64,000 bases of DNA, taken from positions 124,001-188,000 of the forward strand of contig JAKAWQ010000001.1 in NCBI GenBank assembly GCA_021816925.1, in the 5' to 3' direction. This document shows, piece by piece, positions 1 through 64,000 of this stretch. The notes beneath the pieces were generated by a model. That model made no database searches. It saw only the letters and a program-made list of their open reading frames with translations, and was not told where the DNA came from. The DNA is from Pseudomonadota bacterium (GTDB lineage Bacteria > Pseudomonadota > Alphaproteobacteria > Acetobacterales > Acetobacteraceae). Positions within the stretch are counted from its first letter, which is position 1. Every line of letters starts with the position of its first letter. Position numbers and translations under genes: made by a program.

Positions 1-1160
1 CGGCACTCCGAGATGCGGCGGAGGCGGTCATTGCTGCACCGGCAGATCCGTCCGCCAAGGCGCTGTTGGGGCTGCTTCTCATTGAAACGGGCGATGCGGT
101 GGGCGCGCGTGCCTGCCTCGCCGAGGCGATCGAGGCGGAGCCTGATAATGCGTCCTTCCGCCTCGGTTTCGCCGAGGCTGCAACGCGGACGGGCGATGCG
201 GCGTCGGCCGCGGCGGCGCTGGACGATGGCATCCGCCGTACGCCGATGCGGCCCGATCTTCGGGAAGCCGCGATCCGACTTGCGCTCCGGCGTGGTGACC
301 CGGCGACGGCCGAGCGACTGGCCGAGGCAGCGCGGCAGGCGGGGCTTGCCGATGCGACGGTTCTCCGCCTGCTCGGGCGCGCGGTTGCGGCGCAGGGGCG
401 CGCTTCGGACTCGATGGCAGCGCTGGGCGAGGCACTGAAGCTTGACCCGCAGGACGCCTTGCTCCGCCACATGGCAGCGGCTGCCGGGATGTTGCCGGCG
501 CCCGACCGTGCGCCACCCTCCGCCGTCAGGGCGCTTTTCGAGTTGAATGTCACAAAGGGCGAAAACGAAGTGATCGCCGCAGGGGATCGTGTTCCCGGTC
601 TCGTGCGCGCCGCTGTGCTCGCGGGCACGGTCTTCCCAAAGGACAGCCGGCTCGGCCCGGTGCTCGATCTCGGGTGCGGCGGCGGCTTGCTGGCAGTGGC
701 TCTCTCCGATCTCCCGCTCGGTCCCTTTGTCGGCGTGGATCTGTCTCCCGCCATGCTGGCGGCGGCGGGGCAATGGAAGGTTTATGACGAGTTGGTCGAA
801 GCCGATCTCCTGTCTTTTGTGGCAGAGGAGCAACGGCTGTTTCCGCTGATCCTGGCTGCGAATGTGCTTTGCTGGTTCGGCTCACTCGATGCGGTCGTCA
901 CGGCCATTGCCGCTCGGCTAGCGCCGGGCGGCCGCCTTATTTTCTCGCTCGAAGCGATGCGCTCCGAAAGGCCGGATGGACGGGGATGGGAGCTCGGCCC
1001 GGAAGGCCGGTACACCCATACGGCTGCCGCCTGCGAACGAGCCGCTCGGGCTGCACGCATCCGAGTTGCACAATTGGCGCCGGAGATCCTGAGCACCGGG
1101 AAGGGCCCGCCGGTTCCGGGTCTGATCGCGGTGTTGGTTCGGAGCGATGATGCCGGCTGA
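1..1160 (+). CDS. TPR-repeat protein with C-terminal SAM-dependent methyltransferase domain (5' end outside window)
   Basis: The frame is open from the left edge, so the true start lies upstream; a TTG at 66 is internal. The first ~150 visible residues are Ala/Leu-rich helical pairs with TPR spacing, for example GDAVGARACLAEAIEAEPDN. A class I methyltransferase fold follows, with the SAM-binding motif I VLDLGCGGGLLAVAL, an acidic residue at the end of strand 2 (GVDLSPAML) and a later APGGRLIFSLE segment. TPR-methyltransferase fusions of this kind occur in alphaproteobacterial glycosylation loci, but the acceptor is unknown. The stop overlaps the start of the next TPR gene by 14 bases, so the two are probably translationally coupled. 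Confidence 0.85.
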   Translation, partial: ALRDAAEAVIAAPADPSAKALLGLLLIETGDAVGARACLAEAIEAEPDNASFRLGFAEAATRTGDAASAAAALDDGIRRTPMRPDLREAAIRLALRRGDPATAERLAEAARQAGLADATVLRLLGRAVAAQGRASDSMAALGEALKLDPQDALLRHMAAAAGMLPAPDRAPPSAVRALFELNVTKGENEVIAAGDRVPGLVRAAVLAGTVFPKDSRLGPVLDLGCGGGLLAVALSDLPLGPFVGVDLSPAMLAAAGQWKVYDELVEADLLSFVAEEQRLFPLILAANVLCWFGSLDAVVTAIAARLAPGGRLIFSLEAMRSERPDGRGWELGPEGRYTHTAAACERAARAARIRVAQLAPEILSTGKGPPVPGLIAVLVRSDDAG

Positions 1161-3183
1161 ACCGCTTCTCGCCGCGCATCGGAACTCCTGCCTCGAGGGG
1201 AGTGGAGAGGCGAGCGAACTTGCGATGGCGGAGGCGCTGCTTCGGCGCGGAGAGTGTGGCCGCGCGCAGGGCCTGCTCTTGCAGGCATGCGGACGGTCTC
1301 CGCACTCGGCGGTGCTCTGGAATGCGCTCGGACGAGCGCGGGCCGCGGCGGGCGATTGGCCGGGTGCGCTGGGCGCCTATGCCGAGGCGGGACGTTTGGC
1401 GCCGGAGGATCTTGCAGCCGCTCTTGTCCGCGGTGAGATGGCTCGCCGGGCCGGCATCGGTGAAGCAGAGTGTGAGCGGCTGGCGCTGGCGGCCGCCGCA
1501 AACCCGTTGGATGTCACCGCCCTGGCCGCTCGGGGGGTGCTCCTCCATGCCCTCGGCCAGGAGGGCGAGGGAATCGACGCCCTCGCGGCCGCGGCCGTTC
1601 TTGCCCCGGAGAGCGCAGAGATTCACGCGCTCCTCGGCCGCCGGCTCGCGGAGGCCGAACGGCTTGCCGAGGCGGATCGCGAATTGCGCCGCGCCATCGC
1701 ACTCGGGCACCCCGAAGAGGCCGAGCTTCGCAACGTGTTGGGTGCGGTTCTCATGCGCCGCTATCGGCACGCAGAGGCCTATGACGTACTGGCGTCGCTC
1801 TTGGCAGAGTTCGGCGAACAGGTAGTGCCACTCTGTAACCTTGCCTCGGCCGCAACTTCGCTCGGCCGGCAGGAAGAGAGTGAGGCTCTGTTGGCGCGCG
1901 CCGCTCGCCTTGGCCCGACGCTCACCTTGCCATCGCGCATCCTCTGCAACACCCTGCCGTACCGCGACGGGGTTCGCGGCGGCGAGTTTTTGGCGACTGC
2001 CCGTGCGCACGCGGCGCGTCTGCCGCGAGGGCCCGTGCCAACCTTCGCGAACCCGCCCGATCAGGCACGGTGCCTGCGCGTTGGTCTCTTGTCCGGTTCG
2101 CTCCGTGTTCATCCCGTCGGTTGGCTGACGGTTGCCGGCTTCGAAGCGCTCGATCCTTCACAGTTCACGTTGATCGGATTGCCGCAACGGACGACCCCTG
2201 ACGCGATCGCCGCGCGCTTTCGCGCAGCAGCGGCCGAGTGGTGCGAGGTCGGGCGTCTTGATGATGCCGGACTCGCGGCGGAGATCCGAGCGCTCGCCAT
2301 CGACATCGTCATCGACCTTGGCGGCTACGGCGATTCCGGGCGCATGCCCGCGTTGGCGTACCGGGCCGCACCCGTGCAGGTGAAGTGGGTCGGGATGCAG
2401 AACCACAGCACGGGGCTGCAGGAAATGGACTGGTTCCTGACCGACCGTTGGCAGACGCCGGACGGGTTCGAGCATCTCTACAGCGAGCGGCTGCTGCGCC
2501 TGCCCGATGGGTACGTTTGCTATAGCCCGCCGCCTTACGCGCCAGAAGTCGGAGATCTGCCCGCCTTCGCCACCGGTGCCGTGACATTCGGCTGTTTCAA
2601 TAACCTGGCCAAGATTACACCACGGGTCATTGCAACCTGGGCCGAAATCCTGCGGCGCGTCCAAGGATCGCGATTCCTTCTCAAGACGCACCAGTTTGCC
2701 GAAGCGCCCGTCGTCGAGGCGGTAAGCGCGGCCTTTGAGCGGCATGGCATCGGCGCCGACCGACTCATCCTCGCCGGCGCATCGCCGCACCGCGAGTTCC
2801 TGGCCGAGTACAACCGCATCGATCTCCAGCTCGACCCTTTCCCCTACTCCGGGGGCCTGACCACGTGTGAGGCCTTGTGGATGGGCGTGCCGACCCTCAC
2901 CCTTCCCGGCGAGACATTCTGCTCGCGTCATTCGCTCAGCCATCTTTGCAATGTTGGCCTGACCGACTGGGTGGCGAGCGACCTTGACGACTATGTGGCG
3001 CTGGCCGTCGCGAAGGCCGGCGACCTCACCGGCCTGCAAAGCCTCCGCAAGGGCCTGCGCGCCCGCGTCGCCGCGAGCCCGCTCTGCGATGCGCCGCGTT
3101 TCGGCCGCGGTCTCGCGGCAGCGTTGCGCTTCGCCTGGAGCGACTGGTGCAGCAAAAGTTCGACACCGAGCCATGCCCAGTAA
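1147..3183 (+). CDS. TPR + GT41 glycosyltransferase (SPINDLY/O-GlcNAc transferase family)
   Basis: 678 residues. About the first 250 are TPR-like helical repeats (LLRRGECGRAQGLL, LLGRRLAEAERLAEADREL). The C-terminal half has the GT41 catalytic hallmarks: DIVIDLGGYGDSGRMPALAYR, APVQVKWVGMQNHSTG, FGCFNNLAKITP, and the donor-site segment DPFPYSGGLTTCEALWMGVP followed by RHSLSHL. Known relatives transfer GlcNAc or another sugar to Ser/Thr of cytoplasmic proteins, and bacterial ones often modify flagellin or adhesins; the target here is inferred only. ATG 1147 and ATG 1150 are adjacent, and GGAG at 1141-1144 is better spaced for 1150. It belongs to a plus-strand cassette of glycosyl- and methyltransferases. 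Confidence 0.9.
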   Translation: MMPAEPLLAAHRNSCLEGSGEASELAMAEALLRRGECGRAQGLLLQACGRSPHSAVLWNALGRARAAAGDWPGALGAYAEAGRLAPEDLAAALVRGEMARRAGIGEAECERLALAAAANPLDVTALAARGVLLHALGQEGEGIDALAAAAVLAPESAEIHALLGRRLAEAERLAEADRELRRAIALGHPEEAELRNVLGAVLMRRYRHAEAYDVLASLLAEFGEQVVPLCNLASAATSLGRQEESEALLARAARLGPTLTLPSRILCNTLPYRDGVRGGEFLATARAHAARLPRGPVPTFANPPDQARCLRVGLLSGSLRVHPVGWLTVAGFEALDPSQFTLIGLPQRTTPDAIAARFRAAAAEWCEVGRLDDAGLAAEIRALAIDIVIDLGGYGDSGRMPALAYRAAPVQVKWVGMQNHSTGLQEMDWFLTDRWQTPDGFEHLYSERLLRLPDGYVCYSPPPYAPEVGDLPAFATGAVTFGCFNNLAKITPRVIATWAEILRRVQGSRFLLKTHQFAEAPVVEAVSAAFERHGIGADRLILAGASPHREFLAEYNRIDLQLDPFPYSGGLTTCEALWMGVPTLTLPGETFCSRHSLSHLCNVGLTDWVASDLDDYVALAVAKAGDLTGLQSLRKGLRARVAASPLCDAPRFGRGLAAALRFAWSDWCSKSSTPSHAQ

Positions 3184-3257
3184 GCGCGGTTAATCCTTCC
3201 GCAAGGCGGTACCGCTAGCATCCGCTCCGCGCAACCGGCAACACCGCAAGAGCCGCC

Positions 3258-4340
3258 ATGCCGCCCTGTCCTTCCGTCGATGTCAACCTGTTCGTGCACA
3301 ACGGCGAGGCGACCGTGGGGCCGGTCATCGAAAGTCTCCTCGCGCAGACCTGGCCCGAGCTTTCGATCAGGCTCTTCGATGATGGTTCAAGCGATGGCAC
3401 TGCGGCGATCCTTGCCGATTATGCCGCGCAGGTCCCTTCCCTGCGACTTCACCGGAGCTCGTGCAACGGCGGCGCGGCGGCGGCTTTCCAACGTGCCTTC
3501 TGGTCCGGCGAGGCCGGGTTTGTGATGCCGAAATCGGGGGACGATCCGATCGCACCGGACTTCGTCGAGAAGACGATGGCCGTTCTGCTTGCGCATCCCG
3601 AGTGCGCCATGTGCCACGCAGCGGGCTTGGTGTTCACGGGTGAAGGTGCAGTGCGTGAGATTTATCCCGCCACGCACCGCCTGTTTGCGGTGGGCGGAGA
3701 TCCATTGCTTCGGGCTACCGCGGTGATGCGATCATACACCAGTTCGCCGAGCTTCTGGGGTATCTATCGTCGGTCGGCCATAGATCAGCTTGCTCCGATT
3801 GCCTATCGGGCCGGCTGGGACCACGCGGTGCTCGCCGAAGTTGCGCTTTATGGAGAGATCCGGCACGTCCCGGAGGTGCTCTACTGGCGCCGCGACGGTG
3901 GACGGCCCGTCCACGAACTGGCGCGACGCGCGACACTGGCGGCAAACCGGCGGCAATCGCTGGAAGGGCCGCTTGCCGAGCAGCGCTGGCGGACACCGCT
4001 GATCACCACCGCCTATGCCCATCTCGAGACATTTGCCGTGGCGCGCATCGACGAGGCCAGCCGGAGAAAACTTATGGCCGCGGTGCCAGAGGTGTTCCGT
4101 GCACGCTGGATGCCGATGCTGGAGGCCGAGGCGGCGGAACTCCGCCGCGCGCTTCCCACCCTCTTCGCCGCGATCGCCGACGTTGAACCAGAGCTCTCAA
4201 CCTGGGCGGCCGGGCAGGTCGCCGATGCGCTCCGGGCAGCGCAGGCGATCCTGCCGGAATTGGATTTCTCCACCGTGCTCTGCGAGCTCGCGATGCTGCC
4301 CCCGCGGTGCTTTCGCCCCAGGCGCGCCGGCGCGGCGTAA
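3258..4340 (+). CDS. Family 2 glycosyltransferase
   Basis: 360 residues. The N-terminal GT-A fold shows VDVNLFVHNGEATVGPVIESL, the nucleotide-binding LFDDGSSDGT around residue 40, and a DXD-like KSGDDPIAPDF near residue 95. The second half (from about residue 200) is helical, with an Arg-rich stretch (ELARRATLAANRRQSLEG), and has no predicted membrane span, so the enzyme is probably cytoplasmic. It lies 74 bases after the GT41 gene and 13 before a methyltransferase gene, consistent with one operon building a glycan or modified sugar. Donor and acceptor cannot be read from sequence. Confidence 0.85.
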   Translation: MPPCPSVDVNLFVHNGEATVGPVIESLLAQTWPELSIRLFDDGSSDGTAAILADYAAQVPSLRLHRSSCNGGAAAAFQRAFWSGEAGFVMPKSGDDPIAPDFVEKTMAVLLAHPECAMCHAAGLVFTGEGAVREIYPATHRLFAVGGDPLLRATAVMRSYTSSPSFWGIYRRSAIDQLAPIAYRAGWDHAVLAEVALYGEIRHVPEVLYWRRDGGRPVHELARRATLAANRRQSLEGPLAEQRWRTPLITTAYAHLETFAVARIDEASRRKLMAAVPEVFRARWMPMLEAEAAELRRALPTLFAAIADVEPELSTWAAGQVADALRAAQAILPELDFSTVLCELAMLPPRCFRPRRAGAA

Positions 4341-4353
4341 CGGAGGGATTCTG

Positions 4354-4983
4354 ATGGATGGCACGCTGAGTTTTGGCCCCGGGATGCCTGCATCCCCGAC
4401 CACTGTCCCGGTGATACCTGCTTCCGGGACGCTCGACCCCGGGATCAAGCTCCACATCGGATGCGGCACGAACGTGTTGCCGGGCTGGCTCAACATCGAC
4501 CGCGTGACCCGTGCCCCGGGAGTCGTGACGGATATCGATGCCACGGCCCTGCCGTTTCCCGATGCATCGGTAACGGCGATCCTGGCTGAGCATGTCTTTG
4601 AACATTTCACATTTACCGAGGAGCGGGCGGTCTGGCGGGAGGTAGCGCGCGTGCTCCGCCCCGGCGGCGAGCTGGTCCTGGAGGTCCCCGACCTCGAGTG
4701 GGTCTGCCGCAGCTTCCTGCAAGCCGAGGACGTCTGGCGCCGGTTCTACATCGTCGGCCACGCGGACGACTATGCCGGCTGCGGCCGCGCGCTCGACCAG
4801 CGCTGGGGCATTCTGCAGACGATGTTCTTTGGGAATCAGAACGGTCCCGGTCAGTTTCATCACAGCGGTTACACGGCGGGCAAGATCCGGGCGATCGGCC
4901 ACCTGCTCGGCTTCGCCGCGACCGCAATCGAGCGGCGATTCAACAAGGGCGGGCAATGCCTGCGCGCAACCCTCACGCGCTGA
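4354..4983 (+). CDS. Small SAM-dependent methyltransferase
   Basis: 209 residues from ATG 4354, preceded by the ribosome-binding sequence CGGAGGG. The frame is open further upstream, but that part is the shadow of the GT2 gene. Motif I is KLHIGCGTNVLPGWLNID, then DATALPFPDASVTAILAEH and VARVLRPGGELVLEVPDLE. This is the short methyltransferase type common in capsule, LPS and flagellin-glycan clusters, where it methylates a sugar or assists glycan assembly (inference). It is followed after 13 bases by the epimerase gene. Confidence 0.85.
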   Translation: MDGTLSFGPGMPASPTTVPVIPASGTLDPGIKLHIGCGTNVLPGWLNIDRVTRAPGVVTDIDATALPFPDASVTAILAEHVFEHFTFTEERAVWREVARVLRPGGELVLEVPDLEWVCRSFLQAEDVWRRFYIVGHADDYAGCGRALDQRWGILQTMFFGNQNGPGQFHHSGYTAGKIRAIGHLLGFAATAIERRFNKGGQCLRATLTR

Positions 4984-4996
4984 ACCGGAGGCAGGC

Positions 4997-5998
4997 ATGC
5001 GTATCTTCATCACCGGTATTGCGGGTTTCCTGGGGAGCCATCTCGCCGAGCGACTGCTGGCGCTCGGCCACGAGGTCGCCGGCTGCGATAGCCTGATCGG
5101 GGGCGAACTTCTGAACGTCCCCGCCGATGTCGTCTTCCACCAGTCGGACTGCCGAGATTTCAACGCCATGGAAAAGGTCATGCGGGGCGCCGAGCTGGTC
5201 TACCACTGCGCGGCGACCGCCTATGAGGGACTCTCGGTCTTCTCCCCGGCCATGGTCATGGACAACATCGTGACCGGTTCGGTCGCTGTTTTTTCGGCGG
5301 CCATTTCCAATGAAGTCCGACGCATCATCTTTTGCAGCTCGATGGCGCGGTACGGAGCCAACAAGGTGCCGTTCCATGAGAGCTTCTTTCCCCGCCCCCA
5401 GGATCCGTATGGCATTGCCAAGGTAGCGGCTGAGCAAGCGCTCGAGCAGCTCGCACACGTGCACGGCTTCGAATACGCGATCGCGGTTCCGCACAACATC
5501 ATCGGGCGGCGGCAGAAGTTCGATGATCCCTATCGTAACGTAGCGAGCATCATGGCCAACCTGATGCTGCAGGGTCGCCAACCCTTCATCTATGGCGACG
5601 GCGAGCAGAAACGTTGCTTCAGCCATGTGAATGACTGCCTCTCCTCGCTGCTGCTGATGGGTCTTTCGGAACGCGGCCTCGGAGAGGTGGTGAATATCGG
5701 GCCCGACGAAGAGTTCATTTCGGTCAATGCTCTTTTCCAGAAGCTCAAGGAGATCACCGGGTTCGAGGGGCAGGCAATCCATCTCGTTGACCGGCCGGCC
5801 GAGGTAAAACATGCCTGGTGCAGCAGCGCCAAGGCTCGGGACCTGCTCGGCTACCGCACCACGCGCACGCTCCACGACGGATTGCAGGATGTCGTCGCTC
5901 ACATCCAAGACGTCGGGCCGCGGCGGTTCCGCTATCATCTCGACCTCGAGATTCGGAACACCCGTACGCCTCGGACCTGGACCGAGAGACTGATGTGA
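4997..5998 (+). CDS. NAD(P)-dependent sugar epimerase/dehydratase (extended SDR)
   Basis: 333 residues from ATG 4997, preceded by GGAGG. The Rossmann glycine motif is TGIAGFLGSHLAERLL (residues 6-21). The catalytic pair is Tyr138/Lys142 in DPYGIAK, with a Ser in FCSSMARYG upstream. The substrate half contains YGDGEQKRCFSHVND, typical of UDP-glucose 4-epimerase or dTDP-glucose dehydratase relatives. It probably makes or interconverts a nucleotide sugar used by the neighbouring glycosyltransferases. The stop overlaps a GTG start of the next gene (GTGA). Confidence 0.88.
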   Translation: MRIFITGIAGFLGSHLAERLLALGHEVAGCDSLIGGELLNVPADVVFHQSDCRDFNAMEKVMRGAELVYHCAATAYEGLSVFSPAMVMDNIVTGSVAVFSAAISNEVRRIIFCSSMARYGANKVPFHESFFPRPQDPYGIAKVAAEQALEQLAHVHGFEYAIAVPHNIIGRRQKFDDPYRNVASIMANLMLQGRQPFIYGDGEQKRCFSHVNDCLSSLLLMGLSERGLGEVVNIGPDEEFISVNALFQKLKEITGFEGQAIHLVDRPAEVKHAWCSSAKARDLLGYRTTRTLHDGLQDVVAHIQDVGPRRFRYHLDLEIRNTRTPRTWTERLM

Positions 5999-6804
5999 GT
6001 GGGATGTCATCGCCCCGGTTCGATCCCGCTCTCCTGCCGCGGTCGATCGCGCTTCAATACGATCGCGGGGAGATCGTCTGGCAATCGGGCCAGCCGCCGC
6101 ACCTTCTCGAATACAGCTTCAACGGCCAGGGGCTTCGGGCATTCGGCAAGAACACCGCCTTTCTGGACGACGCGCGCTTTCAACGCGCCTATGCGCGCGG
6201 TTGGAACAGCGGCCACCGCAAAGCGAGGGTAATCGACGATGCACGCTGGGTGGTGCATGTGGCGCTTTGGGCGGCAAGCCAAGCCGCGCGACTCGAGGGC
6301 GATTTCGTCGAGTGCGGGGTCGATACGGGCATGCTCTCGCTCGCGATCTGCGAATGGCTGAACTTCAACGAGTTCAACAAGGATTTCTGGCTCTTCGACA
6401 CCTTTTGCGGAATCCCCGAGGAACAGATGACGGAAGCCGAGGGGAATGGCATCGGGGCCTGGCACAACCGTCATTCGTATAACGAGTGCTACGACCAAGC
6501 GGTGGCGAACTTCATGCCGTGGCCGCGCTGCCGCCTGGTGCGCGGTGTGGTGCCTGGGTCGCTTGCTGCATTCCCGGCGGATCGGTGCGTCGCGTATCTT
6601 TCGATCGACATGAACATCGTGGTGCCCGAGATCGCGGCGCTCGCGTTCTTCTGGGAACGGCTGGTGCCGGGCGCGATGGTTCTGCTCGATGATTATGCAT
6701 GGAACACCCACGCAGCCCAGAAGGCCGCTTTCGACGCCTTTGCCGAGGCGCAGCACACGATGATCCTGACGCTGCCCACGGGGCAGGGAATCATCATCCG
6801 TTGA
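5995..6804 (+). CDS. TylF/MycF-like methyltransferase
   Basis: About 269 residues. GTG 5995 overlaps the epimerase stop as GTGA and has GAGAGA five bases upstream; ATG 6004 is the alternative start. Family signatures are GDFVECGVDTGMLSLAI, DFWLFDTFCGIPEEQ and the metal-binding end AMVLLDDYAW. In characterised TylF/MycF enzymes, Mg-dependent O-methylation acts on sugar hydroxyls of macrolides; in this cassette a sugar O-methyl decoration is the likely job (inference). The segment that usually reads S-L-D-x-D is SIDMN here, so the second acidic position is Asn. Confidence 0.8.
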   Translation: MSGMSSPRFDPALLPRSIALQYDRGEIVWQSGQPPHLLEYSFNGQGLRAFGKNTAFLDDARFQRAYARGWNSGHRKARVIDDARWVVHVALWAASQAARLEGDFVECGVDTGMLSLAICEWLNFNEFNKDFWLFDTFCGIPEEQMTEAEGNGIGAWHNRHSYNECYDQAVANFMPWPRCRLVRGVVPGSLAAFPADRCVAYLSIDMNIVVPEIAALAFFWERLVPGAMVLLDDYAWNTHAAQKAAFDAFAEAQHTMILTLPTGQGIIIR

Positions 6805-6852
6805 TCGTGGTTACGGAAGCTTGGCTGGAGGCGGGCGGGCGCACTCTGCCGG

Positions 6853-7203
6853 TCAACGACGGCGGGAGGATGCGGCCGGTTGCGTCGCAGGTGGACTGGA
6901 AGCCGGCATTGTTCCGGCTTGCTTCCCGGGAACCTCGGCGAGGGCGGGCAAGGAAGGCTGCGGCGGGCTGCGACCGTAGGCGGCAAGCTGTTGCGCGGTT
7001 GGTATCGAGTTGATGACCGCCCCCGCGTCGTTGCGGAAGTCAATCACGACGACGCCCTTCTCGGGATTGAGCACGACCGAGGGGATTTGCGGCACCATCG
7101 CGGCAAGGGCGGCACCCTCTGGAGCGACCTTGCGGTCTGGCGTCATCGAGGGTTCTGCCGGCGGCACGGAAGACATGGGGGGGATCGCAAGTTCGCTGGG
7201 CAT
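6853..7203 (-). CDS. Small proline-rich protein with FlaG-like core
   Basis: I chose the ATG at 7203 because GGGGAA sits about six bases upstream; ATGs at 7218 and 7260 would lengthen it to 135 residues. Both ends are Pro/Ala/Ser-rich and probably disordered. The centre, GVVVIDFRNDAGAVINSIPT followed by AQQLAAY, resembles in pattern the FlaG core (hydrophobic strand, then D-x-x-G-x-V-I-x-x-I-P). FlaG-type proteins influence flagellar filament length. The similarity is short and could be chance. It lies convergent to the glycosylation cassette with a 48-base gap. Confidence 0.5.
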   Translation of the reverse strand: MPSELAIPPMSSVPPAEPSMTPDRKVAPEGAALAAMVPQIPSVVLNPEKGVVVIDFRNDAGAVINSIPTAQQLAAYGRSPPQPSLPALAEVPGKQAGTMPASSPPATQPAASSRRR

Positions 7204-7298
7204 CGCCGTTCCCCGCATTGTGGATCGCCCGATTGGCGAAGGGGTAGGACCACGAGCCATCCTGGCGGCGCAATTTTTGTTTAGCTAGCAAAGCGACG

Positions 7299-8408
7299 TT
7301 AGCGGATGGTTAACGGAGCGTTCCCGAAGGCCGGGTTCATGCCAAGATGTGCGGTCATCCGGGCCAGGAGGTCCCCGTGTTCCGGTTCGGCCGGCAGGAG
7401 GCGAACCGCAACCTCGGCTTCCCGCACCACCGAATCGAGCCGTCCCTGCCGGCGCAGGGCGATGGCGAGAGCGTGGTGCAGCCAGCCATCATTGGGTGCG
7501 ATCTCCAGTCCCTTGCGCAGGGTGGCTTCCGCGTCGGGAAGGCGGCCGAGCGTGAGAAGAATAGTGCCACGCGCGCCGATCATGTGCGGGCGGCCGGGAG
7601 CCAACTGCAGGGCCTCGTCGATCAGGGCGAGCGCGCGTGGAGCGTGCTGCGCCGCCCGTGAGAGGTTGAAAAAATACTCGGCCGAGGTCTTCCGCCTCTC
7701 GCGGAACGTTCGGCGAAACGCGGGCGCGTCAAAAGCCTCGCCGAGGAGTCCGGCAATCAGGTCCTGGAACAGGCCGAGGCCCAGCAGGAACCGTGCCGGA
7801 TTGTGCCCGGAATAGGGCAGGCGCATCTCGAAAAGCCGGACAAAGCGTCGGTAAAGAAGGATATGCCTGAGATCAATGCCGCGGTTGTCGTAGATCACGA
7901 CCACGTGCGCCCTCACGTTGGTCCAGGGATCGCGATGGATGAAGCGGATGCGTGCCGCATCCCTGGCCCAGCGCGCATCAAAGGGCGGCTGTCGGGGGTC
8001 GATCGCGAACTGCGGTGCAATCGCAATCGCGGATTCGGCGCCGACGGCACCCGAAAAGCGGATGGCTGCGTAGCCGCCCATCGAGAGCCCGTACGTATAG
8101 CACCGCGCGAAGCTCATCCGGGCACGCGCCGCGGCGGCCATTGCCGCGTCCATTTCCGGATACTGATACCAATCGTTGCCTGCGCAGGTCACGTGCACGG
8201 CGCTGATACCGCGGCGGATCAGAAAGTCCTGGCCAAATCCCGGACGGTCCTTCCCCGGGACCTCGACCCAGCTTGCGAACGTCACAACCAGCCGATCGAC
8301 GGCGCCCGTGGGGACGTAGGTCACTTTCAGATTCTGGGACTCGAAAAGTGTGATCTGCGGCGGCTGGGGGAGCAAGGGGTCATTCCGCAAGAACCATGCG
8401 AATCGCAA
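7299..8408 (-). CDS. Alpha/beta-hydrolase-like protein with C-terminal TPR repeats
   Basis: About 369 residues. The chosen start is the TTG at 8408, which has GGGAAGG nine bases upstream; a TTG at 8435 gives 378 residues but lacks a spaced ribosome-binding site. The N-terminal two thirds show hydrolase features: RLVVTFASW and the nucleophile elbow YGLSMGGYAAI (G-x-S-x-G), with HNPARFL as a possible distal His. From about residue 250 the chain becomes TPR-like (ALALIDEALQLAPGRPHM, GRLPDAEATLRKGLEIAPND). The fusion suggests a hydrolase or acyltransferase recruited to a protein complex or glycan locus; the substrate is unknown. Confidence 0.75.
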   Translation of the reverse strand: MRFAWFLRNDPLLPQPPQITLFESQNLKVTYVPTGAVDRLVVTFASWVEVPGKDRPGFGQDFLIRRGISAVHVTCAGNDWYQYPEMDAAMAAAARARMSFARCYTYGLSMGGYAAIRFSGAVGAESAIAIAPQFAIDPRQPPFDARWARDAARIRFIHRDPWTNVRAHVVVIYDNRGIDLRHILLYRRFVRLFEMRLPYSGHNPARFLLGLGLFQDLIAGLLGEAFDAPAFRRTFRERRKTSAEYFFNLSRAAQHAPRALALIDEALQLAPGRPHMIGARGTILLTLGRLPDAEATLRKGLEIAPNDGWLHHALAIALRRQGRLDSVVREAEVAVRLLPAEPEHGDLLARMTAHLGMNPAFGNAPLTIR

Positions 8409-8673
8409 ACGAGCATGCCTTCCCGGCTGACACAAGTCCTGCGAGGTGCGATCGGGATTTTCTCCGATTCGCGTTCGCCGCCGGATCCTGGACCGCGGTC
8501 GCCGGAGGAGGACTCACGGGAGGCGGAAATTGCCGTCCCCCACCAACCACGCGAGAGGCGCCCCCTCCTGGGAATTCCGAAGGACTTCTGATTGCGATTC
8601 GATTCCTTGCTGCTTTGGTTCGTGGCCAGGGAGGACAGGATGGGCCTCAGTCAGCTTTCCAGAGGAGTGGGGA

Positions 8674-9657
8674 CTACGCGCCGCCGGCGTCGCTGCCGTC
8701 ACGGATGCAGGCGGCGCGATGACCCGGCGTACCGGTTTCGCGGAGCGGCGGTCTTGCCTGTTCGCACATCGGCAGGGCATGCCGGCAGCGCGTGCGGAAG
8801 ACGCAGCCTGTAGGAGGCTTGGCGGGACTCGGCGGCTCGCCGCGGAGCGGAGCGCTTCGGCGACGGCGCGCGGGATCAAGACTCGGCGCTGAGGCGAGCA
8901 AGGCCGCCGTGTAGGGGTGGCGGGGGCTCGTCAGGACCGCCTCGGTGCTCCCCTCCTCCATCACGCGCCCGAGATAGAGCACCACCACCCGCGAGCAGAG
9001 ATGGCGAACGGCTGGGAGATCATGGCTGATGAAGAGCATGGCCAGCCCGCGCCGGCGGCGGAGATCCGCCAGCAACGCGAGAATTTGGGCTTGTGCCGAA
9101 ACGTCGAGCGCCGAGACCGGCTCGTCGGCCACCAGGAAATCGGGTCCGGTGGCGAGGGCACGAGCGATGCCGATGCGTTGGCGCTGACCGCCCGAGAACT
9201 GATGGGGATAGCGCTTCGCGTGCTCGGGTTGCAGCCCGACCTCTTCCAAAAAGGCCGCGGCGCGTGCCGTTGCGGCGGCGCCGGCGGCGAGCCCATGGAT
9301 GGTCAGACCGTCTGCAATCTGCGCTCCGACTCGCCGGTGCGGGTCCAGGCTGACATACGGATCCTGGAATACGAGCTGCATGCGCCGGCGTAGCCGGCGC
9401 AGCGCCGCACCGCGGATGCGTGTCAGATCGATCCCGTCGAACAGAACGCGGCCCTCGCTCGGTGGCAGAAGGCCGAGCAGAATCCGCCCGATCGTGCTTT
9501 TTCCCGAACCGCTCTCGCCCACCAGCCCTACGGCTTCACCCCTGCCGACCGTGAGGCTCACCTCGGCAACCGCCGCCACCGGGCGGCGGCCGGAGAAAAG
9601 GCCGCGTTGACCGAACACCCGCCCCACACCCTCGGCAGCCACCAGGGGAGCGATCAT
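8674..9657 (-). CDS. dppF: Dipeptide/oligopeptide-type ABC transporter ATPase (DppF/OppF-like)
   Basis: 327 residues from the ATG at 9657, which overlaps the stop of the upstream permease-ATPase gene as ATGA. It shows Walker A GESGSGKST, Q-loop FQDPYVSLDPH, signature FSGGQRQRIGIARAL, Walker B FLVADEPVSALD and H-loop FISHDL. The C-terminal oligopeptide-transporter extension includes HPYTAALLASAP and CVFRTRC. It should power the importer encoded just upstream and is the last gene of the long minus-strand operon. The Dpp family takes peptides, nickel, opines and other amino-acid derivatives, so the substrate must come from context. Confidence 0.92.
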   Translation of the reverse strand: MIAPLVAAEGVGRVFGQRGLFSGRRPVAAVAEVSLTVGRGEAVGLVGESGSGKSTIGRILLGLLPPSEGRVLFDGIDLTRIRGAALRRLRRRMQLVFQDPYVSLDPHRRVGAQIADGLTIHGLAAGAAATARAAAFLEEVGLQPEHAKRYPHQFSGGQRQRIGIARALATGPDFLVADEPVSALDVSAQAQILALLADLRRRRGLAMLFISHDLPAVRHLCSRVVVLYLGRVMEEGSTEAVLTSPRHPYTAALLASAPSLDPARRRRSAPLRGEPPSPAKPPTGCVFRTRCRHALPMCEQARPPLRETGTPGHRAACIRDGSDAGGA

Positions 9658-11471
9658 GCCTCTGTGGCCCGGATGCAGCGCGAACGGTGGCCGGCGGCGA
9701 TCGCGAGCAGCGGCGGGTGCGTCGCCTCGCACGCCGCGAGCACGCGCGGGCAGCGCGGAGTGAACGCGCAGCCCTTCGGCAACGCATGGGGTTGCGGTAT
9801 CGTTCCGGGAATGGGCCGCGGCGGCGAACCGCCCTCGTCCGGCGCGCTCGCCAGGAGAGCAGAGGTGTAGGGATGTCGCGGCTCAGCGAACACCTCGGCG
9901 ACCGCGCCCTCCTCAACAATCTCGCCCGCGTACATCACGGCCACCCGTTCGGCGATCTCGGCGACCACCGGCAGGCTGTGCGTGATGAAGATCATGGCGA
10001 GCCCGCTCGTTCGTTGCAGGGTGGCCAGGAGATCGAGAATTTGGGCCTGAATCGTGACGTCCAGCGCCGTCGTCGGCTCGTCAGCCACGATCAGGCGCGG
10101 CTCGTTGGCGATCGCAATGGCGATCATGACGCGCTGGCGCATGCCCCCGGAGAGTTCGTGAGGAAAGGCGTCAAGGCGCTGCTCCGGGTCAGCGATTCCG
10201 ACCTTGCGAAGCAGGGACAGCGCCCGGATGCACGCTGCGCGACGGCCAATGCGCTGGTGCGCGCGGATGGCCTCGACGATCTGCGCACCAACTCGATGCA
10301 GCGGGTTCAGGCTACTCGTCGGATCCTGGAAGATCATCGCCAACCGCGATCCGGTGAGGGTGCGGCGTGCCGCCGGATCGAGCCGGAGGATTTCACGACC
10401 CTCCAGCCAAGCCGCCCCGGTTGTAACGCGCGCCGCGTCGGGCAGGACGCCGAGTAGCGCCAAGCCGGTCAGGGTCTTGCCGGAACCACTCTCACCAACA
10501 AGGGCGAGCGTCTCGCCGGCGCCGACGCTGAGCGAGACTTCACGCACCGGATGGATCGTGCCGCTCGGCGTTTCGATCGCCACCGTGAGATCGGCCAGCG
10601 CCAGCACGGCGCCCGCCGGCGGCGCGAGGCCAGGTAGCAAGGCGCCCAGCAGGCCACTGCGCCGCCATCGCACGACACCGTGCGGATCCGCCCGCTCACC
10701 GAGCCCGTCGCAGAGCGCATTGATGGAAAGCACGGTCCCGCTGAGTGCGAGGCAAGGCCAGAGCAGCAGGGCCGGATCCTGGGTCATCGTCGCCCGCGCT
10801 GCGCCGATCATCAGCCCCCAGGACGGCGTCGGCGGAACGACCCCCAGGCCGAGGAATGAAAGGCCGGATTCGAGAATGACACCGGCCGCGACAGCGAGGC
10901 TGAACTGAACGAAGAGCGGCCCGCCGATGTTGGGCAGGATAGTCCGCAGCATGATGCGCGTTGGGTGCACACCGAGCACACGGACTGCCTCCACGTAGTC
11001 GAGCGCGCGAGTCGCCAGCACCCCTGCATAGGCGACCCGCGTGAAACCCGGCAAGAAGAGGAGGGCAAGCACCGGAATGAGCGTGCCGATGCCGGGACCG
11101 AGCACGGTGACAACCAAGAGAGCAAGGAGAAGCGGGGGAAAGCAGAGCACGATATCCATCGTGCGCACGGTCAGGAGTTCAACGACACCGCGAAAGAACC
11201 CGCCGAGGACGCCGAACCCGATCCCGATCACACCCGCCAGCAGCGAGGCACCGAAGGCAACCGTGAGCGAACTCCGTGCGCCCCAAATCAGGCGGGAAAG
11301 CTCATCGCGCCCGAGCTCATCCCGGCCAAGCGGATGCGCGGCACTCGCACCGCCCAGCCGGTGCGCAATGTCGATCCTGACCGGACTGGCAAGCAGCAGC
11401 ACGGGGGCAAGCACTGCCGTCAGAGCGATCACGCAAACGGCCATGGCCGCAAGCCAGGGAAAGCGCCTCAT
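9654..11471 (-). CDS. Fused DppC permease and DppD ATPase of ABC importer
   Basis: 605 residues from the ATG at 11471, which overlaps the DppB stop as ATGA. Residues ~1-275 are a DppC-type permease: an N-terminal membrane span, [20 protein letters not shown], the coupling-loop [20 protein letters not shown] and [16 protein letters not shown]. After a short linker (~275-295) a full DppD-type ATPase follows: Walker [12 protein letters not shown], signature [15 protein letters not shown], Walker [14 protein letters not shown]-loop ITHSL and the [16 protein letters not shown] tail. These are usually two genes. No stop or frameshift is seen at the junction, so the fusion looks genuine. Confidence 0.9.
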
Positions 11472-12418
11472 TGCAGCCTTACACGAGGATCGAGCGCCGC
11501 GTAGATGAGGTCGATCAAAAGGTTCAAAGCGACGAACAGAACCGAGATGACGAGGACGATCCCCTGCACCTCGGTGTAATCGCGCGCATTCACTGCCTCG
11601 ACCAGGAGGCTGGAAAGGCCGGGCCAGTTGAACACGTACTCCACCAGCACCGTCCCACCGAGCAGTGCGCCGAGCTGGAGCCCGAACACCGTGACGACGG
11701 GCAGCATTGCGTTGCGCAGAACGTGGCGGCGGAGAACGCGGAATGGAGAGAGCCCCTTGGCGCGGGCGGCACGCACGTGATCGCGCCGGGCGACGTCCAG
11801 CACGGCGCTTCGCGTCATGCGGAAGACCGCGGCCGCGAGCCCGGCGCCGATGGTCAGTGCAGGCATGGCAAGCAGCACGAGATGCTGAAGCGGATTTTGC
11901 AGGAATGGCACGTAACCGCCGGCTGGCATCCATTGCAGGTTTACCGCGAACAACAGAATCAGAAGCGTGCCGGTTACGAACACGGGGACAGCAAGGGCAA
12001 GCCCAGCCAGCCAGCCGGCGAAGCGATCGAAAAGGCCGCCCTGCCGATTTGCTGCCAAGGTGCCGGCGGGCACGCCGACAAGCGCGGCGAAGAGGCCGGC
12101 CGCGAAAATCAGCTCAAGAGTGCGCGGCAGCCTGAAAAGCACCTCGCTCATGACGGGTGTGCCGTCCTCGAGCGAGTTGCCGAGATTGCCATGCAGGAGA
12201 TCATCCATGCTGGCCCAGTACTGCGTCCACAATGGCCGATCGAGTCCGAGTTCGCGCTTGAGTTCCGTCACGGCCCTTGGATCGGGTGCCACGCCACCTT
12301 GCGAAAGCAGCAGTTCCGCGGGGTTCCCGGGGATCAGCCGGATCGCAAGGAACACAATGCTGGCAACGATCCAGACGAGGCAGATCGAAATCCCGATCCG
12401 CCGCGCAAGCCAGAGCAT
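11468..12418 (-). CDS. dppB: ABC transporter permease (DppB-like)
   Basis: 316 residues with six hydrophobic segments. It begins with the family's typical N-terminal helix (ISICLVWIVASIVFLAIRL) and continues with PGNPAELLLSQ, LGLDRPLWTQYW and a periplasmic loop with GNSLEDGTPV. The coupling motif is DHVRAARAKGLSPFRVLRRH, followed by PVVTVFGLQLGALLGGTVLV. It forms the inner-membrane channel with the permease half of the fused downstream protein. It is separated from the upstream binding-protein gene by 117 bases containing a strong stem-loop. Confidence 0.93.
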   Translation of the reverse strand: MLWLARRIGISICLVWIVASIVFLAIRLIPGNPAELLLSQGGVAPDPRAVTELKRELGLDRPLWTQYWASMDDLLHGNLGNSLEDGTPVMSEVLFRLPRTLELIFAAGLFAALVGVPAGTLAANRQGGLFDRFAGWLAGLALAVPVFVTGTLLILLFAVNLQWMPAGGYVPFLQNPLQHLVLLAMPALTIGAGLAAAVFRMTRSAVLDVARRDHVRAARAKGLSPFRVLRRHVLRNAMLPVVTVFGLQLGALLGGTVLVEYVFNWPGLSSLLVEAVNARDYTEVQGIVLVISVLFVALNLLIDLIYAALDPRVRLQ

Positions 12419-12433
12419 CTCGGCTAGAAATAC

Positions 12434-12465
12434 CCGGCCGACATCCCTCTAGGGGTGTTGGCCGG
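12434..12465 (-). terminator. Stem-loop between binding-protein gene and permease genes
   Basis: Two arms pair across a four-base loop: CCGGCC/GGCCGG at the base, then ACA/TGT and CCC/GGG, with two single mismatches on the transcript strand (12 of 14 positions paired). No T-run follows, so a full intrinsic terminator is unlikely. A hairpin at this point in binding-protein-dependent importers commonly stabilises the upstream mRNA or partly attenuates readthrough, so that binding protein exceeds permease. That role is inference. Confidence 0.55.
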
Positions 12466-12535
12466 ATCAGTCGGCAAAGTCGGTCTGGGACGCTGCGCCA
12501 TGCGGATGCATTCGAGCAGTCAAGGCAGAGGTGCG

Positions 12536-14059
12536 TCAGGCAAGGCTGGTATCCTCCAGCGTGTACCCGGAATAGAACGTGAGTGCGCCTGGAAGGTTTT
12601 GAAATCCCTCGACCATCTTCTGCATCGCATAGGCCTGTGAGCGCCAGCAGAGCCCGGCGATCGGAGTGTCCTTCAGCACGAGCTCCTGCACCTTGTCGTA
12701 GATCGCCTTGCGCTTGGCTGCGTTGAACTCCGCGCGTCCTTCCGCCAGCAGCCTGTGCAGGCCGGGCACGACGAGATCATAGCTCCGTTCGTAGGAGGCC
12801 GAGAGCCTGCCGTCGAGGAGCGGTGTGAGGCCATCCGGATCGTTGCTCTCGGCGGCCGAGCCCATCACCGCGAATTCGTACTGGCCGCGATTGCCAAGCG
12901 CCACCCGCGTCGCCCAGTCCGGCAGATTGAGCCTGACAGTGATGCCGATGGCGGCGAGATCTTGCTGCACCACCTCGGCCGTGATCTTGTGCATGCCGTA
13001 TTGTGCAGTCGAAAGCAGCGTCGCCGAGAACCCGCTCGGAAACCCGGCCTCCGCGAGAAGCTTCTTCGCGCGCGCCGGATCGTAGGTCCAGAAATCGGCG
13101 AGCTTGGCATCGTAAAAGGGCGTTCCTTTGGGGATGGGCACGCCGCGGAGCGGCGCGCCGCGCCCATAGAAGGCGCTCTTCACGATATCCTCGCGTTTGA
13201 CGGCGAAGGCCACCGCCTGGCGGACGCGCGGGTCCTTGAAGGGCCCGGAGCGCGCATTGAAGGTCAGGTACATGAACGGGCCGAACGTGCTTTGCATCTT
13301 GAGCTTCGGGTTGGCTTCGATCGCCGTCATCGACTGCCAGGGTACGTATTCGATCAGATCGACATTGCCCGCCTGCAGCGCCGCTACGCGAAGGTTTTCG
13401 TCCGGATACGCAATAAAACGGATCTCCTTCAGCTTCGGCAGGCCGGGCTTGTAGTATTTCGGAAAGGCGGAGCCGGTGACCGAGACGCCGCGCTCATAGG
13501 ATTTCAGCACAAAGGGCCCGCAGCCGACCGGAAGTTTGCCCCGTGCCGTCGTCCCCGGCACGACGATCGAAGCGTAGAACGGTGCGAGCCAGTCCGGGAA
13601 GGTCGCAGTCGGTTGCTTCATGATCACGCGCATCGTTTTTGCGTCCGGAGTCTCGATCCTTTCGATGCCTTGGAACTGCGCGCGCATATAGGCGGTCGAG
13701 TTCGGCGCCGCGATCTGCTCGAACGACCATTTGACGGCCGCGGAATCAACCGCTGCGCCGTTGTGGAAGAGCGCCGGCCGGAGATGGAACACCCAGCCCG
13801 TATGTCCGTCGGACTCCCAGTGCTCGGCCACCTCGCCCTGGATCGTGCCGTCCGGGGCATAGGAAACGAGGCCTCGGTGATGCATCAGCACCACGGTGCC
13901 GGCCGCTGTGCCGGCATTGATCCAGGGATGCAGATTGGGCGGATAGCTCGAAAGCCCGAAGGTCAGAACCTCCGGCGGGCTCGCCGCGCGCGCCCGGGTC
14001 GCCCGCAGTAAAGGTAAAGCGGCGCCGGCTGAAAGCACGGCCCGACGGGACAGAACCAT
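12536..14059 (-). CDS. Periplasmic solute-binding protein, family 5 (DppA/OppA-like)
   Basis: 507 residues from the ATG at 14059, which has AGGAGG six bases upstream; this rules out in-frame ATGs at 14083 and 14095. The N-terminus MVLSRRAVLSAGAALPLL is a twin-arginine-type signal, probably cleaved near ARAAS. The mature protein has the SBP_bac_5 pattern: PPNLHPWINAGTAAGTV, HLRPALFHNGAAVDSAAVKW, DPRVRQAVAFAVKREDIV and DPARAKKLLAEAGFPSG. It delivers the substrate to the DppB/DppCD/DppF importer downstream. Relatives bind peptides, but also opines, nickel-ligands and glutathione. Confidence 0.93.
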   Translation of the reverse strand: MVLSRRAVLSAGAALPLLRATRARAASPPEVLTFGLSSYPPNLHPWINAGTAAGTVVLMHHRGLVSYAPDGTIQGEVAEHWESDGHTGWVFHLRPALFHNGAAVDSAAVKWSFEQIAAPNSTAYMRAQFQGIERIETPDAKTMRVIMKQPTATFPDWLAPFYASIVVPGTTARGKLPVGCGPFVLKSYERGVSVTGSAFPKYYKPGLPKLKEIRFIAYPDENLRVAALQAGNVDLIEYVPWQSMTAIEANPKLKMQSTFGPFMYLTFNARSGPFKDPRVRQAVAFAVKREDIVKSAFYGRGAPLRGVPIPKGTPFYDAKLADFWTYDPARAKKLLAEAGFPSGFSATLLSTAQYGMHKITAEVVQQDLAAIGITVRLNLPDWATRVALGNRGQYEFAVMGSAAESNDPDGLTPLLDGRLSASYERSYDLVVPGLHRLLAEGRAEFNAAKRKAIYDKVQELVLKDTPIAGLCWRSQAYAMQKMVEGFQNLPGALTFYSGYTLEDTSLA

Positions 14060-14091
14060 GTGTGCCTCCTCTTGATTTTTCATCTTTCCGA

Positions 14092-15765
14092 TCATTCCGC
14101 CGCGGCCGCAGCCGCGGTTGCGAAGCGTTCCTCGGCGCTGTCGCGCGCCCGCTCCTCGGCTGTCCGCTCCTCGGGCGGCCCGTATCCGCCGCTCCCCGGC
14201 GTGATGATCTCCACGATATCACCGGCCTTGAGCGCACCCGACCCGTGCTCGAAAGGACCGACCCCCGGCCCGAAGCGGAACTCGCCCTTGCCGCCCGGAA
14301 GGCCGCCGGCGAGGCCCCAGGGCGCGGACCTCAGTCGTGACCCGTCGAGCCGGAGCCGGCACTCCGCTTCGGCGCGATAGACGCGGCGCAATCCCATGCC
14401 GCCGCGCCGGCGGCCCGCACCGCCCGAGCCGTTCACGAGTTCATAACGCAGCACGCTCAACGGATACTCGCCCTCGAGCGCTTCCACTGGCAGGTTCGAG
14501 GTGTTGGTGACGTGCACGTGGACGCCGTCGAGCCCATCCTTCGTAGCCCGTGCCCCCGATCCGCCGCCGATCGTCTCGAGATAAACCCAGAGATGACCAC
14601 CCTCGGGACTCCCGTCCTCCGGCCGCGTACCAACGAACGTTGCGGAGGTTACAGCGCCGTTGCATGCGGCGATCACGCGCTCGGGCACTGCCTTGGCGAG
14701 CGCGCCATGGATCAGATCGACCACCCGCTGGCAGGTGCCCGTGCGCCCGTTCACCGCCGCCGGATGCACGCAATGGAGCACAGTTCCCGCGGGTGCGGTG
14801 ACATGGATCGGGCGTGCGAGCCCCGCATTCGGCAGGATCGTCGGGTCGACCACGGTCTTCACCGCGTAATAGACAGTCGAGAGAAGCGCGGTGAAAACGA
14901 GGTTGATTCCCGCGCGCACCTGCGGCGGGCTGTCGAAATGGAGATGCATCTCCTCCCCGGCGACGGTGATCGTGACCGCGAAGTCGAGCTCCCCGTCGAG
15001 TTCCGGGCAGTCGAACCGGTCTGCAAAACGGTGTGTGCCGTCCGGGATCGCGGCAATGCCGGCCCGCATCTTGCGCTCCGCATAATTCTGCAAGGCGGCC
15101 CCCGCCGCGAGCACGGTCCCGAGTCCGTAGCGCGCCGCGAGCGCTTGCATGCGCTGCACGCCGAGGCGGTTCGCCGCCATTTGCGCGCGAAGGTCGGAAA
15201 GCCGCTCGCGCGGCACCTGGCAATTGAGAAGGATCAGCTCCTGCACGTCCTCCTGCAGCACGCCGGCCCGATACAGCCGGATCGGCGGAATGCGCAGCCC
15301 CTCCTGGTAGATGTGTGCGTGCCCGCGATCCGCGAAATCGGCATGGTGCGCGAGATTCACTGCCCAGGCGACCATCCGCCCCTCGAAGAAGATCGGCTCG
15401 GCGAGCACGATGTCCGGCAGATGCGTTCCACCGCCCTCGTAGGCATCGTTGCCGACGAACACATCGCCGGGTTTGATCCCCACCTCCGGATGGCGTTTCA
15501 GAATATGCGGCAGGATGCCGATGAAGCTGCCGAGATGCATCGGGATGTGCTCGGCCTGGCAGAGCGTGTTCCCCGCGGTATCGAAGAGCGCCGTCGAGCA
15601 GTCGCGCCGCTCCTTGATGTTCGTCGAGTAGCTCGCCCGGACCAGCGCCTCTCCCATCTCCTCCGCGATCGAGGCGAAGGCGCTGCCCAGCACCTCAACG
15701 GTGATGGGATCGATCGCCGTTGCATCGGCGCGGAGGATCTCGGGGCAAGCGACAGCGGGGTTCAT
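14092..15765 (-). CDS. hyuB: Hydantoinase B / 5-oxoprolinase beta-type subunit
   Basis: 557 residues. It starts at ATG 15765, overlapping the HyuA stop as ATGA. Conserved HyuB stretches include DPITVEVLGSAFASIAEEMG, ERRDCSTALFDTAGNTLCQA, HLGSFIG, GDVFVGNDAYEGGGTHLPDI, VNLAHHADFAD and, near the C-terminus, GGAGRRRGGMGLRRVY and TPGSGGYGPPEER. With HyuA it forms the ATP-dependent enzyme that opens hydantoin, N-methylhydantoin or pyroglutamate-type lactam rings; acetone carboxylase subunits are distant relatives. The gene ends 32 bases before the binding-protein gene. Confidence 0.92.
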   Translation of the reverse strand: MNPAVACPEILRADATAIDPITVEVLGSAFASIAEEMGEALVRASYSTNIKERRDCSTALFDTAGNTLCQAEHIPMHLGSFIGILPHILKRHPEVGIKPGDVFVGNDAYEGGGTHLPDIVLAEPIFFEGRMVAWAVNLAHHADFADRGHAHIYQEGLRIPPIRLYRAGVLQEDVQELILLNCQVPRERLSDLRAQMAANRLGVQRMQALAARYGLGTVLAAGAALQNYAERKMRAGIAAIPDGTHRFADRFDCPELDGELDFAVTITVAGEEMHLHFDSPPQVRAGINLVFTALLSTVYYAVKTVVDPTILPNAGLARPIHVTAPAGTVLHCVHPAAVNGRTGTCQRVVDLIHGALAKAVPERVIAACNGAVTSATFVGTRPEDGSPEGGHLWVYLETIGGGSGARATKDGLDGVHVHVTNTSNLPVEALEGEYPLSVLRYELVNGSGGAGRRRGGMGLRRVYRAEAECRLRLDGSRLRSAPWGLAGGLPGGKGEFRFGPGVGPFEHGSGALKAGDIVEIITPGSGGYGPPEERTAEERARDSAEERFATAAAAAAE

Positions 15766-17813
15766 GCGGCCTCCAGCAACAGGTTGCGGATCGGATCGAC
15801 GCTTGCCCGCATGCCGGACGGAACCATCGTGGTTGCATCCATCTGCTCGATCACCGCTGGCCCGTCAATACGGTTGCCAGGCCGCAGTATTTCGCGGTCA
15901 TAGATCGGGCAGGTGACGAAACCCCTGATCTCGGAAAGCCACACCTTACGCTCACCCGTCGCTGACGCGCACACACCCGCTTCCGCCGGCGGCTCGGGGC
16001 GAAGCTCCGCCTTCTTCACCGCGCCAGTCGCCTGCACGCGGAAGGTTACCATTTGCACGGGCTCCTCTGCTGCGGCAAAGCCGTACGTCCGCTCGTGCGC
16101 GCGCGCAAACCCCTCCGCCAGATGGGTGATCCAGCCCGACCCCGGGGGTCCGTCTGCTAGCGGGACGGAAAGTTCATAATTCTGTCCCGCGTAGCGCAGA
16201 TCGACGGTTCGCTCGACGCGCCGCGCTGCAGCCGCCACGCCCTCCTCGGCGAACCACGCGGCAGCCTCGGCGTCCAGCCGGGTGAAGATCGCCGCCATCT
16301 CGCCGAGCGAAGCCGGACCGAGCGGCAACAGGTGGGTCGCCGCAAAATCCGCCCGCAGGTCGGTGAGCAGAAGGCCCATCGCGCAGAGGATGCCCGGGTT
16401 GCGCGGCACGAGGATGCGGCGGATCTCGAGTTCGCGCGCAAGCCGCGCCGCGTGCAGTGGCCCGGCCCCGCCGAAAGCGACCAGAATGTAGTCGCGCGGG
16501 TCGTAGCCGCGCTGGACGCTGATCACGCGGATAGCCTTCGCCATGTTCGCCGTTACCACGGCGAGGATGCCCTCGGCGGTCGCGTGGAGATCCATCCCGA
16601 GCCGGCCCGCAAGCCGCGCGATCGCACGCTCGGCAAGATCCTGCCGGACCGGCATCCGCCCGCCGAGCAGGTGCGTCGGGTTCAATGTCTGAAGAACCAC
16701 GTTGGCGTCCGTCACGGTGGGCTCCGCACTGCCCCGCGCATAGCAGACCGGACCGGGATCGGCGCCGGCGCTCTCGGGCCCCACCTTCAGGAGACCGCCG
16801 CTGTCGATGTAAGCAACCGATCCGCCGCCTGCGCCAACGGTGTGAATATCGAGCATCGGCGCCTTGATCGGATAGCCGTGCACCGTTGCCTCGCTGGTGA
16901 GCCGGCAACGCCCGCCTTCGAGCAACGCAACATCGGTCGAGGTACCGCCCATATCGAAGGTAATGAGGTCGGTGAAGCCGGCGAGCCGCCCCACAGCCTC
17001 GGCAGCAACCACGCCGGTCGAGGGGCCTGAAAGAACCGTCCGCACCGGAAGCCGCGCCGCCGCATCGAACCCGATCACCCCGCCGTTCGACTGCGTAAGA
17101 TGCGGCTTCGCGGAGATGCCGATCTCCTTGAGACGGCCGGCAAGACGCTCGATATAGCCTTGCATCACCGGCCCGAGCGTTGCGTTGACGACGGTCGTGG
17201 AAAGTCGCTCATATTCTCGGAACTCGGGCGCCACCTCGTGCCCGATCGAGGCGAAGGCCTCGGGAAACTCTTCGGCCAGGATGCGCCGCGCGATGACCTC
17301 GTGTGCGGGGCGCACGAATCCGTAGAGGAACGCGATCGCAACCGCCTTCACTCCCTTCTTGCGCAGCCGCCGTATCGCCTGGCGCACCGCATCTTCGTCG
17401 AGCCTTGTCTCCACGCCGCCGTCATGGCGCACGCGCTCGGGCACCTCGAGTCGGAGATCGCGGCTGACCAGTGCCGGGGGTTTGTCTGCCTGCAGGTCAT
17501 AGAGGTCGGGGCGCTTCTGCCGGCCGATCTCGAGCAGATCGCGGAAGCCCTCGGTAGTGATGAGCCCGGTCAGCACGCCGCGTCCCTGGATCAGCGCGTT
17601 GGTCGAGACCGTCGTGCCGTGGCCGAAGGAAACGATCTCGACCGCTTCTGCGCCGAGTCGGGATAGGCTTTCGGAGACACTGGCAGCGATGCCGTGCGAA
17701 GGATCTGCCGGAGTGGACGGCACCTTCCAGACCTCCATGCGCCCGGTCTCGGTTTCGAAGAGAGAGATATCCGTGAAAGTGCCTCCGGAATCGACGCCGA
17801 TCCGCCATGTCAT
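15762..17813 (-). CDS. hyuA: Hydantoinase A / 5-oxoprolinase alpha-type subunit
   Basis: 683 residues. ASKHA-type ATP-binding motifs are visible: RIGVDSGGTFTDISLFE at the N-terminus, SFGHGTTVSTNALIQGRG, LTQSNGGVIGFDAAARLP, ITFDMGGTSTDVALLEGG near residue 280 and VAFGGAGPLHAARLARELE. Known HyuA/5-oxoprolinase subunits phosphorylate the ring amide before hydrolysis. The start overlaps the kinase stop by four bases, and the stop overlaps hyuB, so kinase-hyuA-hyuB are tightly coupled. This coupling to an Amadori-type kinase is what makes the operon unusual. Confidence 0.93.
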   Translation of the reverse strand: MTWRIGVDSGGTFTDISLFETETGRMEVWKVPSTPADPSHGIAASVSESLSRLGAEAVEIVSFGHGTTVSTNALIQGRGVLTGLITTEGFRDLLEIGRQKRPDLYDLQADKPPALVSRDLRLEVPERVRHDGGVETRLDEDAVRQAIRRLRKKGVKAVAIAFLYGFVRPAHEVIARRILAEEFPEAFASIGHEVAPEFREYERLSTTVVNATLGPVMQGYIERLAGRLKEIGISAKPHLTQSNGGVIGFDAAARLPVRTVLSGPSTGVVAAEAVGRLAGFTDLITFDMGGTSTDVALLEGGRCRLTSEATVHGYPIKAPMLDIHTVGAGGGSVAYIDSGGLLKVGPESAGADPGPVCYARGSAEPTVTDANVVLQTLNPTHLLGGRMPVRQDLAERAIARLAGRLGMDLHATAEGILAVVTANMAKAIRVISVQRGYDPRDYILVAFGGAGPLHAARLARELEIRRILVPRNPGILCAMGLLLTDLRADFAATHLLPLGPASLGEMAAIFTRLDAEAAAWFAEEGVAAAARRVERTVDLRYAGQNYELSVPLADGPPGSGWITHLAEGFARAHERTYGFAAAEEPVQMVTFRVQATGAVKKAELRPEPPAEAGVCASATGERKVWLSEIRGFVTCPIYDREILRPGNRIDGPAVIEQMDATTMVPSGMRASVDPIRNLLLEAA

Positions 17814-18688
17814 GGGTGCTGTTCCGTGCGTGCCAGGATGGTTGCCGCGGCGCCGTGCCAGGGCGCTCCGTGGCCGAAGGCGCCGTGCGCGCGGCAGACA
17901 TCCGCGGCGAGGCGCGTGCCCGCGGCGAGTGCCTCGCCGATCGGTCGGCGGCTGAGATGGGCGATGAGAAAGGCAGCGATGAAGGCATCTCCCGCGCCGA
18001 GCGTGTCCACCGGGCGGATCGGCACCGCAGGCTCATCGAAAACTTGCCCCTCGGCGAGCGCCATTGCCCCCGCTGCCCCGCGTGTTGCAACCACGATCGG
18101 CGGTCCGGCGGCGGCGATCTGTTCGAGCAGCGCCGTGCAGGTCGCCGGCGGTGCGTGCGGGGCGGAAAAAAAGGCAATATCCGCCAAGGGCAGGGCAGCG
18201 GTGGCGCGCGGGGAGAAAGGCCCTTCGGAGCAATCGTAGGAGAGCAGCACTGCATGCTGGCGAATCACCGGCAGGACATCCTCGGCCTCGCTGTTGATCC
18301 CGGTATGCACCACATCGTAGGTCACGACGCTGGCGAGGTCCGCCTGGGTGAACATATACTCTGCCCTGACTCCGGAATTTGCGGCAAGAAATCGCCGCTC
18401 ACCTCCTTCCAGTCCGATCATGGCCCGCGCATTCGCGCCCGCGCGGCGCCGGCAAAGCCTGAGATCGACACCCTCGGCCGCCAGCGCCGCCGCCAGCAGG
18501 TCTCCCCCTTCGTCATCACCGAGACAGCCGAGATAGCCTGCCTCCGCGCCGAGTCGGCTGGCGAACACAGCGACATTCACCGCATTGCCGCGGGGGAACT
18601 GCAGGGCGAGATCGACATAGGTGTCGATTGTGTTGTCGCCCAGGCCGAGCAGGCGGATGGCAAGTTGCGGCAAGCCCGGGCCACCCAT
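17810..18688 (-). CDS. PfkB-family sugar kinase, fructoselysine-6-kinase-like (FrlD-like)
   Basis: About 292 residues from ATG 18688, chosen because GGAGG lies eight bases upstream; ATG 18748 would add 20 Pro-rich residues with no ribosome-binding site. N-terminal substrate-binding segments are RLLGLGDNTIDTYV and FPRGNAVNVAVFASRLG. The ATP/anion-hole motif with the catalytic Asp is DTLGAGDAFIAAFLIA. FrlD-type enzymes phosphorylate C6 of the sugar part of fructosyl-amino acids, the step before an SIS-domain deglycase, which is exactly the gene upstream here. Other PfkB substrates such as fructose or ribose are possible. Confidence 0.8.
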   Translation of the reverse strand: MGGPGLPQLAIRLLGLGDNTIDTYVDLALQFPRGNAVNVAVFASRLGAEAGYLGCLGDDEGGDLLAAALAAEGVDLRLCRRRAGANARAMIGLEGGERRFLAANSGVRAEYMFTQADLASVVTYDVVHTGINSEAEDVLPVIRQHAVLLSYDCSEGPFSPRATAALPLADIAFFSAPHAPPATCTALLEQIAAAGPPIVVATRGAAGAMALAEGQVFDEPAVPIRPVDTLGAGDAFIAAFLIAHLSRRPIGEALAAGTRLAADVCRAHGAFGHGAPWHGAAATILARTEQHP

Positions 18689-18755
18689 CGGCGGCGCCTC
18701 CGTTCTGCCGGGTTGCGGGTTGCGCGGGAAGGCAGGAGACGGTTGCATGGCACGG

Positions 18756-19769
18756 TTAATAGTCCGTCTTCCCCATGTAGCGCCGGGTCGAGAGGGGATG
18801 GCGGTGCAGGCGAGAAAGATGCACCGCGACCCGCTTCAGTGCCGCCTGCAGGACGTAGGGCGCAACGATGGGGCGGATCCGCGCATCGACGCCGGGCATC
18901 GCGAAATTGCGCGAGTCATAGACGAAGAGACGCTCCGCATGGCGCCGGCAGAACGCGAGCACGCGCTCCATCAGCGGCCGACTCGGATCTTCGCCAAGGA
19001 TGAGAACGAGCGGCGTGTCGCGCTCGACGACCTCGAATGGGCCGTGAAAGAACTCCGCTGCCTCGATCGGATAGGAGTGTATCCAAAGCATCTCCATAAG
19101 CACGCACACGCCGAACACGTAGGCCGTGGTGAAGCCGGGTCCGGATGCGACGTGATAGAGGATACGGTCGTCCCGCAGTGCGTGGGCATCGGCGGCGGCG
19201 CGCGCGTCGGCCTCGCTGGCCGCCGCAGCGATCGCCTCGGGCAGTGCATTGAGGGAGTCACGAAGCCGGCCGGCGTCCGGCCAGCCGTCCTTAGCCGCGA
19301 GCAGCCCACCGGCCAGGCTTTGCATCACCATGAAGATGCCGGTGAAGGATTCCGCGGTCGGACCGATCAGAAAATGCGTTTCCACCGTTCGCGCCAGCGG
19401 CGAGTCAGCCGATTGCGTAAATGCAACCGTCTGGCACGGCAGGCGGTGCAGAAACTCGGCTGCGGCCACCGTCTCGGGCGTCGCGCCCGACTTCGAAGCA
19501 AGCAACACGAGTGTCCCCTTGTCCAGGCGCCGCGGTGCCTTGGCGGTGAATTCCGCCGGAAAGTACCGGCGCACTTCGAGCGAGGGGCTGCACCGCTCGA
19601 GCCAGTACTCCAGGCCGAGCATCGCCCGATTGGACGATCCCGCGGCGACAAGGAACAAGCGGTCGGTGGCAGGCGCAAGGCTCTGCCCGAGCGCCATAGC
19701 CTCGGATACGGACGCGACCGACCCCGCGAGCCCTTCAATGATGCCGGTGGGATCAAGGTCGGGAGACAA
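18756..19769 (-). CDS. SIS-domain protein, fructoselysine-6-phosphate deglycase-like (FrlB-like)
   Basis: 337 residues. No ATG or GTG exists between 19769 and the in-frame stop at 19830, so the TTG at 19769 with GAGG five bases upstream is taken as the start; ATG 19697 is a shorter option. Two SIS folds are visible: FLVAAGSSNRAMLGLEYWL and VLLASKSGATPETVAAAEF, then a second half with YHVASGPGFTTAYVFGVC. The segment SYPIEAAEFFHGPFEVV and the RRYMGKTDY C-terminus are typical of FrlB/AgaS-like deglycases, which release glucose 6-phosphate and the free amine from 6-phosphofructosyl-amines. First gene of the operon. Confidence 0.85.
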   Translation of the reverse strand: MSPDLDPTGIIEGLAGSVASVSEAMALGQSLAPATDRLFLVAAGSSNRAMLGLEYWLERCSPSLEVRRYFPAEFTAKAPRRLDKGTLVLLASKSGATPETVAAAEFLHRLPCQTVAFTQSADSPLARTVETHFLIGPTAESFTGIFMVMQSLAGGLLAAKDGWPDAGRLRDSLNALPEAIAAAASEADARAAADAHALRDDRILYHVASGPGFTTAYVFGVCVLMEMLWIHSYPIEAAEFFHGPFEVVERDTPLVLILGEDPSRPLMERVLAFCRRHAERLFVYDSRNFAMPGVDARIRPIVAPYVLQAALKRVAVHLSRLHRHPLSTRRYMGKTDY

Positions 19770-19794
19770 GACGGCCTCGGCGTCAGGGAGGAGT

Positions 19795-19806
19795 TGGTAT
19801 ATACCA
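19795..19806. promoter_or_regulatory. Palindromic operator for GntR/HutC-type regulator
   Basis: The sequence TGGTATATACCA is a perfect 12-bp palindrome. It contains GTATATAC, an exact match to the HutC-subfamily pattern GT-N-TA-N-AC. It lies 26 bases upstream of the deglycase start and 87 bases upstream of the divergent GntR/UTRA gene. It overlaps the predicted -10 of the minus-strand operon, so bound repressor would block it. That the neighbouring regulator binds here is inference from family and position. Confidence 0.7.
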
Positions 19807-19824
19807 GTTGCACGTCCATGCCAA
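19796..19824 (-). promoter_or_regulatory. Predicted promoter of the deglycase-kinase-hyuAB-dpp operon
   Basis: Reading the minus strand, TTGGCA (19824-19819) is followed 15 bases later by TATATA, or 17 bases later by TATACC. Both -10 choices lie inside the operator palindrome. This would put transcription start close to the TTG start codon, giving a short leader. Strength and exact start are not determinable here. Confidence 0.45.
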
Positions 19825-19892
19825 GCGCCCTATAGAGGCTTCGTCATCGTCGGCGCCGACTCGGCGAGGACTCTGAACGACGGCATTCCAGC

Positions 19893-20660
19893 ATGGACGT
19901 GGCGCGCTCTCGCAAGGCTGCCGGCTCGGAGCGGCGATTGCCGCTGCACCGGCTGATCGAGCAGTATCTTCGTGATCTCATCGGCGCTCCGGATATCCGG
20001 CCGGGGGATCGTGTGCCTTCCGAGCGGGCGCTCGCGGAACGCTTGAACGCCAACCGCATGACCGTGCGCAAAGCCGTAGACCGCCTAGTCGCGCAGGGCT
20101 TGCTCGAACGGGACGGCACCAGCGGGACGCGAGTGACGCGGCCGCGCGTCGTGCGGCCGGCTGATGCGCACACCTCTCTTGGTATTGCGCGAATCGTGCG
20201 TAGCGGCGGAGGATCGCCCGGCAATAAGCTGATTCATTTCGTTGCCTCACGAGCGGATGTGCGCATCGCGAAATGGCTTGCCGTTGCGGAAGGAGAGCCG
20301 ATCATCGTGATCCGCCGCCTCTGGATGGTGGACGATGTCCCTTTCTGCATCGAGACGAGCCACCTTCCGGCTGGGCTTGTGCCCGGTCTGGCCGCCGAGG
20401 ACCTTTCGGCTGGCCAGTCCTTGTATGGGCTTCTGCGAGCCCGATTCGGGATCGAGACCTTGCACGGCGAGCGCCTGATCAGCGTCACGAGTTGCACCGA
20501 GTTGGAGGCGCGCCTGCTTGGGCTTGATCGTGGTGCTCCCGCCCTGCTTCTCAGGCTTCGCGCGTCCGATGCGAGCGACCGGCCGGTCGAATACCTGGCC
20601 TCGGTCAACCATCCCGGCCGCGTCCAGTTCCGTAGCGCGAAGGCAGAACTTCCCTCCTGA
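19893..20660 (+). CDS. GntR-family regulator with UTRA effector domain (HutC/FrlR-like)
   Basis: 255 residues. The N-terminal winged helix-turn-helix (residues ~15-85) has PLHRLIEQYLRDLI, IRPGDRVPSERALAERL and NRMTVRKAVDRLVAQGLL. The C-terminal UTRA domain (~100-250) includes GEPIIVIRRLWMVDDVPFC and LGLDRGAPALLLRLRASD. This subfamily senses sugars, amino acids or their phosphorylated derivatives; FrlR and FraR-type regulators of Amadori catabolism belong to it. It is divergent from the deglycase operon across a 123-base region with a matching operator, so it is probably its repressor, released by the substrate or a pathway intermediate (inference). Confidence 0.9.
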   Translation: MDVARSRKAAGSERRLPLHRLIEQYLRDLIGAPDIRPGDRVPSERALAERLNANRMTVRKAVDRLVAQGLLERDGTSGTRVTRPRVVRPADAHTSLGIARIVRSGGGSPGNKLIHFVASRADVRIAKWLAVAEGEPIIVIRRLWMVDDVPFCIETSHLPAGLVPGLAAEDLSAGQSLYGLLRARFGIETLHGERLISVTSCTELEARLLGLDRGAPALLLRLRASDASDRPVEYLASVNHPGRVQFRSAKAELPS

Positions 20661-20893
20661 TCCAGGGCTTTCGGCGTGCGAGGCACCGGGTCGGGAGCGG
20701 GCACGAGGAGGTCGGCCGGCCCTTAAGGCGGATCGCGCTTGACCGGAATCGCGAAGCGATTGGGCAGCGCGCGAACCTGCTCCAGGCGCGATCGTTCGGC
20801 ATTCCGAGCCTCCCGGTTCGTCCGACTGCGGCGCGATGCCTTGTCCGGTTGAGCGCATCTGCGCTAAAGCCGCCCGCTCACGCCGCGAGCAGA

Positions 20894-20975
20894 GCGGGCG
20901 TGGTGGAACTGGCAGACACGCCAGATTTAGGTTCTGGTGGCGCAAGCCGTGGGGGTTCAAGTCCCTCCGCCCGCA
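20894..20975 (+). tRNA. tRNA-Leu (anticodon TAG)
   Basis: The acceptor arms GCGGGCG (20894-20900) and CGCCCGC (20968-20974) pair fully. The anticodon stem CCAGA/TCTGG encloses loop TTTAGGT with anticodon TAG at 20928-20930. The T-arm GGGGG/CCCTC encloses TTCAAGT. The variable region GGCGCAAGCC is long, as in class II tRNAs. CCA is not encoded. It lies just upstream of tig. Confidence 0.95.
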
Positions 20976-21012
20976 CCGGGCTCCTTTTCCGGCCAGAAGG
21001 ATCGATCCGACC

Positions 21013-22362
21013 ATGCAGGTGACCGAAACGCTCTCGGAAGGGCTGCGACGAAATTACACGGTGACCGTGCCGGCGGACCATCTGGAGGCGCGCCGCAAAA
21101 GCAAGCTTGCCGAGCTTGCCCGGGGACTCAATCTGCCGGGTTTCCGGCCGGGCAAGGTACCCTCCTCGGTGGTGCGCCAGCGCTACGGCGCTGCCGTGAT
21201 CACCGAGGTGCTGCAGGAGTCGGTGCGGGAGGCTACGGAAGCGGTCCTGACGGAGCGCGGCCTGCGACCGGCGGTGCCGCCCAAAGTGGACGTCGTGGCG
21301 CCCGGACTGGGTCCGACCGAGAGCCGAGACCTCGAATTCAAAGTCGAACTCGAGATCCTGCCCGAGATCAGCCTGCCGGATTTCTCGACGATTCGCTTGA
21401 CGCGGTTCAAGGCAGAGCCCGACGAGGCAGTGCTGACCCGGACCCTCGAACGAATTGCCGCCAGCAGCGCGACCCTCGAGCCGATTACCGAGGGGCGCGG
21501 TGTGGCCAGGGGCGAGGTCGTGACGATCGACTTCACGGGCGAAATCGAAGGCAAGCCGTTCGCCGGCGGGAGCGGATCCAATCTGGAGGTCGAGATCGGC
21601 AGCCAAGCCCTCGTCCCGGGCTTTTCGGAGCAGCTCGAAGGCATCCGGCCGGGCGAGGTGAGGACCGTGGCGGCAACCTTTCCGACCGATTACGGGGTGG
21701 CCGACTTGGCGGGCAAGGAGGCAAGGTTCACGGTGACCGCGACCGCCCTGGCGCGCCGCGTGGTGCCGCCGATCGACGATGAACTGGCGAAGAAGCTGGG
21801 TTCGGAGGGGCTGGCCGCGCTCAAGGAGGAGGTGCGGCGGCAGATCCAGGAGGAATATGACGGGTTGGCGCGGCTTAGGTTGAAGCGAGCGCTCCTGGAC
21901 GCTCTGGCCGATCTTGCGGCGTTCGGACCGCCCGAGTCCCTGGTGGCGGGAGAATTCGACGCGATTTGGAGGCGAGTGGAGGAGGAACGGGCAGAGGGGC
22001 GCCCGGACCCTGAGGATGCGGCGAAGGACACCGACACGCTCAAGGAGGAGTACCGGGCGATCGCGGAACGGCGGGTCAAGCTCGCCCTCCTGCTCGCGGA
22101 GGTGGGACGGGCAAGCGGGATTACGGTGAGTGAGGAAGACATGGCGCGCGCGCTGCGTGCCGAGGCCCGACGCTACCGGGGGCGAGAGTCTGAGGTCATG
22201 GACTTCTACCGCCGCAATCCGCGTGCGGTCGAAGCTTTCCGGGGGCCGATCCTGGAGGAAAAAGTCGTCGATTACGTGCTTGAGCTGGCAGAGCTTACCG
22301 ACCGGGTCGTTGCCCCCGAAGCGCTGACCGAGGAGCCTTCCACCGGGATCACCGCCGGCTGA
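21013..22362 (+). CDS. tig: Trigger factor, ribosome-associated chaperone and peptidyl-prolyl isomerase
   Basis: 449 residues from ATG 21013. The N-terminal ribosome-binding domain contains GFRPGKVPSSVVRQRYG, the family's docking signature (G-F-R-x-G-K-x-P). The middle FKBP-like domain (about 150-245) includes RGEVVTIDFTGEIEGKPFAGG and LEGIRPGEVRTV. The rest is the helical substrate-cradling C-domain, with acidic and Arg-rich helices. It receives nascent chains at the ribosomal exit tunnel. Gene order tig-clpP-clpX-lon is classic for proteobacteria, linking folding to proteolysis. Confidence 0.97.
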   Translation: MQVTETLSEGLRRNYTVTVPADHLEARRKSKLAELARGLNLPGFRPGKVPSSVVRQRYGAAVITEVLQESVREATEAVLTERGLRPAVPPKVDVVAPGLGPTESRDLEFKVELEILPEISLPDFSTIRLTRFKAEPDEAVLTRTLERIAASSATLEPITEGRGVARGEVVTIDFTGEIEGKPFAGGSGSNLEVEIGSQALVPGFSEQLEGIRPGEVRTVAATFPTDYGVADLAGKEARFTVTATALARRVVPPIDDELAKKLGSEGLAALKEEVRRQIQEEYDGLARLRLKRALLDALADLAAFGPPESLVAGEFDAIWRRVEEERAEGRPDPEDAAKDTDTLKEEYRAIAERRVKLALLLAEVGRASGITVSEEDMARALRAEARRYRGRESEVMDFYRRNPRAVEAFRGPILEEKVVDYVLELAELTDRVVAPEALTEEPSTGITAG

Positions 22363-22405
22363 GGCGGCTCCGGCCGCACGATCGGAGGGGTCGATCGGGC
22401 GGCAT

Positions 22406-22433
22406 TTGCATCGCGCCCCGGGCCGCCTATTTA
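22406..22433 (+). promoter_or_regulatory. Predicted clpP promoter
   Basis: TTGCAT at 22406-22411 and TATTTA at 22428-22433 are 16 bases apart, in an otherwise very G+C-rich 132-base gap before clpP. They resemble a sigma-70-type promoter. I cannot exclude that a heat-shock sigma factor uses this site or an overlapping one. Confidence 0.4.
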
Positions 22434-22494
22434 AGACGGTCGGGTGGAGCCGAGCGGGTATCCGCGTGACCAGAAGAGACAGGAAGGGAAGGCG

Positions 22495-23142
22495 ATGCGT
22501 GAACGCGACGCGGCCGAGGTTTATGCCAACACTCTCGTGCCGATGGTCGTCGAGCAGACGGCGCGCGGGGAACGGGCGTTCGACATCTATTCGCGGCTGC
22601 TTAAGGAGCGGATCGTCTTCCTGACCGGCACCGTGTTCGACCAGGTGAGCGCGCTGATCTGCGCACAGCTGCTCTTCCTTGAAAGCGAGAACCCCAACAA
22701 GGATATTGCCTTCTATATCAACAGTCCGGGAGGAGTGGTGTCCTCCGGGCTCGCCGTTTACGACACGATGCAATATATCCGGAGCCCGGTGAGCACGGTC
22801 TGTATTGGTCAGGCCGCCTCGATGGGCAGCCTCCTGCTCTGTGCCGGCGCCAAGGGCAAGCGCTTCGCCCTTCCGAATGCCCGGATCATGGTGCACCAGC
22901 CGTCCGGCGGGGCGCAGGGCCAGGCGACGGATATCGAGATTCAGGCGCGGGAAATCCTGACCTTGCGCAAACGGCTCAATGAGATCTACGTGCGTCACAC
23001 CGGCCAGCCGATCGAGGCCATTGAGCGAAGGCTCGAACGCGACACCTATATGTCGGCGGAGGAGGCGCGAGACTTCGGTCTGGTCGATCAGGTGGTTGAG
23101 AACCGCCCGGTGCCGATGGAGGTGGTTGCGGCGAGGGCATAA
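22495..23142 (+). CDS. clpP: ATP-dependent Clp protease proteolytic subunit
   Basis: 215 residues from ATG 22495, preceded by AGGAAGGGAAGG, which decides against an earlier in-frame start at 22444. The catalytic triad is visible: Ser109 in [11 protein letters not shown], His134 in [10 protein letters not shown], and the Asp in [30 protein letters not shown] marks the oxyanion strand. ClpP forms a double heptameric cytoplasmic barrel that degrades substrates unfolded by ClpX, encoded next. Confidence 0.98.
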
Positions 23143-23173
23143 GCGTGGCGCGCTTCCGGTGATCCTGTTTCCC

Positions 23174-23202
23174 TTGTCCGCCCCCCCCTCGGGCAGTAGA
23201 TT
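23174..23202 (+). promoter_or_regulatory. Predicted clpX promoter
   Basis: TTGTCC (23174-23179) and TAGATT (23197-23202) are separated by 17 bases in the 100-base gap between clpP and clpX. This suggests clpX can be transcribed separately from clpP, as seen in other alphaproteobacteria. Confidence 0.45.
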
Positions 23203-23212
23203 GTAATGCTTT

Positions 23213-23228
23213 TGTCCCGGCCGGGACA
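23213..23228. repeat. Perfect 16-bp palindrome in the clpX leader
   Basis: TGTCCCGGCCGGGACA is a perfect inverted repeat that ends 14 bases before the clpX start codon and just before its ribosome-binding sequence (GGGCGGGAG). It could be a protein-binding site downstream of the predicted promoter, or fold in RNA next to the ribosome-binding site. No known regulator motif is recognised. Confidence 0.6.
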
Positions 23229-23242
23229 GGGCGGGAGCAGGC

Positions 23243-24496
23243 ATGAGTAAACCCGGCGATTCCAAGAATACACTCTACTGTTCGTTCTGCGGCAAGTCGC
23301 AGCACGAGGTCCGCAAGTTGATCGCTGGCCCGACCGTGTTCATCTGTGATGAATGCGTCGAGCTCTGCATGGATATCATCCGAGAAGAGCACAAAACCCA
23401 TCTCGTCAAGTCCAAGGACGGAGTGCCGACGCCGCGGGAGATTTGCAAGGTCCTCGACGATTACGTGATAGGTCAGGATCATGCCAAGAAAGTATTGTCG
23501 GTCGCGGTCCACAATCACTACAAGCGTTTGGTCCACGGCCAGAAGAACAACGACATCGAGATCGCCAAATCGAACATCCTGCTTGTCGGACCCACCGGCT
23601 CGGGGAAAACCCTGCTCGCCCAGACACTGGCCCGGATCCTCGATGTCCCCTTCACGATGGCGGACGCGACCACCCTTACCGAGGCCGGCTATGTCGGGGA
23701 GGATGTCGAGAACATCATCCTCAAGCTCCTCCAGGCGGCCGACTACAACGTCGAGCGGGCGCAGCGCGGCATCGTCTATATCGACGAGGTCGACAAGATC
23801 AGCCGGAAGTCTGACAACCCCTCGATCACTCGTGACGTGAGCGGAGAGGGCGTTCAGCAGGCCCTTCTCAAGATCATGGAGGGTACCATCGCGTCGGTGC
23901 CTCCGCAGGGTGGACGCAAGCATCCGCAGCAGGAGTTCCTGCAGGTCGACACCACCAATATCCTGTTCATTTGCGGCGGCGCTTTTGCCGGGCTCGAGAA
24001 GATCATCTCGGCACGCGGCAAGGGCTCCGGGATGGGCTTCGGTTCCGAGGTGCGCGCACCGGACGAGCGGCGCACGGGAGCGATCTTGCGTGAGGTGGAG
24101 CCGGAAGACCTGCTGCGCTTCGGGCTCATCCCCGAGTTCATCGGCCGGCTGCCAGTCGTGGCGACGCTCGAGGATCTCGACGAGAGCGCGCTCATGGAGA
24201 TCCTGACGCGCCCCAAGAACGCGCTGGTAAAGCAATACGCGCGGCTGTTCGAGATGGAGGGGGTCAAGCTCTCCTTCACCGAGGATGCGCTGCAAGCGGT
24301 TGCCACCCGGGCCATCGCCAGGCGGACCGGCGCACGGGGCCTGCGGTCGATCATGGAGTCGATCCTGCTCGGGACCATGTTCGATCTTCCGGGTCTTGAC
24401 GGCGTGGAGGAGGTGGTCATCAACCGCGAGGTAGCCGACGGCCGCGCCAACCCGCTCTTTCTCTATGGCAAGGAGCGCGCGGAGACCTCCGCCTGA
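23243..24496 (+). CDS. clpX: Clp protease ATP-binding unfoldase subunit
   Basis: 417 residues. The N-terminal zinc-binding domain has the four cysteines in CSFCGKS and [10 protein letters not shown]. The AAA+ module has Walker [16 protein letters not shown], Walker [11 protein letters not shown] and sensor/box residues [14 protein letters not shown]. The ClpP-docking region lies in the later AAA+ part (GFGSEVRAP). It unfolds tagged substrates and feeds them into ClpP. Length and motifs match the family throughout. Confidence 0.98.
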
Positions 24497-24652
24497 CCTT
24501 GCGCCTTCCGACCGTAGCGACGGCAGCCGAATTCAAGACCTTGCGCCATGCGCGGGGATTCCCGATATCACTCGTCAGTTTCGCATATTGGGACGGTCGC
24601 TCCCGCCTACCGAAGAGCGGATTCGCGGTCGTCCTGCCTGAAGGAGGCCAAC

Positions 24653-27094
<2,442 letters not shown>

Positions 27095-27194
27095 AGCCGC
27101 TGGCAAGCCGGGTTGCGGGGGCGGGACGCAGGCAGGGGTAGCCGCGGCTGTCGCGATGTCGTCAGCTTGCCCGGCGCGGGGCGAGAAAGCGCCG

Positions 27195-27222
27195 TTGACG
27201 GGCGGAAATCCAGCCCTTTAGT
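27195..27222 (+). promoter_or_regulatory. Predicted hup promoter
   Basis: TTGACG (27195-27200) is followed 16 bases later by TTTAGT (27217-27222), about 75 bases before the HU start codon. It is the best sigma-70-like match in the 202-base gap after lon, and an own promoter fits the high level expected for HU. Confidence 0.5.
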
Positions 27223-27296
27223 GTCGGATCCGATCGGCGGAGGTGCTACGACCGGTCGGTTGCGGTCGGCAGGTTGCGGGCGGGAAAGGGACCTCA

Positions 27297-27569
27297 GTGA
27301 ACAAAATAGATCTGATTGCCGCGGTTGCGGAAGAGACTGATTTGGCGAAGAGCAAGGCCAGTGAGGTTGTGGACGCTGTCTTCATTGCAATAGAGAAGGC
27401 ACTGAAGGAGCGAGGGGAAGTGCGATTGGTCGGTTTCGGCAGCTTTGTTACTTCCACCCGCAAGGCCGGCAAGGGGCGGAACCCACGTACCGGAGAGGAG
27501 ATTGAAATCCCCGCCTCTACTTCGGTTCGCTTCAAAGCCGGAAAGGCATTGAAGGCCGCGGTGAGTTGA
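27297..27569 (+). CDS. hup: DNA-binding protein HU
   Basis: 90 residues from GTG 27297; the typical HU N-terminus (NKIDLIAAVAEE) begins right after it. The DNA-binding arm signature is GFGSFVTSTRKAGKGRNPRT, followed by EIPASTSVRFKAGKALK. HU is the small dimeric nucleoid protein that bends DNA. The earlier in-frame codons from 27243 are not HU-like. It lies between lon and the tRNA pair, a common alphaproteobacterial order. Confidence 0.97.
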   Translation: MNKIDLIAAVAEETDLAKSKASEVVDAVFIAIEKALKERGEVRLVGFGSFVTSTRKAGKGRNPRTGEEIEIPASTSVRFKAGKALKAAVS

Positions 27570-27640
27570 AGGCTGGGCCATTCGAGCGGGGCCGGGCCCG
27601 CCGGCAATCGGAAACCTGCGAACAGGCAGGAGCATGCCAA

Positions 27641-27712
27641 GGGCGGTTAGCTCAGCGGTAGAGCGCCTCGTTTACACCGAGAGGGCCGGCGGTTCGAACC
27701 CGTCACCGCCCA
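27641..27712 (+). tRNA. tRNA-Val (anticodon TAC)
   Basis: The acceptor GGGCGGT pairs with ACCGCCC (27705-27711), followed by A. The D-arm is GCTCAGCGGTAGAGC. The anticodon loop TTTACAC carries TAC at 27673-27675. The T-arm GGCGG/CCGTC encloses TTCGAAC. CCA is not encoded. Confidence 0.95.
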
Positions 27713-27791
27713 GGCGCCGAGGGTTCCGGGATCTGCTTGACGGGTCCGGACACGCGGACTAAAGGCCGGATTCTAATAGGCTCGCTGGTCT

Positions 27792-27868
<77 letters not shown>

Positions 27869-28016
27869 TGGGCGGCCGATGCCAGGGAAGCGGATCTGTG
27901 GATTGGGTTCGCCGCTTGCCTATGGCGCGGCCAGCCGGATGAGCGTAAGAATTGCTCTGTTGCTGCGATGCGGAATGGACCGTGGCGCAGAGAGCGGCGG
28001 GAGCAAGGGCAGAGCG

Positions 28017-28382
28017 ATGCAGCCGATTATCTTGCGCTATCTGCCGATCCTGGTCTTCTTGGTACTGGCGGGCGTGATTGGCGGGGCGATGGTGGGAGCC
28101 TCGCTTGTAATGGCGAGGCAGAAGCCCTATCCTGAAAAGCTCTCGGCCTATGAATGCGGCTTCGAGCCCTTCGACGACGCGCGCCGGCGATTCGACGTCC
28201 GCTATTACCTGGTGGCCATTCTCTTCATTATCTTCGATCTTGAGGTGGCCTTTCTCTTCCCTTGGGCGGTAAGTCTTTCGGCCATAGGCCTCTTCGGCTT
28301 CCTTTCCATGGTCGGGTTCCTTGCAGTCCTGACCGTCGGATTCATATATGAATGGCGGAAGGGCGCCCTCGAGTGGGAATAG
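28017..28382 (+). CDS. nuoA: NADH-quinone oxidoreductase subunit A
   Basis: 121 residues from ATG 28017. It has three membrane spans with the hallmark loop [31 protein letters not shown] split over residues ~41-71, including the conserved Cys of YECG. It sits in the membrane arm near the quinone channel of complex I. First gene of an unbroken nuoA-N operon; the 148 bases between tRNA-Asp and this start probably hold the operon promoter, which I could not pick out confidently. Confidence 0.97.
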
Positions 28383-28386
28383 AGGA

Positions 28387-28953
28387 ATGAGCAGGGCAAT
28401 AGAACAAACAACTACGCTCGTCTGGAATCGTGACGGTCTGCCGCGCGGGCCCGAACAGGACGCGGTCGTGAGATCCATAACCGGGGAAATCGGTGGCCGG
28501 GGCTTCGCGGTTGCTCAGCTCGATCGGATCGTGAACTGGGCACGGACGGGCAGTCTCTGGCCGATGACCTTCGGGCTTGCTTGCTGTGCGGTCGAAATGA
28601 TCCACGCCTACATGCCGCGCTATGATCTCGACCGGTTCGGGGTCATCCCGCGCGCAAGCCCGAGGCAAAGCGATGTGATGATCGTCGCCGGAACGCTCAC
28701 GAACAAGATGGCTCCTGCGCTGCGCAAGGTTTATGACCAGATGCCCGAGCCGCGCTGGGTGATCAGCATGGGCAGTTGCGCCAACGGCGGGGGCTATTAC
28801 CACTATTCCTATTCGGTGGTGCGCGGCTGCGACCGGGTGGTTCCGGTTGACGTGTATGTTCCGGGTTGCCCGCCGACTGCTGAAGCGCTGGTGTACGGCA
28901 TTCTCCAATTGCAGAAGAAGATCCGCCGTACCGGTACAATACTCAGAGGCTGA
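28387..28953 (+). CDS. nuoB: NADH-quinone oxidoreductase subunit B
   Basis: 188 residues; ATG 28387 follows the nuoA stop by four bases and has GAGG just upstream. The four cysteine ligands of cluster N2 are visible: the tandem pair in GLACCAVEM, one in [12 protein letters not shown] and one in [11 protein letters not shown]. This peripheral-arm subunit passes electrons to quinone at the interface with NuoD and NuoH. Confidence 0.97.
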
Positions 28954-28959
28954 CGGCGC

Positions 28960-29574
28960 ATGGGCGAGAACTCAACCCGGTGCGATGGTCTTCGCGAGCA
29001 CGTTGCTGCCCTGCCGGGTATCCGGGAGGTACGGATTGAAAAGGGCGAGGTGGCTGCCGCCGCCGAACGCGACAGGCTGGTGGCCCTCATGACGCGGCTG
29101 CGTGACGAGCCGCCTTTCTTGTTCGCGCAGGTGATGGACATTTGCGGCGTCGATTGGCCGGAGCGGGAAGAGCGGTTCGATGTCGTTTATAACCTTCTCT
29201 CGGTGGAGCTTAACCAGCGACTGCGCCTCATCGTGACCACCGACGAGACAACGCCGGTCCCTTCGGTCTGCAGCGTCTGGCCTGCAGCTACCTGGTGGGA
29301 GCGCGAGGCATGGGATCTCTTTGGCATTGCCTTCTCCGGACAGCCGGATCTGCGTCGCATTCTCACCGATTATGGTTTCGAGGGTCACCCGCTGCGTAAG
29401 GACTTCCCTCTGACCGGCTATGTCGAGGTACGGTACGACGAGGATCGCAAGGCCGTCCTCTACGAGCCTGTGCGGCTCGTGCAGGATTTCCGCCGATTCG
29501 ATTTTATCTCGCCCTGGGAGGGAATTACGACCTTGCCGGGGGATGAGAAGTTGCGTCAAGAGCGACAGGAATGA
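28960..29574 (+). CDS. nuoC: NADH-quinone oxidoreductase subunit C
   Basis: 204 residues. The 30-kDa subunit signature is [20 protein letters not shown], followed by [20 protein letters not shown]. It is a separate gene rather than the NuoCD fusion of enterobacteria, as in alphaproteobacteria and mitochondria. The stop overlaps nuoD by four bases (ATGA). Confidence 0.96.
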
Positions 29575-30773
29575 GCGAGACTGCGGTTCCCAGCAAGCGA
29601 ACAGTTGAGATCGACCATCAGTCGATCAATTTCGGCCCGCAACATCCGGCCGCGCACGGCGTCCTGCGCCTGATCCTCGAGATGGATGGAGAGGTCATCG
29701 AACGAGCCGACCCGCATATCGGCCTGCTCCATCGTGGTACCGAGAAGCTGATCGAATACAAGACGTACATCCAGGCGGTTCCGTATTTCGACCGGCTCGA
29801 TTATGTTTCGCCGATGTGCGAGGAGCACGCCTTCGCGCTGGCAACCGAGAAGCTTCTGGCGATCGAGGTCCCCGAGCGAGGCAAATGGATCCGGACGCTC
29901 TTCGCCGAGATCACGCGGATTCTGAACCATCTGCTGAATGTTACTACGTACGCCTTGGATGTCGGGGCCATCACGCCACCCCTTTGGGGCTTTGAGGAAC
30001 GCGAAAAGCTGCTCGAATTCCACGAGGCGGCTTCTGGCGCGCGCCTGCATGCAAACTACTTCCGCCCCGGTGGCGTGGCCAAGGACCTTCCCGCGGGACT
30101 AGCCGATCGGATCGGGGAATGGGCCGAGACATTTCCGAAGTTTGTCGATGACCTGGAAGAGCTGCTGACAGCCAACCGCATCTGGAAGCAACGTACCGTC
30201 GATATCGGCGCGATCGGAGGGGCGGAGGCACTGGCGTGGGGATTTTCGGGCCCGTGCCTGCGTGCGAGCGGCGTGCCGTGGGATCTCCGCCGCGCCCAGC
30301 CGTACGACATGTACGACCAGGTAGAGTTTGCGGTGGCTGTGGGCCGGAACGGCGATTGCTACGATCGGTACCTGGTGCGCCTTGGAGAAATGCGGGAGAG
30401 CGTGAAAATCATCAAGCAGTGCCTGGAGCGGATGCGGCCGGGCCCGGTAAAGGTGCAGGATCAGAAAATCACGCCGCCGACGCGCGCAGAGATGAAGCGT
30501 TCGATGGAGGCGCTGATCCATCATTTCAAGCTCTACACTGAGGGATTCCACGTGCCAGCCGGGGCAACGTACACGGTGGTCGAGTCACCGAAGGGCGAAT
30601 TCGGCGTTTATCTCGTTGCCGACGGCACGAACCGCCCCTATCGGTGCAAGATCCGCGCTACCGGTTTTTCCCACTTGCAGGCGATAGAAGTATTGGCGCG
30701 ACGGCACATGCTAGCCGATGCCGTGGCGATCATCGGCTCGCTTGACATCGTTTTTGGCGAGATCGACAGGTAG
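29571..30773 (+). CDS. nuoD: NADH-quinone oxidoreductase subunit D
   Basis: 400 residues. The 49-kDa subunit motifs [20 protein letters not shown] and [16 protein letters not shown] are near the N-terminus; these His-bearing loops form the quinone-binding cavity. [14 protein letters not shown] and the C-terminal [14 protein letters not shown] complete the family pattern. It packs against NuoB and NuoH in the peripheral arm. Confidence 0.97.
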
Positions 30774-30775
30774 CG

Positions 30776-31402
30776 ATGATCGAAAAAGAGGCCCTGGAGA
30801 GCCTGCGCGTGGAGCAATTTGCGTTCGACGAGGCGAGCGAGGCAGCAATCCCGGCCATCCTGACGAAATACCCGGAGGGCAGGCAGGCGAGCGCGGTGCT
30901 CCCGATGCTCGATCTCGCGCAACGGCAGATGCGTCGGACGACCGGTTCGGCCTGGCTGCCGGTCGCCGCGATGAATGAAGTCGCGGAGCGGCTTCGGATG
31001 CCGCCGATCCGTGTCTATGAGGTCGCCACGTTCTACCTGATGTTCAACCGCCGCCCGATCGGCAAGTTCCATTTGCAGGTCTGCACCACCACCCCGTGCT
31101 GGCTGCGAGGCTCGGACGAGGTCGTGGCCGCATGCCGCAAGTCCACAGGAATCGCCGGATGGGGCGAAACAAGTAAGGATGGGCTGTTCACGATGACCGA
31201 GGTCGAGTGCCTTGGCGCCTGCGTGAATGCGCCGATTCTGCAGGTGAATGACGACTTCTATGAGGACATGGACGGACCGGCGACCGAAAATCTGCTGGCA
31301 GCACTCAGGCACGGTGACGTGCCGCCGGCCGGATCCGCCTTGGGCCGGCAAGGCTCGGCCCCGGCGGACGGGCGGACCACGCTCTTGGGGAACGGGTGCT
31401 GA
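30776..31402 (+). CDS. nuoE: NADH-quinone oxidoreductase subunit E
   Basis: 208 residues. The thioredoxin-like 24-kDa subunit holds the [2Fe-2S] cluster N1a, with ligands in CTTTPC and [30 protein letters not shown] is characteristic. The final ~35 residues are a Gly/Pro-rich tail absent from shorter homologues such as the ~166-residue E. coli NuoE. Confidence 0.96.
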
Positions 31403-31406
31403 AGTC

Positions 31407-32699
31407 ATGCTCGCCGACCGTGACCGCATCTTCACCAACCTCTATGGTCAGGGCGATTGGCGGCTCGCGGGTGCGCGGCAGCGGGGAGATTGGGGTGGAA
31501 CCGCCGCGATCCTCGCCCGTGGCCGGGATGCCCTGATTGACGAGGCAAAGGCCTCAGGCTTGCGTGGGCGTGGGGGTGCGGGGTTCCCGACCGGCGTGAA
31601 GTGGTCGTTCATGCCGAAGAAGTCCGATGGCCGCCCAAGCTATCTGGTGATCAACGCTGATGAGAGCGAACCGGGCACGTGCAAAGACCGAGACATCCTT
31701 CGCAACGATCCGCACAAGCTCCTGGAAGGAGCTCTGATCGCGGGCTTCGCAATGGGTGCCGTTGCGGCTTACATCTATATCCGTGGCGAGTTTTACAACG
31801 AGGCCATGCGGCTCGAAGCCGCGGTAAAGGAATGCTATGAAGCCGGCCTGCTCGGGCGCAATGCGGCTGGCTCCGGCTACGATTTCGATGTCTTCGTGCA
31901 TCGCGGGGCAGGCGCCTATATCTGCGGCGAGGAGACAGGCCTCCTCGAGAGCCTCGAGGGCAAGAAGGGAATGCCGCGGTTGAAGCCACCCTTCCCGGCG
32001 GCCGTTGGCCTCTACGGATGCCCGACGACCGTGAACAATGTCGAGACCATCGCGATGGTGCCCGAGATCATGCGGCGGGGGGCCGCATGGTTCTCCGCGC
32101 TCGGACGGCCGCGGAATTCCGGCACCAAACTCTTCTGCATCTCCGGTCACGTCGAGAAGCCCTGCAATGTCGAGGAGGAGATGGGAATTCCGTTGCGTGA
32201 GCTGATCGAGAAGCATGCGGGTGGAGTTCGTGGCGGTTGGGACAATCTGCTTGCCGTGATCCCGGGCGGATCGAGTGTGCCGGTGATCCCACGTGCCATT
32301 TGCGATACCGTGCTGATGGACTTCGACAGCCTGAAAGACGTGCAGTCGGGGCTGGGCACTGCGGCGGTGATCGTGATGGACCGCTCGACGGACATTATTC
32401 GAGCGATCGCCCGCCTTTCGCGGTTCTACAAACACGAGAGTTGTGGCCAGTGCACGCCCTGCCGCGAGGGCACCGGCTGGCTGATGCGGGTCATGAACAG
32501 GTTTGTGGAAGGACGGGCCGATATTGAGGAGATCGACACGCTCGACAAGGTCACACGGCAAATCGAGGGGCATACGATCTGTGCGCTCGGCGACGCTGCG
32601 GCTTGGCCGGTGCAGGGGCTGATCCGCCATTTCCGCCCGGTGATCGAGGAGCGCATCACGGCGTTCCGGCAGCGGAGCGTGCGGATGGCGGCAGATTAG
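31407..32699 (+). CDS. nuoF: NADH-quinone oxidoreductase subunit F (NADH- and FMN-binding)
   Basis: 430 residues from ATG 31407; the frame is open further upstream but that is a shadow of nuoE. It has the FMN/NADH glycine-rich site [18 protein letters not shown], then [17 protein letters not shown] and [15 protein letters not shown]. The N3 [4Fe-4S] ligands are in [12 protein letters not shown] plus a later Cys in HTICALGD. This is the NADH entry point of complex I. Confidence 0.97.
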
Positions 32700-32703
32700 C
32701 GGG

Positions 32704-34761
32704 ATGGTCAAGCTCAGCGTCGATGGGATCGAGATCGAAGTCCCGAACGGCACTTCGGTTCTGCAGGCCGCCGAGCTGGCGGGCAAGGAGATTCCCCGCT
32801 TCTGCTATCACGAGCGCCTCTCCGTGGCGGGCAATTGCCGGATGTGCCTTGTCGAGGTGGACAAGGTTCCGAAGCCGGTTGCCTCGTGCGCCTGGCCCGT
32901 CGCCAATGGGATGGTCGTAAAGACCGACAGCCCGATGGTGCGGAACGGGCGTCGAGGGGTGATGGAATTTCTCTTAATCAACCATCCGCTCGATTGCCCG
33001 ATCTGTGACCAGGGCGGGGAGTGCGATCTGCAGGACGAGTCGATGGGGTACGGCTGGGATCGCTCGCGCTTCCGTGAGCCGAAACGCGCGGTCAGAGAGA
33101 AGGATTTCGGGCCACTGGTTAAGACCGTGATGACGCGTTGTATCCACTGCACGCGCTGCATCCGGTTCCTTGCCGAAGTGGCCGGCGTGCCGCAGCTTGG
33201 GGCTACCGGACGCGGCGAGGACATGGAGATCGACACCCATATCAAGCTGGCACTGTCGTCCGAGCTTTCCGGCAACATCATCGATCTTTGCCCGGTGGGC
33301 GCGCTGACATCGAAGCCATACGCCTTTATCGCCCGATCCTGGGAGCTCGCTAGAGTCGACAGCATCGATGTGCTGGATGCGGTTGGCACGAACATCAGCG
33401 TCGATTCGCGCGGCCCGGAGGTGCTGCGGGTACTTCCCCGCATCAACGATGAGGTCAACGAGGAATGGCTGGCGGACAAGTCCCGCTTTGCGATCGACGG
33501 CCTCAAGCATCGGCGGTTGGATCGGCCCTGGATCAGGCGCAATAGCAAGCTCGTTCCGGCGAGCTGGGATGATGCGTTTCACGTGATCGCCGCACGATTG
33601 AAGGGCCTTTCGGGTGAGAAGATCGGCGCGATTGCCGGTGATCTCGCCGATGCCGAAAGCATGCTGGCACTCAAAGACCTGATGACGGCGTTGGGATCGC
33701 GGAACCTCGATTGCAGGCAGGACGGAGCCAGGCTCGATGCGTCCCGGCGGGACTTCTATCTTCTCAACACGACGATTGCAGGGATCGAGCAGGCGGATGC
33801 CGTCCTGATCCTCGGCGCCGACCCGCGGCGCGAGGCGCCTGTTCTCAATGCGCGCATTCGCAAGCGTTGGGTTGCAGGGAATTTTCCGGTTGGCTTGATC
33901 GGGCCTGCCGTCGATCTGACGTATCATGCCGAATTGCTTGGCGACGGCCCTGCGAGCTTGGCCAGACTTCTTGCCGGGGAGCATCCCTTTGCCGCCAAGC
34001 TCCGCGCTGCCAAGCGGCCGATGCTGATCCTCGGCGAGGCAGCTCTCGCCCGTGCCGATGGTGCGGCGGTGCTGGCGGCTGCCTGGCGGCTTGCCGCCGA
34101 GTTTGGGATGCTCCGTCCTGACTGGCATGGCTTCAACGTGTTGCACACGGCCGCTGCTCGCGTCGGCGCACTTGACCTCGGCTTCGTGCCTGGCGCCGGT
34201 GCGAAGGATTTCTCGGCCATGCGCGCAGGCGCTGTCGATCTTCTCTGGCTGCTCGGGGCAGACGAATTCGACGCTGCACGAATTCCCCCTGCGGTTTTCG
34301 TCGTCTATCAGGGCCATCACGGGGATCGTGGAGCGGCGCGGGCGGACGTGATCCTGCCAGGGGCTGCCTATACGGAGAAGCACGGCACGTACGTGAATAC
34401 CGAAGGACGTGCGCAGCGCGGTCGGCTTGCCGTCTATCCACCCGGGGAGGCGCGTGAGGATTGGAGGATCCTCCGCGCGTTCAGCGCCGTTGTCGGACAT
34501 TCCCTACCCTACGATGATCTTGAGAGCCTGCGCCGCCGGCTGGCCGCCGTGCACCCCGCATTTGCGCGCATTGGGTCTCTAGGCGCCCCCGGCTGCGCCG
34601 ACCCGACGGGACCGGCCGGCGATCCCGCCGCGGTGCTGCCGACCCCCTTCAGCTATCCGATCGCCAACTACTACCAAACGGATCCGATCAGCCGGGCCAG
34701 CCCAACCATGGCGCGCTGCACCGAGACGTTCTCTCCGCGACTCGCGCAGGCAGCGGAGTAG
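32704..34761 (+). CDS. nuoG: NADH-quinone oxidoreductase subunit G
   Basis: 685 residues. The N-terminal [2Fe-2S] domain has [20 protein letters not shown] split by conserved Cys residues. The [4Fe-4S] sites are [18 protein letters not shown] and [13 protein letters not shown]. The rest is a molybdopterin-oxidoreductase-like fold that no longer carries a cofactor. Length is close to the ~690 residues of alphaproteobacterial and mitochondrial homologues and shorter than the 900-residue enterobacterial form. Confidence 0.96.
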
Positions 34762-34765
34762 AGCA

Positions 34766-35782
34766 ATGAATTTCCTGTTCCATACCATCGCCGGCGGGAT
34801 CATCCTTGCGTTTCTGAAGGCGTTGGCGCTGCTCGTGCCGCTCCTGATCGGGGTCGCCTATCTCACCTATGCCGAACGCAAGGTTCTGGCGGCCATGCAA
34901 CTCCGCAAGGGGCCGAACGTGGTTGGAACCTTCGGCCTGCTGCAGCCATTCGCCGATGCGATTAAGTTGCTGATGAAGGAAACCATCATCCCCGCCGGCG
35001 CGAACCGCCTGCTCTTCATCCTGGCGCCCATACTGACGTTCGGCCTGGCAATTCTCGCCTGGGCGGTCATTCCGGTCAACAACGGCTGGGCCAATGCCAA
35101 TATCAACGTCGGCATCCTCTATCTCTTCGCCATCAGCTCGCTCGGTGTCTATGGCGTCATCATCGCCGGGTGGGCCAGCAATTCGAAATACGCCTTTCTC
35201 GGTGCGTTGCGCAGTGCCGCGCAGATGGTGAGCTACGAGGTCGCGATGGGCTTCGTCATCGTCTCCGTGCTGCTCTGCGCGGGCAGTCTCAACCTCAACG
35301 ACATCGTTCTTGCACAAAGGAACGTCTGGTTCTTCATTCCCCTCTTCCCGATGTTCGTGGTCTTCTTCATCTCGGCGCTCGCCGAAACCAATCGCTCGCC
35401 GTTTGACTTGCCGGAGGGCGAGAGCGAGATCGTGGCCGGCTTCATGGTTGAATACAGCTCCATGCCATATGCCCTCTTTTTCATGGGAGAGTACGCCAGC
35501 ATGTTTTTGATGAGCGCGCTCATGACGATCCTTTTTCTCGGCGGTTGGCTTTCGCCGCTGCCGTTTGCACCCTTCACGTGGTTGCCCGGCCCGCTATGGT
35601 TTCTCATCAAGATCCTGCTCTGCCTGTTTGTCTTCCTGTGGGTCCGGGCAACCTTTCCCCGCTATCGCTACGACCAGCTGATGCGTCTCGGCTGGAAGGT
35701 CTTTCTTCCGCTCTCCCTCGGCTGGCTGGTCCTCACGGCCGGCGTTCTCATTGCCACCGGGTGGCTGCCTCATGTCTCTTGA
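34766..35782 (+). CDS. nuoH: NADH-quinone oxidoreductase subunit H
   Basis: 338 residues with eight hydrophobic segments. Hallmarks are [32 protein letters not shown], the acidic loop [20 protein letters not shown] and a C-terminal [20 protein letters not shown]. NuoH anchors the peripheral arm and forms part of the quinone chamber and the first proton path. Confidence 0.97.
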
Positions 35783-35829
35783 AGGCGGGACGAGAAGCGA
35801 CTATCCGAGGCGCGCCAATGGAGGACGCG

Positions 35830-36318
35830 ATGGCGTTGCTTGACCGTACGGCGCGTGGGCTCCTGCTCGGTGAATTGATGGCGGGCATGGCAGTGACGCT
35901 CCGCTATTTCTTCAGGCCCAAGGCGACCATCAACTATCCGTACGAGAAGGGTCCGATCAGCCCGCGTTTCAAAGGCGAGCACGCGCTCCGGCGCTACCCG
36001 AGCGGCGAGGAACGCTGCATTGCCTGCAAGCTCTGCGAAGCTATCTGCCCGGCGCAGGCCATCACCATCGAAGCCGAGCCGCGGGCGGACGGTTCCCGGA
36101 GAGCGACGCGGTACGATATCGACATGACCAAGTGCATCTACTGCGACTTGTGCGAAGAGGCCTGCCCGGTGGATGCGATTGTCCAAGGCCCGAACTTCGA
36201 GTTCGCCACCGAAACCCGGGAGGAGCTGATGTACGACAAGGAGAAGCTTCTTTCGAATGGCGACCGCTGGGAAGCAGAGATCAGCAGGCGACTGGAATTG
36301 GACGAACCCTACCGCTAA
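35830..36318 (+). CDS. nuoI: NADH-quinone oxidoreductase subunit I (8Fe ferredoxin-like)
   Basis: 162 residues. Two in-frame ATGs exist, 35818 and 35830; I chose 35830 because TGGAGG lies five bases before it, actually overlapping the first ATG. The two [4Fe-4S] motifs are [12 protein letters not shown] and [21 protein letters not shown] links them. The protein carries clusters N6a and N6b between NuoG and NuoB. The ending [12 protein letters not shown] is typical of alphaproteobacteria. Confidence 0.96.
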
Positions 36319-36351
36319 TCGCAGACCTAATCGTTCGGGCGAGGCCAGGCA

Positions 36352-37056
36352 GTGATCGCAACCGTCGGTTTTTACGTCTTTGCGGTGATTCTTCTTGCCT
36401 CCGCCACCATGGTGGTGACCGCCCGCAATCCCGTGCACTCGGTCCTGTTCCTGATCCTTGCCTTCTTCAACGCGGCGGCGCTGTTCCTGCTTGCCGGCGC
36501 CGAATTCCTGGCGTTGATCCTGGTGATCGTCTATGTCGGGGCGGTCGCTGTTCTCTTCTTATTCGTCGTGATGATGCTCGACGTGAACTTCGCCGAAATG
36601 CGCGAGGGCCTCCAGCGCTATGCCCCGGTCGGCCTCGTCGTTGGTCTTATCCTTTTAAGCGAGCTTGCTCTCGTACTGGGAGGGTGGCACTTTGCGCCGG
36701 GTGCAATCGAACTCAGGATGGTGCCAACCCCGCGAGGGCTCACCAATACGGCGGCGCTCGGCGCGATCCTTTACACTCGGTATATCCTTCTGTTCCAGAT
36801 CGCGGGGCTCATTCTCCTCGTGGCGATGATCGGAGCCATCGTGCTCACGCTGCGGGATCGCCGCGCGGTTCGGCGGCAGACGATCGCAGTCCAGAACGCA
36901 CGCCAGCCGGCAGATACCGTGGCAATGGTGAAGGTGCCGCTGGGCGCCGGCATTTCCGAAATCGCCGTCTTGAACCGCCCTGCGCCTGCCGAAGCCGATC
37001 CTGAAGCAATGCACGGCGGGAGCCACGCCCGCTTGCATGCCGCCGAAAGGCACTAG
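36352..37056 (+). CDS. nuoJ: NADH-quinone oxidoreductase subunit J
   Basis: 234 residues from GTG 36352 with AGG(CC)AGG-like sequence upstream. Five membrane spans are visible, with the conserved [19 protein letters not shown] and [20 protein letters not shown] (spans 2-3). After the last span there is a ~60-residue hydrophilic tail rich in His, Ala and Arg that looks like a lineage-specific extension. It is part of the proton-coupling membrane arm. Confidence 0.95.
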
Positions 37057-37057
37057 C

Positions 37058-37366
37058 ATGACCGTCGGCCTCGGTCACTACCTCGCAGTCGGCGCCATCC
37101 TGCTCGTGCTCGGGGCGTTCGGCATCTTCATCAACCGCAAGAACGTCATCGTCATCATGATGTCGATCGAGTTGATTCTCCTCGCCGTCAATCTCAATCT
37201 TGTTGCTTTTTCTGCGGCGCTTGGCGACCTTGCGGGCCAGGTCCTGGCGATGTTCGTGCTCACTGTCGCGGCAGCCGAAGCGGCAATCGGGCTGGCGATC
37301 GTCGTCGTCTATTTCCGAAACCGCGGCTCGATCGAGGTCGAGGACGTGACGATGATGAAGGGCTGA
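37058..37366 (+). CDS. nuoK: NADH-quinone oxidoreductase subunit K
   Basis: 102 residues from ATG 37058, one base after the nuoJ stop; an ATG at 37037 lies inside nuoJ. Three membrane spans contain the two conserved membrane glutamates, in [14 protein letters not shown] and [15 protein letters not shown], which take part in proton translocation. The length equals the family norm. Confidence 0.97.
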
Positions 37367-37367
37367 G

Positions 37368-39299
37368 ATGCTCACCGCGATTGCCGTCTTCGCCCCGCTT
37401 ATCGGATCTGCCGTGGCCGGTCTTCTCGGCCGGGCGATCGGGGACCGCGCGAGTCGGATAGCAACCATCCTCTGCATGATAGTGGCGGCGGTCGCGGGGG
37501 ATGCTGCCGTGACCCTGCTTGTCTCGGGCAACGTCAGCACGGGCGTCGTTCCGATCACGACGTGGATCGCGGTTGGAACGCTCAAGGTATCGTGGGCTCT
37601 TCGGTACGACACATTGTCGGCGGTCATGGTGGCGATGGTCACCACGGTTTCGATGCTGATTCACGTGTACAGTGTCGGTTACATGGCGCACGAGGAGCGC
37701 CCGGTGTCGCGCTTTTTCAGCTACCTTTCACTCTTCTCGTTCGCGATGCTGATGCTGGTAACGGCAAACAACATCCTCCAGCTCTTCTTCGGGTGGGAGG
37801 GCGTGGGCCTGATGAGCTATCTGCTCATCGGGTATTGGTACCACAAACCCAGCGCCTGCGCGGCGGCCATCAAGGCCTTCGTGGTCAACCGCGTCGCCGA
37901 TCTCTTTTTCGCCGTCGGCATCGCGCTTCTATTTTTCCAGTTTCGCTCGCTCTCCTTCTCCACCATCTTCACGGCCGTCACGCAGCACGTGGGCGTGCAC
38001 TACACCCTGCTTGGCACGTCGTTCCCGGTCCTCGACGTGATCGGGGTTCTCCTCTTCATCGGCGCGATGGGCAAATCGGCCCAGCTTTTCCTCCACACTT
38101 GGCTGCCTGACGCGATGGAAGGGCCGACACCGGTCTCGGCTCTGATTCACGCCGCGACGATGGTCACGGCGGGCGTCTTCCTGGTGGCGCGGATGTCTCC
38201 GCTTCTCGAGTATGCACCGGCTGCGCTGACTATGGTGACGTTCATCGGCGGCTCGACCGCGTTCTTCACGGCCACCATCGCCTGCGTGCAGACAGACATC
38301 AAGCGTGTGATCGCCTATTCGACGTGCTCGCAACTGGGTTACATGTTCATAGCCGCCGGTGTCGGCGCATTCCAGGTTTCGATCTTTCACCTGATCACAC
38401 ACGCCTTCTTCAAGTCTCTCCTGTTCCTTGGCGCGGGATCAGTGATCCATGCGATGTCCGACGAGCAGGACATGCGCCGCATGGGCGGACTTTGGCGCAA
38501 GATCCCCGTTACCTATACGGTGATGTGGGTGGGTTGCCTGGCGCTGGCTGGAATTCCATTCTTTGCCGGGTATTACTCGAAGGATGCAATCCTGGAAGCG
38601 GCGGCGACCGCGGATACCGGCGTGGCTCATTACGCCTATGTCTGCGGCTTGCTGGCGGCTTTCCTGACGGCATTCTACTCCTGGCGCCTGCTGATCATGA
38701 CGTTCCACGGTATCTCGCGTGCCGAACCACGGGTTCTTGCGCATGTCCATGAGAGCCCGACCGTAATGCTGGTCCCTGTGGTGCTGCTGGCGATCGGCGC
38801 CGCGGTTTCAGGATTCGCACTGCATGGTCTCTTCATCGGCCATGACTGGCGCGCCTTCTGGGGAACGAGCATCTTCGCCCTGCCCGGCAGCCACCCGATC
38901 GGCCGGATAGAAACCCTGCCGAGCCTTCTCAAACCGCTGCCGACGCTGGTCGCATTGCTCGGTATCGGCACCGCCTATGTTTTCTATATGGCTCGCCCGG
39001 AGATCCCCGAGTGGCTTGCCGAACGATTCCGGCCTGTCTATCTCTTCCTCGTCAATAAGTGGTACTTCGATGACATCTACGACACGCTCTTCGTTCGCGG
39101 CGTCCTGCGCGTTGCCCGGCTCTCCTGGAAGGTAGGTGACGCAACGGTCATCGACGGGATCCCGAACGGCGTGGCGCTACTGGCCACGGACTCCTCGGCT
39201 GAGGTTGTCAAGCTGCAGACCGGCTCGCTTGCCCAATACGCCTTTGCAATGGTGTTCGGCGTCGTGGTTCTGGTCGCCGTGTTTTTGGTGGTTCGGTGA
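37368..39299 (+). CDS. nuoL: NADH-quinone oxidoreductase subunit L
   Basis: 643 residues. This antiporter-like subunit shows WEGVGLMSYLLIGYWY, LPDAMEGPTPVSALIHAATM, a catalytic Lys/Glu network in those spans, and YSTCSQLGYMFIAAGVGAF. The C-terminal lateral helix region carries the sequence WYFDDIYDTLFVRGVLRVAR. It is the distal proton pump of the membrane arm. Confidence 0.97.
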   Translation: MLTAIAVFAPLIGSAVAGLLGRAIGDRASRIATILCMIVAAVAGDAAVTLLVSGNVSTGVVPITTWIAVGTLKVSWALRYDTLSAVMVAMVTTVSMLIHVYSVGYMAHEERPVSRFFSYLSLFSFAMLMLVTANNILQLFFGWEGVGLMSYLLIGYWYHKPSACAAAIKAFVVNRVADLFFAVGIALLFFQFRSLSFSTIFTAVTQHVGVHYTLLGTSFPVLDVIGVLLFIGAMGKSAQLFLHTWLPDAMEGPTPVSALIHAATMVTAGVFLVARMSPLLEYAPAALTMVTFIGGSTAFFTATIACVQTDIKRVIAYSTCSQLGYMFIAAGVGAFQVSIFHLITHAFFKSLLFLGAGSVIHAMSDEQDMRRMGGLWRKIPVTYTVMWVGCLALAGIPFFAGYYSKDAILEAAATADTGVAHYAYVCGLLAAFLTAFYSWRLLIMTFHGISRAEPRVLAHVHESPTVMLVPVVLLAIGAAVSGFALHGLFIGHDWRAFWGTSIFALPGSHPIGRIETLPSLLKPLPTLVALLGIGTAYVFYMARPEIPEWLAERFRPVYLFLVNKWYFDDIYDTLFVRGVLRVARLSWKVGDATVIDGIPNGVALLATDSSAEVVKLQTGSLAQYAFAMVFGVVVLVAVFLVVR

Positions 39300-39303
39300 G
39301 ACG

Positions 39304-40848
39304 ATGAACGCCGCGGGCTTTCCCCTCCTTTCACTGATCACCTTCCTCCCCCTGGTTGGCGGCGCCGTCATCCTTTCGATCCGCGGGGACGCCGCGATGG
39401 TGGCGAGCAATTCCCGCTGGGCGGCACTTTGGACGAGCCTGATCGTGTTCGGCCTGAGCCTGGTGCTTTGGCTGAAGTTCAATCCCTCCGATCCCGGCTT
39501 TCAGTTCGTCGAAACCGCCTCATGGATGCCGCGGTACGGCCTCAGTTACCACATGGGGGTGGACGGCATCAGTGTGCTGTTCGTGCTGCTCTCGACTGCG
39601 TTGACGCCGATCTGCATTCTTGCGAGCTGGGAGGTGATCACGCATCAGGTGCGTGAATACATGCTCGCCTTCCTCATCCTCGAGACGATGATGGTCGGCA
39701 CGTTCTCGGCGCTTGACTTCATCATCTTCTACATGTTCTTCGAGGGTACTCTGATCCCGATGTACCTGATCATCGGCATCTGGGGTGGGCCCCGCCGCAT
39801 CTATTCGACCATCAAATTCTTCCTCTTTACGCTCGCCGGCTCGGTGCTGCTGCTGTTGGCGATCCTGGCGATCTGGTTCCAGACCGGCACCATGGATATT
39901 CCGACCTTGCTTCATACCCACCTGCCCGCTGGCATGCAGTTCTGGCTCTTTCTCGGGTTTCTTGCCTCATTCGCGGTGAAGCTGCCGATGTGGCCGGTGC
40001 ACACGTGGCTCCCCGATGCCCATGTGGAGGCGCCGACCGCAGGCTCGGTTATGCTGGCGGGCGTACTCCTGAAGATGGGAGGGTACGGGCTTCTGCGCTT
40101 CTCCGTGCCAATGCTGCCGGTGGCATCCAGCCTATTCGCTCCCCTGATGTTCGCGCTCGGCGTGATTGCGGTGATCTACACCTCCTTGGTGGCGCTGGCG
40201 CAGGAGGACATGAAGAAGCTGATTGCCTATTCGTCGGTTGCCCACATGGGGTTGGTGACCATCGGCATCTTCACCTTCAACGTGATCGGCGTTCAGGGAG
40301 CGCTGTTCCAGATGCTCTCCCACGGAATTGTCTCGGCCGCCCTTTTCCTATGCGTCGGCGTCCTCTATGACCGCATGCACACGCACGAGATCGCACGCTT
40401 TGGCGGCCTCATCGAACGCATGCCGGTCTATGCGCTGCTGCTCATGGTGTTTTCCCTGGCGAGCGTTGGCCTCCCCGGGACCTCGGGATTCATCGGCGAG
40501 ATCCTGGTGATGATCGGCGCACTTCGGGTTAACTTCTGGCTCGCGCTCTTCGGTGGCACGGGGACGATTCTCAGCATCGCCTACATGCTATACCTCTACC
40601 GACGGATCATCTTCGGTACCATTACGCACGTGGATCTGAAGGCCATCCTCGATCTCAGCCCACGGGAAATCGCGGTATTCGCGCCGCTGGTTCTGCTGAC
40701 CCTCTGGATGGGCGTCCATCCCTCGAGCTTCACGGAGTTCTGGGCGGCGAGCGTGAGGCACATGGTGCAGAGCCATACCGCGGCTCTGGCCACGGCGCAT
40801 CTGGCGCATCTGGCCAGCGTGCGCACGGTCGGGATGCTGCCGCGATGA
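39304..40848 (+). CDS. nuoM: NADH-quinone oxidoreductase subunit M
   Basis: 514 residues from ATG 39304; upstream in-frame codons are a shadow of nuoL. Antiporter-like motifs are YMFFEGTLIPMYLIIGIWG, HTWLPDAHVEAPTAGSVMLA and YSSVAHMGLVTIGIF. About 14 membrane spans are apparent. The stop overlaps the nuoN start by four bases (ATGA). Confidence 0.97.
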   Translation: MNAAGFPLLSLITFLPLVGGAVILSIRGDAAMVASNSRWAALWTSLIVFGLSLVLWLKFNPSDPGFQFVETASWMPRYGLSYHMGVDGISVLFVLLSTALTPICILASWEVITHQVREYMLAFLILETMMVGTFSALDFIIFYMFFEGTLIPMYLIIGIWGGPRRIYSTIKFFLFTLAGSVLLLLAILAIWFQTGTMDIPTLLHTHLPAGMQFWLFLGFLASFAVKLPMWPVHTWLPDAHVEAPTAGSVMLAGVLLKMGGYGLLRFSVPMLPVASSLFAPLMFALGVIAVIYTSLVALAQEDMKKLIAYSSVAHMGLVTIGIFTFNVIGVQGALFQMLSHGIVSAALFLCVGVLYDRMHTHEIARFGGLIERMPVYALLLMVFSLASVGLPGTSGFIGEILVMIGALRVNFWLALFGGTGTILSIAYMLYLYRRIIFGTITHVDLKAILDLSPREIAVFAPLVLLTLWMGVHPSSFTEFWAASVRHMVQSHTAALATAHLAHLASVRTVGMLPR

Positions 40849-42266
40849 ACTGGACGATCGCCCTACCCGAGATCGTCCTCGCACTCGCCGGCATGGGGAT
40901 CCTGATCTTCGGGGTGGTCTACCGGCGTGATGCCAGTCTGCTCTGCAACATGCTCGTCCTTGGTGCGTTCCTGGTGACCGCATTGCTCGTGCTGGCCACG
41001 CCGAGTGGCGAAGGTTACGGCGGCCTTTTCATTGTCGATGCGTTTTCTCGGATGGTCACGATTCTCATCCTGGCCGGGGCAGCGCTCGCGTTGATGCTGT
41101 CACTCGACTATAACCGGCACGAGCGTCTGGCGCGTTTCGAGTTCCCCGTACTCATCCTGTTCGCTGTCGTCGGGATGATGGTGATGGTTTCGGCCGCCAA
41201 TCTGATGACGCTCTATCTCGGGCTTGAGCTCCAGCTCATCTCGCTCTACGTGGTCACGGCATTCAATCGTGACTCGGTCCGCTCGAGCGAGGCAGCACTC
41301 AAGTATTTCATTCTCGGCGCCTTGGCGTCCGGCTTGCTGCTGTACGGAATCTCTTTGGTTTACGGCTTCGCTGGCTCGACTTCCTTCACCGCCCTCGCCT
41401 CGGCACTTCGGGCACCGCGGAGTGTCTCGCCTGGGCTGCTGGTAGGCGTCGTCTTTGTGATCGCCGGCTTGGTGTTTGAAGTCTCCGCGGTACCGTTCCA
41501 CATGTGGACGCCGGATGTGTACGAAGGTGCACCGACCCCGGTCACGGCGTTCATCGGGGCCGCCCCGAAGGTCGCGGGAATGGCCCTCCTCATCCGCACG
41601 CTGGTGGTCCCTTTTGGACATATTGCAGGGGACTGGCGACTGCTGATCGAGCTCGTCTCAATCGGCAGCATGGTGCTTGGAGCGCTGGCCGCGATCGGCC
41701 AGACCAACTTCAAGCGCCTGATGGCGTATTCGTCGATCGGCCACATGGGGTACACGCTGATCGGGCTTGCCGCAGGAACGACGGCCGGTTTGCGCGGGTC
41801 GCTCGTCTATCTTGTCGTCTATGTCTTCATGTATCTCGGGATGTTCGCCGGTATCATCGCCATGCGTCGCAAGGGCCGTGCATTCGAGCAGATTGCCGAC
41901 CTCTCCGGCTTGGCGCGTACGGACCCGGCCTTGGCGCTGGCGTTCGCGGTGTTCCTGTTCAGCATGGCGGGAATCCCTCCGCTTTCCGGCTTCTTTGGTA
42001 AGCTTTACGTTTTTCTCGCCGCCGTGCAGGCCGGCATGTGGACACTTGCCGTCGTCGGTGTGCTCACGAGCGTCATTGGCGCGTACTATTACATTCGCAT
42101 CGTCAAGGTCATGTACATCGACGCGCCCGCACCGGGGATTGATCCGCGGCCAGCGATGGTCTCGTTTGTCGCCGCCGCGACCGCGATTTTCACAGTATTC
42201 TTCTTCCTTCTCCCCGGGCCTGTCGTGAACGCCGCCCAGGCAGCAGCCCAGGTTCTTTTCGGTTGA
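40845..42266 (+). CDS. nuoN: NADH-quinone oxidoreductase subunit N
   Basis: 473 residues. Motifs are LYLGLELQLISLYVVTAF, PFHMWTPDVYEGAPTPVTAF and AYSSIGHMGYTLIGLAAG, all standard for the third antiporter-like subunit. It ends the nuo operon. In many alphaproteobacteria birA comes next; here a 139-base gap leads directly to coaX. Confidence 0.97.
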   Translation: MNWTIALPEIVLALAGMGILIFGVVYRRDASLLCNMLVLGAFLVTALLVLATPSGEGYGGLFIVDAFSRMVTILILAGAALALMLSLDYNRHERLARFEFPVLILFAVVGMMVMVSAANLMTLYLGLELQLISLYVVTAFNRDSVRSSEAALKYFILGALASGLLLYGISLVYGFAGSTSFTALASALRAPRSVSPGLLVGVVFVIAGLVFEVSAVPFHMWTPDVYEGAPTPVTAFIGAAPKVAGMALLIRTLVVPFGHIAGDWRLLIELVSIGSMVLGALAAIGQTNFKRLMAYSSIGHMGYTLIGLAAGTTAGLRGSLVYLVVYVFMYLGMFAGIIAMRRKGRAFEQIADLSGLARTDPALALAFAVFLFSMAGIPPLSGFFGKLYVFLAAVQAGMWTLAVVGVLTSVIGAYYYIRIVKVMYIDAPAPGIDPRPAMVSFVAAATAIFTVFFFLLPGPVVNAAQAAAQVLFG

Positions 42267-42405
42267 AGACGGAGGGAGTTCCGGCACGGTGGCGGATCGG
42301 ACGATGCGGATCGCCTCGAACGGTTTCGGCTCGCCGCGACCGTCTGGCTTCGGAGGGTGACACCATCGTTCCCGTCGATGCAGCAGTCACATGCGGGGAT
42401 AGCAC

Positions 42406-43215
42406 GTGCTGCTTGTGATCGACGCGGGCAACACCAATGTTGTTGCAGCGGTGCACGACGGAGCCGAATGGCGCGGCATTTGGCGCATTGCAACCGAGCC
42501 GGAGAGGACTTCGGACGAATACGCGGTCTGGCTGCTCGCGTTGCTTGGTCATGCACGGCTGAAGCCGGCCGATATCGGCGCTGCGGCGATCGGCACCGTA
42601 GTGCCGAACGCCCTCTATCATTTGCGGCGCCTCTGCCGTGACTGGTTCTCGGTCGAGCCTCTGGTGGCATGGGCAGGACTTGATTGGGGCTTTGCGATCC
42701 GGGTCGACAATCCCGGAGAGGTGGGAGCGGACCGGCTGCTGAATGCGCTGGCGGCGCACCAGCTCTATGGCGGTCCGCTGATGGTGATCGATTTCGGGAC
42801 CGCGACGACCTTCGATGTTGTCGACGCGGACGGGGGTTATCATGGTGGGGTCATCGCGCCCGGAATCAATCTCTCCATCGAGGCCTTACATCGTGCCGCA
42901 GCGCAACTGCCGCGGATCGGCATCGGCCGGCCGCAATCCGTGATCGGGCGTTCTACCGTACCGGCAATGCAGTCCGGGATCTACTGGGGATATGTCGGTC
43001 TGGTGGAGGGGCTGGTCTCGCGGATCCGAGCGGAGTTTCCCACGCCCCTCAAGGTGCTGGCGACCGGGGGCCTTGCTCCACTGTTTGCCGAGGCGACCTC
43101 CCTGATCGAACGGGTTGATCTCGAGCTCACGCTTCACGGGCTCCGCCTATTGGCCGCGCGCAATCCCCGGCGGGCGATCCACCGGGGCCGTATGCACCGA
43201 CGGGACGGCGAGTGA
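42406..43215 (+). CDS. coaX: Type III pantothenate kinase
   Basis: 269 residues from GTG 42406 (GGGGA seven bases upstream). The ASKHA-fold motifs are [13 protein letters not shown] at the N-terminus, [17 protein letters not shown] and [15 protein letters not shown]. The phosphate-2 region GGVIAPGI and the later LATGGLAP complete the pattern. It phosphorylates pantothenate, the first step to coenzyme A. The stop overlaps the start of rnj. Confidence 0.96.
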
Positions 43216-44864
43216 TGGTCGGCGCATCGGCCGATCTCGCGTTCCTGCCGCTCGGTGGCACCGGCGAGATCGGGATGAACTTCAATCTCTATCGCTGCGA
43301 TGGGCGTTGGCTTGCCGTGGATTGCGGCATCGGCTTCGGTTCGGGGGAATACCCTGAGGCCGAGATCATGCTGCCCGATCCGAGTTTCATTGCCAGCAGA
43401 CGCGATGCGCTGGTCGGCCTGGTGATCACGCACGCGCACGAAGATCATCTCGGTGCGGTACCCCGGCTATGGCGGGAGTTACGATGCCCGGTCTATGCGA
43501 CGCCATTCGCGGCAGCGATATTGACCCGCAAGCTTGGCGAGGCCGGACTCCTCTCCGAGGTCAAGATCAAAATCGTGGCGCCGGGTGGAGGGATCACGCT
43601 TGGTCCGTTCTCGATCGAGTTTCTCCATGTGGCGCACTCCACTCCCGAAGCGCGGGCGATGGTTATCCGCACGCCGTATGGCACGGTTCTGCATACCGGG
43701 GACTGGAAACTCGATCCACACCCGCTCATCGGACCGCCGACGGACGAGGCGGCTTTCGCAGCCCTCGGCGCACAGGGCGTGCTTGCAATGGTTTGCGACT
43801 CCACGAACGCGATGGTCGAGGGCCATTCCGGTTCCGAGGCCGACGTACGCCGGACTCTAACGGCGCTCATTCGAGATCTGCCGGGCCGCGTTGCCGTCAC
43901 GTGCTTCGCGAGCAACGTGGCGCGAGTAGAGTCCGTGGCGGTCGCCGCCCGCGCAGCCGGGCGGAGTATCGTAATCGCCGGGCGGTCACTGCGAAATGTC
44001 GAGGCAGCGGCGCGCGAATGCGGCTATCTCAAGATGATCCCTCCGTTCCTGCCCGAAGATGCGGCGAACGAAGTTCCGGACGAGCGGCTTCTGCTGCTGG
44101 TCAGCGGAAGCCAAGGGGAGCCAAGAAGCGCACTTTCCCGCATTGCCGCTGACGTCCATCCGCGCATCGCACTCGGCGAGGGTGATACCGTGGTCTTCAG
44201 CAGCCGTGTTATCCCGGGGAATGAGCGCGCGATTAGGACGGTGCAAGACAACCTGGTTCGTCGGGGTGTACGGTTGATGACCGACGCGGATCACATGGTC
44301 CACGTATCGGGCCATCCCGCACGTGATGAACTGAGGAGGTTATACCGATTGGTGAAACCAAAATTTGCAGTGCCGGTTCATGGTGAATGGCGGCATTTGA
44401 CCGCCCACGCCGGCCTCGCGCAGGAACTCGGCATAAGACCCATCCTGCTCGAGGACGGTGAAATCCTGAAACTTGTCCCCGAGCCCCCGGAGGTGGTCGA
44501 TTCCGTGCCAGTGGGACGTCTGGTGCTGGACGGAAATCGAATGGTCCCGCTGCAGAGCGAGGTCATGGCGGTTCGCCGGCGAATGCTCGGCAATGGCGCC
44601 GTTCTCGGCAGCCTTGCGGTTGATCGTTCGGGGCGCATCGTTGGCTGCCCGCAGGTGAGTGCACCGGGCCTGCTTGAAATGGACGATCCAGAGGTTGCGC
44701 ACCTCAATAGCGCACTCGCGGCAGCGCTCGCGGATTTGCCTGCCCCGCTTCGCCGGGATGACGCGTCCTTCGCCGAGGCCGCGCGCTCGGCGCTGCGTCG
44801 GGAGTTTGGGCGCCGGTACGGCAAGCGACCGGTGGTGGAAATCCATCTTCTGAGGGTCGAGTGA
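43212..44864 (+). CDS. rnj: Ribonuclease J
   Basis: About 550 residues; GTG 43212 overlaps the coaX stop and ATG 43215 is an equal alternative. The metallo-beta-lactamase signature is [17 protein letters not shown] (H-x-H-x-D-H), with further ligands in VAHSTPEA and LHTGDWKLD. The beta-CASP domain includes [15 protein letters not shown] and [18 protein letters not shown], and [14 protein letters not shown] follows. It is a cytoplasmic 5'-3' exo- and endoribonuclease in mRNA turnover and rRNA maturation. The nuoN-coaX-rnj order is typical of alphaproteobacteria. Confidence 0.96.
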
Positions 44865-45000
44865 GGCGTCTCAGGCGGCACTTCCCACATCCGGGTAAGA
44901 TGAAGAGGGGTGAGGTCGGTTGACCCGGCGGGTCCTGTCCATGTGCGGGCACAACAGGTAAAAGGCGGGCGACTGCATCAGGATTCCGGGAGGGGCCCAC

Positions 45001-45516
45001 ATGGACCTCAAGGATCACATTCGCAGCGTTCCGGATTTTCCCAAACCCGGAATCCTGTTTCGCGACATCTCGACGCTGTTGCGTCATGCAGAGGCTTGGC
45101 AGGCGGCGATGGAGGGCCTTGCCAGCCTGATACAGCCGTACGGGCCCGATCTGCTCGCCGGCATCGAATCGCGCGGGTTCTTGATTTCGGCGCCGCTGGC
45201 ACTGAAGCTTGGCTGCGGGTTCCTGATGCTGCGCAAAGCAGGCAAGCTTCCGGGCTGGACCGTCGGGTACGATTATGCGCTCGAGTACGGAACCGACCGT
45301 GTGGAGGTCCAGGCGGACGCCGTGGTGCCCGGACAACGCGTGGTCATCGTGGACGACCTGCTTGCCACGGGCGGCACCATGAACGCAGGGATCGCGCTCC
45401 TTCGGCATGTCGGGGCCACGGTGCCGGCAGCAGCGGCGCTCATAGAGCTTTCCTTTCTCAAGGGTCGGAGCCGTCTTGACGTCCCGTTCGAGTCCCTCGT
45501 GGCCTACGAAGACTGA
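45001..45516 (+). CDS. apt: Adenine phosphoribosyltransferase
   Basis: 171 residues. The PRPP-binding motif is [18 protein letters not shown]; the N-terminal [20 protein letters not shown] and [18 protein letters not shown] are diagnostic of APRT. It salvages adenine to AMP. The start has GGGAGGG shortly upstream (44990s). The 136-base gap from rnj holds no recognisable gene. Confidence 0.97.
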
Positions 45517-45617
45517 GCACGGCTCCCCGGCCTGCGGGCGGCCATCCACCGGGGCGGGATTGATTTGACAGCGGCGGGCCAGGGGTTAGGAGTTCCCTCT
45601 GAACAGGGGGAAAGCGG

Positions 45618-46697
45618 TTGGATCGGGCTCCTTCACGGCGCCATGTGTTGCGGTTCGGCGGACTTTCCGCTGGGCTAGCCCTCTTTGTGCGGGGAAAGAG
45701 TGCGCGTGGAGCGGCGGCGATGGCGGCCAATCCATTTCCAAATGGCGTGAGGCTGATGGTGGCCGGCACGTCCGGTGGAGCGGTGAATCAATGGGCCCAA
45801 GCGTTCCTGCCCGTGCTTGGGCGCCTCCTGCCGCCGGGGACTCGGGTCGCAAAAGAGAACGCGATCGGCAATGATGGTGTGACCGGAGCGAACCAGTTCG
45901 CAGTGCGCGCGGCGCCTGACGGGACGACCGCGTTGCTGGTGCCCGGGTCGGCCGCAACGGCTTGGCTGGTCGGCGACCCACGGGTTCATTTCGACACGGC
46001 GAACTGGATGCCGGTGATGGACGGCATCAGCCCTGGCGTGGCGGTTGGTCGGGTGCCACGTTCCGCTCTCGAGTTGACTCATGCACTGCGCATTGCCGCC
46101 TCCGGGCCAGCGGGGCCCGAGTTGCCCGTATTGATCGCGCTTCAACTGCTCGGTACCGACTTTATTCCCGTATTCGGACTCGGCCGACCGGAGAATGCGC
46201 GCGCAGCGCTCGTGGCAGGAGCTGTCGATCTCATTTTCCTGCATGGGGAGGGCGTACCACAGCAGATGCACGCCCTGATGGCAGCCGGGATGCATGTCCT
46301 TTTCTCGCTGGGCGCGCTGGACGCGACAGGTCAGTGGCGGCGCGATCCGGAGTTGCCGGATGTTCCGACTTTCGCGGAGGTTTCACAAAGACTGCTAGGT
46401 CGCGTGCCGGTTGGCCCGATGGCCACCGCTTGGCGGGCAGCATCGGCGGCGGCGGCGCTCCACTTTGCTTTGGTGTTGCCGCAGCTTACTCCGCCGGACA
46501 TTGTGGCGCTCTGGCGCAATATCGCTGGAGCATTGGTGAGAGATCCCACCGTGCGCGCGCTCGCCTCCGCCACCGCAGTGAGTGCGCAAGCGGGCCCGGC
46601 GGCCAATGCCAGCACCGCGGCGGTTGCCGTTGATGCGGCGGCGCTGCTCGCTCTCAGGAGTTGGCTCGGTCGGCGCTTCGGGTGGCGTCAGAGCTGA
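45618..46697 (+). CDS. Bug/TctC-like periplasmic substrate-binding protein
   Basis: 359 residues from TTG 45618, preceded by AGGGGGAAA; no ATG gives the signal peptide. The N-terminus SRRHVLRFGGLSAGLALFV is a twin-arginine-type signal. The mature part shows Bug-family features: MVAGTSGGAVNQWAQAF, VAKENAIGNDGVTGANQFAV and PDVPTFAEV near residue 250. Bug proteins serve tripartite tricarboxylate transporters or act as sensors, but no tctA/tctB is nearby. The Ala-rich last 60 residues are unusual. Substrate unknown. Confidence 0.75.
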   Translation: MDRAPSRRHVLRFGGLSAGLALFVRGKSARGAAAMAANPFPNGVRLMVAGTSGGAVNQWAQAFLPVLGRLLPPGTRVAKENAIGNDGVTGANQFAVRAAPDGTTALLVPGSAATAWLVGDPRVHFDTANWMPVMDGISPGVAVGRVPRSALELTHALRIAASGPAGPELPVLIALQLLGTDFIPVFGLGRPENARAALVAGAVDLIFLHGEGVPQQMHALMAAGMHVLFSLGALDATGQWRRDPELPDVPTFAEVSQRLLGRVPVGPMATAWRAASAAAALHFALVLPQLTPPDIVALWRNIAGALVRDPTVRALASATAVSAQAGPAANASTAAVAVDAAALLALRSWLGRRFGWRQS

Positions 46698-46703
46698 GGG
46701 CGA

Positions 46704-46726
46704 GCGAACCCGCGACGGAGGTTCGC
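46704..46726. terminator. Hairpin in convergent gap, candidate bidirectional terminator
   Basis: GCGAACC (46704-46710) pairs perfectly with GGTTCGC (46720-46726) across a nine-base loop, a few bases after the Bug gene stop and facing the end of nrdB. There is no T-run, so termination is only suggested by position. Confidence 0.35.
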
Positions 46727-46829
46727 ATGTTGTCAGGGATATGCGGGCAGCGTGCCAGCGCGACGACCGGCCGGCGTGGCGGGGTGCGCCCTTTCCCGTG
46801 ACGGGCGGGAGTGCAGCAACGACCGTGGG

Positions 46830-47798
46830 TTAATCGGCGAAAGCGTCCTCCCAGGTACCAATGGTGGAGGCCTTGCTGTATTCGGTTGCCCGGTTCTCGA
46901 AGAAGTTGGTGTGCTCGACCGCGTTCAGCATTTCGTCGAGCCAGGGCAGCGGGTTTTTTTCGACATCGTAGAGCGGCTCGAGGCCGAGTTGGGCGAGGCG
47001 GCGGTCGGCGATGTAGCGGATGTAGCGCTTGACGTCGGGGGCGGTCAGGCCCTCGACGGCGCCGAGCTCGAAGGCGAGGTCGATGAAGGCGTCCTCGTGC
47101 ACGACGATGGTGGCGCAGATTTCCGCGATCTCGCGCTTGAGCGCGGGCGTCCAGATTTCCGGGTTTTCCTCGACGAAGGTGCGGAAAAGGCGGATCACCG
47201 AGACGCAATGCAGCGTCTCGTCGCGCACCGACCAGGAGATGATCTGGCCCATGCCCTTCATCTTGTTGAAGCGGGGAAAATTCAGAAGAATGGCGAAGGA
47301 GGCGAAGAGCTGCAGGCCCTCGGTGAAGGCGCCAAAAGCGGCCAGCGTTTTCGCGATCTCGTGCTTGCTGTCCATTCGGAAGGACTGCATGTAGTCGTAT
47401 TTGTCCTTCATCTCCTTGTATTTGAGGAAGGCCTGGTACTCGATCTCCGGCATTCCGACGGTGTCGAGCAGATGCGCGTATGCGGCGATGTGGATCGTCT
47501 CGATGTTGGAGAAGGCGGAGAGCATCATGAGCACTTCGGTCGGTTTGAAGACCTGCGAATAGTGCTTCATGTAGCAGTTGTTCACCTCGACATCGGCCTG
47601 GGTGAAGAAGCGAAAAATCTGGGTGAGCAGATTTCTTTCCGCCTTCGTGAGGTTCTTGTGCCAGTCCTTGACGTCGTCCGCGAGCGGAACCTCCTCGGGC
47701 AGCCAGTGCACGCGCTGCTGCGTATGCCAGGCCTCGTACGCCCAGGGGTAGCGGAAGGGCTTGTAGACGGGGTTTTCGGTGAGGAGGTCGGATTTCAT
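46830..47798 (-). CDS. nrdB: Ribonucleoside-diphosphate reductase beta subunit (class I)
   Basis: 322 residues from ATG 47798 with GAGG eight bases upstream; an ATG at 47843 adds a non-conserved 15-residue tail. The di-iron ligands and radical Tyr are in place: Asp in FTQADVEVNN, Glu-x-x-His and Tyr in NIETIHIAAYAH, a Glu in GAFTEGLQLFASF, and Glu-x-x-His in RDETLHCV. It generates the tyrosyl radical for NrdA. It lies 72 bases after a small gene that follows nrdA. Confidence 0.96.
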   Translation of the reverse strand: MKSDLLTENPVYKPFRYPWAYEAWHTQQRVHWLPEEVPLADDVKDWHKNLTKAERNLLTQIFRFFTQADVEVNNCYMKHYSQVFKPTEVLMMLSAFSNIETIHIAAYAHLLDTVGMPEIEYQAFLKYKEMKDKYDYMQSFRMDSKHEIAKTLAAFGAFTEGLQLFASFAILLNFPRFNKMKGMGQIISWSVRDETLHCVSVIRLFRTFVEENPEIWTPALKREIAEICATIVVHEDAFIDLAFELGAVEGLTAPDVKRYIRYIADRRLAQLGLEPLYDVEKNPLPWLDEMLNAVEHTNFFENRATEYSKASTIGTWEDAFAD

Positions 47799-47870
47799 CT
47801 CGCTGCCTCGAGAATTGGGCACCTCAGGTTCGCGGCGCGCCATCGCCCGCTATGACTAGTACAGCGTTTC

Positions 47871-48131
47871 CTAGGCGGTCGCTCGGTCGGACGCGGCGTT
47901 GGCCAAGCGTTGCAGCTCCGCACGGTTGTGGAACAGGCATGCTCGAATTGCATCCCCGCTGGCGCCCTTCAGACCGAACTGATCCTGGAGCAATGTCAAC
48001 TTGAAGCGGACGGCCACCGTCCTTCCATCCCGGCCCTCGGCGGGCCACACAGCATAGCAGCCGGTTACGTCCGCGTACGTCGCCTGCGCGTCGTGCGGCT
48101 CGAATGGAAAATCTCTAAGCGTCACTGGCAC
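47871..48131 (-). CDS. Small DUF1488-like protein between nrdA and nrdB
   Basis: 86 residues from GTG 48131, which has GAGGAG eight bases upstream inside nrdA; GTG 48125, overlapping the nrdA stop, is the alternative. The sequence has TVAVRFKLTLLQDQFGLKG followed by IRACLFHNRAELQRLA. This strongly resembles the DUF1488 pattern of a beta part, a D/Q-x-F-G segment and an F-x-x-N-R-x-x-I/L-x-x-x-A helix. Function is unknown. Its overlap with nrdA means the two are probably translationally coupled, so a role linked to nucleotide reduction is possible but unproven. Confidence 0.7.
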   Translation of the reverse strand: MPVTLRDFPFEPHDAQATYADVTGCYAVWPAEGRDGRTVAVRFKLTLLQDQFGLKGASGDAIRACLFHNRAELQRLANAASDRATA

Positions 48132-49990
48132 GCGAGACACTCCTCGTAATCCAGCGTCTTCGCCGCGGCGGGCCGCGGCGCCACCATCAATGGCAACTCG
48201 GCGTCGGGCGTCTCGGCTGCGACGGGAAGAAACTCGGTCGGGCGCACCGCTTTCTCGCTCACGTTGTCGGCGCGCTGAATGGAAAGCGAGCGGCAGTAAT
48301 AGAGGGACTTGAGTCCTTTCTTCCACGCCAGGAAATGAATCTGGTGGAGGTCGCGCTTGTGCACGTTGGCAGGCAGGAAAAGATTGACCGACTGGCTCTG
48401 ACAGATATAGGGCGCACGATCCGCGGCGTGCTCGATCACCCAACGTTGATCAAGCTCGAAGGCCGTCTTGAACACCGCCTTCTCGTGCTCGGAGAGGAAA
48501 TCGAGGTTCTGCACGCTGCCCTTGGCAAGTGTGATCGAAGACCAGATTTCGTCCGTGTCCTTTCCATAGGCGGCGAGCACAGGCTGGAGGAAGCGGTTGC
48601 GCACGGTGAAGCTGCCGGAGAGCGTCTTCTGGAGGAAGACGTTGGCGGCGATCGGCTCGATGCCCGGGCTCGAATTGCCGGCAATGATCGAGATCGAGGC
48701 GGTGGGCGCAATCGAGAGCTTGTGCGAGAAACGCTCCATCACGCCGTAATCGGCGGCATCCGGGCAGGGGCTGCGCTCCTCGGCCAGGAGCCGCGAAGCC
48801 GCGTCGGCCTGTTCGCGGATGTGCTTGAAGATCCGCTTGTTCCAGACTTTCGCGATCACGCTCTCGAACGGCACGTTCCGCGACTGCAGGAAGCCATGGA
48901 AGCCCATCACGCCGAGGCCAACCGAGCGCTCGCGCATGGCGGAGTATCTTGCGCGCTCCATCTCGGGCGGCGCACGCCGGATGAAATCCTCGAGAACATT
49001 GTCGAGGAAGCGCATCACGTCCTCGATGAAGAGCGGATGCTCGTGCCACTCTGCCCAGGTCTCGAGATTGAGCGATGAGAGGCAACAGACGGCGGTGCGC
49101 TCGCGCCCGTGGTGGTCGAGGCCTGTCGGCAGCGTGATCTCGCTGCAAAGATTCGAGGTTTTCACCTGAAGGCCGGCGAACTTGTGATGCTCGGGCCGGG
49201 CACGGTTCACGTGGTCACTGAACACGAGGTAGGGCTCGCCGGTCTCGATTCGCGAAGTGAGGATGCGGATCCAGAGCGAGCGGGCGGAGATCGAGCGGAC
49301 AGCCGCGCCATCCTTGGGCGAGGTGAGGACCCAGGACTCGTCGTCGGCAACCGCGCGCATGAAGGCATCCGGCACGAGCACGCCGTGATGCAGGTTGAGT
49401 GCCTTGCGGTTGGGGTCGCCGCCGGTCGGGCGGCGCATCTCGACGAATTCCTCGATCTCGGGGTGCGAGAGCGGCAGATAGACGGCGGCTGACCCGCGGC
49501 GCAGAGAGCCCTGGGAGATCGCGAGCGTCAGGCTGTCCATGACGCGGATGAACGGGATCACGCCCGAGGTCTTGCCGTTCTGGCCGACCTTCTCGCCGAT
49601 CGAGCGAAGATTGCCCCAATAACTCCCGATGCCGCCCCCCTTGGAGGCGAGCCAGACATTCTCGTTCCAGAGATCGACGATGCCCTCGAGGCTGTCGGAC
49701 GCCTCGTTGAGGAAGCAGGAGACAGGCAGCCCGCGATTGGTGCCGCCGTTGGAGAGAACCGGGGTCGCCGGCATGAACCAGAACCGGCTGATGTAGTCGT
49801 AAATGCGCTGCGCATGCGCCGCGTCGTCGCCATAGTAGCTCGCGACGCGGGCAAAGAGGTCCTGGAAGCCCTCACCCGGCATCAGATAGCGGTCGGTGAG
49901 CGTGGCGCGGCCGAAATCCGTGAGCGCGGCATCGCGCACACGATCGACGCGGACCTGATGGCGACCCTGCAACTGCACTGCGTCGAGCAC
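48122..49990 (-). CDS. nrdA: Ribonucleoside-diphosphate reductase alpha subunit (class I)
   Basis: 622 residues. The catalytic thiols are visible: Cys in LPVSCFLNEASDS, the radical Cys and Glu in SNLCSEITLP, and the partner in TAVCCLSSLNLETW. The C-terminal shuttle pair ends the protein as YEECLACQ. SIAPTASISIIAGNSSPGIE is the diphosphate-binding loop. It reduces ribonucleotides to deoxyribonucleotides with NrdB. No N-terminal ATP-cone is apparent (E. coli NrdA has 761 residues). Two NrdR-like boxes lie upstream. Confidence 0.96.
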   Translation of the reverse strand: MLDAVQLQGRHQVRVDRVRDAALTDFGRATLTDRYLMPGEGFQDLFARVASYYGDDAAHAQRIYDYISRFWFMPATPVLSNGGTNRGLPVSCFLNEASDSLEGIVDLWNENVWLASKGGGIGSYWGNLRSIGEKVGQNGKTSGVIPFIRVMDSLTLAISQGSLRRGSAAVYLPLSHPEIEEFVEMRRPTGGDPNRKALNLHHGVLVPDAFMRAVADDESWVLTSPKDGAAVRSISARSLWIRILTSRIETGEPYLVFSDHVNRARPEHHKFAGLQVKTSNLCSEITLPTGLDHHGRERTAVCCLSSLNLETWAEWHEHPLFIEDVMRFLDNVLEDFIRRAPPEMERARYSAMRERSVGLGVMGFHGFLQSRNVPFESVIAKVWNKRIFKHIREQADAASRLLAEERSPCPDAADYGVMERFSHKLSIAPTASISIIAGNSSPGIEPIAANVFLQKTLSGSFTVRNRFLQPVLAAYGKDTDEIWSSITLAKGSVQNLDFLSEHEKAVFKTAFELDQRWVIEHAADRAPYICQSQSVNLFLPANVHKRDLHQIHFLAWKKGLKSLYYCRSLSIQRADNVSEKAVRPTEFLPVAAETPDAELPLMVAPRPAAAKTLDYEECLACQ

Positions 49991-50046
49991 GGCGACCCCC
50001 CTCCGACCTGCTGCCGACGCGCATCATGCGCGCACCCCGACGGCTT

Positions 50047-50062
50047 TGCCAATATCTAGTTA
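50047..50062. promoter_or_regulatory. NrdR box 1 upstream of nrdA
   Basis: TGCCAATATCTAGTTA matches the NrdR consensus ACACWATATMTWGTGT at 11 of 16 positions, with the central ten perfect. It lies 57 bases upstream of the nrdA start. It pairs with the second box exactly 32 bases away, the helical phasing expected for NrdR. Confidence 0.65.
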
Positions 50063-50078
50063 GCTGAATTAATTCTTG

Positions 50079-50094
50079 CCACTATATGGAGTGT
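50079..50094. promoter_or_regulatory. NrdR box 2 upstream of nrdA
   Basis: CCACTATATGGAGTGT matches the NrdR consensus at 13 of 16 positions and contains the inverted ends CACT/AGTG. Tandem boxes about three helical turns apart are the known architecture for repression of nrd genes by the ATP-cone regulator NrdR. The nrdR gene itself is not in this window. Confidence 0.7.
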
Positions 50095-50196
50095 TCAAGT
50101 ACGGACTTCCGTCACCTCGACGCCGCACCGTTCCACGTTTGTTCACGCCATGCAAGCGTCTTCGAGAGACGAATCCCCCGGCATCCCCGGGGCCGC

Positions 50197-51843
50197 TCAA
50201 CCATCCTGGCGGACCCGACTCGTGAGCAGCTCCCCTTGCCCTTCCAGCACCGGGTAGGCAGCCGCGGCCACGAGGTGGGCGTTCACCTCCTTCAGGTGGC
50301 GGACGAGGTCGAGATGGAGCGCGCTCGTTTCCATGCTCTCGATGCGACGCTCCCGCAGGCGCTGGAAGTGGCCGGTGGTTGCGCTGGCCTCGAGGTCGCG
50401 GAAGACGGCTTTCTCGTTGGCAAGCTCGCGGGCAGCGCGGGGATCCTCGGTCATCAGCACAGCCGCGGCGGTACGTAGGTTGGCAGCAAGGCGCTCGAGG
50501 AGGCGGGCGATCTCGGCCTCGCCCTCGACCGAAAAGGCGAGGCCGCGCTTGAGGCGCTTGGCCGCAAGCGGGGCGAGATTGTGCTCGACGAGGTCCCCGG
50601 CCTGCTCAAGATGGGTGGCGAAGGTGAGAAGCTGGGCAAGGCGTCGGTGGTCGGTCTCGGCCAGCCGGTCCGGGTCGAGGCCGATCAGGTAGTCCTTGAT
50701 GGCAGCGTTGAGGCGGTCCAGCACGTCGTCGAGCGATTTGACCGTGGCGAGGCGCTTGCGGTCGCCGCGGGTAATGGCGGCCGCCGTATCGCCGAGCATG
50801 GTTTCGAGCACGTCCGCCATGCGGAGCGCCTCCCGCGCGGCGGCAGCCAAAGCGAGCGGAGGGCTCTCGGCCAGCGCCGAATCGAGATAGAGCGGCCGGT
50901 CCGGCGCGGCGGCGGTGACGCGTGCAGGAAGCAGGCGTTGCAGGAACCAAGCGTAGGGCTTGAGGAAGGGAAAGAAAAGGAGCGCAAGGACGAGGTTGAA
51001 ACCAGTGTGAAAGTCGGCCACCAGGCGGCCGGGAGAGAGGCCAAGACGGGCGAGCGGCGGAGCAACGAGCGGCAGCGTGACGAGGACGGCAAGCGTGCCG
51101 AAGACGCGGTTGAGGAGGTTGCCGAGCGGCAGGCGGCGGGCGGCGGGGTCGGTTCCGGCACCCTCGATCAGAGGGTTGACGGCACTGCCGAGATTGGCGC
51201 CGAGGACAATCGCGATGGCGGCGGGCAGCGCCAGGATTCCGTTTCCGGAGAGCGAGATGACGAGGAGGACGACGGCGGCCGACGAATGGGCGGCCCAGGC
51301 GAGGACCGCGCCGAGCAGAACCGCGAGGCCGGGCTGGGAGGCGAGCGCAGCGAAGGCGGCGTGCAAGGCGGGGGTGCTGCCGAGCGGCTCCACCAGCGCT
51401 TCCAGCTCGTCGAGCGCCGTGAGCATGAGGCCAAGCCCGATCAGCACGCGTCCGAGATCGTGCACGCGCGAGCCGCCGCCGCGGCGGAACATGAGGAAGC
51501 CAGCGAGGATGCCGAGGCCGGCAAGCCAGGTAACATTGAAGGCAAGGACCTGGACGATGAGCGTGGTGCCGACATTGGCGCCGAGCATGACGGCAAGCCC
51601 GGGCGTGAGATCGACGAGACCCCCGGCGGCGAAGGAGGTAACCATCAGGCCGGTTGCGGTGCTGCTCTGCAAAACGGCGGTCACGCCGAGGCCGGCGGCG
51701 AAGGCACGCAGCCGGTTGCCAAGCATGCGACCGAGCATGCGGCGAAGCGCAGGGCCATAGGCGCGCTCGACGCCGCTACGAACCATGTGCACGCCCCAAA
51801 GGAGGAGTGCGACCGCGCCGGCGAGATCGATCAGGGTGAGCAT
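50197..51843 (-). CDS. Na+/phosphate cotransporter with PhoU-like C-terminal domain
   Basis: 548 residues from ATG 51843; the frame is open far upstream, but only as a shadow of the plus-strand genes. The two inverted Na/Pi-II repeats carry the hallmark Ser motifs VLQSSTATGLMVTSFAAGG and AAHSSAAVVLLVISLSGN, each followed by LGANVGTT- or LGANLGSA-type segments. About eight membrane spans end near residue 310. Residues ~340-548 form helical bundles like PhoU. It probably imports or exports phosphate across the inner membrane. It is divergent from the enoyl-CoA hydratase gene. Confidence 0.93.
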   Translation of the reverse strand: MLTLIDLAGAVALLLWGVHMVRSGVERAYGPALRRMLGRMLGNRLRAFAAGLGVTAVLQSSTATGLMVTSFAAGGLVDLTPGLAVMLGANVGTTLIVQVLAFNVTWLAGLGILAGFLMFRRGGGSRVHDLGRVLIGLGLMLTALDELEALVEPLGSTPALHAAFAALASQPGLAVLLGAVLAWAAHSSAAVVLLVISLSGNGILALPAAIAIVLGANLGSAVNPLIEGAGTDPAARRLPLGNLLNRVFGTLAVLVTLPLVAPPLARLGLSPGRLVADFHTGFNLVLALLFFPFLKPYAWFLQRLLPARVTAAAPDRPLYLDSALAESPPLALAAAAREALRMADVLETMLGDTAAAITRGDRKRLATVKSLDDVLDRLNAAIKDYLIGLDPDRLAETDHRRLAQLLTFATHLEQAGDLVEHNLAPLAAKRLKRGLAFSVEGEAEIARLLERLAANLRTAAAVLMTEDPRAARELANEKAVFRDLEASATTGHFQRLRERRIESMETSALHLDLVRHLKEVNAHLVAAAAYPVLEGQGELLTSRVRQDG

Positions 51844-51942
51844 CGCGTTCCGTCCAGTTCGTGCGGGGCCGGCATGGACCCGTCCATAGACCTCATGACA
51901 CTCTCGGCCAAGACGATCGGCCAAGACGAGGAGAAAAAGTCG

Positions 51943-52722
51943 ATGCCGCATCCCGAGCTTCCGGTCTCGCGCGAGGGCGAGATCGCCGTCGTAACGTTCA
52001 ACCGGCCGAAGGTGCGCAACGCACTCGATCGGGCGATGTGGGAGGCGCTCGCGGAGGCAATGGAGGGACTTTCGGGGGACGAATCGTTGCGCTCCGTTGT
52101 CCTGCGGGGCACAGGCGGGACGTTCTCGGCGGGAGCCGATATCCGCACCTTTGCCGAGGAGCGCGGAACGCGCGCGCGCGAGGACCGCTATGCAGAGGTC
52201 GTGCACCGGGGCATGCAGTCGATCCGGCTCTGCCGGCACCCGGTCGTGGCGGCGATCGAGGGCGCGTGCATCGGCGGGGGCGCCGGGATTGCGACGATGT
52301 GCGATTTCCGGGTGGGGGGCGAAGGGATCCGGTTCGGCATCACGGCACGTAATCTCGGGATTTGGTACGCCTATGCCGAGATCGACCCGATTCTTTCTCT
52401 CGCCGGAAGCGGGGTGGCAGCCGAACTTCTGATCGAGGGGCGAATCTTCAACGGGCGTGAGGCCTACGAGAAAGGCCTGCTCTCGCGCGTGGTGCCGGAT
52501 GGAGTTGTGGAGCAGGAGGGGATGGCTTTGGCGCGGCGCATTGCCGAGGGAAGCCCACTTTCCGCGCGCTTCCACAAACAGGCGATCCGGCGGCTGCGCG
52601 GGCCGCTGCCGGTTGGGCCCGAGGAAGAAGCGGAGGCGAACGGATTTGCCGAGACGGAAGATTTCCGCAATGCCTTCCGGGCGTTTTTGACCAAGGAGAA
52701 GCCGCGCTTTGTCGGAAGATAG
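51943..52722 (+). CDS. Enoyl-CoA hydratase/isomerase family protein
   Basis: 259 residues from ATG 51943; GAGGAG lies upstream. The crotonase signature is visible: VTFNRPKVRNALDRAMWEAL, the oxyanion-hole segment GGTFSAGADIRTF near residue 65 and IEGACIGGGAGIATMCDFRV near 107-126. At the usual first catalytic Glu position the sequence reads ITARNLGIWYA, so a classical hydratase Glu pair is not obvious. Hydratase, isomerase or hydrolase activity cannot be distinguished. No fatty-acid pathway neighbours are present. Confidence 0.85.
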   Translation: MPHPELPVSREGEIAVVTFNRPKVRNALDRAMWEALAEAMEGLSGDESLRSVVLRGTGGTFSAGADIRTFAEERGTRAREDRYAEVVHRGMQSIRLCRHPVVAAIEGACIGGGAGIATMCDFRVGGEGIRFGITARNLGIWYAYAEIDPILSLAGSGVAAELLIEGRIFNGREAYEKGLLSRVVPDGVVEQEGMALARRIAEGSPLSARFHKQAIRRLRGPLPVGPEEEAEANGFAETEDFRNAFRAFLTKEKPRFVGR

Positions 52723-52824
52723 TGGCCACGGCGGGAATGGGTTCGGCGGGCGAGCGCCTTTGGCAGGGCCGGGCACCAGGCGCGGGCGCGTTTGGAACGC
52801 CCGGCGGAGAACGGGGGATTTCGC

Positions 52825-54696
52825 GTGAGTCTCGTCGTTCTTCGAGATGTGGTGATCCGGCTCGGCGAACGTGCGGTGCTCGACGGGGCAGCACTCGCGA
52901 TCGCAGCCGGGCAGCGGATCGGCCTGGTCGGGCGGAACGGAGCGGGCAAATCGACTCTGCTGCGGGCCATCGCAGGCGAGATCGCGCTCGACGAGGGCGA
53001 GATCCGGCGTGCGGCGGGTCTGCGCGTCGGGGCGGTGGCCCAGCAGGCGCCGGGCGGCGAAGTGAGCTTGGTCGAAACCGTGCTTGCGATCGATGCCGAG
53101 CGCCTCGCCCTGCTTGCCGAAGCCGAGATGGCGCCGGCGGAACGGCTCAGCGTAATCCACGACCGGCTGCGCGCGATCGCGGCGGATACCGCGCCGGCGC
53201 GGGCAGCATCGATTCTTGCCGGGCTCGGGTTCGGCCAGGCGATGCAGAGGCAGCCGGTTTCAGATTTCTCGGGAGGCTGGCGCATGCGTGTCGCGTTGGC
53301 CCGCGCGCTCTTCGCCGAGCCGGATCTGCTGCTGCTCGACGAGCCGACCAATCATCTCGATCTCGAGGCGACGCTCTGGCTCGAGGGGTGGCTCGCGCGA
53401 TTTCCGGGCGCGGCATTGGTGGTGAGCCATGACCAAGGGTTGCTCAATCGCGCAGTCAATGCGATTGCTTGCCTCGAACGAGGGAAGATTTCGCTGACGC
53501 CGGGCGGGTTCTCCGAATTCGTGCGCATCCGGACCGAGCGGGCGATGCAGGAGGCGCGGGGGGCCGAGCGGGCGGCAGCGGCGCGGGCGCACATGCAGGC
53601 CTTCGTCGATCGATTCCGCTACAAGGCAAGCAAAGCGCGGCAGGCACAATCGCGGCTGAAGGCACTGGCGAAGATGCCCGCGATCAGCGTCGCCGTGGAA
53701 GAGACGCCGGCACGGTTCGATTTTCCGCAAGCCCCGCCCCTGCCTCCGCCGATGTTGCGGCTGGAGGAGGTTGCCGCAGGCTACGACGGACGCCCGGTGT
53801 TGGCACGGCTTTCGCTCGCGATCGATCCCGACGACCGGATTGCACTCTTGGGCGCCAACGGCAATGGCAAATCCACGTTTGCGAAACTGCTGGCCGGGCG
53901 GATTGCTCCGCTTTCGGGGCGGATCCGGCGCGCGCTGAAGCTGCGCGCGGGGTATTTCGCGCAACACCAGGAAGAGGAGCTCGATGGCGCACAAAGCCCG
54001 ATCGCGCTTATGGCGCGTGCCCTTCCCCGGGCGACGCCCGTGGCGGTCAGGGCGCAGCTTGCCCGTTTCGGACTCGATGCGAAGTGCGCGGAGATCTCGG
54101 TTGCACATCTTTCGGGGGGAGAGCGGGCGCGGCTCCTCCTGGCGCTGACAACCGGCGAGGCACCGCAACTTCTCATCCTCGACGAACCGACCAATCATCT
54201 CGACATCGATGCGCGCGACGCGCTGGTGCGCGCGCTTGCGGACTTTCCCGGTGCGGTGGTGCTGATCACGCACGATCCGCATCTTGTCGGCCTGATCGCC
54301 GAGCGCCTGTGGTTGGTCGCAGATGGCACGGTGCGGCCGTTCGAGGGCGATCTCGAGGACTACAGGGCTATGCTCGCCGAGCGGGCACGAGCGACGGACG
54401 GACAGAACGGGAAGCGCCGCGAAGGGCGGCGGGAGGAACGGCGCGGTCGGGCGCAGGCGCGCGCGGCGCTTGCGCCGCTGCAGAGGCGCGCGCGTGAGGT
54501 CGAGGCCCTGATCGCGCGCCTGGCGGCCGAGCGGGAGGCGGCGCGAGGATGGCTCGAGGATCCGGCGATCTATGCGCCGGAGCGAGCGGCGGAGGTCGTC
54601 GAGGGGACACGGCAGCTGGCCGAGATCGAGCGGGCGATGGCGGCGGCCGAGGCCGATTGGCTCAAGGCCCTGGAGGCGCTGGAGGCCACGGAGTGA
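52825..54696 (+). CDS. ABC-F family ATPase (ribosome-associated type)
   Basis: 623 residues from GTG 52825, with GGGGGA six bases upstream; a TTG at 52792 is less likely. Two ABC domains lie in tandem: Walker A GRNGAGKST and GANGNGKST, signatures FSGGWRMRVALARAL and LSGGERARLLLAL, Walker B LLLDEPTNHLD and LILDEPTNHLD. The inter-domain linker (about residues 240-300) is Arg/Lys-rich. There are no membrane spans. The C-terminal ~120 residues form a charged coiled coil. Such proteins bind the ribosomal E site (YheS, Uup, EttA types). Confidence 0.93.
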   Translation: MSLVVLRDVVIRLGERAVLDGAALAIAAGQRIGLVGRNGAGKSTLLRAIAGEIALDEGEIRRAAGLRVGAVAQQAPGGEVSLVETVLAIDAERLALLAEAEMAPAERLSVIHDRLRAIAADTAPARAASILAGLGFGQAMQRQPVSDFSGGWRMRVALARALFAEPDLLLLDEPTNHLDLEATLWLEGWLARFPGAALVVSHDQGLLNRAVNAIACLERGKISLTPGGFSEFVRIRTERAMQEARGAERAAAARAHMQAFVDRFRYKASKARQAQSRLKALAKMPAISVAVEETPARFDFPQAPPLPPPMLRLEEVAAGYDGRPVLARLSLAIDPDDRIALLGANGNGKSTFAKLLAGRIAPLSGRIRRALKLRAGYFAQHQEEELDGAQSPIALMARALPRATPVAVRAQLARFGLDAKCAEISVAHLSGGERARLLLALTTGEAPQLLILDEPTNHLDIDARDALVRALADFPGAVVLITHDPHLVGLIAERLWLVADGTVRPFEGDLEDYRAMLAERARATDGQNGKRREGRREERRGRAQARAALAPLQRRAREVEALIARLAAEREAARGWLEDPAIYAPERAAEVVEGTRQLAEIERAMAAAEADWLKALEALEATE

Positions 54697-54717
54697 CAGC
54701 CACGCGGACGGGAAGAA

Positions 54718-55461
54718 TCAGGCCGATCCCACCATCAGCTTGACGATCTCGTCGCCGCTCGTTTCGCCCGCAACGCGCTCGCCCGCCTTCCGGCCGCGGC
54801 GCAGCACCATGATGCGGTCCGCTACCGAGAAGATGTCGGCAAGGTTGTGCGAGATGAAGATCACGGCCTTGTCTGCTGCGCGAAGGCTGTGGATGAGCGC
54901 GACGAGTTTGCGTTGCTCGGGAACGCCGAGGGCCGCCGTCGGCTCGTCCATGATGAGCACCGCCGCGTTCCAGAATACCGCGCGTCCGATCGCGACCGCC
55001 TGGCGCTGGCCGCCGGAAAGGGAGCGGACGGGAAGATCGAGGCGCGGCAGCACGATGTCGAGCGTCGCGATCAGCTTGGCGGCCTCACTCGCCATGCGCG
55101 GGCGATCGAGTGCCGGGAGAAAGCCGAGGATACGGCGCATAGGCTCGCGTCCGAGAAAGACGTTGGCACCGACATCGAGATTGTCGGCGAGCGCGAGATC
55201 CTGGTAGATCGTTTCAATACCGGCTTCGCGCGCCGCGCGCGGGTCGGCGAAGGAGACGGGCCGGCCACGGAAACGGATTTCACCTTCGTTCGGCTGGTGC
55301 ACGCCGGAAATCGTCTTGATGAGCGTGGACTTGCCGGCCCCGTTGTCGCCAGCCAGAGCAAGCACCTCGCCGGGATGAAGATCGAAGTCCACCTTCTCGA
55401 GCGCGTGCACGCCGCCGAAGCGCTTGGTGAGGCCGCTTACGGAGAGAATCGCCTCACGCAT
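54718..55461 (-). CDS. Sugar ABC transporter ATPase, single-domain (FrcA-like)
   Basis: 247 residues from ATG 55461, overlapping the permease stop by eight bases. It shows Walker A GDNGAGKSTLIKTISG, signature LSGGQRQAVAIGRAV, Walker B VLIMDEPTAALG and H-loop ISHNL. A single ABC domain, rather than the doubled RbsA type, resembles FrcA of the rhizobial fructose/ribose/mannose importer. It powers the permease and binding protein encoded just upstream. It ends 21 bases from the convergent ABC-F gene. Confidence 0.92.
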   Translation of the reverse strand: MREAILSVSGLTKRFGGVHALEKVDFDLHPGEVLALAGDNGAGKSTLIKTISGVHQPNEGEIRFRGRPVSFADPRAAREAGIETIYQDLALADNLDVGANVFLGREPMRRILGFLPALDRPRMASEAAKLIATLDIVLPRLDLPVRSLSGGQRQAVAIGRAVFWNAAVLIMDEPTAALGVPEQRKLVALIHSLRAADKAVIFISHNLADIFSVADRIMVLRRGRKAGERVAGETSGDEIVKLMVGSA

Positions 55462-56482
55462 CCGCGCCAAGCCCGGTGGTCAGCGCGAGGCGGCTCTGAT
55501 CGACAAGAACCGAGACGACGATGACCACGCCGACCGCAATGAACTGCCAGAAGGGGGCCACGTCGATGAAGACGAGGCCGTATTGGATCACGGCGATGAT
55601 GAGCGCGCCGATCAGCGTGCCGATGATGGTGCCTGAGCCGCCGAACAGGCTAGCGCCCCCGATCACGACCGCGGCGATCGAATCGAGGAGCAGCGGGTCG
55701 CCCGCCTGCGCGGCACCGGCGGAGAAGCGCGCGGTGTAGAGCGAACCCGCGATGGCAGCACAAAGAGCGGAAAGGACGTAAAGGTATTCGGTGTGGCGCC
55801 GGACATCGATGCCGGCGCGAAGCGCGGCCTGCCGGTTGCCGCCGATCGCGTATGTGTACTGCCCGTAACGGCTCTGGCTCAGGAGGTGATGGAGGACGAT
55901 GAGCACGAGCAGGGTGACAAGGACAAGGGCCGGGATGCCGAAGAGCGTTCCATTCCCGATCCAAAACAGAATCGGATTGGAGACCGGCACCGTCGTGCCG
56001 CCGGCAGCGAGGTACCCGGCCCCTTCGGCAACGCCGTACATGCCGAGCGTGCCAATGAATGGCGGCACGCGAAGCCGGGCAATGAGAAGCCCGTTCACCA
56101 GACCCGGAATGGAAGCGGCGGTGAGGGTGAGGATGAAGCCGGCGGTGAGGCCGGCCGCGGGCCCGAACAGAGGATCAAGGAAGCGAACTGCCTGCGCGAG
56201 CACGACGGCGGCCAGGCCCATGGTGAAACCGACTGAGAGATCGATGCCGCCGGCGATGATGACAAAGGTCTGGCCGGCAGCGAGCAGGAAGGGCTCGGCC
56301 GTGAAGACGGCGATGCTGCGGACGTTGAAGACATTCAGGAGGAAAGACGTGCGATCGACGAGACGCGCCCAGGCCTCGAAGAAGATCGCGAGCAGTACGA
56401 GGAAGAGCCAGGCCCAGGCACCGGCAAAGAAGGCAAGCAGCGGGTAGGCACGCGCGCGCGCCGTCGGGATGGTGGTACTCAA
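55454..56482 (-). CDS. Sugar ABC transporter permease (FrcC/RbsC-like)
   Basis: 342 residues with about ten hydrophobic segments. Family motifs are GGIDLSVGFTMGLAAVVLAQ, FIGTLGMYGVAEG, IGGNRQAALRAGIDVRRHTE (cytoplasmic coupling loop), IAAVVIGGASLFGGSGTIIG and LIGALIIAVIQYGL. It belongs to the carbohydrate uptake class 2 family. It lies between the binding-protein gene (61 bases upstream) and the ATPase gene. Confidence 0.93.
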   Translation of the reverse strand: MSTTIPTARARAYPLLAFFAGAWAWLFLVLLAIFFEAWARLVDRTSFLLNVFNVRSIAVFTAEPFLLAAGQTFVIIAGGIDLSVGFTMGLAAVVLAQAVRFLDPLFGPAAGLTAGFILTLTAASIPGLVNGLLIARLRVPPFIGTLGMYGVAEGAGYLAAGGTTVPVSNPILFWIGNGTLFGIPALVLVTLLVLIVLHHLLSQSRYGQYTYAIGGNRQAALRAGIDVRRHTEYLYVLSALCAAIAGSLYTARFSAGAAQAGDPLLLDSIAAVVIGGASLFGGSGTIIGTLIGALIIAVIQYGLVFIDVAPFWQFIAVGVVIVVSVLVDQSRLALTTGLGADA

Positions 56483-56543
56483 ACCGGTCGGTCTCCGGCA
56501 GATGCCCCCGGCAGGCGCGGCGCGCCTGCCGGAAAGTAGCGGT

Positions 56544-57530
56544 TCAATTGTGGTAGATGAACTTCCTCACGTTCGGATCATCCACATTCTTCGCCGTGAT
56601 CACCGTGAAACCGGTGCCGATGCGTACCGGAATGCTTTGTCCGGTGAGATGGGCATAGGCGGCAGCAACACCGAACCAACCGATTTCGGCCGGATGCTGG
56701 GCAATGGCGATGCTGACGAGGCCGGATTTGAGATCCCCGACGATTGCCGGCGGGGCGTCGAATGCAACGACTTTGATTTTGCCGAGCTTGCCCGCCGCCT
56801 TCACGCCGTTGGCGGCTCCAAGCGCCGAGAAGAGGTTGGCGCCGAACACGCCGCCAAGATCGGGGTTGCGCGCCAGCACCGCCTGAAGCTGCGAGGCCGC
56901 GGTGTTGGCGTCGTCGTTGTTGAACTGCGTGGAGAGCACGGTGATGTGCGGGAAGTGCGCCTTCATTTCCTGCTTGAAGCCCTGCTCGCGCTGGTCCGTG
57001 GTGGAGATGCCGGGCTTGACATTGCTGACATAGACCTTGCCCTTGCCGCCGATCGCCTCCGCGAGCGCGCGGGCGGCGATCTCGCCGCCGAGAACATTGT
57101 CGGAGGCAATGTAGGAGAGCGGGAAATCGGCGTTGCCGAAGCCGGTCTGGTAGTGTCCGTTGCCTATGTAGGTATCAACCGTGATGACGGGGATGCCGGC
57201 GGCGACAGCCTTGCGCAGCGGCTCGATGAGCTCCGTCGTGTCGGTGGGGGCGATCAGGATCGCGTCGGGGTGGCGTGCGATGACCGCATCGAGCACGGGC
57301 ACCTGAAGCGTCGCGTTGAACTCGGGCGCGCCCTGCCACATCAGCTTCACGCCGAGCGCCTTGGCCGCAGCCTCCGCACCGTTGTGCATGGTGATGTAGA
57401 AGGGATCCGTGGTCAGGCCGGGGATGAGCGCGACGGTGAGGCTCTTCGCGCCCGCCGGCAAGGCTGAGAGCGCGAGCGTCAGCACCCCGGCGAACAGGCT
57501 GCCGGCGAGCCGGGCAAGACGAGGTTTCAT
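56544..57530 (-). CDS. Sugar-binding periplasmic protein (FrcB/RbsB-like)
   Basis: 328 residues from ATG 57530 with GAGGAAAC upstream. The signal peptide LARLAGSLFAGVLTLALSAL ends near AGAKS. The mature protein has the type I periplasmic fold: LTVALIPGLTTDPFYITMHN, DAILIAPTDTTELIEPLRKA, GIPVITVDTYIG, NVLGGEIAARALAEA and KVVAFDAPPAIVGDLKSG. It feeds the FrcC/FrcA-like transporter. The actual sugar is not readable, although FrcB-type relatives bind fructose, ribose or mannose. Confidence 0.92.
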   Translation of the reverse strand: MKPRLARLAGSLFAGVLTLALSALPAGAKSLTVALIPGLTTDPFYITMHNGAEAAAKALGVKLMWQGAPEFNATLQVPVLDAVIARHPDAILIAPTDTTELIEPLRKAVAAGIPVITVDTYIGNGHYQTGFGNADFPLSYIASDNVLGGEIAARALAEAIGGKGKVYVSNVKPGISTTDQREQGFKQEMKAHFPHITVLSTQFNNDDANTAASQLQAVLARNPDLGGVFGANLFSALGAANGVKAAGKLGKIKVVAFDAPPAIVGDLKSGLVSIAIAQHPAEIGWFGVAAAYAHLTGQSIPVRIGTGFTVITAKNVDDPNVRKFIYHN

Positions 57531-57759
57531 GGACTGTTTCCTCCAGGTTTCGGATGGGCGGATTCGAGACGGACGGTCCTCCAGGCCCGCTGCCCTCTCT
57601 TGGCAGCCGGCCCGAGCGGCATGGTGCAACGGGATAGGCGGATTGGGAAGGCACGGGGAGCGGAGCGCGTTTTTCAGGCAAAACAGATGCTTGCACCGGG
57701 CGAAAACCGCGCGATGATCAGCCCAAGGGACACGCGGTGTGCCCAGAGCGGAGGACGCG

Positions 57760-58695
57760 ATGAAACTTGCCTATTTCGACGATTTTAACCTGGGCGTGGT
57801 CAAAGGCGATAACGTGGTGGATGTCTCGCGAGCAGTTGCCGATATTCCGCACACGGATCCCGGCAATCTAATGAACGGTCTGATCGCGCAATTCGATGCC
57901 TATCGCGCGCGGATCGCGCAGGCAGCGGCAGATGGCAAGCCTGTACCGCTCGCGAGCGTGCAGCTGCGCCCTCCGCTGCCCCGGCCGGGTAATATCGTCT
58001 GCATGGCCGTGAATTACATGGAGAACGGCACGCTGCCCGCGCCTCCGCCGATCAACGCCTTCCACAAAACCGCCAACGCCGTCATCGGTCCAGGTGATAC
58101 GATGGTGCTGCCGGACGTGCCCGCCGGGATTTTCGAAGGCGAGGCAGAGATGGCACTCGTCATCGGCAAGACGGCCAGCCACGTTCCGGCGACGCGCGCG
58201 ATGGATCACGTGTTCGGGTACGTCAATTTCATCGACGGTTCAGCGCGCGGGCTGCCCCCGCCACACAACGTCTTCTATCAGATGAAATCGCGCGATACGT
58301 TCGCGCCCGTAGGACCGTGGATCGTGACCAGGGACGAGATCGCCGATCCGCAGAGCCTCTCTGTGCGGCTCTGGGTGAACGGAGTGCTCAGGCAGGATTT
58401 CTCCACCAGCGACATGGCGCACAGGATCCCGCGCTGCATCGAATGGGTGAGCTCGATCCACCGGCTCGATCCGGGCGATCTTCTGGCCACGGGAACCAAT
58501 CACCGCGGACTCTCGGCCCTTCAGAACGGCGATCAGGTAGATCTCGAAACGTCCGAGCTCGGGCGTCTTTCGATTCGCGTCCGCGACGACCTCGCACGGA
58601 CGTGGGCGCGGACAACCCGGCTCGAGCACAGGGAGAAGGGCGGCGAAGGGCCGTTCACGCCGCAGCTTTCGGGTAAATACGCAAAGGCCACGTAG
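57760..58695 (+). CDS. Fumarylacetoacetate hydrolase family protein
   Basis: 311 residues from ATG 57760, which has GGAGG five bases upstream. The metal-binding Glu-x-Glu is in GIFEGEAEMALVIGK, with a later Asp in YVNFIDGSARG. Other family motifs are PGNIVCMAVNYMENG, MKSRDTFAPVGPWIVT, STSDMAHRI and GDLLATGT. Members hydrolyse acylpyruvates, decarboxylate oxaloacetate or process 2-keto-3-deoxy sugar acids. Its position divergent from a sugar importer fits sugar-acid catabolism (inference). Confidence 0.88.
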   Translation: MKLAYFDDFNLGVVKGDNVVDVSRAVADIPHTDPGNLMNGLIAQFDAYRARIAQAAADGKPVPLASVQLRPPLPRPGNIVCMAVNYMENGTLPAPPPINAFHKTANAVIGPGDTMVLPDVPAGIFEGEAEMALVIGKTASHVPATRAMDHVFGYVNFIDGSARGLPPPHNVFYQMKSRDTFAPVGPWIVTRDEIADPQSLSVRLWVNGVLRQDFSTSDMAHRIPRCIEWVSSIHRLDPGDLLATGTNHRGLSALQNGDQVDLETSELGRLSIRVRDDLARTWARTTRLEHREKGGEGPFTPQLSGKYAKAT

Positions 58696-58716
58696 CGCGC
58701 GGCCGGAAGCGCAGGA

Positions 58717-59631
58717 TCAGGCGGGCAGCGGGATGAACTCGCGATCGTCGCCGGGGATCAGGCCGAAGCGACCGCATTTCCAGTCCGCCTTCGCCTGCTC
58801 GATGCGATCCCGTGAGCTGGAAACGAAGTTCCACCAGATGTGGCGCGGGCCATCCATCGGCTCGCCGCCAAGCGCGAGCAAACGAGCCGGTCCGAGAGCG
58901 CGGAGACTGATCGCGTCGTCCGGCCGAAAGACGAGGAGGCGACAGGCGGAAAATGTCTCGCCAGCGATTTCGACCCCGCCTTCGAGCAGATAGACGGCGC
59001 GCTCCGGGCAGTCGGCGGGAAGCGGCAGCGCCGCGCCGGGTGCGAGCGTGACGTCGAGGTAGAACATGGCGGAGAAGGTGCGAACGGGCGAGCGAGCGCC
59101 GAACGCCTCGCCGGCGATCAGGCGCGCCGCGAGACCGTTCGCGGTGATCATCGGCAGGCTTTCCGCCGCGTGATGGTAGAACGTGGGCACGGTTTCCTCA
59201 TCGGCGCGCGGGAGCGCGACCCAACTCTGGATGCCCTGCATGATCTGGCCGGTGCTCCGCGCCGCGGGATCGGTGCGCTCGGAATGCGCGATGCCGCGCC
59301 CTGCCGTCATCCAGTTGACGGCGCCGGGCAGGATGCGCTCGGCGCTGCCGAGCGTGTCGCGGTGCAGGATCGAGCCCGAGGCAAGATAGGTAAGCGTGGC
59401 GAGCCCGATGTGCGGATGCGGCCGCACGTCGATGCCGTCGCCTGGGGCGAACTGCACGGGGCCCATGTGATCGAAGAAAATGAAGGGCCCGACCATGCGC
59501 CGCTTCGCAGTGGGAAGCGCGCGGCGCACGCGAAAGCCGCCGAGGTCCTTGACGCCCGGCTCGACCACCAGCTCGACCGGGCTGCAAGGGCCGGGCGAGG
59601 TGGTGGGAGTGGCTTCGGTGAGCCAACTCAT
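58717..59631 (-). CDS. Pirin family protein
   Basis: 304 residues with two cupin folds. The metal-binding His cluster is DVRPHPHIGLATLTYL, followed by LHRDTLGS, GIAHSER and a C-terminal cupin with MFYLDVTLAPGAALPLP. FIFFDHMGPVQFAPG is the pirin N-terminal signature. Bacterial pirins include quercetinase-like dioxygenases and redox-linked regulators. It converges on the FAH-family gene with a 21-base gap and is divergent from the two-component system. Confidence 0.93.
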   Translation of the reverse strand: MSWLTEATPTTSPGPCSPVELVVEPGVKDLGGFRVRRALPTAKRRMVGPFIFFDHMGPVQFAPGDGIDVRPHPHIGLATLTYLASGSILHRDTLGSAERILPGAVNWMTAGRGIAHSERTDPAARSTGQIMQGIQSWVALPRADEETVPTFYHHAAESLPMITANGLAARLIAGEAFGARSPVRTFSAMFYLDVTLAPGAALPLPADCPERAVYLLEGGVEIAGETFSACRLLVFRPDDAISLRALGPARLLALGGEPMDGPRHIWWNFVSSSRDRIEQAKADWKCGRFGLIPGDDREFIPLPA

Positions 59632-59810
59632 CGGCGTTCAGGGTCGGCCGGTGCGGTGAGGAAAAGCGCGGCCATGATGGGAGCAATGTCGCGTCGTTGC
59701 TTGTTCCCTCCCCCCGCGCGCGAAGTGCGACACGGGTGGATCGATTTTCGGCACTTGCGTGCGCCGCCGCAAGCAGGCAGAGCGGCACCTCGGCCCGCGC
59801 CGGGCACGCC

Positions 59811-59832
59811 GTAACCCGACGGTAAGATTCGG
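59811..59832 (+). promoter_or_regulatory. Direct-repeat candidate binding site of OmpR-type regulator
   Basis: Two 11-base units begin with GTAA (59811 and 59822), giving the helical-turn spacing usual for OmpR/PhoB-family tandem sites. They lie 39-60 bases upstream of the response-regulator start and suggest autoregulation. The half-sites match well only in their first four bases. Confidence 0.35.
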
Positions 59833-59870
59833 GTGCCAATGAAGGAAGGTTTGCCCGGGGATCGGCGGCA

Positions 59871-60545
59871 ATGCGTATCCTGTTGGTTGAAGACGAGCCG
59901 GAACTCAAGCTGCTGCTACGCGAGGCGCTGACCCAGGCGGGATTTGCCGTTGATGCGGTCGCAGAGCTTGCCGATGCCGACGAACACATGCACCAGGGCT
60001 CTTATGACGTGCTGGTGCTCGATCTCGGCCTACCCGACGGAGACGGGCTGGCCCTCCTCGCGAGACTGCGGCGTGAGGGAACGGGGTTGCCGGTGCTGAT
60101 CCTGACCGCACGAGACGGGCTGGAGGAGCGCGTGGCCGGGCTCGATGCCGGGGCCGATGATTATCTCGTCAAGCCGTTCCACATACCCGAGTTGATCTCG
60201 CGCATCCGGGCACTCCTGCGGCGGCCCAATACGCTCGCGGGCATGCAGCTCGAGGCGGGCAATCTCGCATTCGACCCGATCGAGCGGGATGCCGCCGTGG
60301 CAGGGCGCCTGCTCAAGCTGACGACACGCGAGGCCGGACTGCTCGAGCTGCTGCTCAGGCGCGTGGGGCGCGTGGTGACGCGGACGGCGATCGAGCAGGG
60401 CCTCTACAGCTTCGATAACCCGATCGGCTCGAACGCGGTCGAGGTGCTGATGCACCGGCTGAGGCGCAAGCTCACCGAAGCGGGGGCGACGGCGGAAGTG
60501 CACACCCTGCGCGGCGTGGGCTACCTGCTCGCGCCGCCGAAATGA
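59871..60545 (+). CDS. OmpR/PhoB-family response regulator
   Basis: 224 residues. The receiver domain has the acidic pair Glu7/Asp8, phospho-acceptor Asp51 (VLVLDLGLPDGDG), Thr79 and Lys101 (DDYLVKPF). The C-terminal winged-helix domain (about 125-222) includes LLKLTTREAGLLELLL, NAVEVLMHRLRRKL and LRGVGYLLAPP. The stop overlaps the kinase start by four bases. Its location beside msrP suggests a role like HprR, the oxidant-responsive regulator of E. coli (inference). Confidence 0.94.
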   Translation: MRILLVEDEPELKLLLREALTQAGFAVDAVAELADADEHMHQGSYDVLVLDLGLPDGDGLALLARLRREGTGLPVLILTARDGLEERVAGLDAGADDYLVKPFHIPELISRIRALLRRPNTLAGMQLEAGNLAFDPIERDAAVAGRLLKLTTREAGLLELLLRRVGRVVTRTAIEQGLYSFDNPIGSNAVEVLMHRLRRKLTEAGATAEVHTLRGVGYLLAPPK

Positions 60546-61930
60546 CCGGCAGGCGGGCACCGGCCTCCCTCACGCTTCGGCTGGCTTGGCGACTGGGCGC
60601 GCTGATGCTGGCGGCGATGGCGGCGGCGGCCGCGGCAGTGGCTTGGCGCGCAATCGTCACCGTCCGCGACATGGACGACGCCGCCCTTCAGGTGGCGGCG
60701 CGGACCGTTGCCGCACACGTCAGGAGAGGGCCGGCGGGCCAGATCACCGTGGCGTTGCCTGCCGCGCTCGCCGCGCCGTTCCTGGACGAGGAAAAGAAAA
60801 TTATTTATCTCGTGTTTGATCGGCAGGGCCATCTCCGGGCCTCCTCCGATGCCGTAGTCGCGCCTTCAATCGTGCCGTTCGTGCCGGCGCACGGAGGGTT
60901 GTTCCGGGTCCCGGGTGGGCGCGATGGCCGTCCCATGCTGGGCTGGCTCGAGCAGGCCGGGCCTTGGCGCGTCGCAGTGCTAAAGGATCATGAACAGAGC
61001 CAGGCGCTGATAAGAGCGCTTCTGGAGCGGTTCTTTGCGGCCGCTTTGTGGCTCCTGGGACCGATCGCGCTCGGGGCCGTGTTGGTCGCTGTGCTGACGC
61101 TCCGCCACGGCCTCCGGCCGCTCGCGCTCGCCTCGGCAGCGGCCGCGCGCGCGGGCCCGACGCATCCCGGAGTAAGGCTGCCGACCACCGGTCTGACGCG
61201 CGAGCTGATGCCCCTCGTCAACGCCGTGAACGACGCGTTGGCGCGCCTCGAACGCGGGCTCGACGTGCAGCGGCGCTTCTCCGGAGAGGCCGCGCACGCG
61301 TTACGCACGCCCCTCGCGGTGCTGACGGCGCGGCTCAACGCGCTGCCAGAGGGGCCGAGCAGCGCGGATCTGGGGCGAGACGTGGACCGCATGGCGCGGC
61401 TGGTCGAGCAGATGCTGCAGATGGCACGGCTGGAAGGCCTGCCTTTGGACGTTTCGCATCGCGTCGATTTGCACCAGGTGGCCGTCGAGGCGATCTCAAA
61501 TCTGGCGCCGCTGGCCCTGCAACGCGGGATCGACCTTGCGCTCGCGGAAGGCACGACACCCGTCGCCGTGCTGGGCAATGCCGCCGCCCTGGTGCTTGCG
61601 CTCTCCAACCTGCTCGAGAATGCACTCGCCGAAGCGCCGGCGGGCAGTGTGGTCGAGGTGGAGATCAACCCGCCGGCCCGAATCGCGGTGCTCGACCGCG
61701 GCCCGGGTATTCCTCCGGCGGAGCGGGAAGCAATCTTTTTGCGCTTCCGGCGCGGCGGAAGGTCCGCTTCGGCAGGAAAATCGGCGGCCGGCAGTTCAGG
61801 CGCGGGGCTCGGCCTTGCGATCGTGGCCGAGATTGCGGCCCAGCATGGAGGCTCCGTAAGGGTGGAGGAGCGCGAAGGAGGAGGCGCCAGGTTCGTCATT
61901 GAACTCCCGGCCGAGCGCGGCAACGGCTGA
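60542..61930 (+). CDS. Membrane sensor histidine kinase
   Basis: 462 residues. Membrane span 1 is at about 13-37 and span 2 at about 165-185, enclosing a ~125-residue periplasmic sensor. The H-box is GEAAHALRTPL with phosphorylated His252. The ATPase has N-box LALSNLLENALAEAP, G1 VLDRGPGIPP and G2 GAGLGLAIVAEIAAQHGG. It phosphorylates the regulator encoded just upstream. The signal is unknown; periplasmic oxidants are suggested only by the neighbouring msrP. Confidence 0.94.
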   Translation: MTGRRAPASLTLRLAWRLGALMLAAMAAAAAAVAWRAIVTVRDMDDAALQVAARTVAAHVRRGPAGQITVALPAALAAPFLDEEKKIIYLVFDRQGHLRASSDAVVAPSIVPFVPAHGGLFRVPGGRDGRPMLGWLEQAGPWRVAVLKDHEQSQALIRALLERFFAAALWLLGPIALGAVLVAVLTLRHGLRPLALASAAAARAGPTHPGVRLPTTGLTRELMPLVNAVNDALARLERGLDVQRRFSGEAAHALRTPLAVLTARLNALPEGPSSADLGRDVDRMARLVEQMLQMARLEGLPLDVSHRVDLHQVAVEAISNLAPLALQRGIDLALAEGTTPVAVLGNAAALVLALSNLLENALAEAPAGSVVEVEINPPARIAVLDRGPGIPPAEREAIFLRFRRGGRSASAGKSAAGSSGAGLGLAIVAEIAAQHGGSVRVEEREGGGARFVIELPAERGNG

Positions 61931-61940
61931 GGACGCAGCG

Positions 61941-61960
61941 CTGGCCGAGGAGCCGGCCAG
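61941..61960. terminator. Perfect hairpin in convergent gap, candidate bidirectional terminator
   Basis: CTGGCCG and CGGCCAG form a perfect 7-bp stem with a six-base loop. They fill the 36-base gap between the histidine kinase and the convergent msrP operon. A T-run is lacking, as is common for high-G+C genomes. Confidence 0.45.
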
Positions 61961-61966
61961 ACGGGG

Positions 61967-62287
61967 TCAGCCGCGCCAGCGGCGGGGGGAACGCGCGTTG
62001 CCCGTGAAAGTGAGGGTCGCCGCGCCGCCGGCGCAAAGAATTCCCCCCGCGGCCGGCAGCAGCCACGCCGGACGGATGAGAACGGGTACCAGAACGCTGT
62101 CCCAGATCCAGGGCGCGAGATGGCGCTGGATCCCGGCCTGAAGGAGGTTGAGGAGCCCGGAATCGATGCTGTAGAGGAGCGAGCCGAGCGGCAGATCCGG
62201 CGGCTCGAGCGTTGCCAGCGCGAACGCCGCCACCAACAAAACTGCGGCGAGGATGGCAAGGGTTCGGCGGAGGATCAGAGAAATCAC
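61967..62287 (-). CDS. Small membrane protein downstream of msrP
   Basis: 106 residues starting at ATG 62287, overlapping the msrP stop by four bases (ATGA). Two hydrophobic segments are visible: about 6-26 (LRRTLAILAAVLLVAAFALA) and about 70-95 (LIRPAWLLPAAGGILCAGGA), with an amphipathic middle. It has only one His, so it cannot be a heme b protein like the six-span MsrQ that normally follows msrP. It may anchor or assist MsrP, but I recognise no family. Confidence 0.7.
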   Translation of the reverse strand: MISLILRRTLAILAAVLLVAAFALATLEPPDLPLGSLLYSIDSGLLNLLQAGIQRHLAPWIWDSVLVPVLIRPAWLLPAAGGILCAGGAATLTFTGNARSPRRWRG

Positions 62288-63258
62288 CGGAAGAGCTGCT
62301 GGCCTTTGATCCCCTTATACATGCCCGCCACCCATTCGCCATAGCCGTTGTAGATCTGTGTCGGCACAACCTTGTCGAAGCCGATGAGGCGCTCACGCGC
62401 CTGGCTCCAGCGAGGATGCGGTACCGCCGGATTGACGTTGGCCCAAAAGCCGTATTCGCGTCCGTCCACCTCCTCCCAGAAGGTGAGCGGGCGCTTCGCC
62501 GCGAAAGTGACTTGCACGATCGCCTTGGCGGACTTGAAGCCGTATTTCCACGGCACGACGAGACGGATGGGTCCGCCATTCTGCGGCTTGAGCGGCTGGC
62601 CGTAGAGACCGACGGCGAGGATGGCGAGATCGTTCGACGCCTCGAACATCGTCAGGCCCTCAACATAGGGCCAGGGATACCAGACCTCGCGCAGGCCCGG
62701 CATGGCGCGATGGTTCTCGTCGGTGCGGAAGACGATGTACTTGGCGGAGGAAAGGGGCTTCGCGATCTCGAGCAGGCGCTTCAGGGGAAGTCCGGTCCAG
62801 GGAATCGTGAGCGCCCATGCCTCGACGCAGCGGTGGCGATACAGCCGCTCCTGCAGCGAGACCTGCTTGAGCAGGTCCTCAAGGCCGATCGTCTGCTTCT
62901 GCTCGACCAGCCCGTCGATCGTGATCGACCAAGGGTGGAGCGGCAGTCTCTGGGCCTCACGCCAGATGTTCTTCTGGCTGCCGAACTCGTAATAGTTGTT
63001 GTAGGTGTAAACGTCCTTGGACGGCGTGAAGGCCCGGCCCGGCAAAAATCGCGGATCGACAGGTGCGGCCATCGGGCCGGGAAAGCCGGTCGGAACGCCG
63101 GCGGGCGTGGGGGAAACGGCAGCGCGCGCGGCGACGGCCGAACCGCCGAGGCCTAGCGCGGCAGCACTGCCCAGCAGCGAACGCCTGCCGAGCGCCACCC
63201 TCTCTGGTGTTGCCTCGGACTCCGGGATTTCCCAACCGTGCCGCCAGCGGATGAGCAT
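62284..63258 (-). CDS. msrP: Protein-methionine-sulfoxide reductase catalytic subunit (molybdopterin enzyme)
   Basis: 324 residues. A twin-arginine signal (GRRSLLGSAAALGLGGSAVA, residues ~25-44) directs export of the folded Mo-enzyme to the periplasm. Sulfite-oxidase-fold motifs are present: the Mo-ligand Cys in RHRCVEAWALTIPW, RTDENHRAMPGLREVWYPWP and GGPIRLVVPWKYGFKSAK. Known MsrP reduces methionine sulfoxide in periplasmic proteins using quinol electrons delivered by MsrQ. MsrQ is not encoded here; a 106-residue membrane protein follows instead. Confidence 0.95.
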   Translation of the reverse strand: MLIRWRHGWEIPESEATPERVALGRRSLLGSAAALGLGGSAVAARAAVSPTPAGVPTGFPGPMAAPVDPRFLPGRAFTPSKDVYTYNNYYEFGSQKNIWREAQRLPLHPWSITIDGLVEQKQTIGLEDLLKQVSLQERLYRHRCVEAWALTIPWTGLPLKRLLEIAKPLSSAKYIVFRTDENHRAMPGLREVWYPWPYVEGLTMFEASNDLAILAVGLYGQPLKPQNGGPIRLVVPWKYGFKSAKAIVQVTFAAKRPLTFWEEVDGREYGFWANVNPAVPHPRWSQARERLIGFDKVVPTQIYNGYGEWVAGMYKGIKGQQLFR

Positions 63259-63482
63259 TGATCTTCTCCCTCTCCCCGTCGATTACGCTCAAAGAGAAGA
63301 TTGGGATGCAATCCCCGTTTGTCATGCCGCCCCGACACACCTCGGCATCGGCCGAGTCCGGGACAGTGATTGCCTCGGCCGGATCGCTCTGATACCGACC
63401 GTGCGGGCGAAGGAGCCGCGCATGGGAAACCCGCCTGCAATGACGGCCTCGGGAACCGACCGGTGAGCCGCCGCACCGCGGC

Positions 63483-64000
63483 GTGACGCCGCCCCTGGAT
63501 CAAGAGCCGAACCGTCCGGTGACCGCGGCGAACGCGGCCAGCGCGCCGACGCCACCCGTGTCCCCGCCGGAGGCAGCCGCGAAAGCCTCAACCGTTCCCC
63601 AGAGCGTGCTTGAGGCAATGAAGCGCGCGGACGCGGCGGCGCGAGCGAAGCGGCTCGGCGAAGCCGCCGGAATCTGCACCGACGTTTTGGCGGAGCTGCC
63701 GGATTATCCGCCGGCGCTGGCTCTGCTCGGCACGCTGCTCGGTCATCGCGGCGAGACAGCGCGTGGCGTCGCCTTGCTCGAGCGGGCAGTCGGACGCCAG
63801 CCCGAGGTGCCGCTTTGGTACAGTAACCTCGCCGCGCTCTACCGCTTCGCCTACCGGTTGGACGAAGGGCTGAACGCGGCGCGCATGGCGGTAAAGCTGG
63901 CGCCGGGCAACGCCGCCTTTCTCGTCAACCTTGGAATCGCCCATGTCGATCTCGGCGAGGGCATGGAAGCGGTGAACTGCTTCCTCGCGGCGCTCGGCCA
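63483..64000 (+). CDS. TPR-repeat protein (3' end outside window)
   Basis: The frame is open to the right edge. The start is uncertain: GTG 63483, GTG 63519 or ATG 63618. I give the earliest, because the first TPR helix (VPQSVLEAMKRADAAARA) begins before the ATG; the preceding stretch is Pro/Ala-rich. TPR units follow: GEAAGICTDVLAELPDYPPA, GETARGVALLERAVGRQPEV, RLDEGLNAARMAVKLAPGNA. It resembles the N-terminal parts of the TPR-glycosyltransferase and TPR-methyltransferase at the left end, so a similar C-terminal catalytic domain may lie beyond the window. Confidence 0.7.
   Translation, partial: MTPPLDQEPNRPVTAANAASAPTPPVSPPEAAAKASTVPQSVLEAMKRADAAARAKRLGEAAGICTDVLAELPDYPPALALLGTLLGHRGETARGVALLERAVGRQPEVPLWYSNLAALYRFAYRLDEGLNAARMAVKLAPGNAAFLVNLGIAHVDLGEGMEAVNCFLAALG

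Follow-up and report, generated by a model that had tools for sequence, protein, structure and literature searches.

A perfect palindrome over the -10 region as the probable operator of a GntR/UTRA regulator beside a predicted sugar-amine catabolic operon

The 12 bp of TGGTATATACCA are very probably the single operator of the GntR/UTRA repressor encoded beside them, placed over the -10 of the operon that this regulator would control and released by the product of the operon's own kinase. The binding itself, the repressive sign of the control, the autorepression of the regulator gene and the identity of the inducer are what we infer within this reading from sequence comparisons. The site and its regulator are of a known type, the GntR/HutC operators of NagR and DasR, and the switch is an ordinary one. 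To the preliminary description we add a better placement of the -10, divergent promoters that overlap, further half-sites seen in relatives, and a possible regulon that crosses phyla. The features at the center of the argument, in coordinates of the window (the whole stretch of 64,000 nucleotides analysed), are the following.

19795-19806, no strand: operator palindrome TGGTATATACCA, called from its sequence, its uniqueness and its conservation in relatives
19893-20660, plus strand: gntR, a GntR/UTRA (HutC-type) regulator with Pfam GntR and UTRA domains, whose nearest solved structures are DasR and NagR/YvoA
18756-19769, minus strand: first gene of the operon, for a SIS protein resembling fructosamine-6-phosphate deglycases, from profile matches and alignment of its start

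The preliminary description had proposed a perfect palindrome with a GT-N-TA-N-AC core between a regulator and the operon it should control, and both parts are borne out: the 12 bp are perfectly symmetric with GT-A-TA-T-AC inside, and gntR and the SIS gene lie on either side, reading away from the site. The protein encoded by gntR carries an N-terminal GntR winged helix (7.9e-18) and a C-terminal UTRA domain (6.6e-31), and an operator of this core pattern is found close to the gene. The SIS gene starts at a TTG codon at 19769, which aligns with the ATG starts of four orthologues. The palindrome matches only once in the window when up to two mismatches are allowed, where 0.20 matches would be expected by chance, and with up to one mismatch it remains the sole match in the complete genome of 4,304,047 bases. 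This single site in 4.3 Mb led us to rule out a genome-wide regulon in this organism, and since the scan gave no further regulon member, control here should be local.

The operon downstream of the SIS gene continues on the same strand.

17810-18748, minus strand: PfkB kinase, fructoselysine-6-kinase-like, from profile matches
15762-17813, minus strand: HyuA, hydantoinase/oxoprolinase family, from profile matches
14092-15765, minus strand: HyuB, hydantoinase B/oxoprolinase family, from profile matches
12536-14095, minus strand: ABC transporter solute-binding protein (SBP_bac_5), from profile matches; where split off in relatives it has operator copies of its own
11468-12418, minus strand: ABC transporter permease, from profile matches
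9654-11933, minus strand: a single reading frame for an ABC transporter permease and ATPase, with its true start internal to the frame
8674-9732, minus strand: second ABC transporter ATPase, last gene of the operon, with Walker motifs read from the translation

From this gene content we predict a catabolic operon for sugar-amine compounds. As in the frl operons of E. coli and B. subtilis, a GntR/UTRA regulator gene accompanies genes for an SIS deglycase-like protein and a PfkB kinase, but HyuAB and a dipeptide-type transporter are additions here. The SIS protein scores 116 bits where the frl deglycase equivalog cut-off is 430, and the kinase 186 bits where the cut-off is 247; both are thus relatives of the frl proteins and not members. 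Residues E226 and H242 of the SIS protein align to the conserved Glu and His of E. coli FrlB. One chemically coherent idea is that HyuAB may open a glycated lactam, for example N-fructosyl-pyroglutamate, before deglycation. The operon, within the region 7112-20838, is an accessory module that is absent from four genomes of the same genus. One of the genomes compared (G001) has about 5.1 kb of other sequence between the same flanks, with a gene that is PQQ-dehydrogenase-like by translation, beside a tRNA-Leu.

The relation between site, operon and regulator becomes apparent when relatives are compared. Among 195 related genomes, the window's own included, the SIS gene occurs in five (again counting our own), and the same five hold a gntR orthologue of at least 54% identity. 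The exact palindrome is present in all five of these and in 5 of the 190 genomes without the operon (Fisher p 1.1e-7, a value that ignores shared ancestry). The reversed sequence, used as control, occurs in 6 of the 195 genomes, about the same rate as the palindrome in genomes without the operon. Two of those five background copies were inspected (L096:1500-1511 and L100:1501-1512); they precede toxin-antitoxin-like genes and were treated as unrelated. In one genome gntR is 75 kb away, and site, operon and orthologue still occur together. In one of the five (G106) it is the transporter gene that the exact palindrome precedes, and a copy with one change stands before the SIS gene.

A wider search, in which 80 loci were fetched, extends the pattern. 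In each of the 20 proteobacterial HyuAB loci the site, intact or with a single change, is found 22-47 bp upstream of the SIS match, and where the solute-binding protein is encoded apart from the cluster, in Bosea, Limobrevibacterium and a metagenome-assembled genome (L038), its gene has its own operator copy or copies. Across 1.5 Mb of loci we counted 90 near matches to the 12-mer, compared with 0-11 for 30 other palindromes made of the same letters. In 11 whole genomes it was found at 32 places, 28 in the cluster, two before a RidA-like operon and two inside unrelated reading frames; 30 of the 32 precede pathway genes, and the other two (G199 and G205) were treated as chance. Bosea sp. 47.2.35 has two TGGTATACACCA sites 107 bp apart outside the cluster (L150:4121-4239), and the genes behind them, for a RidA-like protein, a DAO-type oxidoreductase and an SDR, are a predicted extra member of the regulon. 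The earlier suggestion that the 12-mer could serve as a search string for other regulon members therefore holds for relatives, where it leads to the separated transporter genes and to this RidA-oxidoreductase operon, but not for the window's own genome with its one site. Clusters of the Bacillus type have three copies each, before gntR, pfkB and SIS/transporter genes. The actinobacterial loci of Nesterenkonia (L076) and Aeromicrobium (L090) share the SIS-PfkB-HyuA-HyuB-ABC gene set, and no TGGTATATACCA site and no gntR match were found beside their clusters.

The following elements place the palindrome within promoter sequence.

19819-19824, minus strand: -35 TTGGCA of the SIS operon promoter, its TTG conserved in relatives
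19796-19801, minus strand: -10 TATACC of the same promoter, inside the operator, with a 17-nt spacer to TTGGCA; a spacing of 16-18 is kept in relatives
19808-19836, plus strand: candidate gntR promoter TTGCAC-N17-TATAGA, read by eye

A -35 TTGGCA lying outward of the site had been proposed, and it is found on the minus strand at 19824-19819. A TTG stands 17-19 bp before the palindrome in 10 alphaproteobacterial SIS promoters outside Bosea, that of the window included, and in the same 10 the spacer from TTG to TATACC is 16-18 nt. The claim that a TATA-like -10 coincides with the palindrome is right about the overlap and wrong about the register, which is shifted by two bases. We disfavour TATATA, which would leave a 15-nt spacer, and prefer TATACC because relatives keep the TTG at 16-18 nt from it; it is this conserved spacing to the -35 that puts the -10 inside the palindrome. 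A strict consensus sigma-70 scan of the region found neither the SIS operon promoter nor that of gntR, so the call of the former rests on conservation. Bosea and one further locus (L050) have a TTGACA 23-24 bp before the palindrome, and their -10 should accordingly be placed differently, while another (L060) shows no comparable TTG before it. The candidate gntR promoter (TTGCAC at 19808-19813, TATAGA at 19831-19836) overlaps the SIS promoter on the opposite strand, so one bound dimer could affect both.

Given TATA-like letters at the -10 position, and chance exact copies in genomes without the operon, the palindrome might be thought to be promoter sequence only, an extended -10 whose symmetry arose by chance. 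However, all 12 letters are conserved across genera and phyla, the outer GG and CC as well, and copies travel with genes that have split off from the operon. We give this explanation almost no credence and continue with the palindrome as a regulator's operator.

Which regulator uses the site can be approached through NagR, whose Arg38 and Arg48 recognize G-5 and G-4 and whose wing makes contact with G-7 through Gly69 (PMC4333415). R45 and R55 of the window regulator align to these two arginines and GG is present in both half-sites; Thr76 takes the place of Gly69, and neither half-site has a G at -7. The genome encodes five UTRA proteins, and the neighbour is the only one with both base-reading arginines, which is our strongest reason not to assign the site to a different regulator. 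It is very unlikely that one of the other four owns the palindrome, even though a GTATATAC core precedes the gene of one of them: each of the four lacks Arg in at least one of the two positions, and it is the neighbour's orthologue that occurs together with site and operon across genomes. Elsewhere in the window's genome, CCGGTATATACATT lies just before the start of one of these other UTRA regulator genes (L109:2263-2276). Its GT-N-TA-N-AC core is flanked by GG on just one side, and the NagR rule would permit this for its regulator, which has Ser and Arg at the base-reading positions. Where a lineage has both arginines, its half-sites are mostly TGGT, although these lineages are not statistically independent. 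The first arginine is replaced by Ala in Paenibacillus-type regulators and by Asn in E. coli FrlR, both of which go without the site; the region upstream of E. coli frlA has none similar. Taken with the conserved site, the co-occurrence of site, operon and gntR, and the use of the 12-mer in searches, R45 and R55 make it well supported that the neighbouring regulator controls the operon through TGGTATATACCA, as the preliminary description had proposed.

Comparison with the closest known systems shows both what is shared and what is particular to this one. NagR (YvoA of B. subtilis) and DasR of Streptomyces belong to the same family as the window regulator, and their dre operators lie within promoters and are built from half-sites of the same geometry, in which a pair of arginines reads G-5 and G-4. 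The window site differs in its inner letters ATAT and in having no G at -7, as its regulator does in having Thr for the wing Gly69. It is also perfectly palindromic, in contrast to the imperfect native dre sites of B. subtilis (PMC4333415), and its control is local, where NagR and DasR govern an amino-sugar or a global regulon. The SIS-PfkB clusters of Bacillus and Neobacillus (L063-L069, L080, L082, L088, L091 and L093) share TGGTATATACCA and a two-arginine regulator with the window, but have three operators to its one and several SIS genes. HyuAB had no match in these fetched loci.

In the mechanism that we propose, a regulator dimer would bind both TGGT half-sites, and in each of them R45 and R55 would read the two guanines. 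Since the -10 of the SIS operon promoter falls within the site, the bound dimer would exclude RNA polymerase, and because it abuts the divergent candidate promoter, binding would probably also limit expression of gntR. The transported substrate would be phosphorylated by the PfkB kinase to what is probably a fructosamine-6-phosphate-type compound. This product would then bind the UTRA domain, pull the DNA-binding domains apart and release the operon. Such a substrate-induced derepression is plausible. In the effector pocket, where residues were compared only, R142, S176 and Y178 correspond to the phosphate-binding Arg133, Ser165 and Tyr167 of NagR (PMC4333415). Trp144 replaces NagR Arg135, so the pocket differs. 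For FrlR the proposed effector is fructoselysine-6-phosphate, and the sign of its control is disputed (PMC12632257, PMC7475707).

That dispute is relevant here, since the same site and regulator could instead activate the operon, or combine repression with activation. One study reported activation by B. subtilis FrlR (PMC7475707), and an activator could make use of an additional TGGTNTA-like half-site that we see in direct orientation 12 or 13 bp upstream in Bosea, Limobrevibacterium and four other loci (L018, L026, L037 and L050). However, the palindrome lies over the -10 and not upstream of the -35, the later FrlR study concludes repression (PMC12632257), and at the extra half-site position the window has only a degenerate TGGACGT. 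We consider activation improbable, though less so than the other alternatives, and keep to repression. The extra half-sites in relatives could possibly hold two adjacent dimers or form a stronger complex. In place of the palindrome, promoters in Pseudomonas (L041:9766-9971 and other loci) carry TGGTNTA half-sites in tandem, spaced 12 bp apart. The Pseudomonas loci combine gntR-SIS-pfkB with an apparent polar amino acid ABC transporter, a type read from translations; this combination is consistent with glycated amino acids being the substrates. A much broader picture would make TGGTATATACCA the mark of an undescribed cross-phylum regulon for glycated compounds. In its HyuAB branch, ATP-dependent lactam opening by HyuAB would let kinase and deglycase together remove the sugar, and tandem half-sites at 12-13 bp in many relatives would provide graded control through adjacent dimers; we offer this as speculation that is rather unlikely to hold as a whole.

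Literature searches for the 12-mer, and for Amadori compounds combined with hydantoinase/oxoprolinase, returned no relevant paper. The comparisons provide a predicted operator-regulator pair for an uncharacterised catabolic operon, together with a 12-letter string that finds the remaining regulon in related genomes. The same 12 letters precede related operons as far off as Bacillus, and our results suggest that the two-arginine rule of NagR can tell to which UTRA regulator a given site belongs. The finding also points to a fructosamine-type pathway joined with an oxoprolinase-type enzyme.
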